In this document: piece by piece, positions 1-64,000 of the stretch | How the letters are laid out: each line of letters opens with the position of its first letter | Position numbering within the stretch: position 1 is the first letter of the stretch | Assembly: GCF_016793485.1 (NCBI RefSeq) | Contig: NZ_JAEULZ010000001.1 | Location: 434,001 to 498,000 of the forward strand | DNA length: 64,000 bases | Direction: 5' to 3' | Source of the DNA: Mesorhizobium sp. | GTDB lineage: Bacteria > Pseudomonadota > Alphaproteobacteria > Rhizobiales > Rhizobiaceae | Notes under the pieces: generated by a model | Told to the model about the DNA's origin: nothing | The model's input: the letters and a program-made list of their open reading frames with translations, nothing else | Database searches by the model: none | Translations under genes and position numbers: made by a program

Positions 1-143
1 GGCTCGTTTCCCTTCAGGCTCGCCGTAGCCAGCATGGCCAATCCATCGCGCGAAAGGGCGTGCTCAGCCAGCGCATGCTCCACTGCCGCGATCACCTCGA
101 CTGCGCTCACACCCTTACGGCTGCCGATGCCCGCCACGATCAT
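1..143 (-). CDS. cobE: CobE, cobalamin biosynthesis protein (N-terminal part, cut by window edge)
   Basis: Only the first 47 codons are in the window; the gene continues past position 1. The reading begins MIVAGIGSRKGVSAVEV, the glycine-rich start with a GIG(C/S)RKG motif typical of CobE and of the C-terminal domain of CbiG. The ATG overlaps the cobL stop as ATGA, so the two genes are translationally coupled. CobE is a small protein of the aerobic cobalamin pathway with no firmly assigned reaction; the related CbiG domain belongs to the anaerobic pathway. The identification rests on a short stretch plus the position after cobL, which is a usual cobE location. Confidence 0.8.
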   Translation of the reverse strand, partial: MIVAGIGSRKGVSAVEVIAAVEHALAEHALSRDGLAMLATASLKGNE

Positions 144-1357
144 GGTTTTACCCACGACCATTGCGTCACTGGCATGGCCGGCCGCCAGCCACTCATCGAG
201 CCGATGGCGGTTTCGCGTGAGATCGCGATGCGCACGAGGTCGCCGCCCAGTTCGGCGTGCCTTGCCAGCAGAAGGCCTTCCATTTCCAGCGTTACCGCAT
301 TGGCCACCAGCCGGCCGCCGGACGGCAGGGCGGAGATTGCCGCGTCCATCACGCCTCCGTCCGTGCCGCCGCCGCCAATAAAGACCGCATCGGGCATAGG
401 CAGGCCGGCCAGCGCGGCGGGTGCAGCGCCTTCGACGACCTGAAATCCCGGCACACCGAAGGCCGAGGCGTTGCGCCGGATGCGCGCGGCCCGCTCGGCG
501 TTTTCCTCGATCGCCACGGCGCGCATGGCGGGGTCGGCGAGCATCCATTCGATCGAGATCGAGCCTGAGCCCGCGCCGATGTCCCAAAGCAGTTCGCCGC
601 GCCGGGGCGCGAGCGCCGCAAGCGTCATGGCGCGAACCTCGCGCTTGGTGATCTGTCCGTCATGCTCGAACAGGTCATCGGCCCGTCCAGCTATTAGTGG
701 CAGGATGCGCGCCTCGCGATCCGATTCAAGTTCCAGCGCCAGCACGTTGAGAGGGTTTATCTTTTCGAGGGCGAATCCGCTGGCGGTCGTCGTCCTGATG
801 CGCTCGTCAGGCCCGCCCAGTGCCTCCAGCACAGTCAGCCTCGAATCGCCGAAGCCGAGGCCTGCCAACAGAGCGGCGGCGGTCGCAGGTCCGTCGCCGT
901 CCGAGGTCAGCGCCAGTACGCGCCGACCCGGTTGCAGCAGCGGGCGGATCAGGTCGATGGCATGACCGTGGAGCGACACCGTCTCAACGTCCTGCAGCGC
1001 CCAGCCAAGCCGCGATGCCGCCAGCGAGAATGCCGAGGGAGCAGGGATGACGATCATCTCGTCCACCGGCACATGCCGCGCCAGAGTTACACCAACGCCG
1101 TGCAGGAACGGATCGCCCGACGCCAGCACGCAGACCTTCTTTCCACGCAAACTAACGATATCGCGCATCGCGGTGTCGAACGGGCTCGGCCATGCGCGTG
1201 CTTCGCCTTTGATCAGGCTTCCCGCCAGCGCCAGATGTCGTTTCCCGCCGAACACGAACTCGGCGTCGGCGATCAGCCGCTTCGCTGCGTCACCAAGTCC
1301 GCTGACGCCATCCTCTCCGATGCCGATGACGGAGAGCCATGTCGAGGAGGCGCTCAT
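140..1357 (-). CDS. cobL: Precorrin-6Y C5,15-methyltransferase (decarboxylating) CobL
   Basis: This 405-aa protein has the two-domain CobL layout. The N-terminal CobE/CbiE-type tetrapyrrole methylase (about residues 1-200) opens with LSVIGIGEDGVSGL and carries an ASGDPFLHGVG loop. The C-terminal CbiT-type domain (about 215-400) has an SAM-binding LLWDIGAGSGSISIEW motif. CobL methylates precorrin-6B at C5 and C15 and decarboxylates the C12 acetate, giving precorrin-8. The ATG at 1357 follows an AGGAGGG ribosome site at about five bases. The gene is divergent from cobK, with a large palindromic repeat in the gap, and its stop overlaps cobE. The length is normal for the fused enzyme. Confidence 0.95.
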   Translation of the reverse strand: MSASSTWLSVIGIGEDGVSGLGDAAKRLIADAEFVFGGKRHLALAGSLIKGEARAWPSPFDTAMRDIVSLRGKKVCVLASGDPFLHGVGVTLARHVPVDEMIVIPAPSAFSLAASRLGWALQDVETVSLHGHAIDLIRPLLQPGRRVLALTSDGDGPATAAALLAGLGFGDSRLTVLEALGGPDERIRTTTASGFALEKINPLNVLALELESDREARILPLIAGRADDLFEHDGQITKREVRAMTLAALAPRRGELLWDIGAGSGSISIEWMLADPAMRAVAIEENAERAARIRRNASAFGVPGFQVVEGAAPAALAGLPMPDAVFIGGGGTDGGVMDAAISALPSGGRLVANAVTLEMEGLLLARHAELGGDLVRIAISRETAIGSMSGWRPAMPVTQWSWVKP

Positions 1358-1376
1358 GCTGCCCTCCTAGCGAAGC

Positions 1377-1529
1377 GCAGGTTCCTCGCCCCCGCGCAGC
1401 GGGGGAGAGGTGGTGCGCGAAGCGCGACGGAGAGGGGGGGCAGCGCGACTGGCTGAAGGGTCCCCCTCTCCGTCTCGCCCCTGCGGGTCGATCCACCTCT
1501 CCCCCGCTGCGCGGGGGCGAGGAACCTGC
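1377..1529. repeat. Large palindromic repeat between cobL and cobK
   Basis: Arms of 37 bases, 1377-1413 and 1493-1529, are perfect reverse complements. Each arm contains a shorter GC-rich inner palindrome (CCCCCGCGCAGCGGGGG). The roughly 80-base interior has further inner complementarity (CGACGGAGAGGGGG near 1425 and its partner near 1471). The element would fold into a long hairpin in RNA from either strand. It occupies most of the cobL-cobK intergenic region, so promoters of both genes must lie in it or beside it. It resembles the multicopy palindromic elements common in Rhizobiales; copy number elsewhere in the genome cannot be seen here. Confidence 0.85.
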
Positions 1530-1588
1530 GCCAACCGTGGCGAACGCCTCTCCCCGTATTCACCGTAAGCGGATAAGGGAGAGGGGCA

Positions 1589-1612
1589 ATGCGTAACTCC
1601 AGCACCCCATGA
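1589..1612 (+). other. Possible 7-codon leader ORF coupled to cobK
   Basis: An ATG at 1589 follows a GAGAGGGG Shine-Dalgarno-like run and encodes seven residues (MRNSSTP). Its TGA stop overlaps the cobK ATG as ATGA. cobK itself has no clear ribosome site directly upstream, so reinitiation from this leader could supply translation. The arrangement is visible; the function is inferred and could be coincidence. Confidence 0.3.
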
Positions 1613-2349
1613 AAAACATCCTCATCCTCGGCGGCACCGCTGACGCACGCCAACTCGCGGGCAAGCTTGCGGGCCGCTTCGACGTCACGCTGTCGCTCGC
1701 CGGCCGTACCGAAAATCCGGTTGCGCAGGGCGTGCCGGTGCGTGTCGGCGGCTTCGGCGGTGCGGAAGGTCTGGCGGCGTACCTCAGGGACAACCGCGTC
1801 GACCTGCTGATCGACGCGACGCACCCTTATGCAGCCCACATTTCCGCGAATGCGGCGAAGGCCGCTGCGGTCGCCAATGTTCCGGCCATTGCGCTGCGTC
1901 GTCCCGCTTGGGAGCGGCAGCCCGGTGATCGCTGGACGTCGGTCGAAAGCGCCTCGGAGGCCGTCGGTCTGCTCGGTGCGCGCCCGCGCCGGGTTTTTCT
2001 GGCTTTGGGCCGGCAGGAACTGCTTCCCTTCGAAGCCGCGTCGCAGCACGCCTACCTCATTCGCAGCGTCGATCCGGTCGAGCCGCCGCTCGCCGTGCCC
2101 GATGCCACCTACATCCTTGCACGCGGCCCGTTTTCCGAAGCCGGCGACCGCGCGCTTCTCGAGACGCACGGCATCGACGCCATCGTCTCCAAGAACAGCG
2201 GCGGACAGGCGACCTACGGCAAGATCGCTGCCGCGCGCGCTCTCGGTGTCGAGGTCTTTATCATTCGGCGACCGCCACTGCCGGACTTGCCGTCCGGCGC
2301 GGATGTCGACGAGACGGTACGGCTCGCGGATCACGCCTTGGCTCCCTGA
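1609..2349 (+). CDS. cobK: Precorrin-6A reductase CobK
   Basis: The 246-aa product starts ILILGGTADARQLA, the nucleotide-binding motif of CobK/CbiJ, and contains a DATHPYAAHIS motif (about 66-76) and the C-terminal SKNSGGQATYGKI signature. The enzyme reduces precorrin-6A to precorrin-6B with NADPH, the step before CobL. The length is usual for the family. It is the only plus-strand gene in this cobalamin block: it is divergent from cobL and its last 19 bases overlap the end of cobJ tail to tail. A 7-codon upstream ORF overlaps its start. Confidence 0.95.
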   Translation: MKNILILGGTADARQLAGKLAGRFDVTLSLAGRTENPVAQGVPVRVGGFGGAEGLAAYLRDNRVDLLIDATHPYAAHISANAAKAAAVANVPAIALRRPAWERQPGDRWTSVESASEAVGLLGARPRRVFLALGRQELLPFEAASQHAYLIRSVDPVEPPLAVPDATYILARGPFSEAGDRALLETHGIDAIVSKNSGGQATYGKIAAARALGVEVFIIRRPPLPDLPSGADVDETVRLADHALAP

Positions 2350-3116
2350 ACCGGAGACAAAAAGCGCGGCGTGTAGACCAGCGCCGGCTGTACGCCGCGC
2401 TCAATGACGCGCGTTTCCGCCGAACCGATAATCACGCAGGTCGCCATGTCGGCCTGCGCCGCGTCCGCTTCTCCGAGCGGCGTCACCGCGATCTTCTCGT
2501 CGGGCCGTCCGGCGGCGCGGCCGAAGATGATGGGCGTCGTCACGGGCAGGATTTTCGCCAGCAGCTCGAACGCCTTGCCGAGTTGCCATGGACGCGCCTT
2601 GCTGATCGGGTTGTAAAGCGCGATCACGAAGCCTGCTGTGGCCGCTGCTTCCAGCCGCTTCTCGATGGTTTCCCAGGGCTTGAGATTGTCGGAAAGCGAG
2701 ATGGCGCAGAAATCGTGGCCGAGCGGCGCGCCGATCCTCGCGGCGACAGCGAGCATCGCCGTGATGCCCGGTATGACGGTCAATTCGATCGTGCGCCATT
2801 CCGGCGGTCCGGCCTCGATCGCCTCGCAGACGGCCGTGGCCATGGCAAAGACGCCGGGGTCGCCGCCCGACACCACCGCAACCCGCTCCCCTTGCGCGGC
2901 CTTTTTGAGTGCGGCCTGAGCGCGGGAGATTTCTTCGCGATTGTCGGATGCGACCTTCACCTGGTCTGGCCGAAGGTCCAGCCGGTCGACATAGGGGAAA
3001 TAGCCGTAGAACCATTTGGCGTCCGCCACCGCCGCGCTCGCTTCCGGCGTGACCTGGTGTGCGCCGCCTGGTCCCAGTCCTATCACGGCGATATGGCCGT
3101 TTGCTGCCGAGCTCAT
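2331..3116 (-). CDS. cobJ: Precorrin-3B C17-methyltransferase CobJ
   Basis: This is a single tetrapyrrole-methylase domain of 261 aa. It begins near residue 9 with AVIGLGPGGAHQVTPEA, has the VVSGGDPGVFAMA loop (about 82-94), the VIPGITAMLAVAARIGAPLGHDF region and the LYNPISKARPWQL motif characteristic of CobJ/CbiH. It methylates C17 of precorrin-3B with ring contraction, giving precorrin-4. The ATG at 3116 overlaps the cobI stop as ATGA, which fixes the start; the open frame extends further upstream but only inside cobI. It is the last gene of the riboswitch-led operon, and its 3' end overlaps cobK, which is transcribed the other way. Confidence 0.95.
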   Translation of the reverse strand: MSSAANGHIAVIGLGPGGAHQVTPEASAAVADAKWFYGYFPYVDRLDLRPDQVKVASDNREEISRAQAALKKAAQGERVAVVSGGDPGVFAMATAVCEAIEAGPPEWRTIELTVIPGITAMLAVAARIGAPLGHDFCAISLSDNLKPWETIEKRLEAAATAGFVIALYNPISKARPWQLGKAFELLAKILPVTTPIIFGRAAGRPDEKIAVTPLGEADAAQADMATCVIIGSAETRVIERGVQPALVYTPRFLSPVQGAKA

Positions 3117-3853
3117 GGCTTTTCGGCCCAGCCCGGCACGAGCACGATGGAGAAATAGGGCGCGTCGTCGTTGGTCTTGTCGGCCAGCCGCTCGGAGCGC
3201 GTGTTCGTCATTGTGCCGCGCTCGACATAGATGGCGCGGTCGAGCAGGCCGGTCGCGGTCAGCGCAGCCCGTATCTTGGGCAGGTTGCGGCCGACCTTCA
3301 TGATCACTGCTGCGTCTGTGTCGGCCAGCCTGCGCGTCAGTTCGTATTCTGAAAGCGTGCCCGGCAGCACGGTCAGGATGTCGTCGCCCTGAACGATAGG
3401 GACTCCCGTCTGCGACCAGCATCCCGACATCGCCGTCACGCCCGGTATCACCTCCGTCGGCCAGCGGTCGGCCAGGCGAACATGCAGGTGCATGTAGGAC
3501 CCGTAAAATAGAGGATCGCCCTCGGAGAGCACGGCGACCGTCTTGCCGTCTTCGAGATGCGTTTCGATCCGTTGGACGGAGGCCTCGTAGAAGTCGGAAA
3601 TCGCTGTCCTGTAATCCTTCGAATCCTTGTGGATTTCGGTCGTTACCGGATAAACCAGCGGCAGTTCGACCCAGGCTTCGCGGAAATACGGCCCGACGAT
3701 GCCGCGCGCATTGCCGTTGCTGCCGCGCTTGGCAAAAAAGGCGACGACGTCGGCTTCCTCCAGCGCGCGCACTGCCTTCAGCGTCATCAACTCCGGGTCG
3801 CCGGGGCCTGTGCCGACGCCGATCAGGCGGCCGGTTTTCGTATGTGCGTTCAC
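3113..3853 (-). CDS. cobI: Precorrin-2 C20-methyltransferase CobI
   Basis: This tetrapyrrole methylase of 246 aa opens RLIGVGTGPGDPELMTLKA, the family glycine-rich motif, and has LSEGDPLFYGSYMHLHVRL (SAM-site loop) and VIPGVTAMSGCW. It converts precorrin-2 to precorrin-3A using S-adenosylmethionine. The start is taken as GTG at 3853, overlapping the cobH stop as GTGA and placing the first motif at the expected distance from the N-terminus. The upstream extension of the open frame overlaps cobH and has no family similarity. It sits between cobH and cobJ, the conserved order of the aerobic cob operon. Confidence 0.94.
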   Translation of the reverse strand: MNAHTKTGRLIGVGTGPGDPELMTLKAVRALEEADVVAFFAKRGSNGNARGIVGPYFREAWVELPLVYPVTTEIHKDSKDYRTAISDFYEASVQRIETHLEDGKTVAVLSEGDPLFYGSYMHLHVRLADRWPTEVIPGVTAMSGCWSQTGVPIVQGDDILTVLPGTLSEYELTRRLADTDAAVIMKVGRNLPKIRAALTATGLLDRAIYVERGTMTNTRSERLADKTNDDAPYFSIVLVPGWAEKP

Positions 3854-4482
3854 AGGCCGGGCCTCGCGAGAGCGTTGACGGCGGCGGCGGTCATGGCACT
3901 GCCGCCCATGCGGCCGCGCACGATGGCCCATGGGATGCCGAGTTTGCTTTCCGCGAGCGCTTCCTTGGATTCGGCGGCTCCGACGAATCCGACAGGCATG
4001 CCGATGATCGCAGCCGGCCTCGGCGCGCCCTTTTCGAGCATCTCGAGCAGATAGAACAGCGCGGTCGGGGCGTTCCCGATGGCGACTACCGAGCCCTCCA
4101 GCCTGTCGCGCCAGAGTTCGAGTGCCGCCGCCGAGCGCGTGTTGCCGATCTTTTTCGCGAGTTCGGTAGTCTGCGGATCGCGCAATGTGCATACGACTTC
4201 GTTTTTCGCTGGCAGGCGGGCGACAGTCACGCCGCGCGATACCATCTCGGCGTCGCACAGGATCGGCGCGCCGGCCAGCAGCGCGGCGCGGGCGGAGCTT
4301 ACGAACCCGTTCGAGAAGACGAAATGTTGCGCCGCCTCGACTAGGCCGCAGGCATGGATCATGCGGACGGCGACATCGGCCTCCGCCTCCGAGAACCGCG
4401 ACAAGTCGGCTTCCGCGCGGATGATGGAGAAGGAGCGCTCGTAGATCGCGTTGCCGTCATGGATGTAGTCGTAGGCTGTCAT
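3850..4482 (-). CDS. cobH: Precorrin-8X methylmutase CobH
   Basis: This is a 210-aa protein of normal family length. It starts MTAYDYIHDGNAIYERSF, with the YIRDP-like entry region, contains RMIHACGLVEAAQHFVFS with the histidine expected at the active site (about residue 43), and ends with IGMPVGFVGAAESKEAL, the strongest CobH/CbiC signature. It moves the C11 methyl group to C12, turning precorrin-8 into hydrogenobyrinic acid. Its start overlaps the cobG stop and its stop overlaps the cobI GTG, so it is embedded in a tightly coupled operon. Confidence 0.95.
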   Translation of the reverse strand: MTAYDYIHDGNAIYERSFSIIRAEADLSRFSEAEADVAVRMIHACGLVEAAQHFVFSNGFVSSARAALLAGAPILCDAEMVSRGVTVARLPAKNEVVCTLRDPQTTELAKKIGNTRSAAALELWRDRLEGSVVAIGNAPTALFYLLEMLEKGAPRPAAIIGMPVGFVGAAESKEALAESKLGIPWAIVRGRMGGSAMTAAAVNALARPGL

Positions 4483-5885
4483 GTCCTGCTTTTTCCGAAG
4501 GCTTCCGCAAGTCTGGAAAGCCCGATCCTTTGAATGGCGTGCGCCGCCGTTTCGCCTTGCAGCCGTTCTGCCGAAACCACCCGCGTGACGTTGGCGAAAG
4601 CGCGCCCTGCGGCGTCGCGATCCGCAAAGGCCGTCGCTTCATCGCGCGCCGTGCCGTTGGCGACAAGCCCGATTCCGCGTTCGCTACCCACCATGGTCAG
4701 GGTGGATGCCGCCGGATGCGCGCACCCTTTGGCGCAGCCGGAAACGTGCAGGTGCAAGGAGCCGTCGAAGAAGTCTCCATGTTCCTTCGCCATGTCTGCT
4801 GCGAGAATTCGCGCCGCCATATGTCCCGAGGCGCAGTCCGGCGCGCCGGGGCAGGCGGAGATCGACTGCGTGGGATCGTCAGCCGAGGTGATGAAGCCGA
4901 GTGCTTCGGCAGTCTTACGCAGTTCCCGCGCTGTTGCCTCTGTGCCGCAGATTGCCACGAGCGTTCGCCTTGGGGCCGGGCGGATGTCGTTTATGCGCAG
5001 CGATCGGGCTTTTTCGGCGAAGGTCTTCAATCTGTCGGCGGTGGTATGGCCGAAGGGAAGGGCGATGCCGAGGGCTTTGAGGTTTGTGCGAAGGTTGGTG
5101 AGGCCGATGAGGGAGGTGCGTTGCTCCTTGACGCCCCCCTCTGGCCTGCCGGCCATCTCAACCCTTGTGGCCGGCAGGCCAGAGGGGGGCAACGAAGGGC
5201 GCAAAGCCTGCAACCTGTCCGGCAGCCGCTCAACGTCCACGTCTCGGCCCCGCGCTTCCCGGCCCATCTCGGCAATGGCGGACAACAGCGTTAGCGTGAC
5301 ATCGCCAGCGGCCTGATCGTTTTGGGCGAGGCCAAGCGGCCGGGCCGACCTTTTTTCGCCAGCGATACCAACCAGCCAGCCGCTATCGACCGCGGCCAGC
5401 CGGACATCCGCCGCGACCTCGTCAAGCGCCGTCAGTCCGCCACTGTCGACGACCACCGAAACCTTCGGGCCGAGGCGGTTTTCGAGCCCGGCACGGGCGA
5501 TTCCGTTTCGGATAGACTCTGCGATGGCCGTAGGGTCGGCTATCTCTTCGGGATCGAGCCCCGCCAACACGCCTGTCTGCACCGGGACGCCCGTTCGCAC
5601 GGGAATGCCGAGCTTGTTGACGGCTGCGGCGAACTCGGCCGCCGAATGCGCTGTCAGTCCACGTATCTGCAAGCTGCCGCGCGCCGTGACTTCGACGATG
5701 CCGTTGCCGTGTTTTTCGGACGCCTTGCACAATCCGATCAGGGCGTCTGGCGATAGCCCGCCAGCCACCGGGTTCAGCCGCACCAGCAGTCCGTCGCCGG
5801 TCTTCATCGGCGCGGAGAGTGCGGGGCAGGCACCGCGCCGGCTGAAGCCGCCGGCGATGGGGCGCGCTGCCGCCAGAATCGTCAT
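4479..5885 (-). CDS. cobG: Precorrin-3B synthase CobG (carries an in-frame palindromic repeat)
   Basis: This nitrite/sulfite-reductase-like protein has 468 aa. The N-terminal ferredoxin-like half contains MKTGDGLLVRLNP and a GSLQIRGL strand. The C-terminal half has the cluster/siroheme-type cysteines ACPGAPDCASGH and SGCAKGCAHP (about 330-390). CobG is an oxygen-using iron-sulfur enzyme that converts precorrin-3A to precorrin-3B by hydroxylation and gamma-lactone formation, so it marks the aerobic pathway. The ATG at 5885 overlaps the cobN stop as ATGA; longer upstream reading lies inside cobN. Residues about 232-251 are encoded by a palindromic element (5133-5190) and look like an insertion (PPSGLPAT ... 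GRPEGG), between the two halves of the protein. Confidence 0.93.
   Translation of the reverse strand: MTILAAARPIAGGFSRRGACPALSAPMKTGDGLLVRLNPVAGGLSPDALIGLCKASEKHGNGIVEVTARGSLQIRGLTAHSAAEFAAAVNKLGIPVRTGVPVQTGVLAGLDPEEIADPTAIAESIRNGIARAGLENRLGPKVSVVVDSGGLTALDEVAADVRLAAVDSGWLVGIAGEKRSARPLGLAQNDQAAGDVTLTLLSAIAEMGREARGRDVDVERLPDRLQALRPSLPPSGLPATRVEMAGRPEGGVKEQRTSLIGLTNLRTNLKALGIALPFGHTTADRLKTFAEKARSLRINDIRPAPRRTLVAICGTEATARELRKTAEALGFITSADDPTQSISACPGAPDCASGHMAARILAADMAKEHGDFFDGSLHLHVSGCAKGCAHPAASTLTMVGSERGIGLVANGTARDEATAFADRDAAGRAFANVTRVVSAERLQGETAAHAIQRIGLSRLAEAFGKSRT
5133..5190. repeat. Palindromic element inside cobG
   Basis: The 23-base arms 5133-5155 and 5168-5190 are perfect reverse complements around a 12-base loop. 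The ends (GCCCCCCTCTGGCCTGCCGG) match the ends of the elements at 8771-8925 and 58796-58951 except for one or two bases, so this is a short, interior-deleted member of the same family. The reading frame of cobG stays open through it. Confidence 0.85.
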
Positions 5886-8800
5886 GCGGCCTCCTGCGCG
5901 CCGCGCGCCTCGGCGATCAGCGCCGCCAGGTCGTTGTCTATGGAGTTGCGCAGCGGGTTCCACAGGCCACGCCGCCGCGCCGAGGCGAAGCGTTCGGCGA
6001 TGAACGCGGCAGCCTTCGGGTTTTCGCGCAGCATGAAGGCGCGCACCGCCTCGTTGCCGAGATAGGCGTCGTGCACCGCCTCGATCAGCGCGCCGGGGAT
6101 GGCGTTGGTGGTTTCCGCAAAGCCGATCAGCCGGTCGACTGTTTCGGCAAATTCGGAAGCCCCGCGCGGTCCGTGCCGCATCTGGCCTTCGATGAAGCGC
6201 TGACTTGTCGCCCGGGCGCGAACGACTCGCGCCACCGCCTGTGTCACCGAGCGTGGTTTCGGCTTCTTCGGGTCCGTGGTGTCGAGCATGATCACTTCGG
6301 CCTTGCCGCCCAGGAGTGCGACTGCTGCCGAAAACCCGCCGACGAAGGCGACATCGGCCGACCCTTCCAGAATGTCGCGGCCGGGATCGTCGCCGGTGTG
6401 GACCAGCAAGTCGGCTTCGGCGATGCGCTCCGCGAAGGCTCCGGGCAGGTGACGTCCGTCGCCTTCCGCACCGCCATAGGCATGCGACGTGGCGTCCAGA
6501 TAGGCGCGGCCAAGTTCTTCGCGGGTTTCCCAGCCGCCACCGGATAGAAGTTCCTCCGGCCCGGCTCCGTAGGTGCCCGGAGAGGATCCGAAGATGCGCG
6601 CAGGAACGCTGCTCTGCTGCCGTGCGGTTTCGGCGAGCGGGCTTTCGGACGAGTCTTCGTTGCGCTCGGCGACTGCCCGTGTCGCGGCGTCGATCAAGGC
6701 GATCTGCGTCGGGAACATGTCGCGGAACAGGCCCGAGATGCGCCATGTGACATCCACGCGAGTGCGACCGAGCATGGCCGGCGGCAGAACCTCTATGCCG
6801 GTGACGCGGCCGGTCGCTGCATCCCATTGGGGGCGGCAGCCCATCAGCGCCAGCCCTTGCGCGATCTCTTCGCCACCTGTGCGCAGCGAAGCAGAGCCCC
6901 AGAGGTCGATGACCAGCGAACGCGGCCAGTCGCCATGGTCCTGCATGTACTGGCGCAGCACTTCCGCCGCCGCCGCCTCGCCGATATCGAAGGCGGTCGG
7001 CGTCGGCATGGTGCGGGGATCGGCGGTGAACAGGTTGCGGCCAGTCGGCAGCACGTCCTTGCGGCCGCGCGCCGGCGCGCCTGCCGGCCCGGCCGCGACG
7101 TGGCGGCCATCGAGGGCGGCGATCAATGCTGTGCGCTCGGCCATGGCGCTGGCCTGACGGATTGGGTCGTCATCGATTTCGGCCCGGCCGTAGATGTGTA
7201 GCCCGTCCTTGATGGCAAAATCCTTGAGGTCGCACAGCCACGCGTCGATGCGGCGCAGCGCTTCGTCGGACTGGTCTGTGGCGGCGACGCCGGCCTCCGA
7301 GGCCAGCCCGGTCCTTCCGGCCGTCTCGACGATCAGTTGCGCTAAACGGTCGCGTCTGCGGCGGTCCAAACCATCCGCCTGCGCATATTCGTCGACCAGC
7401 CGCTCCAGCTTCTGCTTGTCCTCATCCAGTTCGGCGGACACAAGCGGCGGCGGCAGGTGGCCGAGCGTGACGGCTGAGATACGGCGCTTCGCCTGTGCGG
7501 CCTCGCCGGGGTTGGAGACGATGAAGGGATAGACGACGGGCAGGGGGCCGGTAACAATCTCGGGAAAGCAGTTCTTGCCAAGCGCGACTGCCTTGCCGGG
7601 CAGCCATTCGAGTGTGCCGTGCGCGCCGACATGCACAAGCGCATCGACGCCGAGCTTCTTTTGCAACCACAGGCCGAAGGCAATCAGTTCGTGGCGCGGC
7701 GGCAATGTCGGGTCGTGATAGTCGGCGCGGCGGTCCTGCGATTTTCCCCGATCCGGCGCGAGCGCGACGGTGATGGTGCCGAAGGTCGCGGCGCGGACGG
7801 GGAAGTGCTCTTTCCCCTCCCCCTTGCGGGGAGGGTCGGCGCGCAGCGCCCGGGTGGGGGTCGCAGACGTCGCGCTCCATTCGGCGCTACCCCCACCCCT
7901 GCCGGCTTCGCCGTCAGACCCTCCCCGCAAGGGGGAGGGTGGGGCGCCCCACGCGCCTTCCAATGATTGCTTCGCTTCTTCAGGCAGATTTGCCGACAGC
8001 ATGACGTAGTCCTGAAGGCTCAACCCCGCGCCGCCAGACTCGACCGCATTGAGCAGTTCCCGCGCCGTTTCCGGAATCCTGTCAACGGCATAGCCGGCGT
8101 CCTTCAGGTCGTGCAGCATGGCCAGCACGGAGTTTGGCACGTCGAGGCCGACCGCATAGCCCGTGCGCCCCGCCGCGCCGGGGTAGTCCGGCATGATGAT
8201 CGCGAGGCGGCGCTTATCGCGGGGCGTCGCCTGCAGGCGCACCATGGCCTCGATGCGCGCCGCGACCTGGTCGACGCGGTCCGGTTCGGGCCGGTTGGCG
8301 AAAACGCGGAAGCCGAGTTCGGGATCGAGGCCGCCGTCATCCTTGAAGGAGATTGCGCCGGCGAGAATGCGGCCGTCCAGTTCGGGCATGACGACATGCA
8401 TGGCGAGGTCGGCTGGCCCGAGCCCACGCGGACTGTTCTCCCAAGCTTCCCGTCGGGTTGTCGCTACGATCACCTGCATGACTGGAACGCCGGCACGGTC
8501 GAACAGCGTTTCGACCCCGGGTTCCGCGCCCGTCGCGAAGGCCGTGGCGGTCACAACCAGAGCAGGATCAAGGTCGCGCAAGGCCTGTTCTACAAAGGCT
8601 GCCGATTCCCGGTCTTTCAGGCTAGCGACGAAGATCGGAACCGGCTGCAGTCCCTTGTGCCGCAGGGCTTCAGCCAGAGCTTCGATCGGTGCGACGTCAG
8701 AGGCGAGCAGCATCGAGCGGTAGAAGAGGATGGGGATGGTCGGTGAGGCGGCGGTTTGGCGCTCTACGGCGCCCCCCTCTGTCCTGCCGGACATCTCCCC

Positions 8801-9493
8801 CACTTGGGGGGAGATTGCTCGCTCCGCCGTCCCATCCTCTTCTAAAACGTCGAAAGTTGACGACTCTGCCGAAGCTGCCGATCTCCCCCCTTGTGGGGGA
8901 GATGTCCGGCAGGACAGAGGGGGGCAAGCCGCGATACCTTTGGTGAGGTGGTCGTAGTATCCGGCCTTCGGCACCTCGACCGCTTCCGTGGCCTCCACCT
9001 CATGCCCCGCAAGCACAGCCAGCCGGCGAACCAGCGCCGTCATGTTGTGTGGGCCGCCCGCGCGAAAATACGCGAGCAGCGCGTCGAGTTCTTCGCGCGG
9101 CAGGGTCGAGCATTCCGCGAGCCGCAGATCCTCTTCGTGGGATTCGCCGGGCAGCAGCGCCAGCTTTACGCCGCGCGCCCGTGCCATCGCGGAGAGCTGG
9201 TCGCAGCCATAGCGCCACCACTCGTAGCCGCCCAGGATGCGTACCAGAACGACCTTGGCCTTGGCACCGACGCTGTCGATCCAGAGATCGACTGACATCG
9301 GGTGGCGCAGGTCGCGCAGGGCGGCCAGGCGCATCGAAGGCAGGGCGCCAGCCTCGGCTTTCCACGCCGCTGCCATCCCGGACAGATCGCTGTCGGTAAA
9401 AGAGAGCGCGACGATATCGGCCGGCGACTGACGCAGGTCGACCGGCTCGACAAGGTCGTCGAGCGAGGCGGACGATGTCGTCAGCAGGTGCAC
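5882..9493 (-). CDS. cobN: Cobaltochelatase large subunit CobN (with two in-frame repeat insertions)
   Basis: The 1203-aa product is homologous to CobN and the magnesium-chelatase H subunit. Clear landmarks are [19 protein letters not shown] (about 250-270), [40 protein letters not shown] (about 625-645) and, near the C-terminus, [19 protein letters not shown] followed by [15 protein letters not shown]. CobN with CobS and CobT (not in this window) inserts cobalt into hydrogenobyrinic acid a,c-diamide with ATP. Two stretches, about residues 190-241 and 519-560, are encoded by palindromic repeats; the low-complexity residues ([40 protein letters not shown]) look foreign to the fold but keep the frame. 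The gene lies 16 bases after cobW, and its stop overlaps cobG. Confidence 0.94.
7815..7939. repeat. Palindromic element inside cobN (second family)
   Basis: The 23-base arms 7815-7837 and 7917-7939 (CCCTCCCCCTTGCGGGGAGG...) are perfect reverse complements. A nested pair (GGGTGGGGGT and ACCCCCACCC) lies inside. The sequence is different from the cobG/8771/58796 family. It adds about 42 residues to CobN without breaking the frame. Confidence 0.85.
8771..8925. repeat. Palindromic element inside cobN (GCCCCCCTCTG family)
   Basis: The 45-base arms 8771-8815 and 8881-8925 are reverse complements at 43 of 45 positions, with a 65-base interior. The outer 20 bases are GCCCCCCTCTGTCCTGCCGG, shared with the copy at 58796-58951 and almost with the short copy in cobG. 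The left flank GCGCTCTACGGC also occurs, reversed and with one change, to the right of the 58796 copy, so the mobile unit may extend about 12 bases further on one side. It adds about 52 residues to CobN. Confidence 0.88.
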
Positions 9494-9509
9494 GGCAGCG
9501 CAGGCTCCT

Positions 9510-10544
9510 TCAGCCGACCAGTATCTTCTCGATCGCCGGGCGGTTCAAACCCTTGAGGCCGATGATCACCAGCCGCGAGCGGCGGTCGTCGTCGGCTGTC
9601 CAGGCGCGATCATAATAATGGTTCACGCGCGGGCCGACGCCCTGCAAGAGCAGGCGCATCGGCTTGCCGGCGACCTGCACGAAACCTTTCACGCGCAGCA
9701 CGTTTTCCTTTTCGGCTGCGGCCGCCACGCGCGCCGCCAGCTCGTCAGGATTTGCGATGGCGGGGATTTCCACGACGAAGGAGTCGAAGTCGTCATGCTC
9801 GTGGTCCAGTTCGTCGTCGTGATGGGTCTTGCGGTTCTCGATGTCGTCCTCGACCGCCAGCCCCAGTCCGAGCAACAGCGAGGCGTCGACCTTGCCGTTC
9901 GCCGATGGCACGACCTTGACGCCCGGCCTTGCGTGGTCGAGGGCGGCATTGGCGCGGGCGACGCCGGCGGCGTCGATCAGGTCGTTCTTCGACAATATAA
10001 TGAGGTCGGCGCAGGCGACCTGATCGTCGAAAACCTCTTCCACAGGGTCGTCATGGTCGAGCGAATCGTCTGCTGCGCGTTGTTCGGCCAGCGCGTCCAT
10101 GTCGGTCGCGACCTGACCGTCGGCGAGCGCTGCGCCGTCCACCACCGCCACCACGCCATCCACGGTGACGCGGCCCTTTACTGTCGGCCATTGGAACGCC
10201 TGCACCAGCGGCTTCGGCAGCGCCAGCCCCGAGGTCTCGATGATGATGTGGTCGACCTTGGGCGAGCGCGCGAGAATCTGGTCGAGCGCCGGAACGAAAT
10301 CATCGGCCACGGTGCAGCAGATGCAGCCGTTCGCCAGTTCGACGATGTTTTCTTCTGGGCAGCTCTCGATACCGCAGCTGCGTAGGATGTCGCCATCGAC
10401 GCCGACGTCGCCGAATTCGTTGACGATCAGCGCCAACCGCTTGCCCTTGGCGTTTTCTAGCAGGTTGCGGATCAGGGTCGTTTTGCCGGCTCCGAGGAAG
10501 CCGGTGACGACGGTGCAGGGGACGCGGGAGAGGGAGGCGGTCAT
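9510..10544 (-). CDS. cobW: CobW, G3E-family GTPase metallochaperone
   Basis: The 344-aa protein starts MTASLSRVPCTVVTGFLGAG. It has the Walker A GFLGAGKTT (about 15-23), the metal-binding GCICC motif (about 71-75), an IIETSGLALP switch and an SKNDL guanine-specificity motif. A His/Asp-rich stretch (HHDDELDHEHDD, about 230-245) precedes the C-terminal domain, as in metal-handling COG0523 proteins. CobW is needed for B12 synthesis and is thought to supply cobalt to the chelatase. The ATG at 10544 overlaps the stop of the DUF1636 gene; the frame runs on upstream but only through that gene. The 16-base gap to cobN suggests a chaperone-chelatase pair. Confidence 0.94.
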   Translation of the reverse strand: MTASLSRVPCTVVTGFLGAGKTTLIRNLLENAKGKRLALIVNEFGDVGVDGDILRSCGIESCPEENIVELANGCICCTVADDFVPALDQILARSPKVDHIIIETSGLALPKPLVQAFQWPTVKGRVTVDGVVAVVDGAALADGQVATDMDALAEQRAADDSLDHDDPVEEVFDDQVACADLIILSKNDLIDAAGVARANAALDHARPGVKVVPSANGKVDASLLLGLGLAVEDDIENRKTHHDDELDHEHDDFDSFVVEIPAIANPDELAARVAAAAEKENVLRVKGFVQVAGKPMRLLLQGVGPRVNHYYDRAWTADDDRRSRLVIIGLKGLNRPAIEKILVG

Positions 10545-10963
10545 GCGATATCCTTTAGCGATGCCAATGGAGGGATGCGCGCGACGAGGCCGCGCTTGAG
10601 GGAATCGGGCCGGCCGCGCCAGGGGATCAGACCGTCGGTCGAGCCGGCGAAGAGTTTCGCGCCCGCGACCAGGTCGGGGCCGCTTTCGGTCGTCAGGTCG
10701 CCGAAGACATAGCTCCAGCAGCCGTCGCGGAGGATGGCGGCTGAGAGCCGGCGTTTGCAGTTGCCGAGGCAATCGACGGTCGCGACGCGGATCTCGCCTT
10801 CGGATGCCAGTTTCGTGCGGTCGGCGAGAATCGTGCCTGCGCGAGGGTGGCCGTCGGAGCCCGACTCGTCGCGGCAGGTCGCGCAGACGACCACCGTCAC
10901 CGCCGAAAAATTGGCGGGCGCGGACGCTGCTGCCCCTGCGGGGGAAATGTCGTCGGCCTTCAA
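10541..10963 (-). CDS. DUF1636 family metal-binding protein, first gene of the B12 operon
   Basis: About 140 aa, with two cysteine clusters, VVCATCRD (about 25-35) and DCLGNCKRRL (about 67-76), the pattern of DUF1636/ferredoxin-like small metal proteins that accompany cobW. The start is best taken as TTG at 10963, because an AGGGAG ribosome site lies seven bases upstream; a longer reading from 11197 would run through the riboswitch and is not credible. Its role is unproven; the position between a B12 riboswitch and cobW-cobN points to cobalt handling or electron transfer for B12 synthesis. Residues after about 85 include a conserved-looking CWSYVFGDL segment. Confidence 0.82.
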   Translation of the reverse strand: MKADDISPAGAAASAPANFSAVTVVVCATCRDESGSDGHPRAGTILADRTKLASEGEIRVATVDCLGNCKRRLSAAILRDGCWSYVFGDLTTESGPDLVAGAKLFAGSTDGLIPWRGRPDSLKRGLVARIPPLASLKDIA

Positions 10964-11063
10964 AGCACAGCTCCCTGTCCGGGACACCCGCCGGACGGTC
11001 GGTAATTTTTCCTGCGCAATTCCGGACGCAAAACCGCGAGGCACTTTTGCTGGAATTGCTCGT

Positions 11064-11237
11064 CTGACGGCAGGTCTCCTGGCTTGCGGGTCGCCGCCCT
11101 TGCCGCCTTCCCGGACTGGTCCAGTGGCTCTCGGCTTGGGCTCGTCGCTTACAGTTGCGGGGACAGCCGCGGAGTTGGACAAAAGCCCGCACCGCATTCC
11201 CTCTTAGCCCCTTCCGTTGCGGGAAGGAGACCGTCAG
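11064..11237 (-). promoter_or_regulatory. Cobalamin (B12) riboswitch controlling the DUF1636-cobW-cobN-GHIJ operon
   Basis: Read on the minus strand, the RNA shows the class features in order: GGGAATGCGGTGCGG, GGCTGTCCCCGCAACTGTAAGC, GAGCCACTG, GGGAAGGC, and the B12 box AGCCAGGAGACCTGCC. Seven-base closing strands CTGACGG (5') and CCGTCAG (3') pair as P1 and set the boundaries. The DUF1636 start lies about 100 bases downstream. By the known behaviour of the class, adenosylcobalamin binding should lower expression of the operon. Confidence 0.96.
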
Positions 11238-11243
11238 GCAGAG

Positions 11244-11272
11244 ATTTAGGCTTTGAGGCGGTTTGAAGTCAA
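11244..11272 (-). promoter_or_regulatory. Predicted sigma-70 promoter of the riboswitch operon
   Basis: On the minus strand TTGACT (11267-11272) and CTAAAT (11244-11249) are 17 bases apart. Transcription would start near 11237, exactly at the 5' edge of the riboswitch. Confidence 0.65.
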
Positions 11273-11279
11273 CGCGCTG

Positions 11280-12500
11280 TTACGACCTGTCCGGTTCCGC
11301 CAGCGCCAGCTTTGCCAGCGTCGGACCCAGATCGCCGGCCGGAACGACCTCCATGCGCTCAAGCCCCAGCCAGGACTGCATGAGTTTGAATTCTTCGAGC
11401 AGTTCAGACGCCGTGTCAGTCGGTGCGCCGGGTTCGGCATAGGTCGCAAGCACGCGCAGGATGCCTGCCGGACGGTCGGCCTTCACGTCAGCGCGGGCAA
11501 CGACGGTGTCGCCGAGCAGGAAGGGCAGGACGTAATAGCCGTACTGGCGCTTCTCGGCCGGCGTGTAGATCTCGATACGATAGCGGAAGCCAAACAGCCG
11601 CTCGGCGCGAGAGCGCTCGAACACGAGCGGATCGAAGGGCGCGAGCAGGGCGCGGGCATGGACCTTTCGCGGCATGCGGGCGCCGGTATGCAGGTAGGCC
11701 GGTTGCTTCCAGCCTTCGACCGTAACCGGCAGGATCTCGCCTTCCTCGACCAGTTCCTCCAGCCTGCCCTTCATGTCGCCCGGCGAGAGCCGGAAATAGT
11801 CGCGCAGATCGCCATAGGTGGCGATGCCAAGCGCACGTGCGGAGTGCCGGAGCAGTTCGCGATGGGCATCCTCGGGTCTTGGGGCAGGGGCGTTGAAGAT
11901 ACCGCCGGGGATAACGCGTTCCGGCAGGTCATAGAGGCGCTCGAATCCGCGCCGCGACTGGGTCGTGATGCGCCCGGCCCAGAACAGCCATTCGAAGGCG
12001 TGCTTTTCGTCCGACCAGCCCCACCAGCCGCCCTTGCCCTTCGCGCCCTCGATATGGGAGGCGGCGATTGGACCACGGGAGGCCACCTCCGCGTAGATGG
12101 CCTCAATCAGGCTCTTGTTCCTGTCGGCCCAGCGGGCGAGGCCGCCATAAATCTCGGAGCTGTCATTGGCTGCGGCGCGCTCCATGCGCCAGCGCATCAG
12201 CGGCCATGTCTCCAGCGGCAGGAACGACGCTTCATGCGCCCAATATTCGAAAAGGCGCCGTTTTTTTCCTGACGCAGCGTCATCCAGAAGCGTCATGGCG
12301 TAGGGCCCGAGACGCGAGAAAAGCGGCATGTAATGCGCGCGTACAACAGCGCTCACCGAATCGATCTGAAGCAGTCCGAGGCGGCCGATGACACGATTCA
12401 GATGACGCCGATCGATGGGGCCAGACGGGCGCGGCTCCGCGAAACCCTGCGCCGCGAGCGCGATGCGTCGCGCCAATGGCAATGAGAGCTTTTCCTTCAT
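11280..12500 (-). CDS. Winged-helix DNA glycosylase-like protein, YcaQ/AlkX (HTH_42) family
   Basis: A 406-aa cytosolic protein. It opens with LARRIALAAQGFAEPRPSG and a winged-helix segment HLNRVIGRLGLLQIDSVSAVVRAHYMPLFSRLG (about 30-65). It has EYWAHEASFLPLETWPLMRWR (about 95-115), RITTQSRRGFERLYDLPERVIP and KRQYGYYVLPFLLGD near the C-terminus, all hallmarks of the YcaQ/COG3214 family. Characterised members are DNA glycosylases acting on interstrand crosslinks or bulky alkyl adducts; the QxQ-type catalytic motif varies and cannot be assigned with confidence here. It is unrelated to its cobalamin neighbours; the stop lies just upstream of the B12 operon promoter. The start ATG at 12500 is the family-like N-terminus. 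Confidence 0.85.
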   Translation of the reverse strand: MKEKLSLPLARRIALAAQGFAEPRPSGPIDRRHLNRVIGRLGLLQIDSVSAVVRAHYMPLFSRLGPYAMTLLDDAASGKKRRLFEYWAHEASFLPLETWPLMRWRMERAAANDSSEIYGGLARWADRNKSLIEAIYAEVASRGPIAASHIEGAKGKGGWWGWSDEKHAFEWLFWAGRITTQSRRGFERLYDLPERVIPGGIFNAPAPRPEDAHRELLRHSARALGIATYGDLRDYFRLSPGDMKGRLEELVEEGEILPVTVEGWKQPAYLHTGARMPRKVHARALLAPFDPLVFERSRAERLFGFRYRIEIYTPAEKRQYGYYVLPFLLGDTVVARADVKADRPAGILRVLATYAEPGAPTDTASELLEEFKLMQSWLGLERMEVVPAGDLGPTLAKLALAEPDRS

Positions 12501-12825
12501 GCTTCGGCGTGACGTTGCGGAACTGATATCGGAGACGGCATCGGAGGCTGCAAATTGATCGATTTTCGCGATGTTCTAGCAGGCTTTGCCGCCAAATGCT
12601 GTCAGGAGAATAAAGTGGAGTAAAATGGTAAGGAATTCATGGACATGCTAAACGTTGGAAGTGCCTTCTTTCGGTCAAGGTTTGTCTTGCTTCACCGGAA
12701 CTGCTGCGCTAACCCTCCCGCGTTGCAGCATGAACCCCGAACGGTTCTGTGTACGCTCTGTCGCGCTTCCTCAATCGGGTCCCGTGCTGTAAACCAAACT
12801 GGATCGTATCCGCGGACCTGAGGCA
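12501..12825. other. Intergenic region upstream of nuoA
   Basis: This is a 325-base gap between the divergent ycaQ-like gene and nuoA. It must hold the nuo promoter, but no convincing -35/-10 pair stands out; a weak candidate is TTGCTT near 12688 with TAACCC 17 bases later. The stretch 12541-12650 is more AT-rich than its surroundings. A 60-codon open frame at 12639 has no ribosome site or recognisable product and is not called as a gene. Confidence 0.5.
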
Positions 12826-13191
12826 ATGAGCGAACTCCTGGGCTCCTACCTGCCCGTCGTGATCTTCATCGGCGTTGCGCTGATCGTAGGCATCGCGCTC
12901 GTCGTGGCGCCCTTTATCGTCGCCTACCGCAATCCCGACCCCGAGAAGCTTTCCGCCTATGAGTGCGGCTTCAATTCCTTCGACGACGCCCGCATGAAGT
13001 TCGACGTGCGCTTCTATCTTGTGTCGATCCTCTTCATCATCTTCGACCTCGAAGTGGCCTTTCTGTTTCCGTGGGCAGTTTCCTTCGGCGAGATCGGCAT
13101 GTTCGGCTTCTGGTCGATGATGGTCTTCCTCGGCGTGCTCACCATCGGCTTCATCTATGAATGGAAGAAGGGAGCGCTGGAATGGGATTGA
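12826..13191 (+). CDS. nuoA: NADH-quinone oxidoreductase subunit A
   Basis: This 121-aa membrane protein has three hydrophobic helices (about 8-30, 62-82, 90-112). The loop contains the invariant [20 protein letters not shown] (about 43-62), whose cysteine lies near the quinone-site switch. NuoA forms part of the first proton-channel region next to NuoH and NuoJ in the membrane arm of complex I. It is the first gene of a same-strand nuo operon that runs to nuoN; its stop overlaps the nuoB start by ten bases. Confidence 0.97.
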
Positions 13192-13781
13192 GCCCGACCA
13201 TGACCCCGACCAACACGGGCGGCACACTCGTTGCCCCGAAGCCGAAAGGCATTCTCGACCCGGCGACGGGAAAGCCTGTCGGCCATGACGATCCGTTTTT
13301 CGGCGCCATCAACGAGGAGCTTTCCGACAAGGGCTTCCTCGTCACCTCGTCGGAAGCGCTGATCACCTGGGCGCGCACCGGTTCGCTCATGTACATGACG
13401 TTCGGCTTGGCCTGCTGCGCCGTCGAAATGATCCACTCGGCCATGCCGCGCTACGACTCCGAGCGTTTCGGCATCGCGCCGCGCGCTTCGCCGAGGCAGT
13501 CCGACGTGATGATCGTCGCCGGCACGCTGACCAACAAGATGGCGCCCGCGCTGCGCAAGGTCTACGACCAGATGCCGGAGCCGCGCTACGTCATCTCGAT
13601 GGGCTCGTGTGCCAATGGCGGCGGCTATTACCACTATTCCTACGCCGTGGTGCGCGGTTGCGACCGCGTGGTTCCGGTCGATATCTATGTTCCCGGCTGT
13701 CCGCCCACGGCCGAAGCGCTGATGTACGGTCTTCTCCTGCTGCAGAAGAAGATCCGCCGCACCGGCACGATCGAGCGGTGA
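13182..13781 (+). CDS. nuoB: NADH-quinone oxidoreductase subunit B
   Basis: This 199-aa protein carries the N2 [4Fe-4S] ligands: the adjacent pair in [10 protein letters not shown], then [11 protein letters not shown] and [13 protein letters not shown]2 is the last cluster before ubiquinone. The start is taken at ATG 13182 (MGLSPTMTP), which follows a GGGAGCG ribosome site; an in-frame ATG at 13161 would add seven residues inside nuoA and is less likely. It sits in the peripheral arm next to NuoD. Confidence 0.97.
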
Positions 13782-13785
13782 TCCC

Positions 13786-14388
13786 ATGAGCGAAGCGCTT
13801 CAGGGACTTTCCGAGTATCTTGCCGGCAAGCTGGCCAGCAAGATCGTCAATGCCGAACTGGCTTACGGCGAGTTGACGGTCACGGTGGCAGGCGACGACC
13901 TGCTGGACGCCATGAGGCTGCTGCGGGACGACGCGTCCTGCCAGTTCGTCTCGATCGTCGATGTCTCCGGCGCGGACTATCCGTCGCGCGTGCTGCGCTT
14001 CGATGTCGTCTACCATCTGCTGTCGCCAAAGAAGAACCTGCGCATCCGCGTCAAGGTCCAGACGGACGAGGATACGCCCATTCCGTCGGTCACCGGCATC
14101 TATCCGGGCGCGGACTGGTACGAGCGCGAGACCTACGACCTCTACGGCATCCTGTTTTCCGGCCATCCGGACCTGCGTCGCATCCTGACCGACTACGGTT
14201 TCGACGGCCATCCGCTGCGCAAGGACTTTCCGGTCACCGGCTTTGTGGAAGTCCGCTACGACGACGAGGTCAAGCGTGTCGTCTACGAGCCTGTCGAGCT
14301 GAAGCAGGAATTCCGCAATTTCGACTTCCTCTCACCCTGGGAAGGCACCGAATACGTGCTGCCGGGCGACGAGAAGGCGAAGCAGTGA
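13786..14388 (+). CDS. nuoC: NADH-quinone oxidoreductase subunit C
   Basis: The 200-aa complex I 30-kDa subunit. The family signature [38 protein letters not shown] lies at about residues 111-148. It is a separate protein, not fused to NuoD as in E. coli, which fits an alphaproteobacterium. The peripheral-arm subunit packs against NuoB and NuoD. It starts four bases after nuoB. Confidence 0.97.
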
Positions 14389-14407
14389 TGCGGCAGAGCT
14401 AACGATC

Positions 14408-15598
14408 ATGAGCGAACTTTCCGTCCGCAACTTCAACATCAACTTCGGCCCGCAGCATCCGGCCGCGCACGGCGTGTTGCGCCTTGTGCTGGAACTGGAC
14501 GGCGAGGTGGTCGATCGCGTCGATCCGCATATCGGCCTGCTGCATCGCGGCACCGAGAAGCTGATGGAGCAGAAGACCTATCTGCAGGCGGTGCCTTATC
14601 TCGATCGCCTCGACTATTGCGCTCCGATGAACCAGGAGCACGCGTTCGCGCTCGCGGTCGAGCGGCTGCTGGACATCGAATTGCCCAAGCGCGGCCAGTT
14701 GATCCGCGTGCTCGTCTCGGAACTCGGCCGCATCCTGTCGCATATCCTGAACGTCACGACGCAGGCCATGGACGTCGGCGCACTGACGCCGCCGCTCTGG
14801 GGCTTCGTCGACCGCGAGAAGCTGATGGTGTTCTACGAACGCATCAGCGGCTCGCGCATGCATGCGGCATACATCCGGCCGGGCGGCGTCCATCAGGATA
14901 TCCCCGATCAGGTGCTCGAGGATATCGGGACCTGGACCGCGCAGTTCCTGAAGACGATGGACGACCTCGACAATCTCCTGAGCCCCAACCGCATCTTCAA
15001 GCAGCGCAACGTCGATATCGGCGTGATTTCGCTCGAGGACGCCTGGGCCTGGGGCTTTTCGGGCGTGATGGTGCGTGGCTCGGGCGCTGCGTGGGACCTG
15101 CGCAAATCGCAGCCCTACGAATGCTATCCGGAAATGGAATTCGACGTGCCGGTCGGCAAGAACGGCGACTGCTACGACCGTTATCTCATCCGCATGGAGG
15201 AGATGCGCCAGTCGGTGAAGATCATCCGCCAGTGCCTGGAACGGCTTCTCGGCAAGGATCGCGGCGGGCCTGTGTCGAACACCGACGGCAAGGTCGTGCC
15301 GCCGAAGCGGGGCGAAATGAAGCGCTCGATGGAAGCGCTCATCCATCACTTCAAGCTCTACACCGAAGGTTACCGCGTCCCGGCGGGCGAGGTTTACGCG
15401 GCCGTCGAGGCGCCCAAGGGCGAGTTCGGCGTCTATCTCGTCTCCGACGGCACCAACAAGCCATACCGCTGCAAGCTGCGCGCACCGGGCTTTGCACATC
15501 TTCAGGCCATGGATTTCCTCTGCCGTGGCCACATGCTGGCCGACGTGACCGCCGTGCTTGGCTCCCTCGACATCGTGTTTGGTGAGGTCGATCGCTAA
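14408..15598 (+). CDS. nuoD: NADH-quinone oxidoreductase subunit D
   Basis: This 396-aa, 49-kDa-type subunit is related to nickel-hydrogenase large chains but lacks the nickel ligands. It starts with [25 protein letters not shown], which includes the quinone-site HPAAHG histidine, and has [18 protein letters not shown], the [10 protein letters not shown] loop and a C-terminal DIVFGEVDR. It forms the quinone-binding cavity with NuoB. Its TAA stop overlaps the nuoE ATG by one base (TAATG). Confidence 0.97.
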
Positions 15599-16791
15599 TG
15601 TCCGTCCGTCGCCTCGCAGATATTTCGGAGCAGCCCGCAACCTTCGCGTTCAACGCGGAGAACAGCACCTGGGCCCAAAAGACGATCGCCAAGTATCCGG
15701 AAGGCCGTGAGCAGTCGGCCGTCATCCCGCTGATGATGCGGGCGCAGGAGCAGGAAGGCTGGGTCACCAAAGCGGCGATCGAAAAGATCGCCGACATGCT
15801 GGAGATGCCCTACATCCGCGTGCTCGAGGTTGCGACCTTCTACACCCAGTTCCAGCTCAAGCCGGTCGGCACGCGCGCCCACATCCAGGTCTGCGGCACG
15901 ACGCCGTGCATGCTGCGCGGCTCGGAAGACCTGATGAAGGTCTGTCGCAACAAGATCCATCACGACCAGTTCCATACCAACGAAGATGGAACGCTTTCGT
16001 GGGAAGAGGTCGAATGCCTCGGCGCGTGCGTGAACGCGCCGATGGTCGCGATCTTCAAGGACACCTACGAGGACCTGACGCCCGAGAGGCTGGAAGAGAT
16101 CATCGATGCGTTCGAGCAGGGCAAGGGCGCCGACGTGCCTGTCGGCCCGCAGAACGGCCGTGTCTTCTCCGCCCCGCTGACCGGGCAGAAGACGTTGCTT
16201 GACGAGACCGCCGTCCTCAAGGTCATGCGTGACCGTTTGATCGCGGAGGAAAAGGCTGCTGCGGATGCCGCCGCTCCCGCGCCTGAGGCCGAGGTGGCTC
16301 CTTCCAATGCAGCGAAGCCGAAGACCGATGCGCCCGAGACAAGTCCGGCGCTGAAGACGCCATCGCCTGAGAAGGTCGCGCCCGAGACAGAAAAGGCCGC
16401 CAGCGTTGCTGCACCAGCCGTGAACGAGGCTGCCGCCAACACGGCCGCAGCGGCCGTCGACGGTCAGGCAAAGCAGCGCAAGTCGCGCGCGGCTGAAAAG
16501 CCGTCGCTTGAGGATCCGAGCCGCCCGGCCGGCATCGAAAAGCCGGCTGCGGTGGACGATCTCAAGATGATTTCCGGTGTCGGGCCAAAGATCGAGGGCA
16601 TCCTCCATTCGCTCGGCATCTACACTTTCGCGCAGATCGCGGAGTGGAACGATTCCCATCGTGGTTGGGTCGACAGCTACCTGAACTTCAAGGGCCGCAT
16701 CGACCGCGACGAGTGGATCAAGCAGGCAGAGGCGCTGCACAAGGGCGGCGTCGAGGAATATGTCCGCGTTTTCGGCAAGAAACCGGTCTGA
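15598..16791 (+). CDS. nuoE: NADH-quinone oxidoreductase subunit E with long C-terminal extension
   Basis: The product is 397 aa, about twice the length of a bare 24-kDa subunit. Residues 1-205 are the thioredoxin-like NuoE domain with the N1a [2Fe-2S] cysteines in QVCGTTPCML and ECLGACVNAP. A low-complexity Ala/Pro/Lys/Glu linker follows (about 215-312). Residues about 315-397 form a compact domain starting VDDLKMISGVGPKIEGIL, a helix-hairpin-helix-type motif, and ending in an aromatic-rich helix. The same domain closes the protein encoded at 18120-18767. Such extensions are known on rhizobial NuoE; their role in complex I is not established. It lies directly after nuoD and before nuoF. Confidence 0.96.
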   Translation: MSVRRLADISEQPATFAFNAENSTWAQKTIAKYPEGREQSAVIPLMMRAQEQEGWVTKAAIEKIADMLEMPYIRVLEVATFYTQFQLKPVGTRAHIQVCGTTPCMLRGSEDLMKVCRNKIHHDQFHTNEDGTLSWEEVECLGACVNAPMVAIFKDTYEDLTPERLEEIIDAFEQGKGADVPVGPQNGRVFSAPLTGQKTLLDETAVLKVMRDRLIAEEKAAADAAAPAPEAEVAPSNAAKPKTDAPETSPALKTPSPEKVAPETEKAASVAAPAVNEAAANTAAAAVDGQAKQRKSRAAEKPSLEDPSRPAGIEKPAAVDDLKMISGVGPKIEGILHSLGIYTFAQIAEWNDSHRGWVDSYLNFKGRIDRDEWIKQAEALHKGGVEEYVRVFGKKPV

Positions 16792-16802
16792 GGGCTTAGA
16801 GA

Positions 16803-18107
<1,305 letters not shown>

Positions 18108-18119
18108 GCGGACGCGACG

Positions 18120-18767
18120 ATGGTCGAGGCGAAGCGCAAAGAGACGGTGACGGCGGGAATGGCGACCGTACTGCCAGTTGAGATGGCAAGCGCGGTCAAT
18201 CTGTTCGCGCATCCGTTTGCCGGCGTGGCGGCTGCCTCGGCTGTCAGCATCGGCCTTGCCAGCCAGGCTTTCGGCTTCTGGATGGGTGCGATCTCGGGCA
18301 TGGCGGAAGCATCGCAGCGCATGTTCGGTCCGCAGGACGGCAAAGCTGCCCCGGGAAGTTCCGTCGCGCCGAAGGCACGGTCCGCCGCGACCAAGGCCAG
18401 AACTGCCACCAAGGTGCTGATCGAGGAGACGCAGTCGGCCGCGCTGGAGATCGCCGGCGACGTTGTTGCCAAGGCGGAAGCGTCATCGGTCGCCAAGAAT
18501 GCGGTCGAGTTGCAGCCGGAGGATTTCCGCCAGCCGAAGTCGATGTCCAAGCCAAAGAAGGTTGACGACCTCAAGGCGATATCGGGCGTCGGCCCCAAGC
18601 TCGAGAAAGTGTTGAACGAACTCGGCGTCTGGACCTATGCGCAGATCGCGGGCTGGACGACGGAAGAGACAGCGTGGGTGGACGACTACCTGTCGTTCAC
18701 GGGCCGGATCGAGCGGGATGACTGGATAGGGCAGGCGGCAGCGCTTGCGGGCAGGAAGAAGCGCTGA
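18120..18767 (+). CDS. Nuo-operon accessory protein with NuoE-type C-terminal domain
   Basis: This 215-aa protein, between nuoF and nuoG, is not a canonical complex I subunit. Residues about 20-65 are hydrophobic and alanine-rich (HPFAGVAAASAVSIGLASQA), somewhat like a phasin or amphipathic helix region. A charged Ala/Lys linker follows. Residues about 144-215 (VDDLKAISGVGPKLEKVL ... WVDDYLSFTGRIERDDWI) match the NuoE C-terminal domain at about 40 of 66 positions by eye, so the domain was duplicated or shared within the operon. It begins 12 bases after the nuoF stop in the same direction, so it is almost certainly co-transcribed. A role in complex I assembly or stability is inference. Confidence 0.8.
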   Translation: MVEAKRKETVTAGMATVLPVEMASAVNLFAHPFAGVAAASAVSIGLASQAFGFWMGAISGMAEASQRMFGPQDGKAAPGSSVAPKARSAATKARTATKVLIEETQSAALEIAGDVVAKAEASSVAKNAVELQPEDFRQPKSMSKPKKVDDLKAISGVGPKLEKVLNELGVWTYAQIAGWTTEETAWVDDYLSFTGRIERDDWIGQAAALAGRKKR

Positions 18768-18826
18768 ACTACCGGACTTGGACCGGACAAGGAATTGCGG
18801 TTTCGGCCGCAGGGGTTTGAGGCAAG

Positions 18827-20911
18827 ATGGCTAAGATCAAGGTCGACGGGAAAGAGATCGAGGTACCCGACCACTACACGCTGCTCCAGGCGGCGGAAGA
18901 GGCTGGCGCCGAGGTGCCGCGCTTCTGCTTCCACGAGCGGCTGTCGATCGCCGGCAACTGCCGCATGTGTCTCGTCGAAGTGAAGGGCGGCCCACCCAAG
19001 CCGCAGGCGTCCTGCGCGATGGGCGTGCGCGACCTGCGCCCCGGCCCGAACGGCGAGCCGCCGGAGATGTTCACCAACTCGCCGATGGTCAAGAAGGCCC
19101 GCGAGGGCGTGATGGAGTTCCTGCTCATCAACCATCCGCTCGACTGCCCGATCTGCGACCAGGGCGGCGAATGCGACCTGCAGGATCAGGCGATGGCCTT
19201 CGGCGTCGATTCCTCGCGCTACAAGGAAAACAAGCGCGCTGTCGAGGACAAGTATATCGGCCCGCTGGTCAAGACGGTGATGAACCGCTGCATCCATTGC
19301 ACGCGCTGTGTCCGCTTCACCACGGAAGTCGCCGGCATCTCCGAGCTCGGCCTGATCGGTCGCGGCGAGGATGCCGAGATCACCACCTATCTCGAACAGG
19401 CGATGACCTCCGAATTGCAGGGCAACGTCATCGATCTCTGCCCGGTCGGCGCGCTGACCTCGAAGCCCTTCGCCTTCACGGCGCGTCCGTGGGAGCTGAC
19501 CAAGACTGAATCCATCGACGTCATGGATGCGGTCGGCTCGGCGATCCGTGTGGATTCGCGTGGTCGCGAGGTGATGCGCATCATGCCGCGCGTCAACGAC
19601 CAGGTGAACGAGGAGTGGATTTCCGACAAGAGCCGCTTCATCTGGGACGGCCTGCGTTCGCAGCGGCTCGACCGCCCCTACATCCGCAAGGATGGCCGGC
19701 TGGTTGCCGCAAGCTGGCCGGAGGCCTTCGAGGCCATCAAGCATGCCGTCGGCAAGGCTGCGCCAGACCGCATCGGCGCGATCGCGGGCGACCTCGCGGC
19801 CATTGAGGAGATGTATGCGCTGAAGCGGCTCATGCAGAGCCTTGGCGCTGCCAGCATCGATTGCCGTCAGGATGGCGCTGCGCTCGATCCAGCGATGGGT
19901 CGCGCCAGCTACATCTTCAACACGACCATCGAGGGCATCGAGCAGGCGGACGCCGTGCTCATCATCGGCTCCAATCCGCGCTTTGAGGCCTCCGTGCTGA
20001 ACGCGCGCATCCGCAAGCGCTGGCGGCTGGGCAAGCTGCCGGTCGGCGTGATCGGCGACGTCGGCGACATCAGGTACGACTACGAGCACCTCGGCGCGGG
20101 TCCTGACTCGCTGAAGGCTCTCGCCGACGGCGAGGGCAGCTTCTTCGAGACGCTGAAGGCTGCTTCCCATCCTCTGATCATCGTCGGGCAGGGGGCGCTT
20201 GCCCGTTCGGACGGCGCGACGGTGCTTGCGCAGTCGGTGAAGCTTGCGCAGGCGGTCAATGCGGTGCGCGACGACTGGAACGGCTTCAACGTCCTGCACA
20301 CGGCGGCGGCTCGCGTCGGCGGCCTCGACATCGGCTTCGTGCCCGGCCTGAGCGGCAAGGGCGTGTCCGGCATGCTCGGCGGCGGGACAGACGTGCTCTT
20401 CCTGCTCGGCGCCGATGAACTCGACACGAGCGCGATGGGCGACACCTTCGTCGTCTACATCGGCACCCATGGCGATGCCGGCGCGCACCGCGCCAACGTC
20501 ATTCTGCCGGGTGCGACCTACACCGAGAAGTCAGGCATCTACGTCAACACCGAGGGCCGTGTTCAGATGACCAGCCGCGCCGGCTTCGCGCCGGGGCAGG
20601 CCAAGGAAGACTGGGCGATCCTGCGGGCGCTCTCCGACGTGCTTGGCAAGAAGCTTCCGTTCGATTCCCTGCCGGCGCTGCGCAAGCAGCTTTTCGCTGA
20701 ATTCCCGCATCTGGCCCATGTCGACGAGATCGCCGCGGGCGACGTTGTCGATCTCAACCGTGTCGCGCTTCTGGGCGGAAAGCTCGACAAGGCGGCATTC
20801 ACCTCGCCGGTAGCGGACTTCTACCTCACCAACCCGATCGCGCGCGCCTCGGCCGTCATGGCCGAATGCTCTGCGCTCGCGAAGAACGGCTTCAGGCAGG
20901 CGGCGGAATAG
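18827..20911 (+). CDS. nuoG: NADH-quinone oxidoreductase subunit G
   Basis: The 694-aa subunit. The N-terminal [2Fe-2S] domain has [19 protein letters not shown] (about 33-51). Next comes the histidine-ligated cluster region [18 protein letters not shown] (about 103-120) and a [4Fe-4S] motif [11 protein letters not shown] (about 149-159), then a long molybdopterin-oxidoreductase-like domain without a cofactor site. It carries electrons from NuoF/NuoE towards NuoI. The start ATG at 18827 follows a GGGGTTTGAGGC leader. Length and motif order fit alphaproteobacterial NuoG. Confidence 0.97.
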
Positions 20912-20915
20912 ACGG

Positions 20916-21959
20916 ATGGAAGACTTCTTCTTCACTTATGTCTGGCCGGTTCTGATCATCCTGATCCAGTCCGTCGTGCTGATCGTCATCCTGCTGGTTG
21001 GCGTCGCTTACCTGCTTTACGCCGACCGCAAGATCTGGGCGGCCGTCCAGCTGCGTCGCGGTCCGAACGTCGTCGGCCCATGGGGAACGCTACAGGCCTT
21101 CGCCGATCTGCTGAAGTTCGTCTTCAAGGAACCGGTCATTCCCTCAGGCGCCAACAAGGGCGTTTTCCTGCTCGCGCCGGTCGTTTCGGCCGTGCTCGCC
21201 ATCTCCGCCTGGGCCGTCATCCCGGTCAACGAAGGCTGGGCCATCGCCTCGATCAATGTCGGCATCCTCTACGTCTTCGCCATCTCCTCGCTCGAGGTCT
21301 ACGGCGTGATCATGGGCGGATGGGCGTCGAACTCGAAATACCCGTTCCTCGGCGCGCTGCGCTCCGCCGCGCAGATGGTTTCCTACGAGGTCTCCATCGG
21401 CTTCGTCATCGTCACCGTCCTGTTGCTGGTCGGTTCGCTGAACCTCACCGACATCGTGCTGGCGCAGCGCGACGGCCTCGGCACCATGCTCGGCCTGCCC
21501 AACTCGTTCCTCGACTGGCACTGGCTGGCGCTGTTCCCGATGTTCATCATCTTCTTCATCTCGGCGCTGGCCGAGACGAACCGCCCGCCCTTCGACCTCG
21601 TGGAAGCCGAATCGGAACTCGTCGCCGGCCACATGGTCGAGTATTCCTCGACGCCGTTCCTGCTGTTCTTCCTCGGCGAGTACGTCGCCATCGTCCTGAT
21701 GTGCGCGTTGACCACCATCCTCTTCCTCGGAGGCTGGCTGCCACCGTTCGATTTCGCGCCCTTCACGTGGGTGCCGGGCGTCATCTGGTTCGTGCTCAAG
21801 CTCTGCTTCGTCTTCTTCATGTTCGCCATGGTGAAGGCTTTCGTCCCGCGCTACCGCTACGACCAGCTCATGCGTCTCGGCTGGAAGGTATTCCTGCCGA
21901 TCTCTTTGTTCATGGTCGTCGCCACCGCCGCCTTCCTCAAGATCACGGGTCTGGGCTGA
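20916..21959 (+). CDS. nuoH: NADH-quinone oxidoreductase subunit H
   Basis: This 347-aa integral membrane protein has about eight helices. Diagnostic loops are [23 protein letters not shown] (about 32-54), [30 protein letters not shown] (about 129-158) and the acidic quinone-channel loop [20 protein letters not shown] (about 222-241). NuoH joins the quinone cavity to the membrane arm. Its stop overlaps the start of the small membrane gene at 21959 (TGATG). Confidence 0.98.
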
Positions 21960-22150
21960 TGTCGGGCATGCAGACCGGAGCCTTGATCGGCCTGGCAATG
22001 GGCCTCGTGGGTTTCTTCGCGATGCGCGCACTGGCGCGCCGCGTCGAACTGCCCGAGACCAAGCAGGTCCTCAACCTTGCGGCGATCGTCGATCTCGCAC
22101 TTTTCCCAGTCCTCGGCGCTTTCGTCGGCGGACTAGCCACGGGAGATTAA
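21959..22150 (+). CDS. Small two-helix membrane protein between nuoH and nuoI
   Basis: A 63-aa reading starts [20 protein letters not shown], overlaps the nuoH stop by one base (TGATG) and ends four bases before the nuoI ATG, so it fits the operon spacing exactly. It has two hydrophobic stretches, about 6-25 and 42-60, separated by a charged loop [13 protein letters not shown]. No known complex I core subunit has this form. Because it is short and in-frame with a longer spurious reading of nuoH, it is easily missed. Tight coupling on both sides argues that it is translated; function unknown, possibly a supernumerary complex I subunit or assembly factor. Confidence 0.75.
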
Positions 22151-22154
22151 GTTC

Positions 22155-22646
22155 ATGTCAGCGCTAGCACAGGCCGCCAAGTCGCTGCTTCTGAAGGATT
22201 TCGTCGGAGCCTTCTTCCTCTCGATGCGCCAGTTCGTGGCGCCGAAGGAGACGGTGAACTATCCTCACGAGAAGGGTCCGCTGTCGCCGCGCTTCCGGGG
22301 CGAGCATGCGCTGCGCCGCTATCCGAACGGCGAAGAACGCTGCATCGCCTGCAAGCTGTGCGAGGCGATCTGCCCGGCGCAGGCGATCACCATCGAGGCA
22401 GGCCCCCGCCGCAACGACGGCACGCGTCGCACGGTGCGTTACGACATCGACATGGTGAAGTGCATCTATTGCGGCTTCTGCCAGGAAGCCTGCCCGGTCG
22501 ACGCGATCGTCGAGGGGCCGAATTTCGAGTTCGCGACCGAGACGCGCGAGGAACTTTATTACGACAAGGACAAGCTGCTCGCCAACGGCGACCGGTGGGA
22601 GAGGGAAATCGCCCGCAACATGGCGCTCGACGCGCCTTATCGTTGA
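22155..22646 (+). CDS. nuoI: NADH-quinone oxidoreductase subunit I
   Basis: The 163-aa, 23-kDa-type ferredoxin subunit. Two [4Fe-4S] motifs, [17 protein letters not shown] (about 61-77) and [17 protein letters not shown] (about 100-116), bind N6a and N6b, which hand electrons to N2 in NuoB. The N-terminal hydrophobic helix anchors it on the membrane. It is followed by a 149-base gap before nuoJ, the longest in the operon. Confidence 0.98.
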
Positions 22647-22795
22647 GGGACCAGCAGGCCTCTCCCCGGTGACGGAGAGAGGGAAAGAGACAGAGATAGA
22701 CGCGCCTGTCAGGCTCGTCTAAGGCACAGGCGGTTTTGCTCCCCAGCTCCATGCGGAGGCGGGCGCGAAGCCGGGACGTAAACCGGGGACTACCC
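22647..22795. other. Longest intergenic gap inside the nuo operon
   Basis: These 149 bases lie between nuoI and nuoJ. They contain a short imperfect hairpin (CTCTCCCCGGTGACGGAGAG, 22661-22680) and GC-rich sequence before nuoJ. No promoter or gene is evident. It could be a processing site or a remnant of a palindromic repeat. Confidence 0.4.
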
Positions 22796-23413
22796 ATGCT
22801 CAACGGAATTGAAGCGGTATTTTTCTACCTCTTCGCCTTTGTCGCGGTCGGATCGGCCTTCATGGTCATTTCCGCACGCAATCCCGTGCATTCGGTGCTG
22901 TTCCTGATCCTCACCTTCGTCAACGCGGCCGGCCTCTTCCTGCTGACCGGGGCCGAGTTCCTGGCGATGATCCTGCTCGTCGTCTATGTCGGCGCGGTTG
23001 CGGTGCTGTTCCTGTTCGTCGTCATGATGCTCGACGTGGACTTCGCGGAACTGAAGAGCGGCGCGCTGCAGTATGCGCCGATCGGCGCGCTGATCGGGCT
23101 TATCCTCGCGGCAGAACTGATCATCGTTGTCGGTGGATTCGCGGTTGCGCCGCAGCTTGCCGGCACCGGCGCGCAGCCGACGCCGCCTATCGAGACGCGT
23201 CAAAACACGGCAGCCCTCGGCGACATCCTCTATACGGACTACGTCTACTACTTCCAGATCGCCGGGCTGGTGCTGCTGGTCGCGATGATCGGCGCAATCG
23301 TGCTGACCTTGCGCCACAAGGCCGGCGTCAAGCGCCAGTCGATCGCGGCGCAGGTCGCGCGCGGCAAGGACGCGATCGAAATCAAGAAAGTCGAGACGGG
23401 GAAGGGCCTCTGA
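22796..23413 (+). CDS. nuoJ: NADH-quinone oxidoreductase subunit J
   Basis: The 205-aa membrane subunit has five helices. The third contains [22 protein letters not shown] (about 60-81), the conserved pi-bulge helix of NuoJ/ND6. The C-terminal tail is positively charged ([26 protein letters not shown]). The start at ATG 22796 ([13 protein letters not shown]) matches the family; upstream in-frame codons to 22736 are arginine-rich and rejected. It starts the membrane-subunit block J-K-L-M-N. Confidence 0.97.
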
Positions 23414-23414
23414 G

Positions 23415-23723
23415 ATGACCGTCGATATCGGACATTTCCTCACCGTTTCGGCGATCCTGTTCACGCTTGGCGTGTTCGGCATCTTCCTGAACCGCAAGAA
23501 CGTCATCGTCATTCTGATGTCGGTCGAACTGATCCTGCTCGCGGTGAACCTGAATTTCGTGGCCTTCTCGGCCGCTCTGAACGATCTGGTCGGACAGGTC
23601 TTTGCCCTGTTCGTGCTGACCGTCGCCGCCGCCGAGGCTGCGATCGGACTCGCCATCCTCGTCGTCTTCTTCCGCAACCGCGGTTCGATCGCGGTCGAAG
23701 ACGTCAACATGATGAAGGGCTGA
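23415..23723 (+). CDS. nuoK: NADH-quinone oxidoreductase subunit K
   Basis: The 102-aa, three-helix subunit. Its helices contain the conserved glutamates in [17 protein letters not shown] (about 34-50) and [22 protein letters not shown] (about 72-93), which line the proton path next to NuoJ and NuoN. It starts one base after the nuoJ stop. Length is exactly that of the family. Confidence 0.98.
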
Positions 23724-23735
23724 CGGACGCTCGCC

Positions 23736-25739
23736 ATGTATTACGCAATCGTCTTTCTCCCACTGCTCGGCTTCCTGATCGTCGGCCTGCTTGGCAATTC
23801 GATCGGGGCAAAAGCGTCCGAGTACATAACGTCCGGCTTCATGGTGATCGTGGCCGTCCTGTCATGGGTCGCCTTCTTCACGGTCGCCCTTGGCGACGGC
23901 GAGGCCTTTACCGTGCCGCTGCTGCGCTTCATCGATTCCGGATCGCTTCAGGCAGACTGGGCGCTGCGCATCGACACGCTGACCGCGGTCATGTTGGTGG
24001 TCGTCAACACCGTGTCCTGCCTGGTGCACATCTATTCGATCGGCTACATGCACCACGATCCGCATCGGCCGCGCTTCTTCGCCTATCTGTCGCTCTTCAC
24101 CTTCGCCATGCTGATGCTGGTGACGTCGGACAATCTGGTGCAGATGTTCTTCGGCTGGGAGGGCGTCGGCCTCGCCTCCTACCTGCTGATCGGCTTCTGG
24201 TACCAGAAGCCCTCTGCCAATGCTGCGGCCATAAAGGCTTTCGTCGTCAACCGCGTGGGCGATTTTGGCTTCCTTCTCGGCCTGTTCGGCGTCTTCGTCG
24301 TGTTCGGCTCCGTGAGCTTCGACACGATCTTCGCTAACGCTGCCTCCTATCTGCCGGCCGGAGCTGAAGGTGGCGCATCCGCCGCTGCAGCGAGCAGCGA
24401 CGCCGTGTTCAACTTTCTCGGCTACCAGCTCGACAAGGCTTCGGCGCTGACGGTCGTTTGCCTGCTGCTGTTCATGGGCGCGATGGGCAAGTCCGCGCAG
24501 GTGCCTCTACACACCTGGCTCCCGGACGCCATGGAAGGACCGACCCCGGTGTCGGCGCTCATCCATGCTGCAACCATGGTGACTGCGGGCGTGTTCATGC
24601 TGGCGCGCCTGTCGCCGATCTTCGAGCTGTCGCAGACTGCGCTCATCGTCGTGACCTGCGTGGGCGCCTTCACGGCCTTCTTCGCCGCGACGGTCGGCCT
24701 CGTGCAGAATGACATCAAGCGCGTTATCGCCTATTCGACCTGCTCGCAGCTCGGCTACATGTTCGTCGCGCTCGGCCTCGGCTTCTATTCCGCTGCGATC
24801 TTCCACCTCTTCACGCACGCCTTCTTCAAGGCGCTGCTGTTCCTGGGGTCGGGCTCGGTCATCCACGCGGCGTCCGACGAGCAGGACATGCGCCGGATGG
24901 GCGGGCTGCGGAAATATATCCCGAAGACCTATTGGATGATGATCATCGGCACGCTGGCGCTGACCGGCGTCGGCATCCCCATGACCGTCATCGGTACGGC
25001 CGGTTTCTTCTCGAAGGACGTGATCATCGAAGGCGCGTTCGCCGCGACCAGCCCCGTCGCGCTGTTCGCATTCTGGGCACTGGTCATCGCGGCCATGTTC
25101 ACCAGCTTCTATTCCTGGCGCCTGATCTTCATGACATTCCACGGCGAGCCGCGCGCCAGCCATGAGGTTATGCACCATGTGCATGAATCTCCGTTGGTCA
25201 TGCTGGTGCCGCTGTTCATCCTGGCCTTCGGTGCGCTTTTCGCCGGTGTCGCCTTCGAAGGCTACTTCGTCGGCGAGGAGTACGCGGAATTCTGGAAGGG
25301 GGCGCTCTTCACACTCGCCAACAACGAAATTGTTGAGACGTTCTCGAAGGTGCCGAAATGGGTGAAGTTCTCGCCGTTCGTCGCGATGGTGGTTGGCTTC
25401 CTGTTTGCCTACCTGTTCTACATCCGCTCACCGGAGATGCCGAAGGCGCTGGCCCGGCGCCATCGCGGACTGTACGCCTTCCTGCTCAACAAGTGGTATT
25501 TCGACGAGCTCTATGACTTCCTGTTCGTGCGCCCGGCCAAGTGGCTCGGCACCTTCCTCTGGAAGAAGGGCGATGGCTGGCTGATCGACGGTTTCGGGCC
25601 TGACGGCGTGTCGGCGCGCGTCATCGACGTGACCAACCGTGTCGTCAAGCTGCAGACCGGTTACCTCTATCACTACGCATTCGCCATGCTGATCGGCGTC
25701 GCCGCCCTGGTCACCTGGATGATGTTCGGGAGCCATTGA
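23736..25739 (+). CDS. nuoL: NADH-quinone oxidoreductase subunit L
   Basis: This 667-aa antiporter-like subunit has the usual 14 core helices plus the long C-terminal lateral helix. Signatures include [20 protein letters not shown] (about 138-157), [29 protein letters not shown] (about 257-285) and the key lysine and histidine residues in the following helices. It pumps protons at the distal end of the membrane arm. Its stop overlaps the nuoM ATG by one base. Confidence 0.98.
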
Positions 25740-27244
25740 TGACCGACTGGCCAATCCTCTCCACGGTCACGTTCCTGCCGCTCGTCGGCGCGCTGCTCAT
25801 CCTGTTGATCCGGGATGAGGGCGAGGCCGCGCGTCGCAACATCCGCGTGATCGCGCTGTGGACGACGATCATCACCTTCCTCGTCTCGCTCTTGATCTGG
25901 ATCGATTTCGACAATTCCGTGCCGGGCTTCCAGATGGTGGAGAAGGTCGGCTGGCTGGACTCCGGCATTTCCTACCATATGGGCGTTGACGGCATCTCGA
26001 TGCTGTTCGTCATCCTGACGACCTTCCTGATGCCGTTCGCCATCCTCGCGAGCTGGGAAGCGATCGACAAGCGCGTCAAGGCGTACATGATCGCCTTCCT
26101 GCTGCTCGAGACGCTGATGATCGGCGTGTTCTGCGCGCTCGACATCGTGCTGTTCTACGTCTTCTTCGAAGGCGGCCTGATCCCGATGTTCATCATCATC
26201 GGCGTGTGGGGCGGCAAGCGGCGCGTCTATGCGTCGTTCAAGTTCTTCCTCTATACCTTGGCCGGCTCGGTCCTGATGTTGCTGGCCATCATGGCGATGA
26301 TCTACCAGTCCGGGACGTCCGACATCCCGACGCTTTTGACACAAAGCTTCCCGGCCGGCATGCAAACCTGGCTGTGGCTGGCCTTCTTCGCCTCCTTCGC
26401 GGTGAAGATGCCCATGTGGCCGGTGCATACATGGCTTCCCGACGCGCACGTCGAGGCGCCCACGGCGGGTTCCGTCATCCTTGCCGGCATCCTGCTGAAG
26501 ATGGGCGGCTACGGCTTCCTGCGTTTCTCGCTGCCGATGTTCCCGCTTGCCTCGGCGGACTTCGCTCCGCTTGTCTATACGCTGTCTGTCATCGCCATCA
26601 TCTACACCTCCCTCGTGGCGCTGATGCAGGAGGACATGAAGAAGCTGATCGCCTACTCGTCCGTGGCTCACATGGGCTATGTGACGATGGGCATCTTCGC
26701 CATGAACCAGATCGGTATCCAGGGCGCCATCTTCCAGATGCTGTCGCACGGCCTCGTCTCCGGAGCGCTCTTCCTTTGCGTGGGCGTCATCTATGACCGC
26801 ATGCATACCCGCGAGATCGCGGCCTATGGCGGCCTCGTCAACAACATGCCGAAATACGCCGTCGCTTTCCTCATCTTCACCATGGCGAACGTCGGCTTGC
26901 CCGGCACGAGCGGTTTCGTCGGCGAATTCATGACGCTGCTCGGCATCTTCCAGGTCAACACCTGGGTAGCGCTCTTCGCCGCGTCGGGCGTCATCCTTTC
27001 GGCGGCCTACGCGCTTTGGCTTTACCGCAAGGTGATCTTCGGCGCGTTGACAAAGGAAGGCCTGAAAGGCCTGCTCGACCTGTCGCTGCGTGAAAAGATG
27101 ATCCTCTATCCGCTGATCATTCTGGTGATCTTCTTCGGCGTCTATCCGGCGCCGGTCCTCGACGCGACCGCCAGCTCCGTGCAAGCGCTCGTCAACACGA
27201 TCTCCATTTCGCTTGATACCGCGCGCGTCGCGGCGTCGTACTGA
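25739..27244 (+). CDS. nuoM: NADH-quinone oxidoreductase subunit M
   Basis: This 501-aa antiporter-like subunit has [23 protein letters not shown] (about 227-249), [13 protein letters not shown] (about 306-318) and [12 protein letters not shown] (about 386-397), with the conserved lysine and glutamate residues of ND4-type channels. The ATG at 25739 overlaps the nuoL TGA, which fixes the start; a TTG three bases earlier is not needed. Confidence 0.98.
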
Positions 27245-27255
27245 GAGGCGGGACC

Positions 27256-28692
27256 ATGACGCCTGAACTGACCTTGAGCCTCTCGCTGCTGACGCCCGAA
27301 CTGATCCTGGCGATCGGCTCCATGGTGCTGCTCATGATCGGCGCCTATTCGGGCGAGCGCTCCTATGGCGTCGTCAATGCGCTGGCCACGCTGCTGATCA
27401 TCGTGTCCGGCGGCTGGCTGCTATTCCAAACCGGCGATGGGCAGGCTTTCGGCGGGGCCTTCGTCTCCGATTCCTTCGCACGCTTCATGAAGGTGCTGAC
27501 GCTGATCGGTTCGGCCGTCACGCTCATCATGTCGACGGGCTTCGCGCGCGAGCAGAATTTCGACAAGTTCGAGTATCCGGTGCTTGTGCTGCTCGCGACG
27601 GTCGGCATGATGCTGATGATCTCGGCCAACAGCATGATCGCGCTCTATCTTGGCCTGGAGCTGCAGTCGCTGGCGCTCTACGTCGTCGCCGCGATCAACC
27701 GCGACAACATTCGCTCCACCGAGGCTGGCCTCAAGTATTTCGTGCTGGGAGCGCTGTCGTCGGGCATGCTGCTCTACGGCATCAGCCTCGTCTATGGCTA
27801 CACGGGCAATACGGGCTTCGAGCAGATCGCGGCGGCGTTGTCGGACGGTGAGCGCCAGTTGGGCGTCGTGTTCGGCCTTGTCTTCGTTCTGGCCGGCCTC
27901 TGCTTCAAGATTTCCGCCGTTCCGTTCCACATGTGGACGCCTGACGTCTACGAAGGTGCGCCGACGCCGGTGACCGCCTTCTTCGCGTCCGCTCCCAAGA
28001 TGGCCGCCATGGCGCTGGTCGTGCGCGTGGTGATGGGCGCGTTCGAGCCGATCGCCAGCGACTGGCAGCAGATCGTCTCCTTCATCGCCATCGCCTCCAT
28101 GGCGCTCGGATCCTTCGCGGCCATCGGCCAGAAGAACTTCAAGCGGCTGATGGCCTATTCCTCGATCGGCCACATGGGCTTTGCACTGGTCGGCCTCGCC
28201 GCCAACAGCGAGGCGGGCGTTCGTGGCGTCGCCATCTACATGCTGATCTATCTGGCGATGACGCTCGGCACCTTCGCCTTCATCCTCTCGATGCGTCGCA
28301 AGGAAGGCAATGTCGAGCAGATCAGCGATCTTGCAGGGCTCTCGACCACAAACCCGATCATGGCGACCATCCTGACCATCCTGATGTTCTCGCTGGCCGG
28401 CATCCCGCCGCTCGCGGGCTTTTGGGCCAAGTGGTACGTCTTCCTAGCCGCCATCAACGCCGGGCTTTACCCGCTCGCGGTGATCGGCGTGCTGACGTCG
28501 GTCGTGGGCGCGTATTACTATCTGCGCATCATCAAGATCATGTGGTTCGATGAATCGGTCGGCGGCTTCCTGCCGATGGTCGGATCGCTGCGTGTGGTGC
28601 TCGGTATCTCCGGGGCTTTCGTGCTTCTTTACATGCTTGTCGGCGCGCCGGTCGAAAGCTTTGCCGAGGCGGCAGCCAGGAGCTTCTTCTAA
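27256..28692 (+). CDS. nuoN: NADH-quinone oxidoreductase subunit N
   Basis: The 478-aa ND2-type antiporter-like subunit, with [13 protein letters not shown] (about 134-146), [22 protein letters not shown] (about 224-245) and [15 protein letters not shown] (about 301-315). It is the last complex I gene of the operon. birA follows two bases after the stop, so transcription very likely continues into it. Confidence 0.98.
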
Positions 28693-28694
28693 CC

Positions 28695-29534
28695 GTGGGA
28701 TTTTCCCTCGCTCCGACGGCGATTGCGGCAGGCTACCGGATCGAGGCCCATGACAGCGTCGGATCGACCAACGCGCTGGCGCTCGAGCGCGGGGCCGCGG
28801 GGGATCCGGGCAGACTCTGGATCGTCTCCAAGAAGCAGGAGAGCGGACGCGGCCGTCGCGGCCGCGCCTGGGCGACGCCCGAAGGCAATCTCGCCGCAAC
28901 CCTTCTCCTCACCGAAGCCTTCGACCTCAAGCTCGCCGCGACGCTCGGTTTCGTCGCCGGGCTGGCGCTTGCGGATGCGCTCGACGCCGTGGTTCCGGAC
29001 CTGCACTTTGCGGTGGCCGTTGATGGCGGCACCGCAGGCGGTAACGGGGGGCGGCTTGGAGACCGCTTCGAACTGAAGTGGCCCAACGACGTGCTTGCCA
29101 GCGGATCGAAGCTCGCCGGCATCCTGCTTGAATCCACGCTGCTTCCGGGCAACCGTGCCGCGCTGGCCGTCGGCATAGGCGTGAACGTCGTCGCCTATCC
29201 GGAAGGCGTGCCGTATCCTGCGACGTCATTGAAGGCACTGGGCTTCGCCGGAGATGCCGAGACGCTCTTTCTTGCCTTGTCCGACGCATGGGCGCAGAAC
29301 ATTGCGGTCTGGCGCGAGGGCGCCGGGCTGTCCGAGGTTCGCCGGCGCTGGTTGTCGCGTGCGGCGGGCTTGGGCTCGGAAGTCGCGGTGCGCGTCGATG
29401 GCAATGTCATTCGCGGGATTTTCGAGACCATCGATGAAGACTGCCGGTTCGTCATCCGCTCCGGCGGCGACAAGGTTGTGATTGCCGCAGGCGACGTGCA
29501 TTTCGGCGCGATCGCCTCGGCCGGCGCCGCATAA
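28695..29534 (+). CDS. birA: Biotin-[acetyl-CoA-carboxylase] ligase
   Basis: This 279-aa protein uses a GTG start two bases after nuoN. It has DSVGSTNALA, the biotin-binding loop GRGRRGRAW (about 54-62), EGNLAATLLL and the catalytic KWPNDVLASGSKLAGIL (about 129-145). It attaches biotin to the acceptor lysine of carboxylases through biotinyl-AMP. There is no N-terminal helix-turn-helix, so it is a ligase only, not the E. coli-type repressor. An insertion VDGGTAGGNGGRLGDRF (about 110-126), just before the KWPND motif, is longer than in many relatives. Co-location with nuoN is common in Rhizobiales. Confidence 0.94.
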   Translation: MGFSLAPTAIAAGYRIEAHDSVGSTNALALERGAAGDPGRLWIVSKKQESGRGRRGRAWATPEGNLAATLLLTEAFDLKLAATLGFVAGLALADALDAVVPDLHFAVAVDGGTAGGNGGRLGDRFELKWPNDVLASGSKLAGILLESTLLPGNRAALAVGIGVNVVAYPEGVPYPATSLKALGFAGDAETLFLALSDAWAQNIAVWREGAGLSEVRRRWLSRAAGLGSEVAVRVDGNVIRGIFETIDEDCRFVIRSGGDKVVIAAGDVHFGAIASAGAA

Positions 29535-29548
29535 GGCGAGGGGACAGC

Positions 29549-31219
29549 ATGGTTAGGTATTCCGGGCCTGAGTTCGTCTTTGTTCCGCTGGGCGGCGTCG
29601 GCGAGATCGGCATGAACTTCGCCCTCTATGGCTTCGGCCCGGCCGACGCGCGCGAATGGATCATCGTCGACGTAGGCGTGACCTTCCCCGATCCCACTCT
29701 GCCCGGCGTCGATCTCGTGTTGCCGGACATCCGCTTCATCGAAGGACAACTCGACCGGCTGCGCGGCATCATCATCACCCACGCCCACGAGGACCATTAC
29801 GGCGCGCTGCATGAGTTGTGGCCGCGCCTGAAGGCCCCGCTGTGGATGACGCCTTTCGCCGCCGGCCTGCTGGAGGCCAAACGCCAGGGCGAAGGCAACG
29901 CGCCGAAGATTCCCGTCACGATCTACAAGGCGGGAGAGACGTTCGAGGTCGGCCCGTTCAAGATCGAGGCCATACCGGTTACCCACTCCATTCCCGAGCC
30001 GCTGTCGCTCGCCATAACCTGTCCGCTCGGCACTGTGGTCCACACAGGCGACTGGAAGCTCGATCCCGACCCGGAGATCGGCCCGATGACCGACGAGGCG
30101 CGTTTCCGGGCGCTGGGCGACGCGGGCGTGCTGGCGCTGGTCTGCGATTCCACCAACGCGCTGCGCGAGGGTGAGTCTCCGTCGGAAAAGGAGGTCGGCC
30201 AAGGCCTTCGCGCTGTCATCGAGGCGGCTCCGGGCCGCGTTGCCGTCACCACCTTCTCCTCCAACGTGGGGCGCGTGCGTTCCATCGCGGAAGCAGCCCG
30301 GGACGCGGGCCGTCAGGTGCTCGTGCTCGGCCGCTCGCTGAAGCGCATGATCGGCGTCGCCGCCGAACTCGGCTACATGGAAGGCATCCCGCCCTTCATC
30401 GCCGAGGAGGACTACGGCTTCATCCCGCGCGAGAACATCGTCATCATCTGCACCGGCAGCCAGGGCGAGGCGCGGGCTGCGCTAGCTAAGCTTGCACGCG
30501 ACGAGATGAAGACCGTCTCGCTCACTGCCGGAGACACGGTCGTCTATTCGTCGCGAACCATCCCGGGCAACGAGAAGGCGATCCTGGAAATCCAGAACCT
30601 GCTGATCGACCAGGGCATCAAGATCATCCAGGACGGCGACGCGCTGGTGCATGTGTCTGGTCACCCGCGTCGCAATGAACTGCGCAAGATGTACGCCTGG
30701 ACGAGGCCACGCATCGGCATTCCAGTTCACGGCGAGGCTGCCCATCTGGTCGCGCAGGGATCACTCATGGCGCAGTCCGGTATCCCCGAGGTTGCGCAGG
30801 TGCGTGACGGCGACATGATCCGCCTTGCCCCAGGCGCCGCCGAGATCATCGACAAGGTGCCGTTCGGCCGGCTCTACAAGGACGGCCGTCTCGTTGGCGA
30901 CGACGAGCAGATGGGCATCAAGGAGCGCCGCAAGCTGTCGTTTGCGGGCCACGTCGCCGTCAACGTCGTCCTCGACGAACGCTACGAGATGGCAGGCGAT
31001 CCCGATATCGTGGCCGTTGGCGTCGCCAAGGTCGACGGCCGGGGCGAGGACATGGAGGACCTGATGCTCGACGCGGCCGTCGGCGCGGTCGACAGCATTC
31101 CGCGCCAGCGCCGCAAGGACCTCGATCTTGTTCAGGAGGCAGTCCGGCGTGCTGTCCGTGGTGCGGCAAACGAGACATGGGGCAAGAAGCCTCTGGTGAC
31201 GGTCTTCGTCACGCGGTAG
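29549..31219 (+). CDS. rnj: Ribonuclease J
   Basis: The 556-aa metallo-beta-lactamase/beta-CASP ribonuclease. The zinc-binding HAHEDHYGAL motif is at about 79-88, VHTGDWKLDPDP (about 164-175) gives the aspartate, and the beta-CASP part has SRTIPGNEKAI and HVSGHPRRNELRKM (about 370-383). RNase J is a 5'-to-3' exonuclease and endonuclease for mRNA and rRNA maturation; alphaproteobacteria have one copy. It lies in the conserved birA-rnj-mce order. The ATG follows GGCGAGGGGACAGC. Confidence 0.95.
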   Translation: MVRYSGPEFVFVPLGGVGEIGMNFALYGFGPADAREWIIVDVGVTFPDPTLPGVDLVLPDIRFIEGQLDRLRGIIITHAHEDHYGALHELWPRLKAPLWMTPFAAGLLEAKRQGEGNAPKIPVTIYKAGETFEVGPFKIEAIPVTHSIPEPLSLAITCPLGTVVHTGDWKLDPDPEIGPMTDEARFRALGDAGVLALVCDSTNALREGESPSEKEVGQGLRAVIEAAPGRVAVTTFSSNVGRVRSIAEAARDAGRQVLVLGRSLKRMIGVAAELGYMEGIPPFIAEEDYGFIPRENIVIICTGSQGEARAALAKLARDEMKTVSLTAGDTVVYSSRTIPGNEKAILEIQNLLIDQGIKIIQDGDALVHVSGHPRRNELRKMYAWTRPRIGIPVHGEAAHLVAQGSLMAQSGIPEVAQVRDGDMIRLAPGAAEIIDKVPFGRLYKDGRLVGDDEQMGIKERRKLSFAGHVAVNVVLDERYEMAGDPDIVAVGVAKVDGRGEDMEDLMLDAAVGAVDSIPRQRRKDLDLVQEAVRRAVRGAANETWGKKPLVTVFVTR

Positions 31220-31227
31220 AAGGCGGC

Positions 31228-31632
31228 ATGCTCGGCCGCCTCAATCATGTCGCCATCGTTGTTCCCGATCTCGCAGGGGCAGCCGCCATCTATCGCGATA
31301 CGCTCGGCGCGACGGTCAGCGACCGCCAGGCGTTGCCGGAGCACGGCGTGACGGTCGTTTTCGTCGATACCGGCAACAGCAAGGTCGAGCTTCTCGAGCC
31401 GCTGGGCGAGGGATCGCCGGTCGCATCTTTCCTCGAGAAAAATCCGTCCGGCGGCATGCACCACCTGTGCTACGAGGTGGACGATATCATCGCCGCCCGC
31501 GACCATCTGAAGGCGTCTGGCGCGCGCGTGCTTGGCGACGGTACGCCGAAGATCGGCGCGCATGGCAAGCCCGTGCTTTTCCTGCATCCGAAGGATTTCG
31601 CCGGCACGCTGGTGGAGCTTGAGCAGGCATGA
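31228..31632 (+). CDS. mce: Methylmalonyl-CoA epimerase
   Basis: A 134-aa vicinal-oxygen-chelate protein starting MLGRLNHVAIVVPDLAGAA. Metal ligands fit the family: His in LNHVAIVV (about 7), KVELLEPLGEGSP (Glu) and GMHHLCYEVDD (His), with LVELEQA at the C-terminus. It interconverts the R and S forms of methylmalonyl-CoA in propionate metabolism, a pathway finished by B12-dependent methylmalonyl-CoA mutase, which links it to the cobalamin genes elsewhere in the window. The ATG at 31228 follows AAGGCGG; earlier in-frame codons lie inside rnj. Confidence 0.93.
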   Translation: MLGRLNHVAIVVPDLAGAAAIYRDTLGATVSDRQALPEHGVTVVFVDTGNSKVELLEPLGEGSPVASFLEKNPSGGMHHLCYEVDDIIAARDHLKASGARVLGDGTPKIGAHGKPVLFLHPKDFAGTLVELEQA

Positions 31633-31919
31633 CCTGGGTATCCGTCATCGCGATCTACTTCGTGCTCTGGTGGCTGGTGCTGTTCACGATGCTGCCCTTC
31701 GGATTGAAGACGCAGGACGAGGACGGCGAAGTGACGCTCGGCACTGTCGCCAGCGCCCCGAAAGGCCCGCATATGCTGCGCGCCGCTATCCGCACGACGA
31801 TCGTTTCGGCGCTTATCGTCGCTGGCTTTTACGGCGTCACGCGTGGGTTGGGGCTTGGCATCGACGACATTCCGCGCATCGTGCCGGACTTCAAAAGTGA
31901 CGCTGGGTCACAGGGCTGA
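31629..31919 (+). CDS. DUF1467 family small membrane protein
   Basis: The 96-aa protein begins MTWVSVIAIYFVLWWLVLFTMLPFG (first helix about 5-25, ending in the family LPFG motif), then a loop with VASAPKGPH and a second helix about 55-75. DUF1467 proteins are small alphaproteobacterial membrane proteins usually found between mce and proS; function unknown. The ATG overlaps the mce stop, so the pair is coupled. Confidence 0.88.
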   Translation: MTWVSVIAIYFVLWWLVLFTMLPFGLKTQDEDGEVTLGTVASAPKGPHMLRAAIRTTIVSALIVAGFYGVTRGLGLGIDDIPRIVPDFKSDAGSQG

Positions 31920-31948
31920 GGCCCCTAACCGGCTTGTTTCAACTGCAC

Positions 31949-31976
31949 AAAAAAAAAGCAAGGCACGAGGCCTTGC
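31949..31976 (-). terminator. Intrinsic terminator, minus strand
   Basis: On the minus strand a GCAAGGC stem, 5-base loop and GCCTTGC are followed by nine T residues. In the plus direction the tail is AATTTAAA, much weaker. No protein gene on the minus strand leads into it, which implies a non-coding transcript. Confidence 0.8.
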
Positions 31977-32097
31977 AATTTAAACGCGTCCGATCTGTTT
32001 CCGGTGTCCGGCGGCAGCGAAACCGCGCCTAGATCGCATCCTCCCAAGACTTTGACCGCGTAGGGAAGACAGATTTTGCTCTGCCCTCTCGGTTATG
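31949..32097 (-). ncRNA. Candidate trans-acting small RNA, possibly the alpha-r9 (Smr9C) family
   Basis: On the minus strand a GTGACA (32127-32132) and a CTAGTG (32104-32109) are 17 bases apart. About 150 bases further a textbook intrinsic terminator occurs. The predicted transcript is about 149 nt, has no ribosome site or open frame, and contains several complementary segments (for example GATCTAG near 32034 with CAGATC near 31993). As I recall, the Sinorhizobium meliloti sRNA Smr9C is of this length and lies next to proS; that link is from memory and synteny, not a sequence alignment. Terminator evidence is strong; the exact 5' end is a prediction. Confidence 0.55.
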
Positions 32098-32346
32098 CAG
32101 GGACACTAGACTAAGGCCGGACAAATTGTCACGCACAATTTTACGTTTGCGACGTTACAAATGTGCTGCAATGCACAATTCCTTTGCAGGGGATGCCTTT
32201 CAAACGGACAACGCCAAACAGGCACCCTGAGACGCTGCCGCGTCGGGTTTCCATTCCGTCTTGAAATCGCTATGAAGCGCTTGCATGCGTTTCGCATGGA
32301 ATGCCGATTCCGGCTCCATCTTCATCGCCTTTTTAACGGACCCACA

Positions 32347-33675
32347 ATGCGGCTTTCGCGCTATTTCCTGCCCATACTCAAAGAGAACCCGCGCGAAGCC
32401 GAGATCGTCTCTCATCGCCTGATGCTCAGGGCCGGCATGATCCGCCAGCAGGGGCAGGGCTCGTTCAGCATGCTGCCGCTCGGCAAGCGCGTGCTCGACA
32501 AGGTCTGCCAGATCATCCGCGAAGAGCAAAACCGCGCCGGAGCGCTGGAAATCCTGATGCCGACGATCCAGTCGGCCGAGCTCTGGCGCGAGAGCGGTCG
32601 CTACGACGACTATGGCAAGGAGATGCTGCGCATCAAGGACCGCCAGGAGCGCGACATGCTCTACGGTCCGACCAACGAGGAGATGGTGACGGACATCTTC
32701 CGCACCTACGTCAAGTCGTACAAGGACCTGCCGCTCAACCTCTACCATATCCAGTGGAAGTTCCGCGACGAGGTGCGTCCCCGTTTCGGCGTCATGCGCG
32801 GCCGCGAGTTCCTGATGAAGGACGCCTACTCCTTCGACCTCGACTACGAGGGCGCGAAGGCGGCCTACAACCGCATGTTCGTTTCCTACCTGCGCACCTT
32901 CACGCGCATGGGCCTGCAGGCGATCCCCATGCGCGCCGACACCGGCCCCATCGGCGGCGACCTCAGCCACGAATTCATCATCCTCGCCGACACCGGCGAG
33001 AGCCAGGTGTATTGCCACAAGGACTTTCTCGAATTGGCGGTGCCCGGCGAGAATACGGACTTCGCCAACGACGCCGAGATCGGCGGCATCGTGAAGGATT
33101 GGACGACACCTTACGCTGCAACGGACGAGATGCACGACGAGGCTGCCTGGGACAAGATTCCCGCCGCCGACCGCCTCTCGGCGCGCGGCATCGAGGTCGG
33201 CCATATTTTCCACTTCGGCGAAAAATATTCGAAGCCGATGAACGCGGCGGTGCAGGGGCCGGACGGAAAGCAGCATTTTGTCTCGATGGGGTCGTACGGC
33301 ATTGGGCCGACGCGGCTCATCGCGGCGATCATCGAGGCCAGCCACGACGATGCCGGCATCATCTGGCCGGAATCGGTCGCGCCGTTCGATGTCGTGATCA
33401 TCAACATGAAGGTCGGCGATGCCGAATGCGATCGCCTGTGCGAGCAGCTCTACGCCGCCCATCAGGCTGCCGGACTGGATGTGCTCTATGACGACACTGA
33501 CCAGCGCGCCGGTGGCAAGTTCGCCACCGCCGACCTGATCGGCATACCGTGGCAGGTCATTGTCGGTCCGCGCGGCGCGGCTGCCGGCGAGGTCGAGGTG
33601 AAGCGCCGCGCGACCGGAGAGCGCGACACCAAGACGGTCGAAACCCTCCTGGCTTCGCTCGGGCCCAAGAGGTGA
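32347..33675 (+). CDS. proS: Prolyl-tRNA synthetase, short bacterial type
   Basis: The 442-aa class II enzyme begins [20 protein letters not shown]. Motif 1 lies near residues 45-75, motif 2 is [32 protein letters not shown] (about 133-164), and motif 3 is [16 protein letters not shown] (about 314-329). The large editing insertion between motifs 2 and 3 is absent, as is usual for alphaproteobacterial ProS. It charges tRNA-Pro in the cytosol. The ATG at 32347 matches the family; an in-frame extension to 32161 crosses the intergenic region and is rejected. lolC and lolD follow without a gap. Confidence 0.95.
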
Positions 33676-33680
33676 GCACG

Positions 33681-34967
33681 GTGACTTCCGCCGTGGCCGT
33701 GAAGCCTGCCGGGGCAGGGCCGTTCTCGGTCTTCGAGCGCATGGTCGCGTGGCGCTACCTGCGCTCGCGCCGCAAGGAGACGGTGATCTCCGTCATCGCG
33801 TCCATCTCCTTCCTTGGCATCATGCTCGGCGTCGCCACGCTGATCGTGGTCATGGCCGTGATGAATGGTTTCCGCGCCGAGCTTCTGACCCGCATTCTCG
33901 GCATCAACGGCCATCTCGTGGTCCAGCCGCTCGATACGCCGCTCGAGGATTATGATGCGGTGGCACAGCGCATCAACGGCGTCGCCGGCGTCAAGTTCGC
34001 GATTCCGCTGATCGACGGGCAGGTGCTGGCTTCAGGCGCAGTCGGTGCAGGCACCGGGGCGCTGGTGCGCGGCATCAGCGGCGAGAACCTGGGCAAGCTC
34101 ACGATCGTTTCCAAGAACATCAAGCACGGCTCGCTCGCCGGCTTCGACCAGTCAGAGGGCGTCGCGCTCGGCCAGCGCATGGCGAACAATCTCGGCCTCG
34201 TGCTCGGCGATTCCATCACGCTCGTCTCGCCCGACGGCGATGTGACGCCGATGGGAACGACGCCGCGCGTAAAATCCTATCCGATCGTCGCCATCTTCGA
34301 GGTCGGCATGTCGGAGTTCGACTCCTCGGTCATCTTCATGCCCTTCGAGGAAGCGCAGCTCTATTTCAACATGGAGGGGCGGGCGCAGACGATCGAGGTG
34401 TTCGTCGAAAATCCTGATAATGTCGACCAGCTTCGCGAACTGGTCGAGATCGCCGCTGCGCGGCAGGTCTACATCACCGACTGGCGGCAGCGGAACGAGA
34501 CGTTCTTCTCCGCGCTGCAGGTCGAGCGCAATGTCATGTTCATGATCCTGACGCTGATCGTGCTTGTCGCTGCGTTGAACATCATTTCCGGCCTCATCAT
34601 GCTGGTAAAGGACAAGGGGCGCGACATCGCGATCCTGCGCACCATGGGCGCGACGCGCGGCGCGATCATGCGCATCTTCCTGATGACGGGCGCGGCGATC
34701 GGCGTCACCGGCACCATCGCAGGAGTCATTCTCGGTGTCGTGCTCTGCCTCAATGTCGAGCGCATCCGCCAGTTCTTCTCATGGCTTTCGGGCACGGTCC
34801 TGTTCAACCCGGAGCTTTACTTCCTCAGCCAGTTGCCGGCAAAGATGGAGTTCGGCGAGACCATGTCCGTCATTCTGATGGCGCTGGTCCTGTCCTTCTT
34901 CGCGACGCTGTTCCCGGCCTGGCGCGCCGCCAAGCTCGATCCGGTCGAAGCGCTGAGGTACGAGTGA
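33681..34967 (+). CDS. lolC: Lipoprotein-releasing system permease LolC/LolE
   Basis: About 428 aa. One helix near the N-terminus ([30 protein letters not shown]) precedes a large periplasmic domain (about 65-280), followed by three C-terminal helices of the FtsX fold and the closing [18 protein letters not shown]. With LolD it lifts lipoproteins from the inner membrane. The GTG at 33681 is chosen because AAGAGG lies eight bases upstream; GTG at 33672, overlapping the proS stop, is the alternative. Only one LolC/E-type protein is encoded here, consistent with homodimeric LolF-like transporters in this group. Confidence 0.92.
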
Positions 34968-35644
34968 GCGCGCCGGTCATCGAACTCAAGGGCGTCGAGC
35001 GCCACTATGTTCAGGGGCAGCGCAAGCTGACTATCCTGAACGGCGCCGATTTCGCGCTCGTGCCGGGCGAAATGGTGGCGCTGGTGGCGCCGTCCGGGGC
35101 AGGCAAGTCGACGCTGCTTCATACCGCGGGCCTGCTCGAACGGCCCGACGCCGGCGATGTCATCCTCGGCGGTCGCGCCTGCGGCAGGCTGTCCGACGAC
35201 GATCGCACTGCAATCCGCCGCAACGACATCGGCTTCGTCTACCAGTTCCATCACCTGCTGCCCGAGTTCTCGGCGCTTGAGAACATCATGATGCCGCAGA
35301 TCATCAAGGGGCTGCCGCGTGCCGAGGCTGCCAAGCGCGCCGAGCAGCTTCTCGACTACATGCAGATCGGCAAGCGCGCCCACCATCGGCCGGCCGAGCT
35401 CTCCGGCGGCGAGCAGCAGCGCGTTGCAATCGCCCGCGCCGTCGCCAATGCGCCTCTGATCCTGCTGGCCGACGAGCCGACCGGCAACCTCGATCCCCAC
35501 ACGGCGTCTTACGTGTTCGACGCGCTTGCAGCGTTGGTGAAGCAGTCGGGACTGGCTGCACTGATCGCCACCCACAATCACGAGCTTGCCGCGCGCATGG
35601 ATCGCCGAGTCACCCTCTCCGAGGGCAAGGTCGTTTCCTTCTGA
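34964..35644 (+). CDS. lolD: Lipoprotein-releasing system ATP-binding protein LolD
   Basis: The 226-aa ABC ATPase. Walker A is APSGAGKST (about 44-52), the Q-loop is [12 protein letters not shown], the signature [14 protein letters not shown] (about 145-158), and Walker [14 protein letters not shown] (about 164-176). It powers LolC. The GTG start overlaps the lolC stop (GTGA). In many Rhizobiales lolD is followed by dnaE; here it is followed by a LexA-type operator and a micro-ORF instead. Confidence 0.95.
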
Positions 35645-35686
35645 CCATTAACGGTTTTTCCGCCTTCGCAACCCTCCCTTAACCTT

Positions 35687-35703
35687 CTGACAGGGCATGT
35701 CAG
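35687..35703 (+). terminator. Weak hairpin after lolD
   Basis: CTGACA (35687-35692) and TGTCAG (35698-35703) pair around a 5-base loop, 43 bases past the lolD stop. There is no T-run, so it may be only a weak terminator or pausing site. It abuts the 18-base palindrome at 35704. Confidence 0.3.
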
Positions 35704-35750
35704 GAACGCGGTACCGCGTTCTTGACACCTTGAACAAAAATAGAACAAAA
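35704..35750 (+). promoter_or_regulatory. LexA-type (SOS) promoter-operator
   Basis: GAAC-N7-GAAC at 35732-35746 is an exact match to the alphaproteobacterial LexA box. It overlaps the spacer and -10 region of a promoter with TTGACA at 35722-35727 and CAAAAT at 35746-35751. Just upstream, 35704-35721 is a perfect 18-base palindrome (GAACGCGGTACCGCGTTC) that could bind another dimeric regulator. LexA bound here would block transcription of the small gene at 35780 until DNA damage. The box is seen directly; regulation is inferred. Confidence 0.75.
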
Positions 35751-35779
35751 TAAAAACACATCAAAAACAGGAGCGAAAC

Positions 35780-35866
35780 ATGGCCGATCTGTTCCACGAC
35801 GTTCTCTCTCTGGTCTGCATGAGCACATTCCTCGTCGCATCGGCGATGTGGATCGGCGCGCTCTGA
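35780..35866 (+). CDS. 28-aa single-helix membrane micro-protein under a LexA box
   Basis: An ATG follows CAGGAGCGAAAC (GGAG seven bases upstream) and encodes 28 residues beginning MADLFHDVLSLVCMSTFLVA and ending in AMWIGAL. Residues about 8-28 form one hydrophobic helix. The gene sits 30 bases downstream of a LexA-type promoter. The closest functional parallel is Caulobacter SidA, a 29-aa SOS-induced inner-membrane division inhibitor; size, topology and control agree, but no sequence homology is claimed. A hairpin at 35915-35939 may end the transcript. Confidence 0.65.
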   Translation: MADLFHDVLSLVCMSTFLVASAMWIGAL

Positions 35867-35914
35867 GTTTATCGCGCCGGTCTCCAATCACTTCTCTCGT
35901 CGATGCCGGCGTTA

Positions 35915-35939
35915 AGCCTTTCTTCTTGTCGGAAAGGCT
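35915..35939 (+). terminator. Hairpin between the micro-ORF and the M50 peptidase gene
   Basis: AGCCTTTC (35915-35922) pairs with GAAAGGCT (35932-35939). No T-run follows. It may terminate the micro-ORF transcript, or mask the GGAAAGG ribosome site of the GTG at 35943. Confidence 0.4.
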
Positions 35940-35942
35940 AGG

Positions 35943-37346
35943 GTGGCCGGAAATCGAGTGAGGTACGCCTGTCCGGTCTCGTCCCCGGCCAGGCGGTCCG
36001 TCGGAGTGATGCCCTTGTCGCCTGCGCTTGCACTTTTGCTCGTAGCGCTCAATCTCGGGCTGATCTTCGTCCTTTTTGCGCTGCCGCTCGGCACGCGCAC
36101 TGTCAAAGCCACGCGTGTAGTTTCTGCAGGCAGGGACCGCCTCTGGAGTGCACTGTTTCCCTTTGGCGAGAACGCCGGCTGGTCCGGACAGCGCCTTGCT
36201 GTTGAAGCGCTTGGCGAACCCGGTCTGGCGCGTATGCGGCTTGGCTGGGAAGGTCGCGACGGCAAGCCGATCGAACATCTCGTCCGGCTGGAGGATGTCG
36301 TTCCCGGCCAGCGGTTTTCGATGCGGGTCATAGACGACAGCTCGCTGCATCCGACATTCTGGAAAGACTATCGAGACTCCGTGGAACTGGCCGGCGACGA
36401 CGATTCGATCCGCGTCACGCTATCGCGGACCGACCGCTACCGCGGCGCGGCCTTTCTCATCTTCCGCTACTTCGCGATGCGACGCGAACTGGCCAAATTC
36501 AAACGATGGGCCGAGACGGGCGAATACAGTTCCGGCGGCATCTTCGAGCATCCTGCGACCCAGATCGGCTTTGCCGCCTTGTCGGTCCTGATCATGTGGC
36601 CGGTGTTCGGGCTTACCTTCGGCGGTTTCCTTCTCGCCACCGTGCTGACCGCCGTCGTGGCGCTGCACGAGCTTGGTCACATGGCCGCCTTCCGCGTCAT
36701 GGGGCACCGCAAGGTGCGCATGATCTTCCTGCCGCTGCTCGGCGGCATCGCCATAGGCGGCAGGCCATATGACAGCCGCTTCGAGGTCGCCTTCGTAGCG
36801 CTCATGGGGGCGGGGTTCTCGGCGTTCCTCGTCCCGCTGGCCATCGCAGCCTGCGTTTATGCCCTGGGCGAGGGCTGGTTGGTCACGGCGACCATCCTCG
36901 CCATGCTTGCCGGCATCGGGGCGCTTTTCAACATCGCCAACCTGGTGCCCGTCTGGAAATTCGACGGGGGACAGGTGCTGCGCCAGATCTGCCCGGGGCC
37001 GGTCTCGCTTGCGCTGGCCTCTTTCCTGCTTCTCCTTGCGCTGCTGGGGATAGGCCGCGAGGCGGGCCTTCCGGATTCGCTGCTCATGGTGTCGGGCGCG
37101 GTCTTCGCAATCCTCAGCCTCATCACCGCGGGAACGGGTGTAAAGCCACGCCACGAACTGAAGCCGCTCGGTGGCATGGAGCGCGGGGCGCTGGCCTGTG
37201 CGCTGGTTGCCGTATTCGTCATCCACGCGTCAGGCGTTCTCTGGGCCTCGGCGCGGCTCGCAGACTGGCAGCAATTCGAACGACACCACCGCGCTCCCGC
37301 CGGTCAGCTCGCCGCCGTTTCGTACCGGCCGTCTCCGACACCGTAG
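35943..37346 (+). CDS. Membrane M50 (site-2-protease-type) metallopeptidase with N-terminal START-like domain
   Basis: Up to 467 aa. After a first helix (PALALLLVALNLGLIFVLFALPLG), residues about 55-185 resemble an SRPBCC/polyketide-cyclase-type domain, with VVSAGRDRLWSALFPFGENAGWSG and a regular beta pattern. The rest is a multi-helix membrane protein with the zinc motif HELGH (residues 242-246) and a distal NLVPVWKFDGGQ (about 332-343), the HExxH and LDG-type sites of intramembrane proteases. A soluble lipid-binding-type domain fused to an intramembrane protease is unusual; its substrate is unknown. Start uncertain: GTG at 35943 has GGAAAGG upstream, ATG at 36009 would remove 22 residues. 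The stop touches the ggt stop, tail to tail. Confidence 0.75.
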   Translation: MAGNRVRYACPVSSPARRSVGVMPLSPALALLLVALNLGLIFVLFALPLGTRTVKATRVVSAGRDRLWSALFPFGENAGWSGQRLAVEALGEPGLARMRLGWEGRDGKPIEHLVRLEDVVPGQRFSMRVIDDSSLHPTFWKDYRDSVELAGDDDSIRVTLSRTDRYRGAAFLIFRYFAMRRELAKFKRWAETGEYSSGGIFEHPATQIGFAALSVLIMWPVFGLTFGGFLLATVLTAVVALHELGHMAAFRVMGHRKVRMIFLPLLGGIAIGGRPYDSRFEVAFVALMGAGFSAFLVPLAIAACVYALGEGWLVTATILAMLAGIGALFNIANLVPVWKFDGGQVLRQICPGPVSLALASFLLLLALLGIGREAGLPDSLLMVSGAVFAILSLITAGTGVKPRHELKPLGGMERGALACALVAVFVIHASGVLWASARLADWQQFERHHRAPAGQLAAVSYRPSPTP

Positions 37347-39116
37347 TCAGTCGCCGACGGCAACGCCCTCCCGGCGTGTATCAGCGCCGCCAGTGAGGCC
37401 GCCAGCATTGATGGCAATTCCGTGCAGGCCTGAGTTCTGGTCGACGGCCTTCGTCTTGTAGCCGAGCGCCTGGAGATCGTCGGCAAACCCTTCCGCGCTC
37501 GTACCTGCTTCAAGCTCATACGTGCCGAAGCGATTCAGCATGTGCGGCATGGAGATCGCCGCCTGCATGTCCCGTTTCCAGTCGACCAGCGCGATCAGCG
37601 TGGTCGCAACATAGGGGATGATGCTCGATCCGCCGGGCGAGCCAAGGGCGTAAAGCGGCTTGCCGTCCTTCAGCACGATGGTCGGCGCCATGGAGGAGCG
37701 CGGCCGCTTGCCTGGTTCGACGCGGTTGGCGACTGCCTGCCCGTCTTTCTCCGGCGCGAAGGAGAAATCGGTGAGCTGGTTGTTGAGGATGAAGCCGGCC
37801 ACCATCTGGCGCGAGCCGAACGCGTTCTCGACCGAGCTCGTCATCGAAGCGACGTTGCCCTCGTCGTCGACGATGACGAAATGTGTGGTGGCGGGCATAT
37901 CGAATGCCGCGCCGTCCATGCGCAGCTCTGCCCCATCCAGCCCGGCCTTGTCCCAGGGCGGCTCGCCGGGCTTCACATCGTCGTCCGGCAGCGCCGTCGG
38001 GCGGCGGATCAGCGCCGAGCGCTGCGCAAGATAACCTGCGTTGAGCAGGCCCTTCGGAATGCTCACGAAATCGCCGTCGGCGATGTAACGGTCGCGGTCG
38101 GCGAAGGCGAGGCGCGTAGCGTCGCCGATGATGCGCCAGCTTTCGGGATCGTCAGGCCCGAGCGTGGCGAGATCGAATGGCTCGATCATGCCGAGAATTT
38201 GCCCGATCGTCAGCGCGCCGGAGGAGGGTGGTCCCATGCCGCAGACCGACAGCCCGCGATAGGGTGCGCAGACGGCCGGGCGTTCCTTTACCTGATAGTC
38301 CGCGAGGTCCCTGGTGCTGAGCGCCCCTGGGTTGGTCGCGTGGCTGGTGACCGCTCGAACGATCTTTTCGGCGATCTCTCCCTCATAGAAGGCATCGGCA
38401 CCGCCATCCCCGATCGCCCGCAATGTCGCGGCGTAGTCCGGATTGCGCAGCACGGTCCCAGCGGCCAAGGGCGCGCCGGCCGTATCGAAGAAATAGGCGC
38501 GCGTAGCCGGCTGCGTGTCGAGCCGTCCGACATCCTCGGCGATCATCGTGTTGAGGCGGGGCGATACCGTAAAACCGCGTTCAGCCAGATCGATGGCCGG
38601 CTGCAGCAGGTCCTTCCACGGCGTCCTGCCGTATTTCGTGTGCACCACCTCCATCAATCGGGGCACGCCCGGTACGCCGACCGAACGCCCGCCGATCACG
38701 GCGTCGAAGAAGCCAAGAGGCTCGCCGTCGCTGCCAAGAAAGAGCGCAGGCGTCGACGCCGCCGGCGCTGTCTCGCGCCCGTCGAACGTCGTCACAGTCT
38801 TGCTTGCGGCGTCATACCAGGTCAGGAACGCACCGCCGCCGAGGCCGGAGGATTGTGGCTCGACCAAGCCCAACACCGTCTGAACGACGACGAGGGCGTC
38901 GGCGGCGTTCCCGCCTTTCCTGAGTACGTCCAGTCCTGCCTGCGCCGCAAGCGGGTTGGCAGCGACCACCATGTGCTTCGTCGCGTGAACGGGGGCCTTC
39001 TGCTCGACGCCGGAAGGTGCTTCCGGGGCGGTGACATCGGATGCCTGCTGCGCTACGGCCGGGATCGCCAGGAGTGCAGCCAGCGCCGTCGGGACCAGTG
39101 TTCCGGTGGCTCTCAT
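37347..39116 (-). CDS. ggt: Gamma-glutamyltransferase
   Basis: A 589-aa Ntn-hydrolase precursor. The first 22 residues ([22 protein letters not shown]) form a Sec signal peptide, so it acts in the periplasm. The large-subunit region has GLGGGAFLTWYD (about 91-102) and GRETAPA (about 113-119). Autocleavage is expected before the second Thr in PATTHFVIVDDEGN (about 408-421), giving the catalytic N-terminal Thr of the small subunit, which continues with SSVENAFGS and GSPGGSSIIPYV. It hydrolyses or transfers the gamma-glutamyl group of glutathione. The ATG at 39116 overlaps the lipB stop (TGATG), so the two are co-transcribed. Confidence 0.94.
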   Translation of the reverse strand: MRATGTLVPTALAALLAIPAVAQQASDVTAPEAPSGVEQKAPVHATKHMVVAANPLAAQAGLDVLRKGGNAADALVVVQTVLGLVEPQSSGLGGGAFLTWYDAASKTVTTFDGRETAPAASTPALFLGSDGEPLGFFDAVIGGRSVGVPGVPRLMEVVHTKYGRTPWKDLLQPAIDLAERGFTVSPRLNTMIAEDVGRLDTQPATRAYFFDTAGAPLAAGTVLRNPDYAATLRAIGDGGADAFYEGEIAEKIVRAVTSHATNPGALSTRDLADYQVKERPAVCAPYRGLSVCGMGPPSSGALTIGQILGMIEPFDLATLGPDDPESWRIIGDATRLAFADRDRYIADGDFVSIPKGLLNAGYLAQRSALIRRPTALPDDDVKPGEPPWDKAGLDGAELRMDGAAFDMPATTHFVIVDDEGNVASMTSSVENAFGSRQMVAGFILNNQLTDFSFAPEKDGQAVANRVEPGKRPRSSMAPTIVLKDGKPLYALGSPGGSSIIPYVATTLIALVDWKRDMQAAISMPHMLNRFGTYELEAGTSAEGFADDLQALGYKTKAVDQNSGLHGIAINAGGLTGGADTRREGVAVGD

Positions 39117-39856
39117 CAGCCTGCCTTTCTGGATTGCTCTCCTGCGTAGCCCGTTGCCCCGAAAACTTCCTCGAACGCAGCCCTCAGTGCAACGTCGAGG
39201 TCGCCCATCGTGACCGGCAGGCCGAGGTCGACAAGGCTGGTCACGCCATGATCGCTGACGCCGCAGGGCACTATGCCGGAAAAATGCGACAGGTCGGGCT
39301 CGACGTTGATCGAGATGCCGTGGAAGCTGACCCACTTCCTCAATCGAATGCCGATCGCCGCGATCTTGTCCTCCGCCGGCGATCCGTCTGCCGTTGCCGG
39401 TCGGTCGGGCCGCAGCACCCAGACGCCGACGCGGTCCTCGCGCCGCTCGCCCTTCACATTGAAGCGGCCGAGCGTGCGGATGATCCATTCCTCGAGCGCC
39501 GCCACGAAGGCGCGCACGTCTTCGCGCCGCCGCTTGAGGTCGAGCATCACATAGGCAACGCGCTGTCCCGGGCCGTGATAGGTGTATTCGCCGCCGCGAC
39601 CCGCCGAAAAGACCGGAAAACGATCCGGCTCGACCAGGTCCTCGGCCTTCGCGCTCGTCCCGGCCGTGTAAAGCGGTGGGTGCTCGACCAGCCAGACCAT
39701 CTCGGGTGCGATACCAAGGCGGATTTCGTCAGCGCGCCTTTCCATGACGGCAAGCGCATCTTCATAAGCGGTCAGTCCCGGCTCGAAGCGCCATTCGACG
39801 GGCGCGGAGCCGGGCGCCGGAAGGAAGTCAGGGGCAATCTGGCTGCGTTCGGGCAT
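39116..39856 (-). CDS. lipB: Octanoyl-[acyl-carrier-protein] transferase LipB
   Basis: This 246-aa protein has [20 protein letters not shown] (about 83-102), [20 protein letters not shown] (about 162-181, with the catalytic lysine context) and [17 protein letters not shown] (about 189-205, catalytic Cys). It transfers octanoyl from ACP to lipoyl domains, the first step of lipoate synthesis. The N-terminus is about 20 residues longer than the shortest homologues; ATG 39856 is the only good start. ggt follows directly. Confidence 0.95.
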
Positions 39857-40002
39857 GGCGCTTCCGTTGCTGATGCCCCTATATGGCCCTGCCGCTTCCC
39901 GGCGTCCAGACGTCGGTGTCTTGCAGTCCTCTTGCTCTGGCGCGCCGCGGCTTAACGACTTTTTTGCCCGGATGCGTCATCCTCGCCCGAAGGAAGAGGA
40001 TC

Positions 40003-40872
40003 ATGCAACAAAGTCTGACGCTCAGCATCGGGCTGCCGGCCGGCCTAGTCATCGTCATGCTGGGTCTCGGCCTGTCGTTGCGGATACAGGACTTTACCCG
40101 CTATCTGTCCCGCCCCTGGCCGATCGTGCTGGGGCTTCTTTGCCAGATCGTGCTTCTCCCGCTTCTTTGCTTCGCGCTGATCTACGCAGTCGATTTTCCG
40201 CCGGCGATCAGCGTCGGCATGATGCTGCTCGCGGCAAGTCCGGGAGGGACATCGGCAGCGCTGTTCACTCACCTCGCGCGCGGCGACGTGGCGCTCAGCC
40301 TCATCCTGGCGGCCGCCACAACCCTGATCGCGCTGGTCAGCCTGCCGGTCATCGTCAATCTCTCCATGATCGTGTTCTACGGCGAAGCGAGGACGGTCCG
40401 GCTGGACATCGCCCAGGTGCTGCTGATCTTCGCCATCGCGGTCGTTCCGGCATCGATCGGGGTGTTCGTGCGCAGCCGCTTTCCCGATCTTGCCGAACGT
40501 CTCGACCGGCCGGTTAAGACGATAACGATGATCTTCCTTGTCGGGTTGATATCGATCGCGCTGATCGGCCAATGGCGGTTGCTTGTTGTATGGGGACCGA
40601 CAGTCGGCCTCGTGACGCTGATCTTTGCAGTCCTCAGCCTACTCGTGGGTTATTGTCTCCCGCTTCTCCTGGGGGTCGAGCCGCGTCAGGCAGTAGCCCT
40701 GTCGATGTCGATCGGCATCCACAACGCGGCACTCGTCATAGCGCTCGCCATGAGCGAACACATGTTGAACAATGCCGAGATGGCCATTCCACCCGCCGCC
40801 TACGGCGTCATCGCCTATATCGTCGGCGGCATTTTCGTCTGGATACTGAACCGGCGTCAGGCGGTTTCCTGA
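40003..40872 (+). CDS. Bile acid:sodium symporter (BASS) family transporter
   Basis: A 289-aa membrane protein with nine or ten helices. The start ATG at 40003 follows AGGAAGAGGA. Family features include LGLSLRIQDFTRYLSRP (about 23-39), SVGMMLLAASPGGTSAALFTHLARGDVALS (about 72-101, the crossover motif with PGG) and MSIGIHNAALVIALAMSE (about 242-259). Members move organic anions with sodium; the substrate here cannot be told. It converges with the asparagine-synthase-like gene; the 64-base gap holds a perfect 14-base palindrome (40886-40899). Confidence 0.88.
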   Translation: MQQSLTLSIGLPAGLVIVMLGLGLSLRIQDFTRYLSRPWPIVLGLLCQIVLLPLLCFALIYAVDFPPAISVGMMLLAASPGGTSAALFTHLARGDVALSLILAAATTLIALVSLPVIVNLSMIVFYGEARTVRLDIAQVLLIFAIAVVPASIGVFVRSRFPDLAERLDRPVKTITMIFLVGLISIALIGQWRLLVVWGPTVGLVTLIFAVLSLLVGYCLPLLLGVEPRQAVALSMSIGIHNAALVIALAMSEHMLNNAEMAIPPAAYGVIAYIVGGIFVWILNRRQAVS

Positions 40873-40936
40873 GCGATAGATCAGTCGGTGCATGCACCGC
40901 GGATAAGGAAGAAATCCTTGTCAGGAAAGTCTGGCA

Positions 40937-42154
40937 CTAGCCGAACCAATCAGCGCCCATTGCAAGTTCCGTGCAGATCAACACCTGACGCGCCGCTTTG
41001 GATGTAGGAATCTCCGCAATCTTTGTTTCTAGAAAGGCATTGGAGAAAACTTTCCTTTTTCTTAGGCGCTTTGCTGCCTCGCCAGCCAGGACCTTTACCA
41101 CATCGTTTTCAATCTCCTTTAAAGGGGCGCGCTTGCTGAGTAGTCGCCTCGCTTCCGAACCCGTCGCTACTGTCGAATCGGCGATATCGAAAAACTCGGG
41201 AGCGTCCAGCCACCGCATGAATGCGACGAGCAGGGATTGATCGTAGCGTTCCTCTACCGAACGATTGAACCAAACGCCGATCCACCGCGAGTCGAAGAGC
41301 GGATAGCGATAAATTCGATCCGAATTTTGGCGGTGAGGGCGAATGCGGAGTTCGGTGCGACATGCAAATTTGAGCTGATCGTCGAATAATATATCTTCCT
41401 CAGGTACGAAGGATTTCTCGGGGAGGAGTTTTGGGCCTCCGACGCGCAAAGCCAGTTCGAAGGGGTCGTTCATGCGGCGAAAGCGCTTCTTGGCCTCATC
41501 CCATCCGATGTTGACGGGCAATTTCATTCTTGCGCCTGAGGTTGCGTCACCTCCCAAGCCGTGAAATTCGACGCGATCGGGGAAAGCTTTTTCTATCTCT
41601 ACGACCGCCACGAGCCTACGGAGGAACAACAGATCCTGCTCGTGCCTGGCCAAGTCATAGAGATCATCGAGGCGCCAGGACAAAGACGGTATAGTAAACT
41701 GCTTGATTGAAAGGCGATCCGCAAGATCGCCAACAACCCTGGTGTCGAATCCCCGGGCGAATGTATAGGTTGTGGGTTCTACCCCGTTACGTCGCAGATA
41801 GTGCAGAATCAGGCGGGAATCAAAGCCCCCGGATAGTCCCATAATGACGTTTCTGCCCTTTTCAATAGTTGCGATTTCGTCCTTGATGATTTGATTCAGG
41901 GTCCTGTCCATAGCTTCGAAGCGTTCTCTTGGCGTTGCGGCGAGCCACCCCGTCTTGAAGATGTCCGGGGCGCTTCTCTTTGCAGAAACAAGACGAGAAA
42001 TTGTTTCCGTCGAACGACGATTGTTCAGGATAAATCCAAAGGAAAGAAATTCCAAAAATCTCCTATCTTTTCGCAAATTCTTGTTGACAATAAATTCAAA
42101 ATTATCATCATTAAAATAATATTTTATAGCTTCTGAAATCCATCTATAAATCAT
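40937..42154 (-). CDS. Asparagine synthase (ATP-pyrophosphatase) domain protein, probably acquired
   Basis: This 405-aa protein has one recognisable motif, VIMGLSGGFDSRLILHYLRR (about 102-121), the SGGxDS PP-loop of asparagine-synthase and related amidotransferases, followed by YTFARGFDTRV and EFHGLGGDATSGARMK. The N-terminal glutaminase domain is missing, so it is not a complete AsnB. Such stand-alone domains occur in sugar-amidation and surface-polysaccharide or peptide loci; substrate unknown. Base composition is much more AT-rich than its neighbours, above all at the 5' end (AAATTTGAGCTG, TTATTATAT-like runs), and it lies at the 3' end of a tRNA gene, both signs of transfer. ATG at 42154 is the first good start. 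Confidence 0.7.
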   Translation of the reverse strand: MIYRWISEAIKYYFNDDNFEFIVNKNLRKDRRFLEFLSFGFILNNRRSTETISRLVSAKRSAPDIFKTGWLAATPRERFEAMDRTLNQIIKDEIATIEKGRNVIMGLSGGFDSRLILHYLRRNGVEPTTYTFARGFDTRVVGDLADRLSIKQFTIPSLSWRLDDLYDLARHEQDLLFLRRLVAVVEIEKAFPDRVEFHGLGGDATSGARMKLPVNIGWDEAKKRFRRMNDPFELALRVGGPKLLPEKSFVPEEDILFDDQLKFACRTELRIRPHRQNSDRIYRYPLFDSRWIGVWFNRSVEERYDQSLLVAFMRWLDAPEFFDIADSTVATGSEARRLLSKRAPLKEIENDVVKVLAGEAAKRLRKRKVFSNAFLETKIAEIPTSKAARQVLICTELAMGADWFG

Positions 42155-42483
42155 GAATTAATACTATTTTTTATATCTTTGTCTTACTAAACTAAAAAAT
42201 GGAATTTTCATAGAAAAACCCCTCCTTTAAGATTTTGGGCGTAAAGAAAAGGTCTCGGCAATTGGCGTGACGACTTTCCTGGACGCCTGAATCGGCCCAG
42301 GCGTATTGAAGGGGTGTGGGTCCCGAGGACGCGGCATGTTGCAAGCCCTGGTCGGCGCGGAAATCACATGACGTGGGCAAGAGCCATTGTATCGGAGGGC
42401 TGAAGCTGATTTCGGATGCGCCGTAGGCAGGCCAGATTTTGTGGCCAAAGAATGACAGCACGAAGATGCGGCGCGGCGTTGAA
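42155..42483. other. AT-rich region between the asparagine-synthase-like gene and tRNA-Leu
   Basis: About 330 bases. The part next to the gene (42155-42235) is very AT-rich and should hold its promoter; the rest returns to normal composition. No integrase, no gene and no repeat of the tRNA 3' end were found. An open frame across 42192-42611 on the minus strand runs through the tRNA and is rejected. Confidence 0.5.
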
Positions 42484-42568
42484 TGGTGCGGTCGAGAAGA
42501 CTCGAACTTCCACGGGTTGCCCCACAGCGACCTCAACGCTGCGCGTCTACCAATTCCGCCACGACCGC
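42484..42568 (-). tRNA. tRNA-Leu (anticodon GAG), CCA encoded
   Basis: Read on the minus strand, the acceptor strands GCGGTCG and CGACCGC pair, followed by A and an encoded CCA (42484-42486). The D-arm has GGCGGAATTGGTAGACGC. The anticodon stem CAGCG/CGCTG holds loop TTGAGGT, so the anticodon is GAG. A long variable arm (TGGGGCAACCCG) and the T-arm GTTCGAGTC complete a class II leucine tRNA. Confidence 0.96.
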
Positions 42569-42764
42569 ACGTGGTAGGAGCCGGAACTGGCCGGCCCGCG
42601 GCGTGTAGCAAATCGTCCAGCCCGAAACAAGGGCAAAGGCGGTGTTATTCGTCACGCGGCCGCTTGCCGTAGAGAAAGGCCGGAACGCGTCGTTTCGAGA
42701 CGTATTTCGTTTGCTGTTTCCGGGCGTTGCGCGCTAGACCTGAAGCGCATCGTCCACCCGGTCC

Positions 42765-44207
42765 ATGACCAATAGCGAGCCGGAGGCGCCGTTGGAAAAC
42801 CAGCCCGAAACGCCGCCCGAGGCCAACCCGTCCGGGGCGGAGCCCGACATCTACGACGATGGCGGCGCCATTCGCTCGTCCTTCCTCGCCCATGTCGGCG
42901 CGGCGATAGCGGATCGTGATACGATCACGCTCAAGCGGGAAGTCGACGATCTCCACCAGTCCGAGCTTGGCGACCTGCTGGAAGCGCTTATGCCCGAGCA
43001 GCGGCTCGCGCTGGTCGAACTGCTGGGCAAGGATTTCGACTTCTCGGCGCTGACCGAGGTCGACGAGGCGATCCGCCTCGACATCGTCGACAACATGCCG
43101 AACGAGCAGATCGCGCAGGCGGTCCAGGAGCTCGATTCCGACGATGCTGTCTACATCCTCGAGGATCTCGACCAGGAGGACCAGGACGAGATCCTCGCCA
43201 AGCTGCCGTTCACCGAGCGGGTTCGGCTGCGTCGCGCGCTCGACTATCCGGAAGAGACCGCCGGGCGGCGCATGCAGACCGAGTTCGTTGCCGTGCCGCC
43301 GTTCTGGACGGTCGGCCAGACGATCGACTACATGCGCGAGGATAAGGACCTGCCTGATCGCTTCAGCCAGATCTTCGTCATCGACCCGACCTTCAAGCTT
43401 CTGGGCGCCATCGACCTCGACCAGATCCTGCGCGCCAAGCGCGCGGTGAAGATCGAGGAGATCATGCACGAGACGCGTTACGCTATTCCCGCAACGATGG
43501 ACCAGGAGGAGGCGGCCCGCGAGTTCGAGCAGTACGACCTTCTGTCCGCCGCCGTTGTCGACGAGAACGAACGGCTGGTCGGCGTCCTGACCATCGACGA
43601 CGTGGTCGATGTCATCCAGCAGGAGGCCGAGGAAGACCTGATGCGCATGGGCGGCGTCGGCGACGAAGAACTGTCCGACACGGTACTCGCCACCTCGCGC
43701 TCCCGCGTGCCTTGGCTGGCCGTCAATCTCATCACCGCCTTCATGGCGGCTTCCGTCATCAGCCTGTTCGACGGCACCATCGAGCATGTCGTCGCTTTGG
43801 CGATCCTTATGCCCATCGTTGCCGGCATGGGCGGCAATGCCGGATCGCAGACCATGACGGTGACCGTGCGCGGCCTCGCGACCAAGGATATAGACATCTA
43901 CAACGCCGGCCGCGTCATCCGGCGCGAAATGGGTGTTGGTTTCATCAATGGCATCATCTTTGCCACGTTGATCGGCGCCGTCGCCGGCCTCTGGTTCCAG
44001 AGCGTCGAGATCGGCAGCATCATTGCCGTCGCGATGGTGGTCAACATGTTCGCCGCAGCACTCGCCGGCATCCTGATCCCCATCATCCTCAACCGCTTCG
44101 GCGCCGACCCCGCCGTCGCCTCGGCGGTCTTTGTCACCGCAGTGACCGACGTCGTCGGCTTCTTTGCCTTCCTCGGCCTCGCCGCGTGGTGGTTTGGCGT
44201 GATGTAG
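42765..44207 (+). CDS. mgtE: Magnesium transporter MgtE
   Basis: The 480-aa protein has the standard order: acidic N-domain of MgtE repeats (about 45-160, with ALMPEQRLALVELLG), two CBS domains (about 165-290, ending VLTIDDVVDVIQQEAEEDLMRMGGV), then five helices (about 315-478) with PIVAGMGGNAGSQTMTVTVRGLA lining the pore. It imports Mg2+, gated by cytosolic magnesium through the N and CBS domains. The ATG at 42765 gives a short Pro/Glu-rich tail before the N-domain. It stands alone between tRNA-Leu and the HD-GYP gene. Confidence 0.94.
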   Translation: MTNSEPEAPLENQPETPPEANPSGAEPDIYDDGGAIRSSFLAHVGAAIADRDTITLKREVDDLHQSELGDLLEALMPEQRLALVELLGKDFDFSALTEVDEAIRLDIVDNMPNEQIAQAVQELDSDDAVYILEDLDQEDQDEILAKLPFTERVRLRRALDYPEETAGRRMQTEFVAVPPFWTVGQTIDYMREDKDLPDRFSQIFVIDPTFKLLGAIDLDQILRAKRAVKIEEIMHETRYAIPATMDQEEAAREFEQYDLLSAAVVDENERLVGVLTIDDVVDVIQQEAEEDLMRMGGVGDEELSDTVLATSRSRVPWLAVNLITAFMAASVISLFDGTIEHVVALAILMPIVAGMGGNAGSQTMTVTVRGLATKDIDIYNAGRVIRREMGVGFINGIIFATLIGAVAGLWFQSVEIGSIIAVAMVVNMFAAALAGILIPIILNRFGADPAVASAVFVTAVTDVVGFFAFLGLAAWWFGVM

Positions 44208-44381
44208 AGGCGAGGGAGCCGCGCGGTGTTTGTGAGCCGACGCAGATTATCCTGTAAATTGCAGGTCCTTCATTCAACGGGTCTTAATTCTTGAGGCGTA
44301 TGCTGCGGTATCCGTGGACCGTCGCGCACAGGACCGGACAACTCACCGTTTCGGCCGTTATCAGCCGCCAGGCAAGTACGC

Positions 44382-45443
44382 ATGACGAAGTCCACGCTTC
44401 TTGAGATCGACAAGAATGACGCCTGTCTCGGCATGTTCATTCATGGATTTGGCAAACAATGGCTGAGCAGCCCCTTCGCGCTCAGCCAGTTCAAGTTGTC
44501 CAGTGCAGCCGAGTTGAAAGCGCTTCGAGAAAGTTCGGTGACGACCCTGATCATCGACCTGTCCAAAGGCATCGGCCCGCGCAGTTCAACGATTGCCATA
44601 TCGAAATCCGATCAGAACCCCGTTTCGGGAAACGGCGCTGCAGCGCTGGCTCAGGCAACCGCCATGGTCCGTTCGATCTTCAGCGGCGCCGCCTCGCCGA
44701 AGGGCGTTGACCGCGAGCAGGTCGAGGCGGTTGTGGATGTGGTCGACCGGCTCATATGCACGCGCCCGGCAACCATCCTTAACCTCACCAAACTCAAAAC
44801 GAAGGACGAGACCAGCTTTCAGCATTCCATCGCAGTCTGTGCGCTTGTTGGCTTGTTCGCGCGGAACCTTAAGCTTGATGGCAAACTGGTTCGAATGCTT
44901 TGTCTCAGCGCCCTTCTGCACGATATCGGCAAGGTTCGTATCCCGACAACGATCCTGACCAAGAACGGAGTGCTGACCGCCGACGAGATAGCGGTCATGC
45001 AGACCCATCCGCATAAGGGCTACGAGATATTGGCCAAAAGCAGCGGTCTGCCCGATCTCGTCGGGAAGGTTGCCCTGCATCATCACGAAAAGCTGGATGG
45101 TTCAGGATACCCGTCCGGCTTGAAAGGCGACGAGATCAGCGCTGCGGCTCGAATTATCGCGATCTGCGATGTTTTCGACGCATTGACGTCTGTCCGGCCA
45201 TACAAGAAAGGTGCTTCGCCGGAGGCCGCCGCAGCGACGATGGCGACATGGAACGGCCATTTCGACCAGGCGCTTCTGAAAGAGTTCTTTAATTGCATGG
45301 GTCTTCAGTGGCCAGATGGCAGGACAGGTGCGAGCGGCTCCGTGCCGGCTGCGCACATCACACATGAGATATTGGGCATCTCGCAGGCGGACTTGGATGA
45401 TTTCCACTTCACGTGGTCATCTGCCGGCCGTTTAGGCGCGTAG
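44382..45443 (+). CDS. HD-GYP domain cyclic-di-GMP phosphodiesterase
   Basis: The 353-aa protein has an N-terminal region of about 110 residues (MFIHGFGKQWLSSPFALSQFKL) resembling DUF3391, then an HD-GYP domain. The metal and catalytic residues are visible: HSIAVCALVGLFA, LLHDIGKVRIP (about 180-190, the HD pair), HPHKGYEIL (about 211-219) and HHEKLDGSGYPSGL (about 232-245, a GYP motif). It is predicted to hydrolyse cyclic-di-GMP in the cytosol and so affect motility or biofilm; no GGDEF or receiver domain is attached. It is monocistronic, with 174 bases upstream and 148 before the MerR gene. Confidence 0.88.
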   Translation: MTKSTLLEIDKNDACLGMFIHGFGKQWLSSPFALSQFKLSSAAELKALRESSVTTLIIDLSKGIGPRSSTIAISKSDQNPVSGNGAAALAQATAMVRSIFSGAASPKGVDREQVEAVVDVVDRLICTRPATILNLTKLKTKDETSFQHSIAVCALVGLFARNLKLDGKLVRMLCLSALLHDIGKVRIPTTILTKNGVLTADEIAVMQTHPHKGYEILAKSSGLPDLVGKVALHHHEKLDGSGYPSGLKGDEISAAARIIAICDVFDALTSVRPYKKGASPEAAAATMATWNGHFDQALLKEFFNCMGLQWPDGRTGASGSVPAAHITHEILGISQADLDDFHFTWSSAGRLGA

Positions 45444-45530
45444 CACTTGCGAGCCGCCCGCCGTGCCGGAACAAGCGCTGCCATAAAATGACATACTCTT
45501 GCCGTGGACCTTTGGTCTTCTCCCTAAAAT

Positions 45531-45553
45531 TGACTTTTACGTAAATGCCGTCA
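45531..45553 (+). promoter_or_regulatory. Predicted MerR-family operator upstream of the MerR gene
   Basis: A perfect TTTACGTAAA palindrome (45536-45545), with TGAC to its left and GTCA to its right, lies about 45 bases before the MerR-type gene. As I recall, LiuR-type MerR regulators bind sites with a TTTACGTAAA core, so autoregulation is likely. The palindrome is seen; the regulator assignment is inference. Confidence 0.5.
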
Positions 45554-45591
45554 GAGTCATTTCGTGGCGGATTCGAGCGCCGGGAGACCTC

Positions 45592-45978
45592 ATGCGGGAA
45601 TACTACACGATCACCGAGCTGACCCGCGAATTCGATATCTCGACGCGCACGCTGCGCTTTTACGAGGACGAGGGCCTTATCCAGCCAGTGCGGCGCGGGC
45701 GCACCCGCCTGTTCCGGCCTTCCGACCGTCACCTGATACGCCAAATCCTGCGCGGAAAGCGCCTTGGCTTCTCGATCAACGAGATTCGCGAAATCGTCCA
45801 GATGTACAAGGAGCCGCCGGGGGAGGTCGGTCAGCTCAAGCTGATGATCAGGCGCATCGAGGAGAAGCGCGAGGACCTTCGCCAGAAGCGGCGCGACCTC
45901 GAGGAAACGATCGTCGAACTCGACAATGCCGAGGAGGCCTGCGTCGAGCGCCTCGCCGAACTTGGCGTCAATACGTGA
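45592..45978 (+). CDS. MerR-family regulator, LiuR-like
   Basis: The 128-aa protein starts MREYYTITELTREFDIST, has the winged HTH (TRTLRFYEDEGLIQPVRRG, about 18-36) and a long coiled coil (about 80-125, IRRIEEKREDLRQKRRDLEETI). There is no metal-binding cysteine pair. The closest known pattern is LiuR, which controls leucine/isovalerate degradation genes, but none of those genes is nearby. The ATG at 45592 follows GGGAGA at six bases; the upstream in-frame extension is rejected. Convergent with the methyltransferase-like gene. Confidence 0.82.
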   Translation: MREYYTITELTREFDISTRTLRFYEDEGLIQPVRRGRTRLFRPSDRHLIRQILRGKRLGFSINEIREIVQMYKEPPGEVGQLKLMIRRIEEKREDLRQKRRDLEETIVELDNAEEACVERLAELGVNT

Positions 45979-45990
45979 CGTCCTGGACGC

Positions 45991-46512
45991 TCAGATCCAC
46001 CGCCTGACCCGCTTGGCGTAGTCGCGGTACCGCTTGCCGAACTTGTCGGCCAGCCAGCGCTCTTCTTTTTCAATGGCGACCTTCTTCGTGACAAGCGCGG
46101 CGATGATCGCTGCCGGAAGGAACCAAGTGATGCCCGTCACAAGCCCGACGCCGAGCAGCAGCAGCGTATCCGCCAGGTAGATCGGGTTGCGCGAGATGCC
46201 GAACGGCCCTTCACTCAACAGGTGTTCGGGCGGCGAGTTCGGGTTGATCGGCGTTTTTGCGCGGGCCATGGCGCGAAACGCCGTGAAGAACAGCGCGACC
46301 ATCGCGAGCAGCGCCAGCCAGCCGACGGCGACCAGGATGTCCGACAAAGGCGAGCCGAACCAGGGCAGGGGGTAGATCGTGTGCAGTGCGAGGCTGGCCG
46401 CAATGCCCAACACATAGATCACCGGAGGCCACGGTATTACGCCTCTCTTCGCGGTCGGCGCGGCTGCAGACTGCACAAGCGGCTTGCCATGCTTTCCCCT
46501 GGCGTCGCTCAT
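45991..46512 (-). CDS. Isoprenylcysteine carboxyl methyltransferase-type membrane protein
   Basis: This 173-aa protein has four helices. The C-terminal signature of the ICMT/PEMT fold is visible as GPFGISRNPIYLADTLLLLG (about 99-118, with RNPIY) and EKEERWLADKFGKRYRDYAKRVRRW (about 147-171, with the E-x8-G-x2-Y-x-Y pattern). Such bacterial proteins are SAM-dependent methyltransferases of unknown lipid or quinone-type substrates. The ATG overlaps the upstream DUF1624 stop (ATGA), so the two are co-transcribed. Confidence 0.85.
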   Translation of the reverse strand: MSDARGKHGKPLVQSAAAPTAKRGVIPWPPVIYVLGIAASLALHTIYPLPWFGSPLSDILVAVGWLALLAMVALFFTAFRAMARAKTPINPNSPPEHLLSEGPFGISRNPIYLADTLLLLGVGLVTGITWFLPAAIIAALVTKKVAIEKEERWLADKFGKRYRDYAKRVRRWI

Positions 46513-47504
46513 GGTCCTCCCCCATCGAGAATCGCATTGTCCGTTTCGATCGTGCACTGGCGCGCCGCTTGCTCCGCAGTGGCCCGCAGCGCGTCGCTTT
46601 GCTGGCCGGCGTAGAAACTTTGCATCGCGCCGGCGCGCTCAAGCGTATCGAGCACGCAGACACAATAGCGCGGGCAGAACTCCGTGTCGCGCTGTTCGAC
46701 GCAGCTTCTTTCGCAGGACTGCAGGAAGTTCACCTCACGTGTTTCCTCACTCGGCGGGAAGACCTGCGCGAACAGCCAGACGCAGGCGATAAGCACCGGC
46801 TGGTGGATGAGGTAGAAAGCGAGGCTGTGACGTCCGGCATAGTCAAAGGGCCATAGCCAGCGCGGTGAACGCCAGCCAGCCAGCGCGGCGAAGAGGCCTG
46901 TCTGAGCCCCAATCTTGCCCGCCGCGATGCCGATAAGCACTGCCCCGAACCACGGAAACACTGGCACGTAGTCGTTGGAGCGCTGGTAATTCACCGACAG
47001 CCCCGTCCACCACCACCAAGGCGCGTCGAAGAATTCCGAGCGAAGATAATAGGGCGCAGCCAGCACGATCGCGGCGATCGAGATCGTGACGACGGCTGGC
47101 AGCCGCAGGAAGGCAAGGCCGAGAATGCTGGCGATCGCGATCTGGTGCAGGATGCCGAAGAAGATGAAGCCGCCCGGCATGGCGACATAGGTTGCGGCGG
47201 TGATCGCAAGCGCTGCCGCCGCGACCATCGCCCATCGCCGCCAGAATCCATTCCAACGAATCTGCTTTCCGTGCGCGAGGACGAGGCTGACGCCGACAAG
47301 GAACAGGAAGCTTGAGGCGATGCAGCGCGCGAACAGCTTCCAGCCACCCATTGTCGTCGTGCCGGGTGGCGCATAACCGAAGAATTCGAGGTCCCAGGCT
47401 AAATGGTAGATCGCCATGGCGACCAGCGCGACGCCGCGTGCGACATCGATCGCCTCGATACGTCCTTTCTTCCCGGGCGCGACGTTATTTTTCTCGTCTG
47501 TCAA
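46509..47504 (-). CDS. DUF1624 / heparan-alpha-glucosaminide N-acetyltransferase-like membrane acyltransferase with a Cys-rich tail
   Basis: The 331-aa product begins with a charged tail, then RIEAIDVARGVALVAMAIYHLAWDLEFFGY (about 15-44), the catalytic-histidine region of the DUF1624/acyltransferase-3-like fold, and seven or eight further helices to about 270, with FPWFGAVLIGIAAG. The last 60 residues are soluble and carry six cysteines (QSCERSCVEQRDTEFC...YCVC), not usual in the family; they would be outside the membrane. It may transfer acyl groups to periplasmic sugars. The pairing with an ICMT-type protein suggests joint envelope modification, which is inference. Confidence 0.8.
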   Translation of the reverse strand: MTDEKNNVAPGKKGRIEAIDVARGVALVAMAIYHLAWDLEFFGYAPPGTTTMGGWKLFARCIASSFLFLVGVSLVLAHGKQIRWNGFWRRWAMVAAAALAITAATYVAMPGGFIFFGILHQIAIASILGLAFLRLPAVVTISIAAIVLAAPYYLRSEFFDAPWWWWTGLSVNYQRSNDYVPVFPWFGAVLIGIAAGKIGAQTGLFAALAGWRSPRWLWPFDYAGRHSLAFYLIHQPVLIACVWLFAQVFPPSEETREVNFLQSCERSCVEQRDTEFCPRYCVCVLDTLERAGAMQSFYAGQQSDALRATAEQAARQCTIETDNAILDGGGP

Positions 47505-47505
47505 G

Positions 47506-47545
47506 GCGTTGCGTCCATGCTTCTAGAGCGTTGCGTCCATGCTTC
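47506..47545. repeat. Short tandem direct repeat
   Basis: GCGTTGCGTCCATGCTTC occurs at 47506-47523 and again at 47528-47545, a period of 22 bases. It lies just upstream of the DUF1624 start and downstream of the Rieske gene. Two copies only. Confidence 0.7.
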
Positions 47546-47608
47546 AGCAAGCGTTAGCACGGCGCACGAATGGACGGCAAAGCGCCGGTTGACGCGTCCA
47601 GTGGAAAA

Positions 47609-48787
47609 TTATGTCGCGGCCAAATCTGCGAATGCCCTGTGCTGGTCGCTTACCCAGCCGTGGAAGCGCGCGAGTTCGTATTCCTCGGGCATCAGCACTC
47701 CGGCCTTGTGGCGCCGGGCATGCAGGCCGCGCTGGTTGAGTTCGCAGACGGCCGCATCCTCCTCCAGCACCTGCATGCCGAAACCGACGATATTGGCCAA
47801 CCCCTTCGGCGGCATTTCCTGCGGCGGAAAAAGCCATTCGGCTGTCAGCTTCGTCTTTTCCGGCCCAAGCGGCGTCAGCGTCACGGTGCGCACATAGTCG
47901 ACGTGCCCGACAACGAACATCGAAGGCAGACTCATCGAATAGCTCTGCCCGGCCGCGCGTTCCGCCTCGGTCAGGCCCTGGAACTGCGGGCCGTAGGACC
48001 GACCGTCCTCGGACCAGGTTTCCGCACCCTTGCGCAGCCCGCCGGAAAATTCCGGTGAATCATTATCAGCGTGCTTTGCCCAGTCCGGGTCGTCGTGGCG
48101 CGCCATCAGCCCGCGCCCGTAGATCGGCACCAGATGCGACAGGTGCTTGTGCACGCCGGGGCAGTGCAGGCACTCGTTGAAATTCTCCCAGAAGATTTTC
48201 CAGTTGCAGTTCATGACCTTGGTGAAGACATGTCCGCTGACCAGGTCCTCCAACGGCCAGTTGGCGAGACTGACCGAGGCCTCGTCGAAACCCTGCTCGA
48301 CGCTATCGATCGCGGTCTCGTCGAGATTGACGAAGACGAAGCCGCGCCACTCGGAAAGTTTCACCGAATAGAGCGGATAGTCCGACTTCAAAAAGCCTTC
48401 AGGTAGCGATTTCGATGGCACCCGCACAAGCTCGCCGCGCAGCGAATAGGACCATGCATGATATGGGCAGGTCAGCAGCCGGGCCTTCAGCCGTCCGCTC
48501 TCCGCCGTGCAGAGCTGCGAGCCGCGGTGCCGGCAGGTGTTGTGGAAGGCTCTGAGCACGCCGGTCTCGTCGCGCACGACCAGCACTTCCTGCGTGCCTA
48601 TAGTGAACACCCTGTATGCCAGAGGTTCGGCGATGTCGGCCGCGCGGCAGACCATCACCCAGCGCCGGTACCAGATCGCTTCGAGATCGCGCCGGTACTC
48701 GCCCGGATCGATATAGGCGCTGGCCGGCAGCGTACCCTCCAGCCGGCGAAGCCCGTGATAAAGGTCATTTTCGGCGACGTTCGGCAT
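47609..48787 (-). CDS. Rieske non-haem iron ring-hydroxylating oxygenase, alpha subunit
   Basis: The 392-aa protein. The Rieske [2Fe-2S] centre uses TCRHRGSQLC (C-R-H) and CPYHAWSY (C-x-x-H) at about 80-105. The catalytic iron site is in NWKIFWENFNECLHCPGVHKHL (about 194-215), with a distal aspartate further on. This resembles choline- or betaine-type and aromatic oxygenases (COG4638); substrate unknown, and no reductase partner is next to it. The ATG at 48787 has AAGGAG seven bases upstream; a 16-residue longer reading lacks one. The promoter region is shared with the divergent B12 riboswitch transcript. Confidence 0.88.
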   Translation of the reverse strand: MPNVAENDLYHGLRRLEGTLPASAYIDPGEYRRDLEAIWYRRWVMVCRAADIAEPLAYRVFTIGTQEVLVVRDETGVLRAFHNTCRHRGSQLCTAESGRLKARLLTCPYHAWSYSLRGELVRVPSKSLPEGFLKSDYPLYSVKLSEWRGFVFVNLDETAIDSVEQGFDEASVSLANWPLEDLVSGHVFTKVMNCNWKIFWENFNECLHCPGVHKHLSHLVPIYGRGLMARHDDPDWAKHADNDSPEFSGGLRKGAETWSEDGRSYGPQFQGLTEAERAAGQSYSMSLPSMFVVGHVDYVRTVTLTPLGPEKTKLTAEWLFPPQEMPPKGLANIVGFGMQVLEEDAAVCELNQRGLHARRHKAGVLMPEEYELARFHGWVSDQHRAFADLAAT

Positions 48788-48864
48788 GGTCCTGCTCCTT
48801 GGCGCCAGCGGATACTTCGGCGGATCGTTTGTCAATTCGCGCCGGGGACTGTCGGTTAATTGGT

Positions 48865-48893
48865 TTGCCGGGCTGGGCTTTCTTGACTATAGT
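48865..48893 (+). promoter_or_regulatory. Predicted sigma-70 promoter of the second B12 transcript
   Basis: TTGCCG (48865-48870) and TATAGT (48888-48893) are 17 bases apart. The expected start site at about 48899-48900 is the first base of riboswitch helix P1. Confidence 0.65.
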
Positions 48894-48898
48894 CCGCT

Positions 48899-49070
48899 TC
48901 GTCGACGGTTCCGAAAGGACCGAGAGGGAATGCGGTGAGGGTTTCGACCCAATGCCGCGGCTGCCCCCGCAACTGTAAGCGGTAGCCTTTTCCAGAAGCC
49001 ACTGCGGCGAAAGCCTCGGGAAGGCGGGGAGGGCGCCAAGTCCGCGAGCCAGGAGACCTGCCGGCGACGA
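48899..49070 (+). promoter_or_regulatory. Cobalamin (B12) riboswitch controlling cbtB-cbtA-cobP-cobO
   Basis: Ordered class elements: GAGAGGGAATGCGGTGAGGG, AATGCCGCGGCTGCCCCCGC, AACTGTAAGC, AGCCACTG, GGGAAGGCGGG and the B12 box AGCCAGGAGACCTGCC (49048-49062 region). TCGTCG at 48899 and CGACGA at 49065 close P1. It lies 43 bases before cbtB. High adenosylcobalamin should reduce expression of cobalt uptake and the following cob genes. Confidence 0.96.
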
Positions 49071-49113
49071 GACGTGGTTCAATGCCCTCGGGTGGAGGGC
49101 GAAAGGATTGAAA

Positions 49114-49293
49114 ATGAACACAGCTACACATTCGCTTGGCGTCGCCGCCAGCTCATCCTCGCGCTTGCTTCCGCTCGTTCTGGCGGGACTGCTCGGCATC
49201 TTCATTACAGGGTTCGCGGGTATGGCGCCGATCTCGGCGGTCCATAACGCCGCGCATGACTATCGTCATTCGATGGGCTTTCCCTGCCACTGA
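49114..49293 (+). CDS. cbtB: CbtB, cobalt transporter small subunit
   Basis: The 59-aa protein has one helix (about 15-38, LLPLVLAGLLGIFITGFAG) and the family C-terminus HNAAHDYRHSMGFPCH, a histidine-rich metal-binding tail. CbtB with CbtA forms a predicted cobalt transporter whose genes are nearly always under B12 riboswitches, as here. The ATG at 49114 is preceded by GAAAGGA at six bases; a TTG two codons earlier is also possible. cbtA follows after 15 bases. Confidence 0.93.
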   Translation: MNTATHSLGVAASSSSRLLPLVLAGLLGIFITGFAGMAPISAVHNAAHDYRHSMGFPCH

Positions 49294-49308
49294 CGAGGAA
49301 CTGCCGAC

Positions 49309-50073
49309 ATGAGCTATTTTCGTAACGTCGTGTTCCTCGCGGCGGCAGCCGGGCTGTTGGCCGGTGTCGTGCTCGCCGCGCTCCAGACTCTCGTCACCGT
49401 TCCGCTGATCCTGCAGGCAGAGACATTCGAGGGGGCCGCCCCCATGCAGCATGCCGGTATGGAAATGGGTGACGCGACCGCCGAAAGCGGTGTGCCCGCA
49501 GCCCCCGAAAGCGTGCCTGCCGCAGAGCAGGCCGAAGAGGCCTGGTCTCCGGCGGACGGCATGGAGCGCTTCCTCTACACACTCGGCGCCAACGTCGTCG
49601 GCGCGATAGGCTTCTCGCTCCTTCTGGTGGTCGCCTCGGAGTTCGCCGGCGGCGTCGCCGGCTGGCGCCAGGGATTGTTGTGGGGGCTTGCCGGCTTTGC
49701 CGCCTTTGTCATTGCGCCCAGCCTCGGCCTGCCGCCGAATATGCCCGCAATGCCGGTTGCAGACACTCTCTCGCGTCAGATCTGGTGGGCGGCGACCGCT
49801 GCGGCCACCGGTGCTGGATTGGCCCTGATCATCTTGCGTTCGTCCGCGCCTCTTGCCGTGCTCGGCCTGCTGCTGATCATCGCTCCGCATATCTGGGGCG
49901 CGCCGCAGCCTGCCAGCTACGACACCTCGGTCCCCGAAGGGCTGCACCAGCAGTTCATCGTCGCGGTTACACTGACGAACCTGGTGTTCTGGGCAGTTCT
50001 CGGCGCGACAATCGGCGCCTTGCGCAAGCGTTTTGCGGATTCAGTGCCGCAGCCCGTCCGCGGCTTTGCCTGA
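49309..50073 (+). CDS. cbtA: CbtA, cobalt transporter membrane subunit
   Basis: The 254-aa protein has six or so helices, the first at about 5-26 (VVFLAAAAGLLAGVVLAALQ). A His/Met-rich loop MQHAGMEMG (about 46-54) could bind metal. WRQGLLWGLAGFAAFVIAPSLGLPPNMP (about 118-145) is the CbtA signature. It works with CbtB. Its stop overlaps the likely cobP start by eight bases, which couples cobalt uptake to the nucleotide-loop enzymes. Confidence 0.92.
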   Translation: MSYFRNVVFLAAAAGLLAGVVLAALQTLVTVPLILQAETFEGAAPMQHAGMEMGDATAESGVPAAPESVPAAEQAEEAWSPADGMERFLYTLGANVVGAIGFSLLLVVASEFAGGVAGWRQGLLWGLAGFAAFVIAPSLGLPPNMPAMPVADTLSRQIWWAATAAATGAGLALIILRSSAPLAVLGLLLIIAPHIWGAPQPASYDTSVPEGLHQQFIVAVTLTNLVFWAVLGATIGALRKRFADSVPQPVRGFA

Positions 50074-50581
50074 CAGTCGAAGCCTGACCTTCCTTCTCGG
50101 CGGCGCGCGCTGCGGCAAGAGCGCATACGCCGAGAAGCTGGCCACGGCGCTTCCGGCGCCGTGGACCTACATAGCCACCGCACAGGCCTGGGACGAAGAG
50201 ATGGTGGAACGCATCGCGCTCCACCGTGCGCGGCGGACCAAAGGCTGGTCGACCGTCGATGCCCCGTTTGACCTTGCCGACGCACTTCGCGCGGTCCCGA
50301 CCGGTCAGCCCGTTCTTGTCGATTGCCTGACCCTCTGGCTTTCCAACCACATGCTGGCGGAAAACGACACCGATGCTTGTTGCGATGAATTGGCCGAAAT
50401 CCTGTCGGCGCCGCGAGGTCACTGGTTCGTCGTCTCCAACGAAGTGGGTTTCGGCATCGTGCCCGACAATCCCTTGGGTCGCCGTTTTCGCGACGAGCAG
50501 GGCCGCTTGAACCAGAAAATCGCTGCCGTCTCCGACCGCGTTCTCCTTGTGGTCGCCGGCCTGCCCATGCAGGTGAAATGA
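50066..50581 (+). CDS. cobP: Bifunctional adenosylcobinamide kinase/guanylyltransferase (CobP, CobU-type)
   Basis: About 171 aa. The P-loop is LLGGARCGKSAYAEKLA (about 9-25), then YIATAQAWDEEMVERIALHRARR (about 34-56, with the guanylylated histidine region), VDCLTLWLSNHM and VSNEVGFGIVPDNPLGRRFRDEQG. It phosphorylates adenosylcobinamide and adds GMP, giving adenosylcobinamide-GDP. The start is uncertain: TTG at 50066, overlapping cbtA, gives a family-like N-terminus; TTG at 50033 would add 11 residues. The stop overlaps cobO. Confidence 0.93.
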   Translation: MPDSRSLTFLLGGARCGKSAYAEKLATALPAPWTYIATAQAWDEEMVERIALHRARRTKGWSTVDAPFDLADALRAVPTGQPVLVDCLTLWLSNHMLAENDTDACCDELAEILSAPRGHWFVVSNEVGFGIVPDNPLGRRFRDEQGRLNQKIAAVSDRVLLVVAGLPMQVK

Positions 50582-51198
50582 TGACAACGATCGATGAAAA
50601 GGAAGCCGAGCGCCACCGCGCCAAGATGGCCAAGCGCAAGGCCGTCCAGGATGCGGAGGTCGCAGGCAAGACGATCACGGAGAAGGGCCTGCTCATCGTC
50701 AACACAGGCCCCGGAAAGGGCAAGACCACGGCAGCCTTCGGGCTGGCGCTGCGCATGCTCGGCTACGGCCGTCGCGTCGGCGTCGTGCAGTTCGTCAAGG
50801 GTGCGTGGCACAGCGGCGAGAAGGACGCCTTCGCCGCCTTTGGCGATAAGGTCGTGTGGCACACGATGGGCGAGGGGTTTACCTGGGAGACACAGGACCT
50901 GCAGCGCGACATCGCCGCTGCGCAGGCCGCTTGGGGCACGGCTCGGGAACTTCTGGCCGACCCCACGATCAGCCTCGTCGTGCTGGACGAACTCAACATC
51001 GCGCTGCGCTACGATTATCTCGATGTGGATGCGGTGGTTGCAGCGTTGAAAGTTCGCCGCCCCGACCTCCACGTCGTCGTCACCGGCCGCAACGCCAAGC
51101 CCGCTCTGGTCGAGGCCGCCGATCTCGTCACAGAGATGGGAGCGGTAAAACATCACTTCTCCGCCGGCGTGAAGGCGCAGAAGGGGATCGAGTTCTGA
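50578..51198 (+). CDS. cobO: Cob(I)yrinic acid a,c-diamide adenosyltransferase
   Basis: The 206-aa CobO/BtuR protein. The N-terminal arm is charged (EAERHRAKMAKRKAVQ), followed by the P-loop NTGPGKGKTTAAFGLALRML (about 41-60), VQFVKGAWHSGEKDAF and VVLDELNIALRYDYL (about 136-150). It adds the adenosyl ligand to cobalt. ATG at 50578 (overlapping the cobP stop) or at 50581 is possible. Last gene of the riboswitch transcript before an unrelated gene on the other strand. Confidence 0.95.
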   Translation: MMTTIDEKEAERHRAKMAKRKAVQDAEVAGKTITEKGLLIVNTGPGKGKTTAAFGLALRMLGYGRRVGVVQFVKGAWHSGEKDAFAAFGDKVVWHTMGEGFTWETQDLQRDIAAAQAAWGTARELLADPTISLVVLDELNIALRYDYLDVDAVVAALKVRRPDLHVVVTGRNAKPALVEAADLVTEMGAVKHHFSAGVKAQKGIEF

Positions 51199-51247
51199 GG
51201 AGGCGTTGTTCACTTGCTTTCGCCTACGACCGGCGTTGAGGCACACT

Positions 51248-51967
51248 TTATTCTTTGCGATTTCGCATTCTGACATAAGAGAGGAAGAGCATCAGAACGC
51301 CGAATAAAGCGGCGCATATGATGTTTCGGCGATTTAGTATGTCTTCGAGTATCCAATCACCGCGTTCTAGCGGCCAAACGCCGGTGCTGTCTTTGACGAT
51401 TGGCTGGCCAGAGACGCGATCGACCGTAAACTCGCAGCCATTCAGGCTTGTGACCGATGGTCCGGGCTTGAGGAATTCAAACGGCATCTCTCGACTGTCC
51501 AGCTCACGCCTTTGGAGGAATGTCCCGTCAGTGCTGAAGATGTCGATCGTGTCAGTTCTGACGCTGTAGATACTTAACGTGTCGTCCGGATTAAGGGCGA
51601 TTTTAAACAGGCCGCCCGCACTATCCGGCTGAAAGGCAGCCTTGAACTCTCCTCGGCAACTATAGAGCTGAACCCGATTTGCTCGGGCCAGAATAGGATC
51701 CTTCATTTTCACGAACAAATTGCCGTCTGGGGTTACCAGAACCTGGTCGAATATGCTGCTCGTCGGCCAAGCTCTCACATTTGCGACACGCTGATAGAAG
51801 AGATTTCCGGCAGATGCAGATCCCAATGATAGGAGGATCGCGAGGATCCCGAGCTTAACGGTCCGGCGCTGCGAATTCGGTTGTCGCCACAGTTGAATTC
51901 CTACGATCAAAGTTATGATCCATGGGAATATAACCTCCATCCAGGCAATAGAAACATGAGGATTCAT
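51248..51967 (-). CDS. Hypothetical bitopic membrane protein interrupting the cob cluster
   Basis: Not recognised. The 239-aa product has two N-terminal helices (about 10-25 and 38-58), a soluble region of about 150 residues with beta-propeller-like phrases (VTPDGNLFVKMKD, IALNPDDTLSIYSVRTDTIDIFSTDGTFLQ), then a C-terminal helix (about 213-232) ending RMRNRKE. The soluble part, between helices, is probably periplasmic. Codon use and the flanks (51968-52065) are AT-richer than the cob genes on both sides, and it separates cobO from cobD, so it was probably inserted. No ribosome site stands out at ATG 51967. Confidence 0.6.
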   Translation of the reverse strand: MNPHVSIAWMEVIFPWIITLIVGIQLWRQPNSQRRTVKLGILAILLSLGSASAGNLFYQRVANVRAWPTSSIFDQVLVTPDGNLFVKMKDPILARANRVQLYSCRGEFKAAFQPDSAGGLFKIALNPDDTLSIYSVRTDTIDIFSTDGTFLQRRELDSREMPFEFLKPGPSVTSLNGCEFTVDRVSGQPIVKDSTGVWPLERGDWILEDILNRRNIICAALFGVLMLFLSYVRMRNRKE

Positions 51968-52065
51968 CGCCCTACTCTTATCTCATAGACGCTTAAATCT
52001 GAGTAAATCTGGAAGAATAATGATTCTAGTATTAGAAATATTTCGTTGAAATTTTATTTGACCGA

Positions 52066-53037
52066 TCATAGCACTACTACCGCTCCCATAATACCAAAGG
52101 TCGAGATCAATAACGTATCAGCCAGCCAGAACAGCCTGAGCGCCCGCCTGATATCCGCAGCCGTCACGTCGCGCCGACCGCCTTCGCCCATGTAGGCGAA
52201 GTCGCCCATGACGCCGCCATAGCTGCGCGGGCCGGCCAGCGCGATGCCGAGTGCGCCGGCCATCGCCGCCTCCGGCCAGCCGGCATTGGGCGACCGGTGC
52301 TTTTTCGCGTCGCGCCACACCGCTCGCCATGCACCCTTTGCGTCCATGCTGGGCAGGAGTGCTGCCGCCGCGACGATCAGCAAGGCAGTCAGCCGCGAGG
52401 CCGGCAAGTTGATCAGGTCGTCTAAGCGCGCTGCCGCCCAGCCGAACGCCTCGTGCCTTGGTGTGCGATGGCCGATCATCGAATCGGCCGTGTTCGCCGC
52501 CTTGTAGGCCGCGCCGCCGCCCAGCCCGCCAATCGCCATCCAGAAGGCCGGAGCCACGACGCCGTCGGAGAAATTCTCGGCCAAGCTCTCGATCGCCGCC
52601 CGTCCGACTGCGGCGCGGTCGAGCGTTTCCGGATCGCGACCGACGATCTTCGAAACCGCTTCACGCCCGGCCGCCAGCCCGCCTGTATCCAGCGCCTTCG
52701 CGACTGCCTCGACATGCTGCGCCAGGCTCTTTTGCGCAAGGAGCGTGGTGCCCAGCGCAATCGCCACGAAGAATCCCAGCGGATGGAGGAACAGGAAGGC
52801 CTGCGCCGCACAGGCGACGGCAGCGGGCACGCCAACGATGACAGCCAATGCGACAACCCCGTAAAGGCGACGCGCCCGGTCGCTGTCTGTCGCGCGGTTG
52901 AGCGCTCTGTCGAGACAGGATATCAGGCGTCCGATCCATGTGACCGGATGGCCGATCGCGCGAAACAGCCGGTCTGGATATCCGAGCTTGGCTTCGACGG
53001 CGAGTGACAGGAAGGCGATCAGGACGGACATGAACAT
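52066..53037 (-). CDS. cobD: Adenosylcobinamide-phosphate synthase CobD (CbiB)
   Basis: The 321- to 323-aa membrane protein has YPDRLFRAIGHPVTWIGRLI (about 20-39), ESLAENFSDGVVAPAFWMAIGG (about 151-172), ANTADSMIGHRT and, towards the end, SPNAGWPEAAMAGALGI, all CobD/CbiB signatures. It joins adenosylcobyric acid to aminopropanol (or its phosphate). ATG at 53037 or 53031 both fit; either overlaps the cobC start on the opposite strand, so the two genes are head to head with no gap. In cobalamin nomenclature this CobD is the CbiB protein, not the Salmonella CobD decarboxylase. Confidence 0.95.
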   Translation of the reverse strand: MFMSVLIAFLSLAVEAKLGYPDRLFRAIGHPVTWIGRLISCLDRALNRATDSDRARRLYGVVALAVIVGVPAAVACAAQAFLFLHPLGFFVAIALGTTLLAQKSLAQHVEAVAKALDTGGLAAGREAVSKIVGRDPETLDRAAVGRAAIESLAENFSDGVVAPAFWMAIGGLGGGAAYKAANTADSMIGHRTPRHEAFGWAAARLDDLINLPASRLTALLIVAAAALLPSMDAKGAWRAVWRDAKKHRSPNAGWPEAAMAGALGIALAGPRSYGGVMGDFAYMGEGGRRDVTAADIRRALRLFWLADTLLISTFGIMGAVVVL

Positions 53038-54094
53038 TCCGGCGAAGGCGATAGCAGCGGTAGCCGATCACGGCGGCAGCCTCGGTCGCGCGCGGTCACT
53101 GTTTCCGCATGCGCCGGAGCCTTGGGTCGACCTCTCCACCGGGATCAATCCGCACTCCTACCCGCTTTTCGACCTGCCCGCCACCGCGCTGACGCGCCTG
53201 CCTGAGCCGGCGCGCGCACGCGACCTCGCTGCTGTCGCGGCAAAGGCCTATGGCGCGCCGTCGCCGCGCCACGTAGCGCTCGCTCCGGGGACGCAGATCC
53301 TGCTGCCGCGCGTCTTCTCGCTGGTGAAGCCCGGCCGTGCCGCGATCCTCGGCCCGACCTATGCCGAGCACGCGCGAACGGCCGCGCTGTGCGGCCATAC
53401 TGTGATCGAGACAAGCAATTTCTCCGCTCTTGCCGAGGTGGACGTTGCCGTCGTGGTGAACCCCAACAATCCGGACGGTCGCGTCATTTCCCGCACGGAT
53501 TTGCTTGCGCTGGCCGAAATGCTGCGAAAGCGCGGCGGCGTGCTCGTGATCGATGAGGCCTTCATGGATGTCGGCCCGCGGGAGCAGTCGCTTTGCGGCG
53601 ATGTAGAGCAGGGCGGCATCGTCGTCCTGCGCTCGTTCGGCAAGTTTTTCGGTCTGGCCGGGGTGCGTCTTGGCTTCGCGGTCGCATCGCCTGACATTGC
53701 CGAGCGCCTCGATGGGGAATTCGGTCCCTGGTCCGTGTCTGGCCCCGCTTTGGAGTATGGCATTCAAGCGCTCGGTGACAGCGGCTGGCAGGACGCCATG
53801 CGCGACCGGCTTGAAGCAGAGACTGAGCGGCTCGATGCGTTACTCGCGAGACACGGCATCGCCGTCGACGGCGGCACAAGTCTCTTTCGCCACGTGACCT
53901 CGCACGACGCGGGCGGCCTATTCGATGCGCTCGGAAAGGCTGGCATCCTGGTGCGCAATTTCGCCGACCGTCTTCATCAGCTTCGCTTCGGCCTTCCCGG
54001 CGAGGAGGGCGAATGGGAGAGGTTGGAAATGGCGCTCACTATGTGGAGTGCATCCAAAAGGGGAGGCAGCGTGCGCGCTGTGGCATCGCGATGA
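53030..54094 (+). CDS. cobC: Threonine-phosphate decarboxylase CobC (PLP-dependent)
   Basis: The 354-aa fold-type I aminotransferase-like protein. It has DLSTGINPHSYP (about 34-45), VVVNPNNPDGRVIS (about 145-158), VLVIDEAFMDVGP and the PLP lysine in RSFGKFFGLAGVRLGFAV (about 203-220). It supplies the aminopropanol arm for CobD. The start ATG at 53030 lies within the first bases of the divergent cobD; the frame stays open upstream only inside cobD. The stop overlaps the phosphatase gene. Confidence 0.93.
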   Translation: MNIPAKAIAAVADHGGSLGRARSLFPHAPEPWVDLSTGINPHSYPLFDLPATALTRLPEPARARDLAAVAAKAYGAPSPRHVALAPGTQILLPRVFSLVKPGRAAILGPTYAEHARTAALCGHTVIETSNFSALAEVDVAVVVNPNNPDGRVISRTDLLALAEMLRKRGGVLVIDEAFMDVGPREQSLCGDVEQGGIVVLRSFGKFFGLAGVRLGFAVASPDIAERLDGEFGPWSVSGPALEYGIQALGDSGWQDAMRDRLEAETERLDALLARHGIAVDGGTSLFRHVTSHDAGGLFDALGKAGILVRNFADRLHQLRFGLPGEEGEWERLEMALTMWSASKRGGSVRAVASR

Positions 54095-54600
54095 TCTGGG
54101 TCTGCCCGCTTTCGAAAGTCGACGCCACCGTCGCATTGACCAAAGCCGAGCGGCTGCTGTCGCTACTCGCGCCGGGCACGGCGATGACCCGACCTGCGTC
54201 GATCGCCGAGGCCAATCACCTGTTCCTTTCGCTGCACGACATCGCCGAGGCGCAGGAGGGCATGACGCTGCCCGGCGAGGCGCATATGCGCACGCTGCTC
54301 GATTTTGCCAGCGCGTGGGACCGTTCCAAGCCGCTCGTCATCAACTGCTATGCCGGCATCAGCCGCTCGACCGCTTCGGCCTACATCATCGCAGCCGCAT
54401 TGGAGCCGTGGCGCGACGAAGGCGAACTCGCCTCGGATCTCAGGCTGGCCTCACCGAGCGCCACACCCAACCCGCGCCTGATCGCGCTGGCAGACGCCAT
54501 GCTCGGCCGGCAAGGGCGGATGGTGTCGGCTATCCAGTCGATCGGTCGTGGGGCCGACGCCTTCGAGGGCGTGCCGTTCGCGCTGGAACTCGGCCGATAG
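54091..54600 (+). CDS. Tyrosine-phosphatase-like protein coupled to cobC
   Basis: This 169-aa cytosolic protein contains INCYAGISRSTASAYIIAAAL (about 88-108), the C-x5-R phosphatase loop (Cys90-Arg96), with LFLSLHDIAEAQEGM before it and a helical C-terminus. It belongs to a dual-specificity-like family annotated as protein tyrosine phosphatase in Rhizobiales. The ATG overlaps the cobC stop (ATGA). Its substrate may be a small phosphorylated metabolite of the aminopropanol branch instead of a protein; that is inference from position only. The stop abuts the creatininase stop with no gap. Confidence 0.8.
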   Translation: MIWVCPLSKVDATVALTKAERLLSLLAPGTAMTRPASIAEANHLFLSLHDIAEAQEGMTLPGEAHMRTLLDFASAWDRSKPLVINCYAGISRSTASAYIIAAALEPWRDEGELASDLRLASPSATPNPRLIALADAMLGRQGRMVSAIQSIGRGADAFEGVPFALELGR

Positions 54601-55398
54601 CTACTTCACCCAGTCGGAAAGCTTGGCCTTCCGCACATCCCTGAGCAGCTTGACAAAGCCATCTGCCTGATGCTCGGCTGTCAGCCGGCCCTTTTCGGCG
54701 GTTGCCTTGGCCGCTTCGCCGACAACGCCATTCGGATTGAGGTCGGAAGCCATCCAGGCGAAGGCGTGCGTTCCCGTCGGCTTCAGCAACTCGAACTCCT
54801 TCTCCGCCCGCTGTACGCTAGAGGCAAAGTTTTCGGCTTTCGTCATGTCCACGAGGTCGGGACGGAAATGCAGCATGACCGATGTCTCGTAATCTCCGCC
54901 ATGGATGCCATAAAGATCCTCGATGTCGCTGTAGAGGCCTTCGGGTCGGCCGAAACGCGACCAGCTCGACTTCACCGCCAGCATGCCGAACTGGACGCGC
55001 AGTTCGCGCGCGACGATCCCCATAATTTCCTCGTTGCCGCCATGGGAATTGATGAAGACGAATTTTTTGACGCCGGCGCGCGCGACCGAGGCTCCAAGCT
55101 CCGTCCAGGCCTTGATGAGCGTCGTGGCCGGCAGCGTCAGCGTGCCCGGTGCATGAAGATGTTCGTTGGATTTTCCTACCGACTGGACCGGCAGGATGCG
55201 GACGTCGAGATCATCAGGCAGGCGTGCGATCAGCGTGTCCAGCATGCCGTGCATGATGGTCGTGTCGGTCGATACGGGCAGATGAGGGCCATGCTGTTCG
55301 ATGGCAGCCACCGGCAGCACGGCAATCGTCTTCTCCGGATCGATCGCCGCATAGGCGGTCGTCGGAAAATCCCCCCACCAGACTTTTTTCGGAGCCAC
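54601..55398 (-). CDS. Creatininase-family amidohydrolase
   Basis: The 265-aa protein has the metal-site motifs PVAAIEQHGPHLPVSTDT (about 29-46: Glu, His, Asp), FINSHGGNEE (about 114-123) and IHGGDYETS (about 164-172, His/Glu). Family members open cyclic amides or formamides (creatinine, FAPy-type intermediates, mycofactocin precursor); the substrate is not determined by these motifs. It lies 63 bases downstream of ridA on the same strand and beside a nitrogen-compound catabolic operon, which suggests hydrolysis of an N-heterocycle product. Confidence 0.85.
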   Translation of the reverse strand: MAPKKVWWGDFPTTAYAAIDPEKTIAVLPVAAIEQHGPHLPVSTDTTIMHGMLDTLIARLPDDLDVRILPVQSVGKSNEHLHAPGTLTLPATTLIKAWTELGASVARAGVKKFVFINSHGGNEEIMGIVARELRVQFGMLAVKSSWSRFGRPEGLYSDIEDLYGIHGGDYETSVMLHFRPDLVDMTKAENFASSVQRAEKEFELLKPTGTHAFAWMASDLNPNGVVGEAAKATAEKGRLTAEHQADGFVKLLRDVRKAKLSDWVK

Positions 55399-55461
55399 GG
55401 GAACCTCGTCCTTTGATCGCCGGGGTTTTAGTGCGGCGGACGACTGACCGCAACTGGCGGT

Positions 55462-55845
55462 TCAACCCGCCGCAATCACCTCGATCTCGACTTTGAATTC
55501 CGGCCGCGTGAACCCCGACACGATCATCAGCGTCGAGGCAGGCGGCGGGTCGGCGACAAGCCGGTCGCGCACCTCCATGTAAGGTTTCATGTAAGCGCGG
55601 TCAGTTACGTAGGCGTTGATCCGCACGATGTCTTTCAACCCAAGTCCCGCTTCGGCAAGGATCGCGGCAATGTTGGCGAAGCACAGTTCGGCCTGCGCCC
55701 CGGCATCTTCCGGGATCGCGTCGTCCGGTCCGATGCCCAGTTGCCCGGAACACAGGACAAGCCTTTTGCCGGCGGGCACTTCCACGCCGTGACTGTATCT
55801 CGCGAATGGCGGTCTTATCGATTTCGGGGTGAGGGCATTGGACAT
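55462..55845 (-). CDS. RidA/YjgF/Rid-family protein
   Basis: About 127 aa. It carries VLCSGQLGIGPDDAIPED, AELCFANIAAILAEAGLGLKDIVR and INAYVTDRAYMKPYMEVRD, then IEVIAAG at the C-terminus, a standard Rid fold. The arginine usual in archetypal RidA deaminases is not evident in the LMIVSGFTRPEFKVEIE segment, so it may be a Rid-subfamily protein acting on a pathway-specific enamine or aminoacrylate. The ATG at 55845 has GGAGA six bases upstream; a 20-residue longer reading lacks support. Divergent from the sigma-54 operon. Confidence 0.82.
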   Translation of the reverse strand: MSNALTPKSIRPPFARYSHGVEVPAGKRLVLCSGQLGIGPDDAIPEDAGAQAELCFANIAAILAEAGLGLKDIVRINAYVTDRAYMKPYMEVRDRLVADPPPASTLMIVSGFTRPEFKVEIEVIAAG

Positions 55846-56005
55846 AGGTTTTCTCCGTTTCGCCGACAGTAGGGCTTCCAAGTGCGCGTCATCAACAGTC
55901 AGCATCTAATGCCAGCCACATGGACTTGAGCCTGAAAAATAGGCACGATGCTTCCCGGACTTGCCAAGGGCCGGCCCCGACTTACGACAGAACAGGGAAC
56001 AGCCG

Positions 56006-56022
56006 CTGGCACGCCTCTTGCT
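56006..56022 (+). promoter_or_regulatory. Sigma-54 (RpoN) promoter of the ABC transporter/catabolic operon
   Basis: CTGGCACGCCTCTTGCT matches the consensus YTGGCACG-N4-TTGCW, with exactly ten bases between the invariant GG (-24) and GC (-12). Transcription would start near 56033, about 40 bases before the ATG. RpoN promoters need an activator such as NtrC, so nitrogen limitation is the likely cue. No clear activator-binding pair was recognised upstream. Confidence 0.8.
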
Positions 56023-56074
56023 TGGAATATCAAGGTGCCGCGCCGTCGCGCGATGACAACTGAGGGTGACGTTC

Positions 56075-57076
56075 ATGAACAGGCTTCTCACGATCTCCAC
56101 GGCTGCTTTTGCCTTTGCTGCAACCAGCGCCACCGGCGCTTTCGCGGTTCCGGTGACCTTTGGCACCAACTGGTTGGCGCAGGCCGAGCACGGCGGTTAT
56201 TATCAGGCCGTCGTCGATGGTACCTATGCCGCCTGCGGCCTCGAAGTGACGATCCAGCAAGGCGGTCCGCAGGTCGCCGGGCGTCCGCTGCTTCTCGCGG
56301 GCAAGATCGATTTCTACATGGGCGGCAACATGCAGCAGGCGTTTGACGCCGTCGCCCAGAACATTCCGTTGCGCGTCGTCGCCGCCTCCTTCCAGAAGGA
56401 GCCGCAGGTGGTCATGTCGCATCCGGGCGAAGGGCTCGATACATGGGAGGATCTGCCCAAGGCCGACCAGTACATCATTGGTGACGAGGGCGCCCAGAGC
56501 TTCCTGCTCTGGATGGCCGAGGAGTACGGCTTCGACCTGTCGAAGCGCGTTCCCTACACCTTCAATCCCGCGCCCTTCATCGCCAACAAGAAGTCGATCC
56601 AGCAGGGATATGTGACGTCCGAGCCTTTCGCGGTCGAGAAGGAAGGCGGCTTCGTGCCGAACCAGTTCCTGCTCGCCGACTATGGCTACGACACCTACTC
56701 GACCACGATCGAAACCATGCAGGAGACGATCGACAAGCGTCCCGAGGTGGTCCAGTGCTTCGTCGATGGCTCGGCAAAAGGCTGGTACAACTACCTCTAC
56801 GGCGACAACAAGGCCGCCAACGAAGCCATCAAGAAGGACAATCCCGACATTACGGATGAGCAGATCGCGTTTTCGATCGCGCAGATGAAGAAGTTCGGCA
56901 TCGTCGATTCAGGCGACGCCGAAAAGCTGGGCATCGGCGCGATGACCGACGAGCGCAACCAGAGCTTCTACGACAAGATGGTCAAGGCCAAGGTCATGCC
57001 GGCGGGCATCGACATCAAGAAGTCCTACACGCTCGACTTCGTGAACAAGGGTGTCGGTCTCGACCTGAAGCCGTAA
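56075..57076 (+). CDS. ABC transporter substrate-binding protein (NMT1/THI5-like)
   Basis: The 333-aa periplasmic protein starts MNRLLTISTAAFAFAATSAT with a Sec signal peptide cleaved near AFA. It then shows the SsuA/ThiY pattern GTNWLAQAEHGGYYQAVVDG (about 28-47), LLAGKIDFYMGGNMQQAF and IGDEGAQSFLLWMAEEYGFD. Such proteins bind small heterocyclic or sulfonate ligands (thiamine precursors, riboflavin, taurine). The amidohydrolase and oxidase genes downstream suggest a nitrogen heterocycle, but the ligand is unknown. The ATG at 56075 follows GAGGG at eight bases, within reach of the sigma-54 start site. Confidence 0.9.
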   Translation: MNRLLTISTAAFAFAATSATGAFAVPVTFGTNWLAQAEHGGYYQAVVDGTYAACGLEVTIQQGGPQVAGRPLLLAGKIDFYMGGNMQQAFDAVAQNIPLRVVAASFQKEPQVVMSHPGEGLDTWEDLPKADQYIIGDEGAQSFLLWMAEEYGFDLSKRVPYTFNPAPFIANKKSIQQGYVTSEPFAVEKEGGFVPNQFLLADYGYDTYSTTIETMQETIDKRPEVVQCFVDGSAKGWYNYLYGDNKAANEAIKKDNPDITDEQIAFSIAQMKKFGIVDSGDAEKLGIGAMTDERNQSFYDKMVKAKVMPAGIDIKKSYTLDFVNKGVGLDLKP

Positions 57077-57096
57077 CGGCTTCGACCAAACAGCGC

Positions 57097-57921
57097 ATGT
57101 TGCAGGAAGGGCCTGCCACGGCTGGTGAAGCACAGGGCAGGGGCCGTTCGCCCCTGCTCATGCTGCGTGACGTGGGGAAGAGCTTTTCCAACGGCGTCGT
57201 CGCGCTGCGAAATGTCGACCTCGCCATTCGCGAGGGCGACTTCCTAAGCCTTCTCGGCCCCTCCGGCTGCGGCAAGTCGACGGCTTTGCGGATCATCGCC
57301 GGGCTTTCCACCCCCACGACCGGCTTGCTGGACTGGCGCGGCGACGCGCGGGGGCGCTCGGACATCGGCTTTGTCTTCCAGGAACCGACATTGCTGCCGT
57401 GGGCGTCCGTCTTCGACAATGTCTGGCTACCGCTCAGGCTGCGCGGCGTCTCTCGCGAAAAGGCCGCGCCCGCAATCCGCGAGATGATCGAGCGGGTCCA
57501 CCTGACCGGCTTCGAGAAGGCCATGCCGCGCGAGCTTTCCGGCGGCATGAAGATGCGTGTGTCGATCGCTCGCGGCCTCGTCACCAAGCCCCGGCTTCTG
57601 CTGATGGACGAGCCCTTTGCGGCGCTGGACGAGATCACCCGCTTTCGGCTCAACAACGACCTGCTCGAACTCTGGCAGGAGCAGCGCTTTACGGTCGTCT
57701 TCGTGACGCACAGCGTGTTCGAGAGCGTCTTCCTCTCCAACCGCATTGTCGTCATGGCTGCCCGTCCGGGTCGTGTCTTTCGCGAAATCGCCGTCGATGC
57801 GCCGTATCCGCGCGACGAGGCGTTCCGCACGTCGACCGGCTACGCCGCACTCTGCCGCGAGGCTTCCGGCGTCCTCGGCGAAGCCATTACCCTTGGCGGA
57901 GGCGTCCATGACGACCACTGA
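57097..57921 (+). CDS. ABC transporter ATP-binding protein (NitT/TauT type)
   Basis: The 274-aa ATPase: Walker A GPSGCGKST (about 57-65), Q-loop FVFQEPTLLPWASV, signature ELSGGMKMRVSIARGLV (about 146-162), Walker B LLLMDEPFAALDE (about 167-179) and switch His in VTHSVFESVFL. It drives the permease encoded next. The first 20 residues are a flexible tail; a later ATG (LLMLRDV) is possible. It overlaps the permease start by 14 bases. Confidence 0.93.
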   Translation: MLQEGPATAGEAQGRGRSPLLMLRDVGKSFSNGVVALRNVDLAIREGDFLSLLGPSGCGKSTALRIIAGLSTPTTGLLDWRGDARGRSDIGFVFQEPTLLPWASVFDNVWLPLRLRGVSREKAAPAIREMIERVHLTGFEKAMPRELSGGMKMRVSIARGLVTKPRLLLMDEPFAALDEITRFRLNNDLLELWQEQRFTVVFVTHSVFESVFLSNRIVVMAARPGRVFREIAVDAPYPRDEAFRTSTGYAALCREASGVLGEAITLGGGVHDDH

Positions 57922-58759
57922 TCCGCAGGCTTTGCCGCTCGATCCGGAAGAGGCGCGGCGTGTCCGCGTGGCGAAACTGGAGCGCATCGGCCGGTGGGTG
58001 CTGCCGCTCGCCATCATGCTGCTCGCGATCTGGCTGTGGGACCGCATCTGCGTCTGGAACGAAATCCCGCGCTATATCCTGCCTCGGCCCGGCGAGGTGC
58101 TGGCGACGCTCTACACCGACGCCGGCCTGCTGTTCGGCTCGCTCCTGACGACGTTGCGGATCACGTTTCTCGGCCTGCTGCTCGCGGTCGTCGGCGGCGT
58201 CGGGCTTGCCGTGCTGTTCGCCCAGTCGAAATGGGTGGAGATGTCGTTCTTTCCCTTTGCCGTCATCCTGCAGGTTACGCCGATCGTGGCGATCTTTCCG
58301 CTCATCAACATCTATGTCGACAACCAGACCGCCAAGCTGCTGCTCTGCGCCTGGATCGTCGCCTTCTTCCCCATCCTGTCCAACACGACGCTCGGGCTGA
58401 ATTCGGTCGATCGCAACCTGCTGGACCTGTTCAAGCTGAATGGCGCAACGCGCTGGCAGGAGCTTTGGCACCTGCGCCTTCCGGGCGCGATGCCGTACTT
58501 TCTCGGCGGCCTTAAGATTGCTGGCGGTCTGGCGCTCATCGGCGCGGTCGTGGCCGAGTTCGTCGCCGGCTCGAGCGGCCAGTCGTCGGGTCTCGCTTCA
58601 CGGATCATCGAGGCCGGGTACCGGCTCAACGCGCCGCGCCTCTTCGCCGCGCTGATCCTGATTTCCTTCACCGGTATCGTGATCTTTCTCGTGATGTCGC
58701 TGATCTCGCATCTCGTCCTGCGCAACTGGCACGAGAGCGCCCTGAAGCAGGATCGATGA
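57908..58759 (+). CDS. ABC transporter permease (NitT/TauT type)
   Basis: This 283-aa membrane protein has six helices. It contains the ATPase-coupling loop NGATRWQELWHLRLPGAMPYFLGGLKIAGGLALIGAVVAEF (about 178-218) with the EAA-like G...LP core, and an N-terminal PRPGEVLATLYTDAGLLFGSLLTTLR. The ATG at 57908 lies inside the last codons of the ATPase gene. Downstream, a palindromic repeat separates it from the amidohydrolase. Confidence 0.92.
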   Translation: MTTTDPQALPLDPEEARRVRVAKLERIGRWVLPLAIMLLAIWLWDRICVWNEIPRYILPRPGEVLATLYTDAGLLFGSLLTTLRITFLGLLLAVVGGVGLAVLFAQSKWVEMSFFPFAVILQVTPIVAIFPLINIYVDNQTAKLLLCAWIVAFFPILSNTTLGLNSVDRNLLDLFKLNGATRWQELWHLRLPGAMPYFLGGLKIAGGLALIGAVVAEFVAGSSGQSSGLASRIIEAGYRLNAPRLFAALILISFTGIVIFLVMSLISHLVLRNWHESALKQDR

Positions 58760-58795
58760 TGATGGGGTTTGCGACGCAGGTCGGCGATCCTTCAC

Positions 58796-58951
58796 GCCCC
58801 CCTCTGTCCTGCCGGGCATCACCCCCCCACGGGGGGGGGTCCTCTGGGCGCGTACGTATCGCTGGCTGGCGGCGTTCAATTTTGGCCCGGGCGGGGGTGG
58901 CAGCCAATCGCCCCCCTTGGGGGGGAGATGTCCGGCAGGACAGAGGGGGGC
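58796..58951. repeat. Palindromic element between the permease and the amidohydrolase genes
   Basis: The outer arms, GCCCCCCTCTGTCCTGCCGG (58796-58815) and its reverse complement ending at 58951, match the cobN copy at 8771-8925 exactly. The inner part is more diverged (long G/C runs near 58821-58839 and 58911-58926). The right flank GCCATAGAGCGC is the reverse complement of the left flank of the cobN copy with one change. It could form a hairpin that lowers expression of downstream genes, or be neutral. Confidence 0.85.
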
Positions 58952-58988
58952 GCCATAGAGCGCGGGTTCGCCAATTGCGGGTTGCTTC

Positions 58989-60293
58989 ATGACCTCGCCA
59001 ATCCCCTCAGCCACTGCCTACACGCTTTCCCGTGTCCGCCTTCATGCCTCCCTGACCTCCGGCCTCGCTCTGCGGAGGGACAAAGACGGCTTTATGCTCA
59101 CAGACCTTGCGGTTGCGGACGGCCGCATCGTCTCAATAGCCGCGCATGATTCAACCAGACCAGCAGAAGTGGACCTCGCCGGCCGCATCGTCCTGCCCTG
59201 TTTCGTCGATTGTCACACCCATATCGACAAGGGGCATATCTGGCAGCGCAGCCCTAATCCGGACGGCTCGTTCATGGGAGCGCTGGCCGCAGCCGAGGCC
59301 GATCGCGTCGGGCGCTGGACTGCGGCCGATCTCGAACGTCGCATGGATTTCTCGCTCCGCTGCGCCTATGCGCACGGCACCAAGGCGCTACGCACCCACC
59401 TCGATAGCATCCCTCCGCAGGATGCCATTTCCTGGCCGGTCTTCGAGGCGATGCGTGAACGCTGGCGCGGCAGGATCGAGTTGCAGGCGGTCAGCTTGAT
59501 CGGGCTCGAAGCCGCGCGCGACCGGCAAGCCTTCTCAAATCTCGCCCGGCGAGTCGCGAGTTCTGGTGGCGTACTCGGCGCATTTCTCTATCCGATGCCC
59601 GACATCGAGGAACTGCTGGACTTTGTCTTTTCGCAGGCCATTGAGCATGGCCTGGACCTCGATTTTCATGCCGACGAAACGCAGGACCCTTCCGCGACCG
59701 GCCTGCGCAAGATCGCCGAGGCCGCGCTCTGGAACAATTTCGGAGGCAGGGTGCTCGTCGGCCATTGCTGTTCGCTGGCCCGCCAGCCGGAGCAGGATGT
59801 CCTTTCGACGCTGGACAAGGTCGCAAAGGCCGGGCTGTCGGTCGTCTCCCTGCCGCTCTGCAATCTCTATCTGCAGGATCGCCGCAGCGACGGCACGACG
59901 CCGCGCTGGCGCGGCGTTACCCTGTTGCACGAGATGAAGGCGCGCGGCATCCCCGTCGCGGTCGCCTCGGACAACACGCGCGATCCCTTCTATGCCTATG
60001 GCGACCTCGACATGCTGGAAGTCTATCGCGCGGCGACGCGCATCCTGCATCTCGACCATCCCGTCGCCGACTGGCCTAGGGCCGCTACCACAACCCCGGC
60101 CGACATCATGCGGCTGGAAGGGGCAGGGGTTCTCGCGGCGGGTGGTCCCGCTGACTTCATCATCTTCAAGGGACGAAGCTGGACGGAATTGCTTTCCCGA
60201 CCGGAATCGGATCGCATCGTCGTGCGCGATGGTCGCGCGATTGAACGCAGCTTGCCTGATTATTCCGAACTCGATGACCTGATGGGTGCGTGA
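58989..60293 (+). CDS. Cytosine-deaminase-like metal-dependent amidohydrolase
   Basis: The 434-aa TIM-barrel protein has PCFVDCHTHIDKGHIWQRSP (about 70-89; HxH plus the IDK typical of the CodA family), THLDSIPPQ, DLDFHADETQD (about 223-233), GHCCSLARQ (His) and VASDNTRDPF (about 318-327; Asp). It probably deaminates or hydrolyses an N-heterocycle brought in by the transporter. The exact substrate is unknown; creatinine or a pyrimidine are possibilities suggested by family and by the creatininase neighbour. It is 229 bases from the permease, with the palindromic repeat in between, and overlaps the oxidase start. Confidence 0.88.
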   Translation: MTSPIPSATAYTLSRVRLHASLTSGLALRRDKDGFMLTDLAVADGRIVSIAAHDSTRPAEVDLAGRIVLPCFVDCHTHIDKGHIWQRSPNPDGSFMGALAAAEADRVGRWTAADLERRMDFSLRCAYAHGTKALRTHLDSIPPQDAISWPVFEAMRERWRGRIELQAVSLIGLEAARDRQAFSNLARRVASSGGVLGAFLYPMPDIEELLDFVFSQAIEHGLDLDFHADETQDPSATGLRKIAEAALWNNFGGRVLVGHCCSLARQPEQDVLSTLDKVAKAGLSVVSLPLCNLYLQDRRSDGTTPRWRGVTLLHEMKARGIPVAVASDNTRDPFYAYGDLDMLEVYRAATRILHLDHPVADWPRAATTTPADIMRLEGAGVLAAGGPADFIIFKGRSWTELLSRPESDRIVVRDGRAIERSLPDYSELDDLMGA

Positions 60294-61696
60294 TGGACAT
60301 AACCGCGCTGAAAGCAGAGCTCGAAGGGCTGAAGATCGAGGACAATCCCAAGATCGTCCAGCAGAAGAGCCGCGATTTCTACTGGTATAGCCCCGTCTTG
60401 AAGCGCCAACTCGATCTTGTCACGGGCGATTTCGTCGTCTCGCCGCGAACGGAGGGCGAGGTAATCAGGGTCCTCGCTGCCTGCCACAAGCATGGCGTGC
60501 CGGTCACGCCGCGCGGCACTGGGACGGGCAACTACGGCCAGGCCATGCCGCTTTCCGGTGGCGTCGTGCTCAGCCTCGCCGAGATGAATGCCGTAACTTC
60601 CATCTCCATCAGCCGCGTAGTTGCCCATCCGGGCGCCATCATCGCCGACATCGACCGCGCCACCCGCGCGCATTCAGGGCAGGAACTTCGACTGCACCCT
60701 TCGACCTATGCCACGGCCTCCATCGGCGGGTTCATCGCCGGCGGTTCGGGCGGCGTCGGGTCGATCAATTTCGGCGGCCTGCGCGATTTCGGCAATGTGC
60801 TGCGGCTGCGCGTCGTCACCATGGAAGCCGAGCCGCGCATCCTCGACCTCACCGGCGAGGACATTCACAAGGTTACGCATGCCTACGGCACCAACGGCAT
60901 CATCACCGAAGTCGCGATGCCGTTGACCGCATCCTACGACTGGGTCGACGTCATCGTCGGCTTCGACAGCTTCATGGGCGCGGCACGCTACGGAAACGCG
61001 CTGGCCTGCCAGGACGGCATCCTCACCAAGCTCGTCGCTCCGATCGCAGCGCCGGTTCCGCAGCTCTATTTCAAACGCCACCAGAAATTCTTCCGCGACG
61101 GGCAGAGCATCTGCCTCGCCATGGTCGCGCCGCAGTCGCTCGATGCCTTCCTTGCGTTTACGCGGCGCGCCGGCGGCGAAGTCATCTATAACGAGGCAGC
61201 CGCTTCGGACGAGGAGAAGAAAGGCCTGCCGCCGGCCTATGAGCTTTCGTGGAACCACACCACGCTGCGCGCGCTCCGTATCGATCCGTCGATCACCTAT
61301 CTCCAGTCGCTCTACCCGTTCCCTGGCCATCTCGACCTGATCGAGAAGATCGACGGTTTGTTTCCGGGCGAGGTGTTCTCGCATCTCGAATTCGTGCGCT
61401 TCGACGGCAACATCACCTGCTTCGGCCTCAACCTCGTCCGCTTCACAACCGAGGAGCGGTTGGACGAGATCATCCGGATATTCGAGGACAATGGTTGTCC
61501 GATCTTCAACCCGCACCGCTACACGCTGGAGGAGGGCGGCATGAAGCAGACAGACGAGGTCCAACTCGCTTTCAAGCGCGAGGCTGATCCGCAGGGGTTG
61601 CTGAACCCGGGAAAGATGATCGCCTGGGAAGACCCCGCATACGACTATCGCTCGGGTAAAACCTTCCTCTTCAAGGGGCTCGAGCGCGTCTCATGA
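60293..61696 (+). CDS. FAD-binding oxidoreductase, GlcD/PCMH type
   Basis: The 467-aa protein has the PCMH FAD-binding domain (about 45-235) with VVSPRTEGEVIRVLAAC, PVTPRGTGTGNYGQAMPLSGG and HPSTYATASIGGFIAGGSGG, followed by a C-terminal domain ending QGLLNPGKMIAWEDP, as in glycolate oxidase GlcD. It oxidises a hydroxy acid or related metabolite, passing electrons onward. ATG at 60293 shares its A with the amidohydrolase stop (TGATG); GTG three bases earlier is an alternative. RidA, encoded divergently, could remove reactive enamines or imines made here (inference). Confidence 0.9.
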   Translation: MDITALKAELEGLKIEDNPKIVQQKSRDFYWYSPVLKRQLDLVTGDFVVSPRTEGEVIRVLAACHKHGVPVTPRGTGTGNYGQAMPLSGGVVLSLAEMNAVTSISISRVVAHPGAIIADIDRATRAHSGQELRLHPSTYATASIGGFIAGGSGGVGSINFGGLRDFGNVLRLRVVTMEAEPRILDLTGEDIHKVTHAYGTNGIITEVAMPLTASYDWVDVIVGFDSFMGAARYGNALACQDGILTKLVAPIAAPVPQLYFKRHQKFFRDGQSICLAMVAPQSLDAFLAFTRRAGGEVIYNEAAASDEEKKGLPPAYELSWNHTTLRALRIDPSITYLQSLYPFPGHLDLIEKIDGLFPGEVFSHLEFVRFDGNITCFGLNLVRFTTEERLDEIIRIFEDNGCPIFNPHRYTLEEGGMKQTDEVQLAFKREADPQGLLNPGKMIAWEDPAYDYRSGKTFLFKGLERVS

Positions 61697-61706
61697 TGGC
61701 AGAGGC

Positions 61707-62288
61707 ATGAAAATCCTGGTCCTCTACGCTCATCCGGTCGAGACCAGCTTCAACGCCGCGCTGCACCGGACCATCGTCGAGCGGCTGACCGCCGCAGGCC
61801 ACAGCGTCGACGACCTCGATCTCTATGCCGAGGATTTCGATCCCAGACTGACCCGCGCCGAGCGTCTCGCCTATCACGATCCGCGCGGACCACAGGAGGC
61901 GGCGTCGCCCTATGTCCAGCGCCTGCTCGCGGCCGAGGCGCTGGTGCTGTCCTATCCCACCTGGAACTATGGTTTCCCGGCGATCCTGAAGGGTTTCTTC
62001 GATCGCGTATTCCTGCCCGACGTGTCGTTTCGCATGATCAACGGCAAGGCAACGCCCAGCCTCCACAACATCCGCAAGGTGGCGGCCGTCACCACCTATG
62101 GCGGCAGCTGGTTTCGCGCTCTACTGATGGGCAATCCGCCGAAAAAGCTTGTCAGCCGCATGTTGCGCGCGACCGTGAAACCTGGCGCGCCGGTTTCATA
62201 TCTGGCACACTATTCGATGAACCTCTCGACGCCGGAATCGCGCGAGAGATTCATGGCGAAGGTCGCTGCCAGAATGGAGGCTTTCTGA
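61707..62288 (+). CDS. NAD(P)H dehydrogenase (quinone), flavodoxin-like, copy 1
   Basis: The 193-aa protein has ILVLYAHPVETSFNAALHRTI (about 3-23, flavin-phosphate loop), LVLSYPTWNYGFPAILKGFFDRVFLP (about 78-103) and VTTYGGSW. This is the NQO1/MdaB/YwrO-type flavoprotein family. It starts ten bases after the oxidase and is followed by a paralogue overlapping by one base. It may recycle quinone or serve as an electron partner of the FAD oxidase. Confidence 0.87.
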   Translation: MKILVLYAHPVETSFNAALHRTIVERLTAAGHSVDDLDLYAEDFDPRLTRAERLAYHDPRGPQEAASPYVQRLLAAEALVLSYPTWNYGFPAILKGFFDRVFLPDVSFRMINGKATPSLHNIRKVAAVTTYGGSWFRALLMGNPPKKLVSRMLRATVKPGAPVSYLAHYSMNLSTPESRERFMAKVAARMEAF

Positions 62289-62887
62289 TGCAGTCCGCGC
62301 CACTGAGGTGCCTCGTCGTCTATTGTCATCCGGTGCCGGAAAGTTTTTGCGCCGCTGTCCGCGATACAGCTTTAGCGGCACTCTCCGATCGTGGTTGGGA
62401 GGTCAGGCTGGTCGACCTCTATGCCGAAGGTTTCGATCCGATTCTGAGCCCCGAAGAGCGCCGCAATATGGACCGCGCGCCGACCGATCCCGCGCTGGCG
62501 CCACATATCGAGAACATCAGATGGGCGCAGGCGGTTCTCTTCGTCTACCCGACCTGGTGGTACGGGCTGCCCGCCGTGCTGAAGGGCTGGCTGGACCGCG
62601 TCTGGGCGACTGACGTTGCCTTCACCTTGCCGCCTGATGGCGGCCGCATCGTTTCGCTGGTGTCGCATATCCGCAAGATAGGCGTGATAACGACCTGCGG
62701 CGCGTCGCCGTGGATTTCCTTCCTGATGGGGCAGCCCGGTCGCAAGACTATACTTCGCGGCATGCGCGCGCTCTGTGCGCCGGCCGCGCGAACGCTCTAT
62801 GTCGCGCACTACAACATGGACAGTTCGACGGCAGAAAGCCGAGCAGCATTTCTCGGGAAAGTGAAAAGCAAGCTCACCAGGTTCTAG
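62288..62887 (+). CDS. NAD(P)H dehydrogenase (quinone), flavodoxin-like, copy 2
   Basis: The 199-aa paralogue of the preceding gene, with CLVVYCHPVPESFCAAVRDTA, VLFVYPTWWYGLPAVLKGWLDRVWA and ITTCGASPW in the same positions. The ATG overlaps the previous stop (TGATG). By eye the two are clearly homologous but not close to identical, so the duplication is old or they were recruited as a pair. They probably form a heterodimer or act on different quinones; neither is shown. Confidence 0.87.
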   Translation: MQSAPLRCLVVYCHPVPESFCAAVRDTALAALSDRGWEVRLVDLYAEGFDPILSPEERRNMDRAPTDPALAPHIENIRWAQAVLFVYPTWWYGLPAVLKGWLDRVWATDVAFTLPPDGGRIVSLVSHIRKIGVITTCGASPWISFLMGQPGRKTILRGMRALCAPAARTLYVAHYNMDSSTAESRAAFLGKVKSKLTRF

Positions 62888-62958
62888 ACCCCGCTGATCA
62901 GGTTTATGGCGACACGACCCAGCCAAATCGCTTACTATGCCAATCTCGATATCGGTTG

Positions 62959-63291
62959 ATGGGCGATCGAATGTTTTCTTCGGGCTTTTGGATTCTGATC
63001 GTCATCGAAGCCGTGACCGGTGCCCTGAGTGGCGCATTGCTTGGAAATCTCGTGCCCCCGCTCAGCCTGGGCGGCTTGAAAAACGCCGTACTCGGCGCAA
63101 TCGGCGGCGTTGGCCTGACCTGGCTGACGGCACAGACGCCCGCGCTGGAGTCGCTTGTGGAGGACGTGGCGCCGGATGGCTCGTACGTCCTCTCTCCGGA
63201 GTTGCTGCTCAGCGTTGGAGTTGCTGGGCTGATCGGGGGTGCGCTCCTGGTTACAATCATCGGCTTGTTGCGAAATCGCTTCGCGGCCTGA
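62959..63291 (+). CDS. Small membrane protein of unknown function
   Basis: About 110 aa. Two or three hydrophobic stretches (about 6-28, 38-56, 88-105) with repeated GALSGALLGN and GGLKNAVLGAIGGVGLTWL, and a soluble loop between. No family recognised, though the glycine-rich helices recall small transglycosylase-associated or GlsB-like proteins. ATG at 62959 or 62971 are both possible. It is 71 bases past the quinone reductase on the same strand and may be a separate unit. Confidence 0.6.
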   Translation: MGDRMFSSGFWILIVIEAVTGALSGALLGNLVPPLSLGGLKNAVLGAIGGVGLTWLTAQTPALESLVEDVAPDGSYVLSPELLLSVGVAGLIGGALLVTIIGLLRNRFAA

Positions 63292-63323
63292 GCCTATCCT
63301 GCAGACCCTCAGGGAGAAAATTC

Positions 63324-64000
63324 ATGATCAAGTTGGGCGGAAGGTATCAGCACCTTGTCCACAGTGCAGGTTGCGCCTGCGTCAGTCCCGAGCTTCAGGC
63401 GGCATCGCGGCGTCTGGATGCGTTTTCCAGGCGCGGATTTCTTGCTGGCTTGGGTGCAGCGGCCGTTTCCGGGTTGGTATCCGGGCCGGCGTTCGCACAG
63501 ACACCTCCGTCCAAAACGCTGCTCCGGCAGGTCCGGCTCTTCGACGGCAAGTCCGACGCGCTCCAAAGTGTCCAGATCCTGATCGAAGGCAACCGGATCG
63601 TTTCGATCGATGCGGCAAACAACGCTCCGCCTGCCGATGCGACTGTTATCGATTGCGGCGGCCGCGTGCTGATGCCCGGCCTGATCGATGCGCACTGGCA
63701 TGCGATTTTCGCCGCCGTGCCGATGCAGGTTCTGATGACGGTCGACCCGGGCATGATCTTCACCATGTCGACCGCCGAAGCCGAGCGTACGCTGCTGCGG
63801 GGCTTCACGACCATCCGCGATCTGGGCGGTCCGGCATTCTCGTTCAAGCAGGCCATCGATGGCGGCATCGTTCCGGGGCCTCGCATCTTCCCTTCGGGCG
63901 CCATGATCACGACCTCCGGTGGACATGGCGACCTTCGCATGCCGTTCGAGATTCCGCGCGATGGCGATCTGCTCAGCCTCAGCGAAAAGTTTGGCGGAGC
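63324..64000 (+). CDS. Amidohydrolase-family protein with Tat signal (cut by window end)
   Basis: The visible 225 residues start MIKLGGRYQHLVHSAGCACV after AGGGAG at seven bases. Residues about 33-60 form a twin-arginine signal (AFSRRGFLAGLGAAAVSGLV) ending near AFAQT, so the enzyme is exported folded. The mature part has the amidohydrolase opening RLFDGKSDALQSVQILIEGNRIVSI and GLIDAHWHAIFAAVPMQVL (HxH metal site), then TIRDLGG and PGPRIFPSG, typical of the imidazolonepropionase/prolidase-type group. Export makes it a candidate periplasmic hydrolase. The C-terminus is outside the window. Confidence 0.85.
   Translation, partial: MIKLGGRYQHLVHSAGCACVSPELQAASRRLDAFSRRGFLAGLGAAAVSGLVSGPAFAQTPPSKTLLRQVRLFDGKSDALQSVQILIEGNRIVSIDAANNAPPADATVIDCGGRVLMPGLIDAHWHAIFAAVPMQVLMTVDPGMIFTMSTAEAERTLLRGFTTIRDLGGPAFSFKQAIDGGIVPGPRIFPSGAMITTSGGHGDLRMPFEIPRDGDLLSLSEKFGG

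Follow-up and report, generated by a model that had tools for sequence, protein, structure and literature searches.

The window, a 64-kb stretch of DNA (G000:C49:434001-498000) from what is probably a Mesorhizobium-like member of Rhizobiaceae, contains a 28-codon micro-gene with a ribosome-binding site and a predicted LexA box lying within a sigma-70-type promoter (Table 1). The initial annotation had described an exact GAAC-N7-GAAC box overlapping a promoter, a good ribosome site and a product with one transmembrane helix, similar in design to Caulobacter SidA. Box and promoter were recovered where it had placed them, and AGGAG was found ahead of the ORF. The promoter was the sole site identified when positions 35600-36050 were scanned, and the distance from box to ORF was 48 nt. 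The encoded micro-protein, MADLFHDVLSLVCMSTFLVASAMWIGAL, is 28 aa long, with D7-x9-F17, A22 and W24 as its marked residues and WIGAL as its C-terminus. The maximum 19-residue Kyte-Doolittle mean was 1.94, which is consistent with a single transmembrane helix. The micro-protein family had no match at E ≤ 1 in Pfam, NCBIfam or PHROGs, with three members scanned per database.

The two genes upstream are those that we take to be lolD and a lolC/E-type gene. The listed lolD ORF starts too far upstream, and the protein probably begins further in. Downstream, an M50-peptidase-like gene occupies the place held by dnaE in many other lineages examined. An 8-bp inverted repeat, AGCCTTTC/GAAAGGCT, was seen by eye at 35915-35939, 3′ of the micro-gene, and has no T-run; a scan of the locus found no terminator downstream of the micro-gene.

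Table 1. The micro-gene, its upstream signals and its neighbours, in window coordinates
Feature	Position	Strand	Remarks
lolC/E-type permease (presumed), part of the conserved neighbourhood	33549..34967	+	Pfam MacB_PCD and FtsX
lolD (presumed; ABC transporter ATPase), upstream neighbour	34781..35644	+	Pfam ABC_tran; frequent 5′ neighbour of the micro-gene
Sigma-70-type promoter: TTGACA (at 35722), 18 nt, CAAAAT (ending at 35751)	35722..35751	+	Scan: 10/12 matches; mean 0.1 in shuffles
LexA box GAACAAAAATAGAAC, GAAC-N7-GAAC, between −35 and −10	35732..35746	+	Exact match; predicted site
Ribosome-binding site AGGAG	35769..35773	+	Read from sequence
28-codon ORF, ATG 35780 to TGA 35866, proposed SidA orthologue	35780..35866	+	Predicted single-helix membrane micro-protein
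M50-peptidase-like gene, directly downstream of the micro-gene	35943..37346	+	Pfam Peptidase_M50

Comparison of the window ORF with seven relatives gave pN/pS values of 0.07-0.34. Across 47 ORFs, mean pS was 0.58 and mean pN 0.16 in frame, a pattern absent from the other two frames. The amino-acid sequence of the micro-ORF is under purifying selection, and an ORF without coding function was ruled out by pN/pS and the frame control. A first profile of 12 rows matched 212 of 297 genomes of the family at E ≤ 0.1 (115 of these at E < 1e-7), a tally that must include chance matches, since E is given per genome. The motif [DE]-x9-F was present in 76 of 77 distinct box-bearing proteins; these were collected by profile, so that the count characterises the family and does not test it independently. 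A conserved helix face (D, S/A, S/C, F, S/T and W at 0, 3, 6, 10, 13 and 17) was considered and rejected, as the periodicity was not significant (p 0.15).

Counts of the LexA box were unremarkable by themselves. The window held two exact boxes against 2.17 expected, the second (40756) inside a long open frame, and the 5.2-Mb genome held 163 against 94 for the reversed pattern. The box alone is thus not significant in the window, and it is taken to be real because it is conserved in relatives, which rules out a chance box. The identical 15-bp box was found at −48, together with an ORF at 82-89% identity, in all three other genomes of the genus searched (G001-G003). With a later profile (A5), 112 of the 212 fetched loci scanned scored above 30. 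Of these, 104 had an exact box no more than 110 nt upstream of the ORF, to be compared with a background of about 0.003 boxes per 125 nt; some rows of this profile had been chosen beside boxes, so that the count is not fully independent. An earlier profile, with rows chosen without regard to boxes, gave a box in 23 of 28 fetched order-search loci. The 104 box-bearing loci include redundancy: they reduce to 88 different stretches of DNA and 77 different proteins. More than one box is present in 40 of the 104. In these loci, which had been chosen for having a box, 144 boxes fell in the 125-nt stretch that precedes the ORF, whereas the rest of the same strand, 436 kb, had only 10 (the source of the background figure). 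The sequence TTG[AC]C occurred within 14 nt upstream of the 5′-most box in 61 of the 88 distinct box-bearing relatives.

Eight of the 112 loci had no exact box within 110 nt (L038, L041, L044, L046, L105, L113, L114 and L119). An exact box lay at −118 in L041, and L046, L113 and L119 carried one-mismatch boxes; L105 had neither an exact nor a one-mismatch box, and the ORF of L114 was the same as that of L113. A DNA pattern from the end of the ORF retrieved 25 named records, 24 of them from Hyphomicrobiales (Mesorhizobium, Aminobacter, Aquamicrobium, Zhengella and unclassified relatives), and the box was present in all 24. The 25th record, labelled Akkermansia, was dismissed as a chance match to the pattern. 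Conservation of box and ORF together, to which the initial annotation had looked, was borne out by the 104 of 112 loci and by the conservation of the ORF as a protein.

The same genome encodes a full LexA (TIGR00498 match above cut-off), with an exact box about 46 nt upstream of its own gene. Twelve further boxes in nine loci, chosen for AT-rich spacers, were inspected; neighbouring genes were scanned as N-terminal fragments, and some scores were therefore below full-length cut-offs. One box lay 49 nt before imuA, with dinB, recognised by eye, divergent there. Another was 100 nt before ssb, with a box on the other side 153 nt before uvrA. GAAC-N7-GAAC boxes hence occur near imuA, uvrA, ssb and lexA alike. 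The fetched recA locus contained no exact box, only a degenerate site identified by reading. At one further locus (L357, G000:C32:25500-28500) an exact AT-rich box immediately preceded a radical-SAM gene for DNA repair (the fragment matched TIGR03916), possibly an SOS gene of this genome. The remaining boxes of the 12 adjoin no recognised DNA-damage gene.

In many Hyphomicrobiales the micro-gene was found between lolD and dnaE, and among loci of the window's family the adjacency of lolC and lolD was the commonest link. The region downstream of lolD was inspected directly in 30 genomes of the family that matched the profile weakly or not at all, each from a different genus. dnaE lay within 1.5 kb of lolD in 20 of these, and an exact box and a family-like micro-ORF were present in all 20, including one (L218) in which the micro-ORF had first been missed by the hydropathy filter. 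In the other 10, the 700 nt scanned contained no exact box; in G066, which is among these 10, the micro-ORF occurs further on, beside dnaE and without an exact box (L114). Weak matches in other families of the order (f13, f22, f27, f28, f29, f41, f43 and f50; E 5e-6 to 0.008) were mostly short ORFs, and 17 of the 18 were fetched. The micro-gene was beside dnaE in 15 of the 17, and an exact box was found in 14, all with dnaE downstream and 12 with lolD upstream.

A search of the class with a 36-row profile gave matches in 62 of 385 genomes at E ≤ 0.3. Among 29 newly fetched loci, a box was present in 14 (four of them from family f56), with dnaE downstream in the same 14; the other 15 had neither. 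A sample selected on dnaE only comprised 88 regions from the better-matching of 196 matching genomes, with the window's own genome included and two f56 genomes already examined omitted. An exact box lay within 750 nt on the dnaE strand in 11 of the 88 regions, accompanied by a hydrophobic micro-ORF in all except L299, that is in 10. As controls, an opposite-strand box was found in 8 regions, and two reversed patterns in 0 and 3. The proportion of 11 in 88 indicates that the micro-gene, though widespread, is patchy outside Hyphomicrobiales and the holdfast-bearing families.

Three observations on individual loci may be added. In several relatives, as here, the gene after the micro-gene is M50-peptidase-like; this may date the rearrangement of dnaE, which in this genome lies at C49:652433, about 182 kb from the micro-gene; no dnaE match was obtained within the window. 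At L037, L058, L062 and L095 the micro-gene occurs with its box or boxes, and the stretch fetched gave no match to lolD or dnaE; micro-gene and promoter may travel as an independent unit. The micro-ORF also has second copies, at L044 (G011:C37) and L038 (G019:C27), which lack a LexA box and adjoin neither lolD nor dnaE. The neighbours of L044 (DUF5131 and a helix-turn-helix match below cut-off) may be phage-like, two neighbours of L038 match no Pfam family, and mobile elements may carry SidA-like genes. A viral origin was rejected, as a phage tblastn with one second-copy protein and one viral pattern found nothing; another viral pattern returned 14 contigs, none with sequence of the micro-protein family.

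The relationship to SidA was approached through the holdfast-bearing families. HfaA, a holdfast gene family, was matched only in Caulobacter vibrioides among 14 control genomes, and scored above cut-off in families f55, f56, f172 and f188. Family f56 is probably Caulobacteraceae, an assignment to be read with the HfaA matches of f55, f172 and f188 in mind. In the best 30 dnaE loci of f56, an exact box followed by a hydrophobic micro-ORF preceded dnaE in 20, and no box was found within 700 nt in the other 10. These 20 micro-ORFs start with ATG (18) or GTG (2), and many are MW-x-KDAAAG-like. Box and micro-ORF also preceded dnaE in f55 (L305, L323) and f172 (L288), so the link to SidA does not depend on the choice of f56. 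In f188 (L274) such a micro-ORF was found before dnaE, without an exact box.

In C. crescentus, SidA, an inner-membrane protein of 29 aa, is controlled by LexA and inhibits division by way of FtsW, with suppressors in ftsW and ftsI (PMC4211646), and models that are not of high confidence put it on FtsW TM7 (PMC13396833). The dnaE gene of this species is CC1926 (PMC1839093) and sidA is CCNA_02004 (PMC10769358). With recN being CC1983 and CCNA_02062 in the published numbering, an offset of 79, sidA would be about one or two genes from dnaE. Presumably it is CC1927. The f56 ORFs were accordingly taken as SidA by position, and the comparison that follows was made with them and not with authentic C. 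crescentus SidA.

Alignment of the rhizobial and order profiles to the f56 profile with hhalign gave E values of 1.7e-4 and 2.1e-4, with a probability of only 45-49%, for what are very short hydrophobic proteins. D aligned on D and F on F, [DE]-x9-F being common to both sides, and the C-terminal halves differed. The 16 aligned f56 ORFs were 31-34 aa long, against the published 29 aa for SidA; a corrected sidA start codon has been mentioned (PMC4117421). The gene, the selection on its coding sequence, the box with its conservation and the lolD/dnaE locus in relatives can all be read from the sequences compared. Agreement in locus, promoter, size, helix and motif makes orthology the best reading. 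From the lolD, micro-gene and dnaE order in relatives, and from the motif common with the f56 ORF, the micro-gene is probably a SidA orthologue, not a new protein of like design. The interpretation of the initial annotation is supported, and its comparison with SidA (LexA box, 28 aa and helix) has become stronger than it had proposed, through the lolD/dnaE locus and motif in relatives.

The locus is likely to be orthologous to Caulobacter sidA and to encode, in rhizobia, an SOS-induced membrane micro-protein that inhibits the late divisome. In an undamaged cell, to judge from the position of the box within the promoter, LexA bound to GAAC-N7-GAAC would block RNA polymerase. On DNA damage, activated RecA would bring about self-cleavage of LexA, and the 28-aa protein would be made and would be expected to enter the inner membrane as one helix. 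There it would bind the late divisome (FtsW/FtsI/FtsN), and septal wall synthesis would be held inactive until repair was done. By orthology, the window protein should act as SidA does; every step of this scheme, from the binding of LexA and the response to damage to insertion in the membrane, the target in the divisome and the arrest of division, is inferred.

Other roles for the ORF have to be weighed against division arrest. It could be a regulatory uORF or leader peptide of its neighbour, dnaE in many relatives, with LexA regulating dnaE. Among the possible uORFs mentioned for S. meliloti is sORF25, which is translated and lies in the 5′-UTR of dnaE1 (PMC10117765), and dnaE is listed as SOS-regulated in C. 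crescentus (PMC3323433); the arrangement described above suggests that dnaE was credited there with the LexA box of the micro-gene. The present genome separates the two genes, however. The 760 nt before the relocated dnaE contain no exact box and no hydrophobic micro-ORF, and micro-gene and box remain beside lolD though dnaE is elsewhere. With dnaE some 182 kb away and without either element, the box belongs to the micro-gene, and its having stayed with the micro-ORF speaks against the role mentioned for sORF25, that of a leader peptide of dnaE. Purifying selection on the amino acids and [DE]-x9-F in all but one of the 77 distinct box-bearing proteins also speak against a leader function, which we regard as quite improbable.

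The gene order on the other side raises the question of whether the micro-protein, under LexA control, modulates some other membrane machine such as LolCDE. The lol genes precede the micro-gene, and lolC-lolD adjacency is the commonest link among the family loci. At L221-L226, L239 and L246, nevertheless, the micro-gene adjoins dnaE and the stretch fetched has no lolD, and neither gene matched at the four isolated loci noted above (L037, L058, L062 and L095). The micro-gene is therefore not strictly tied to the lol genes, and a role of this kind is highly improbable. An SOS-induced membrane toxin would act by depolarisation and dormancy, not by inhibition of the divisome. TisB, of 29 aa and under SOS control, and DinQ, an SOS-regulated toxic single-transmembrane peptide with antisense RNAs, are alike in size and design to the micro-protein. 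They are type I toxins with antisense RNA, which may set them apart from it, and the micro-gene has its locus and motif in common with the sidA neighbourhood; a toxin of this type seems unlikely.

Division arrest by a SidA orthologue can also be set beside known systems. The micro-gene resembles sidA (CCNA_02004) in predicted LexA control, a product of about 29 aa with one membrane helix, a dnaE-adjacent locus in its relatives and the [DE]-x9-F of the positional f56 ORF. It differs in that the window protein has 28 aa and ends in WIGAL, and in that dnaE has moved away in this genome. DidA of Caulobacter is likewise a small transmembrane inhibitor, acting on FtsW/I/N, but is induced by DriD and not by LexA (PMC4211646), whereas the window micro-gene has a conserved LexA box. 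YneA, SosA and ChiZ are damage-induced membrane division inhibitors modelled at FtsW TM7; they have LysM domains or an extended helix (PMC13396833), for which 28 aa leave no room. SulA, in contrast, is a soluble FtsZ inhibitor, and the window protein is a 28-aa hydrophobic helix without Pfam, NCBIfam or PHROGs match. The S. meliloti sORF25 occupies the position that micro-ORFs hold at this locus in related genera, and belongs to a Ribo-seq set of translated sORFs (PMC10117765). Its position suggests that it is the orthologue of the micro-gene; in the sections of that publication concerned with it, the authors consider it a possible uORF and do not link it to LexA or SidA.

Somewhat less firmly than orthology at this locus, though still on balance, we favour a wider reading in which SidA is not peculiar to Caulobacter but an SOS checkpoint on division that is ancestral in much of the class Alphaproteobacteria. 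Its gene would be an unannotated one of about 28-40 codons in the gap between lolD and dnaE. The LexA sites credited to dnaE in this class would then be the promoter of this gene, and relocation of dnaE in the present genome would have left gene and box behind. The literature titles and abstract openings surveyed contained no description of SidA homologues in rhizobia, nor of a rhizobial division stop after DNA damage; the alphaproteobacterial case described in them is Caulobacter. The kind of protein is itself known, and the surprise would lie in the distribution of the SidA lineage over much of the Alphaproteobacteria, hidden by annotation. If this is true, the conserved SidA-like gene, which no family model covers, would provide an SOS checkpoint that can be tested directly in rhizobia, and the LexA site credited to dnaE would be reassigned. 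Likewise, a function could be proposed for the S. meliloti sORF, which is translated and has hitherto been mentioned as a possible uORF, and the 77 distinct natural variants would serve directly as a mutational map of a minimal inhibitor of the divisome.
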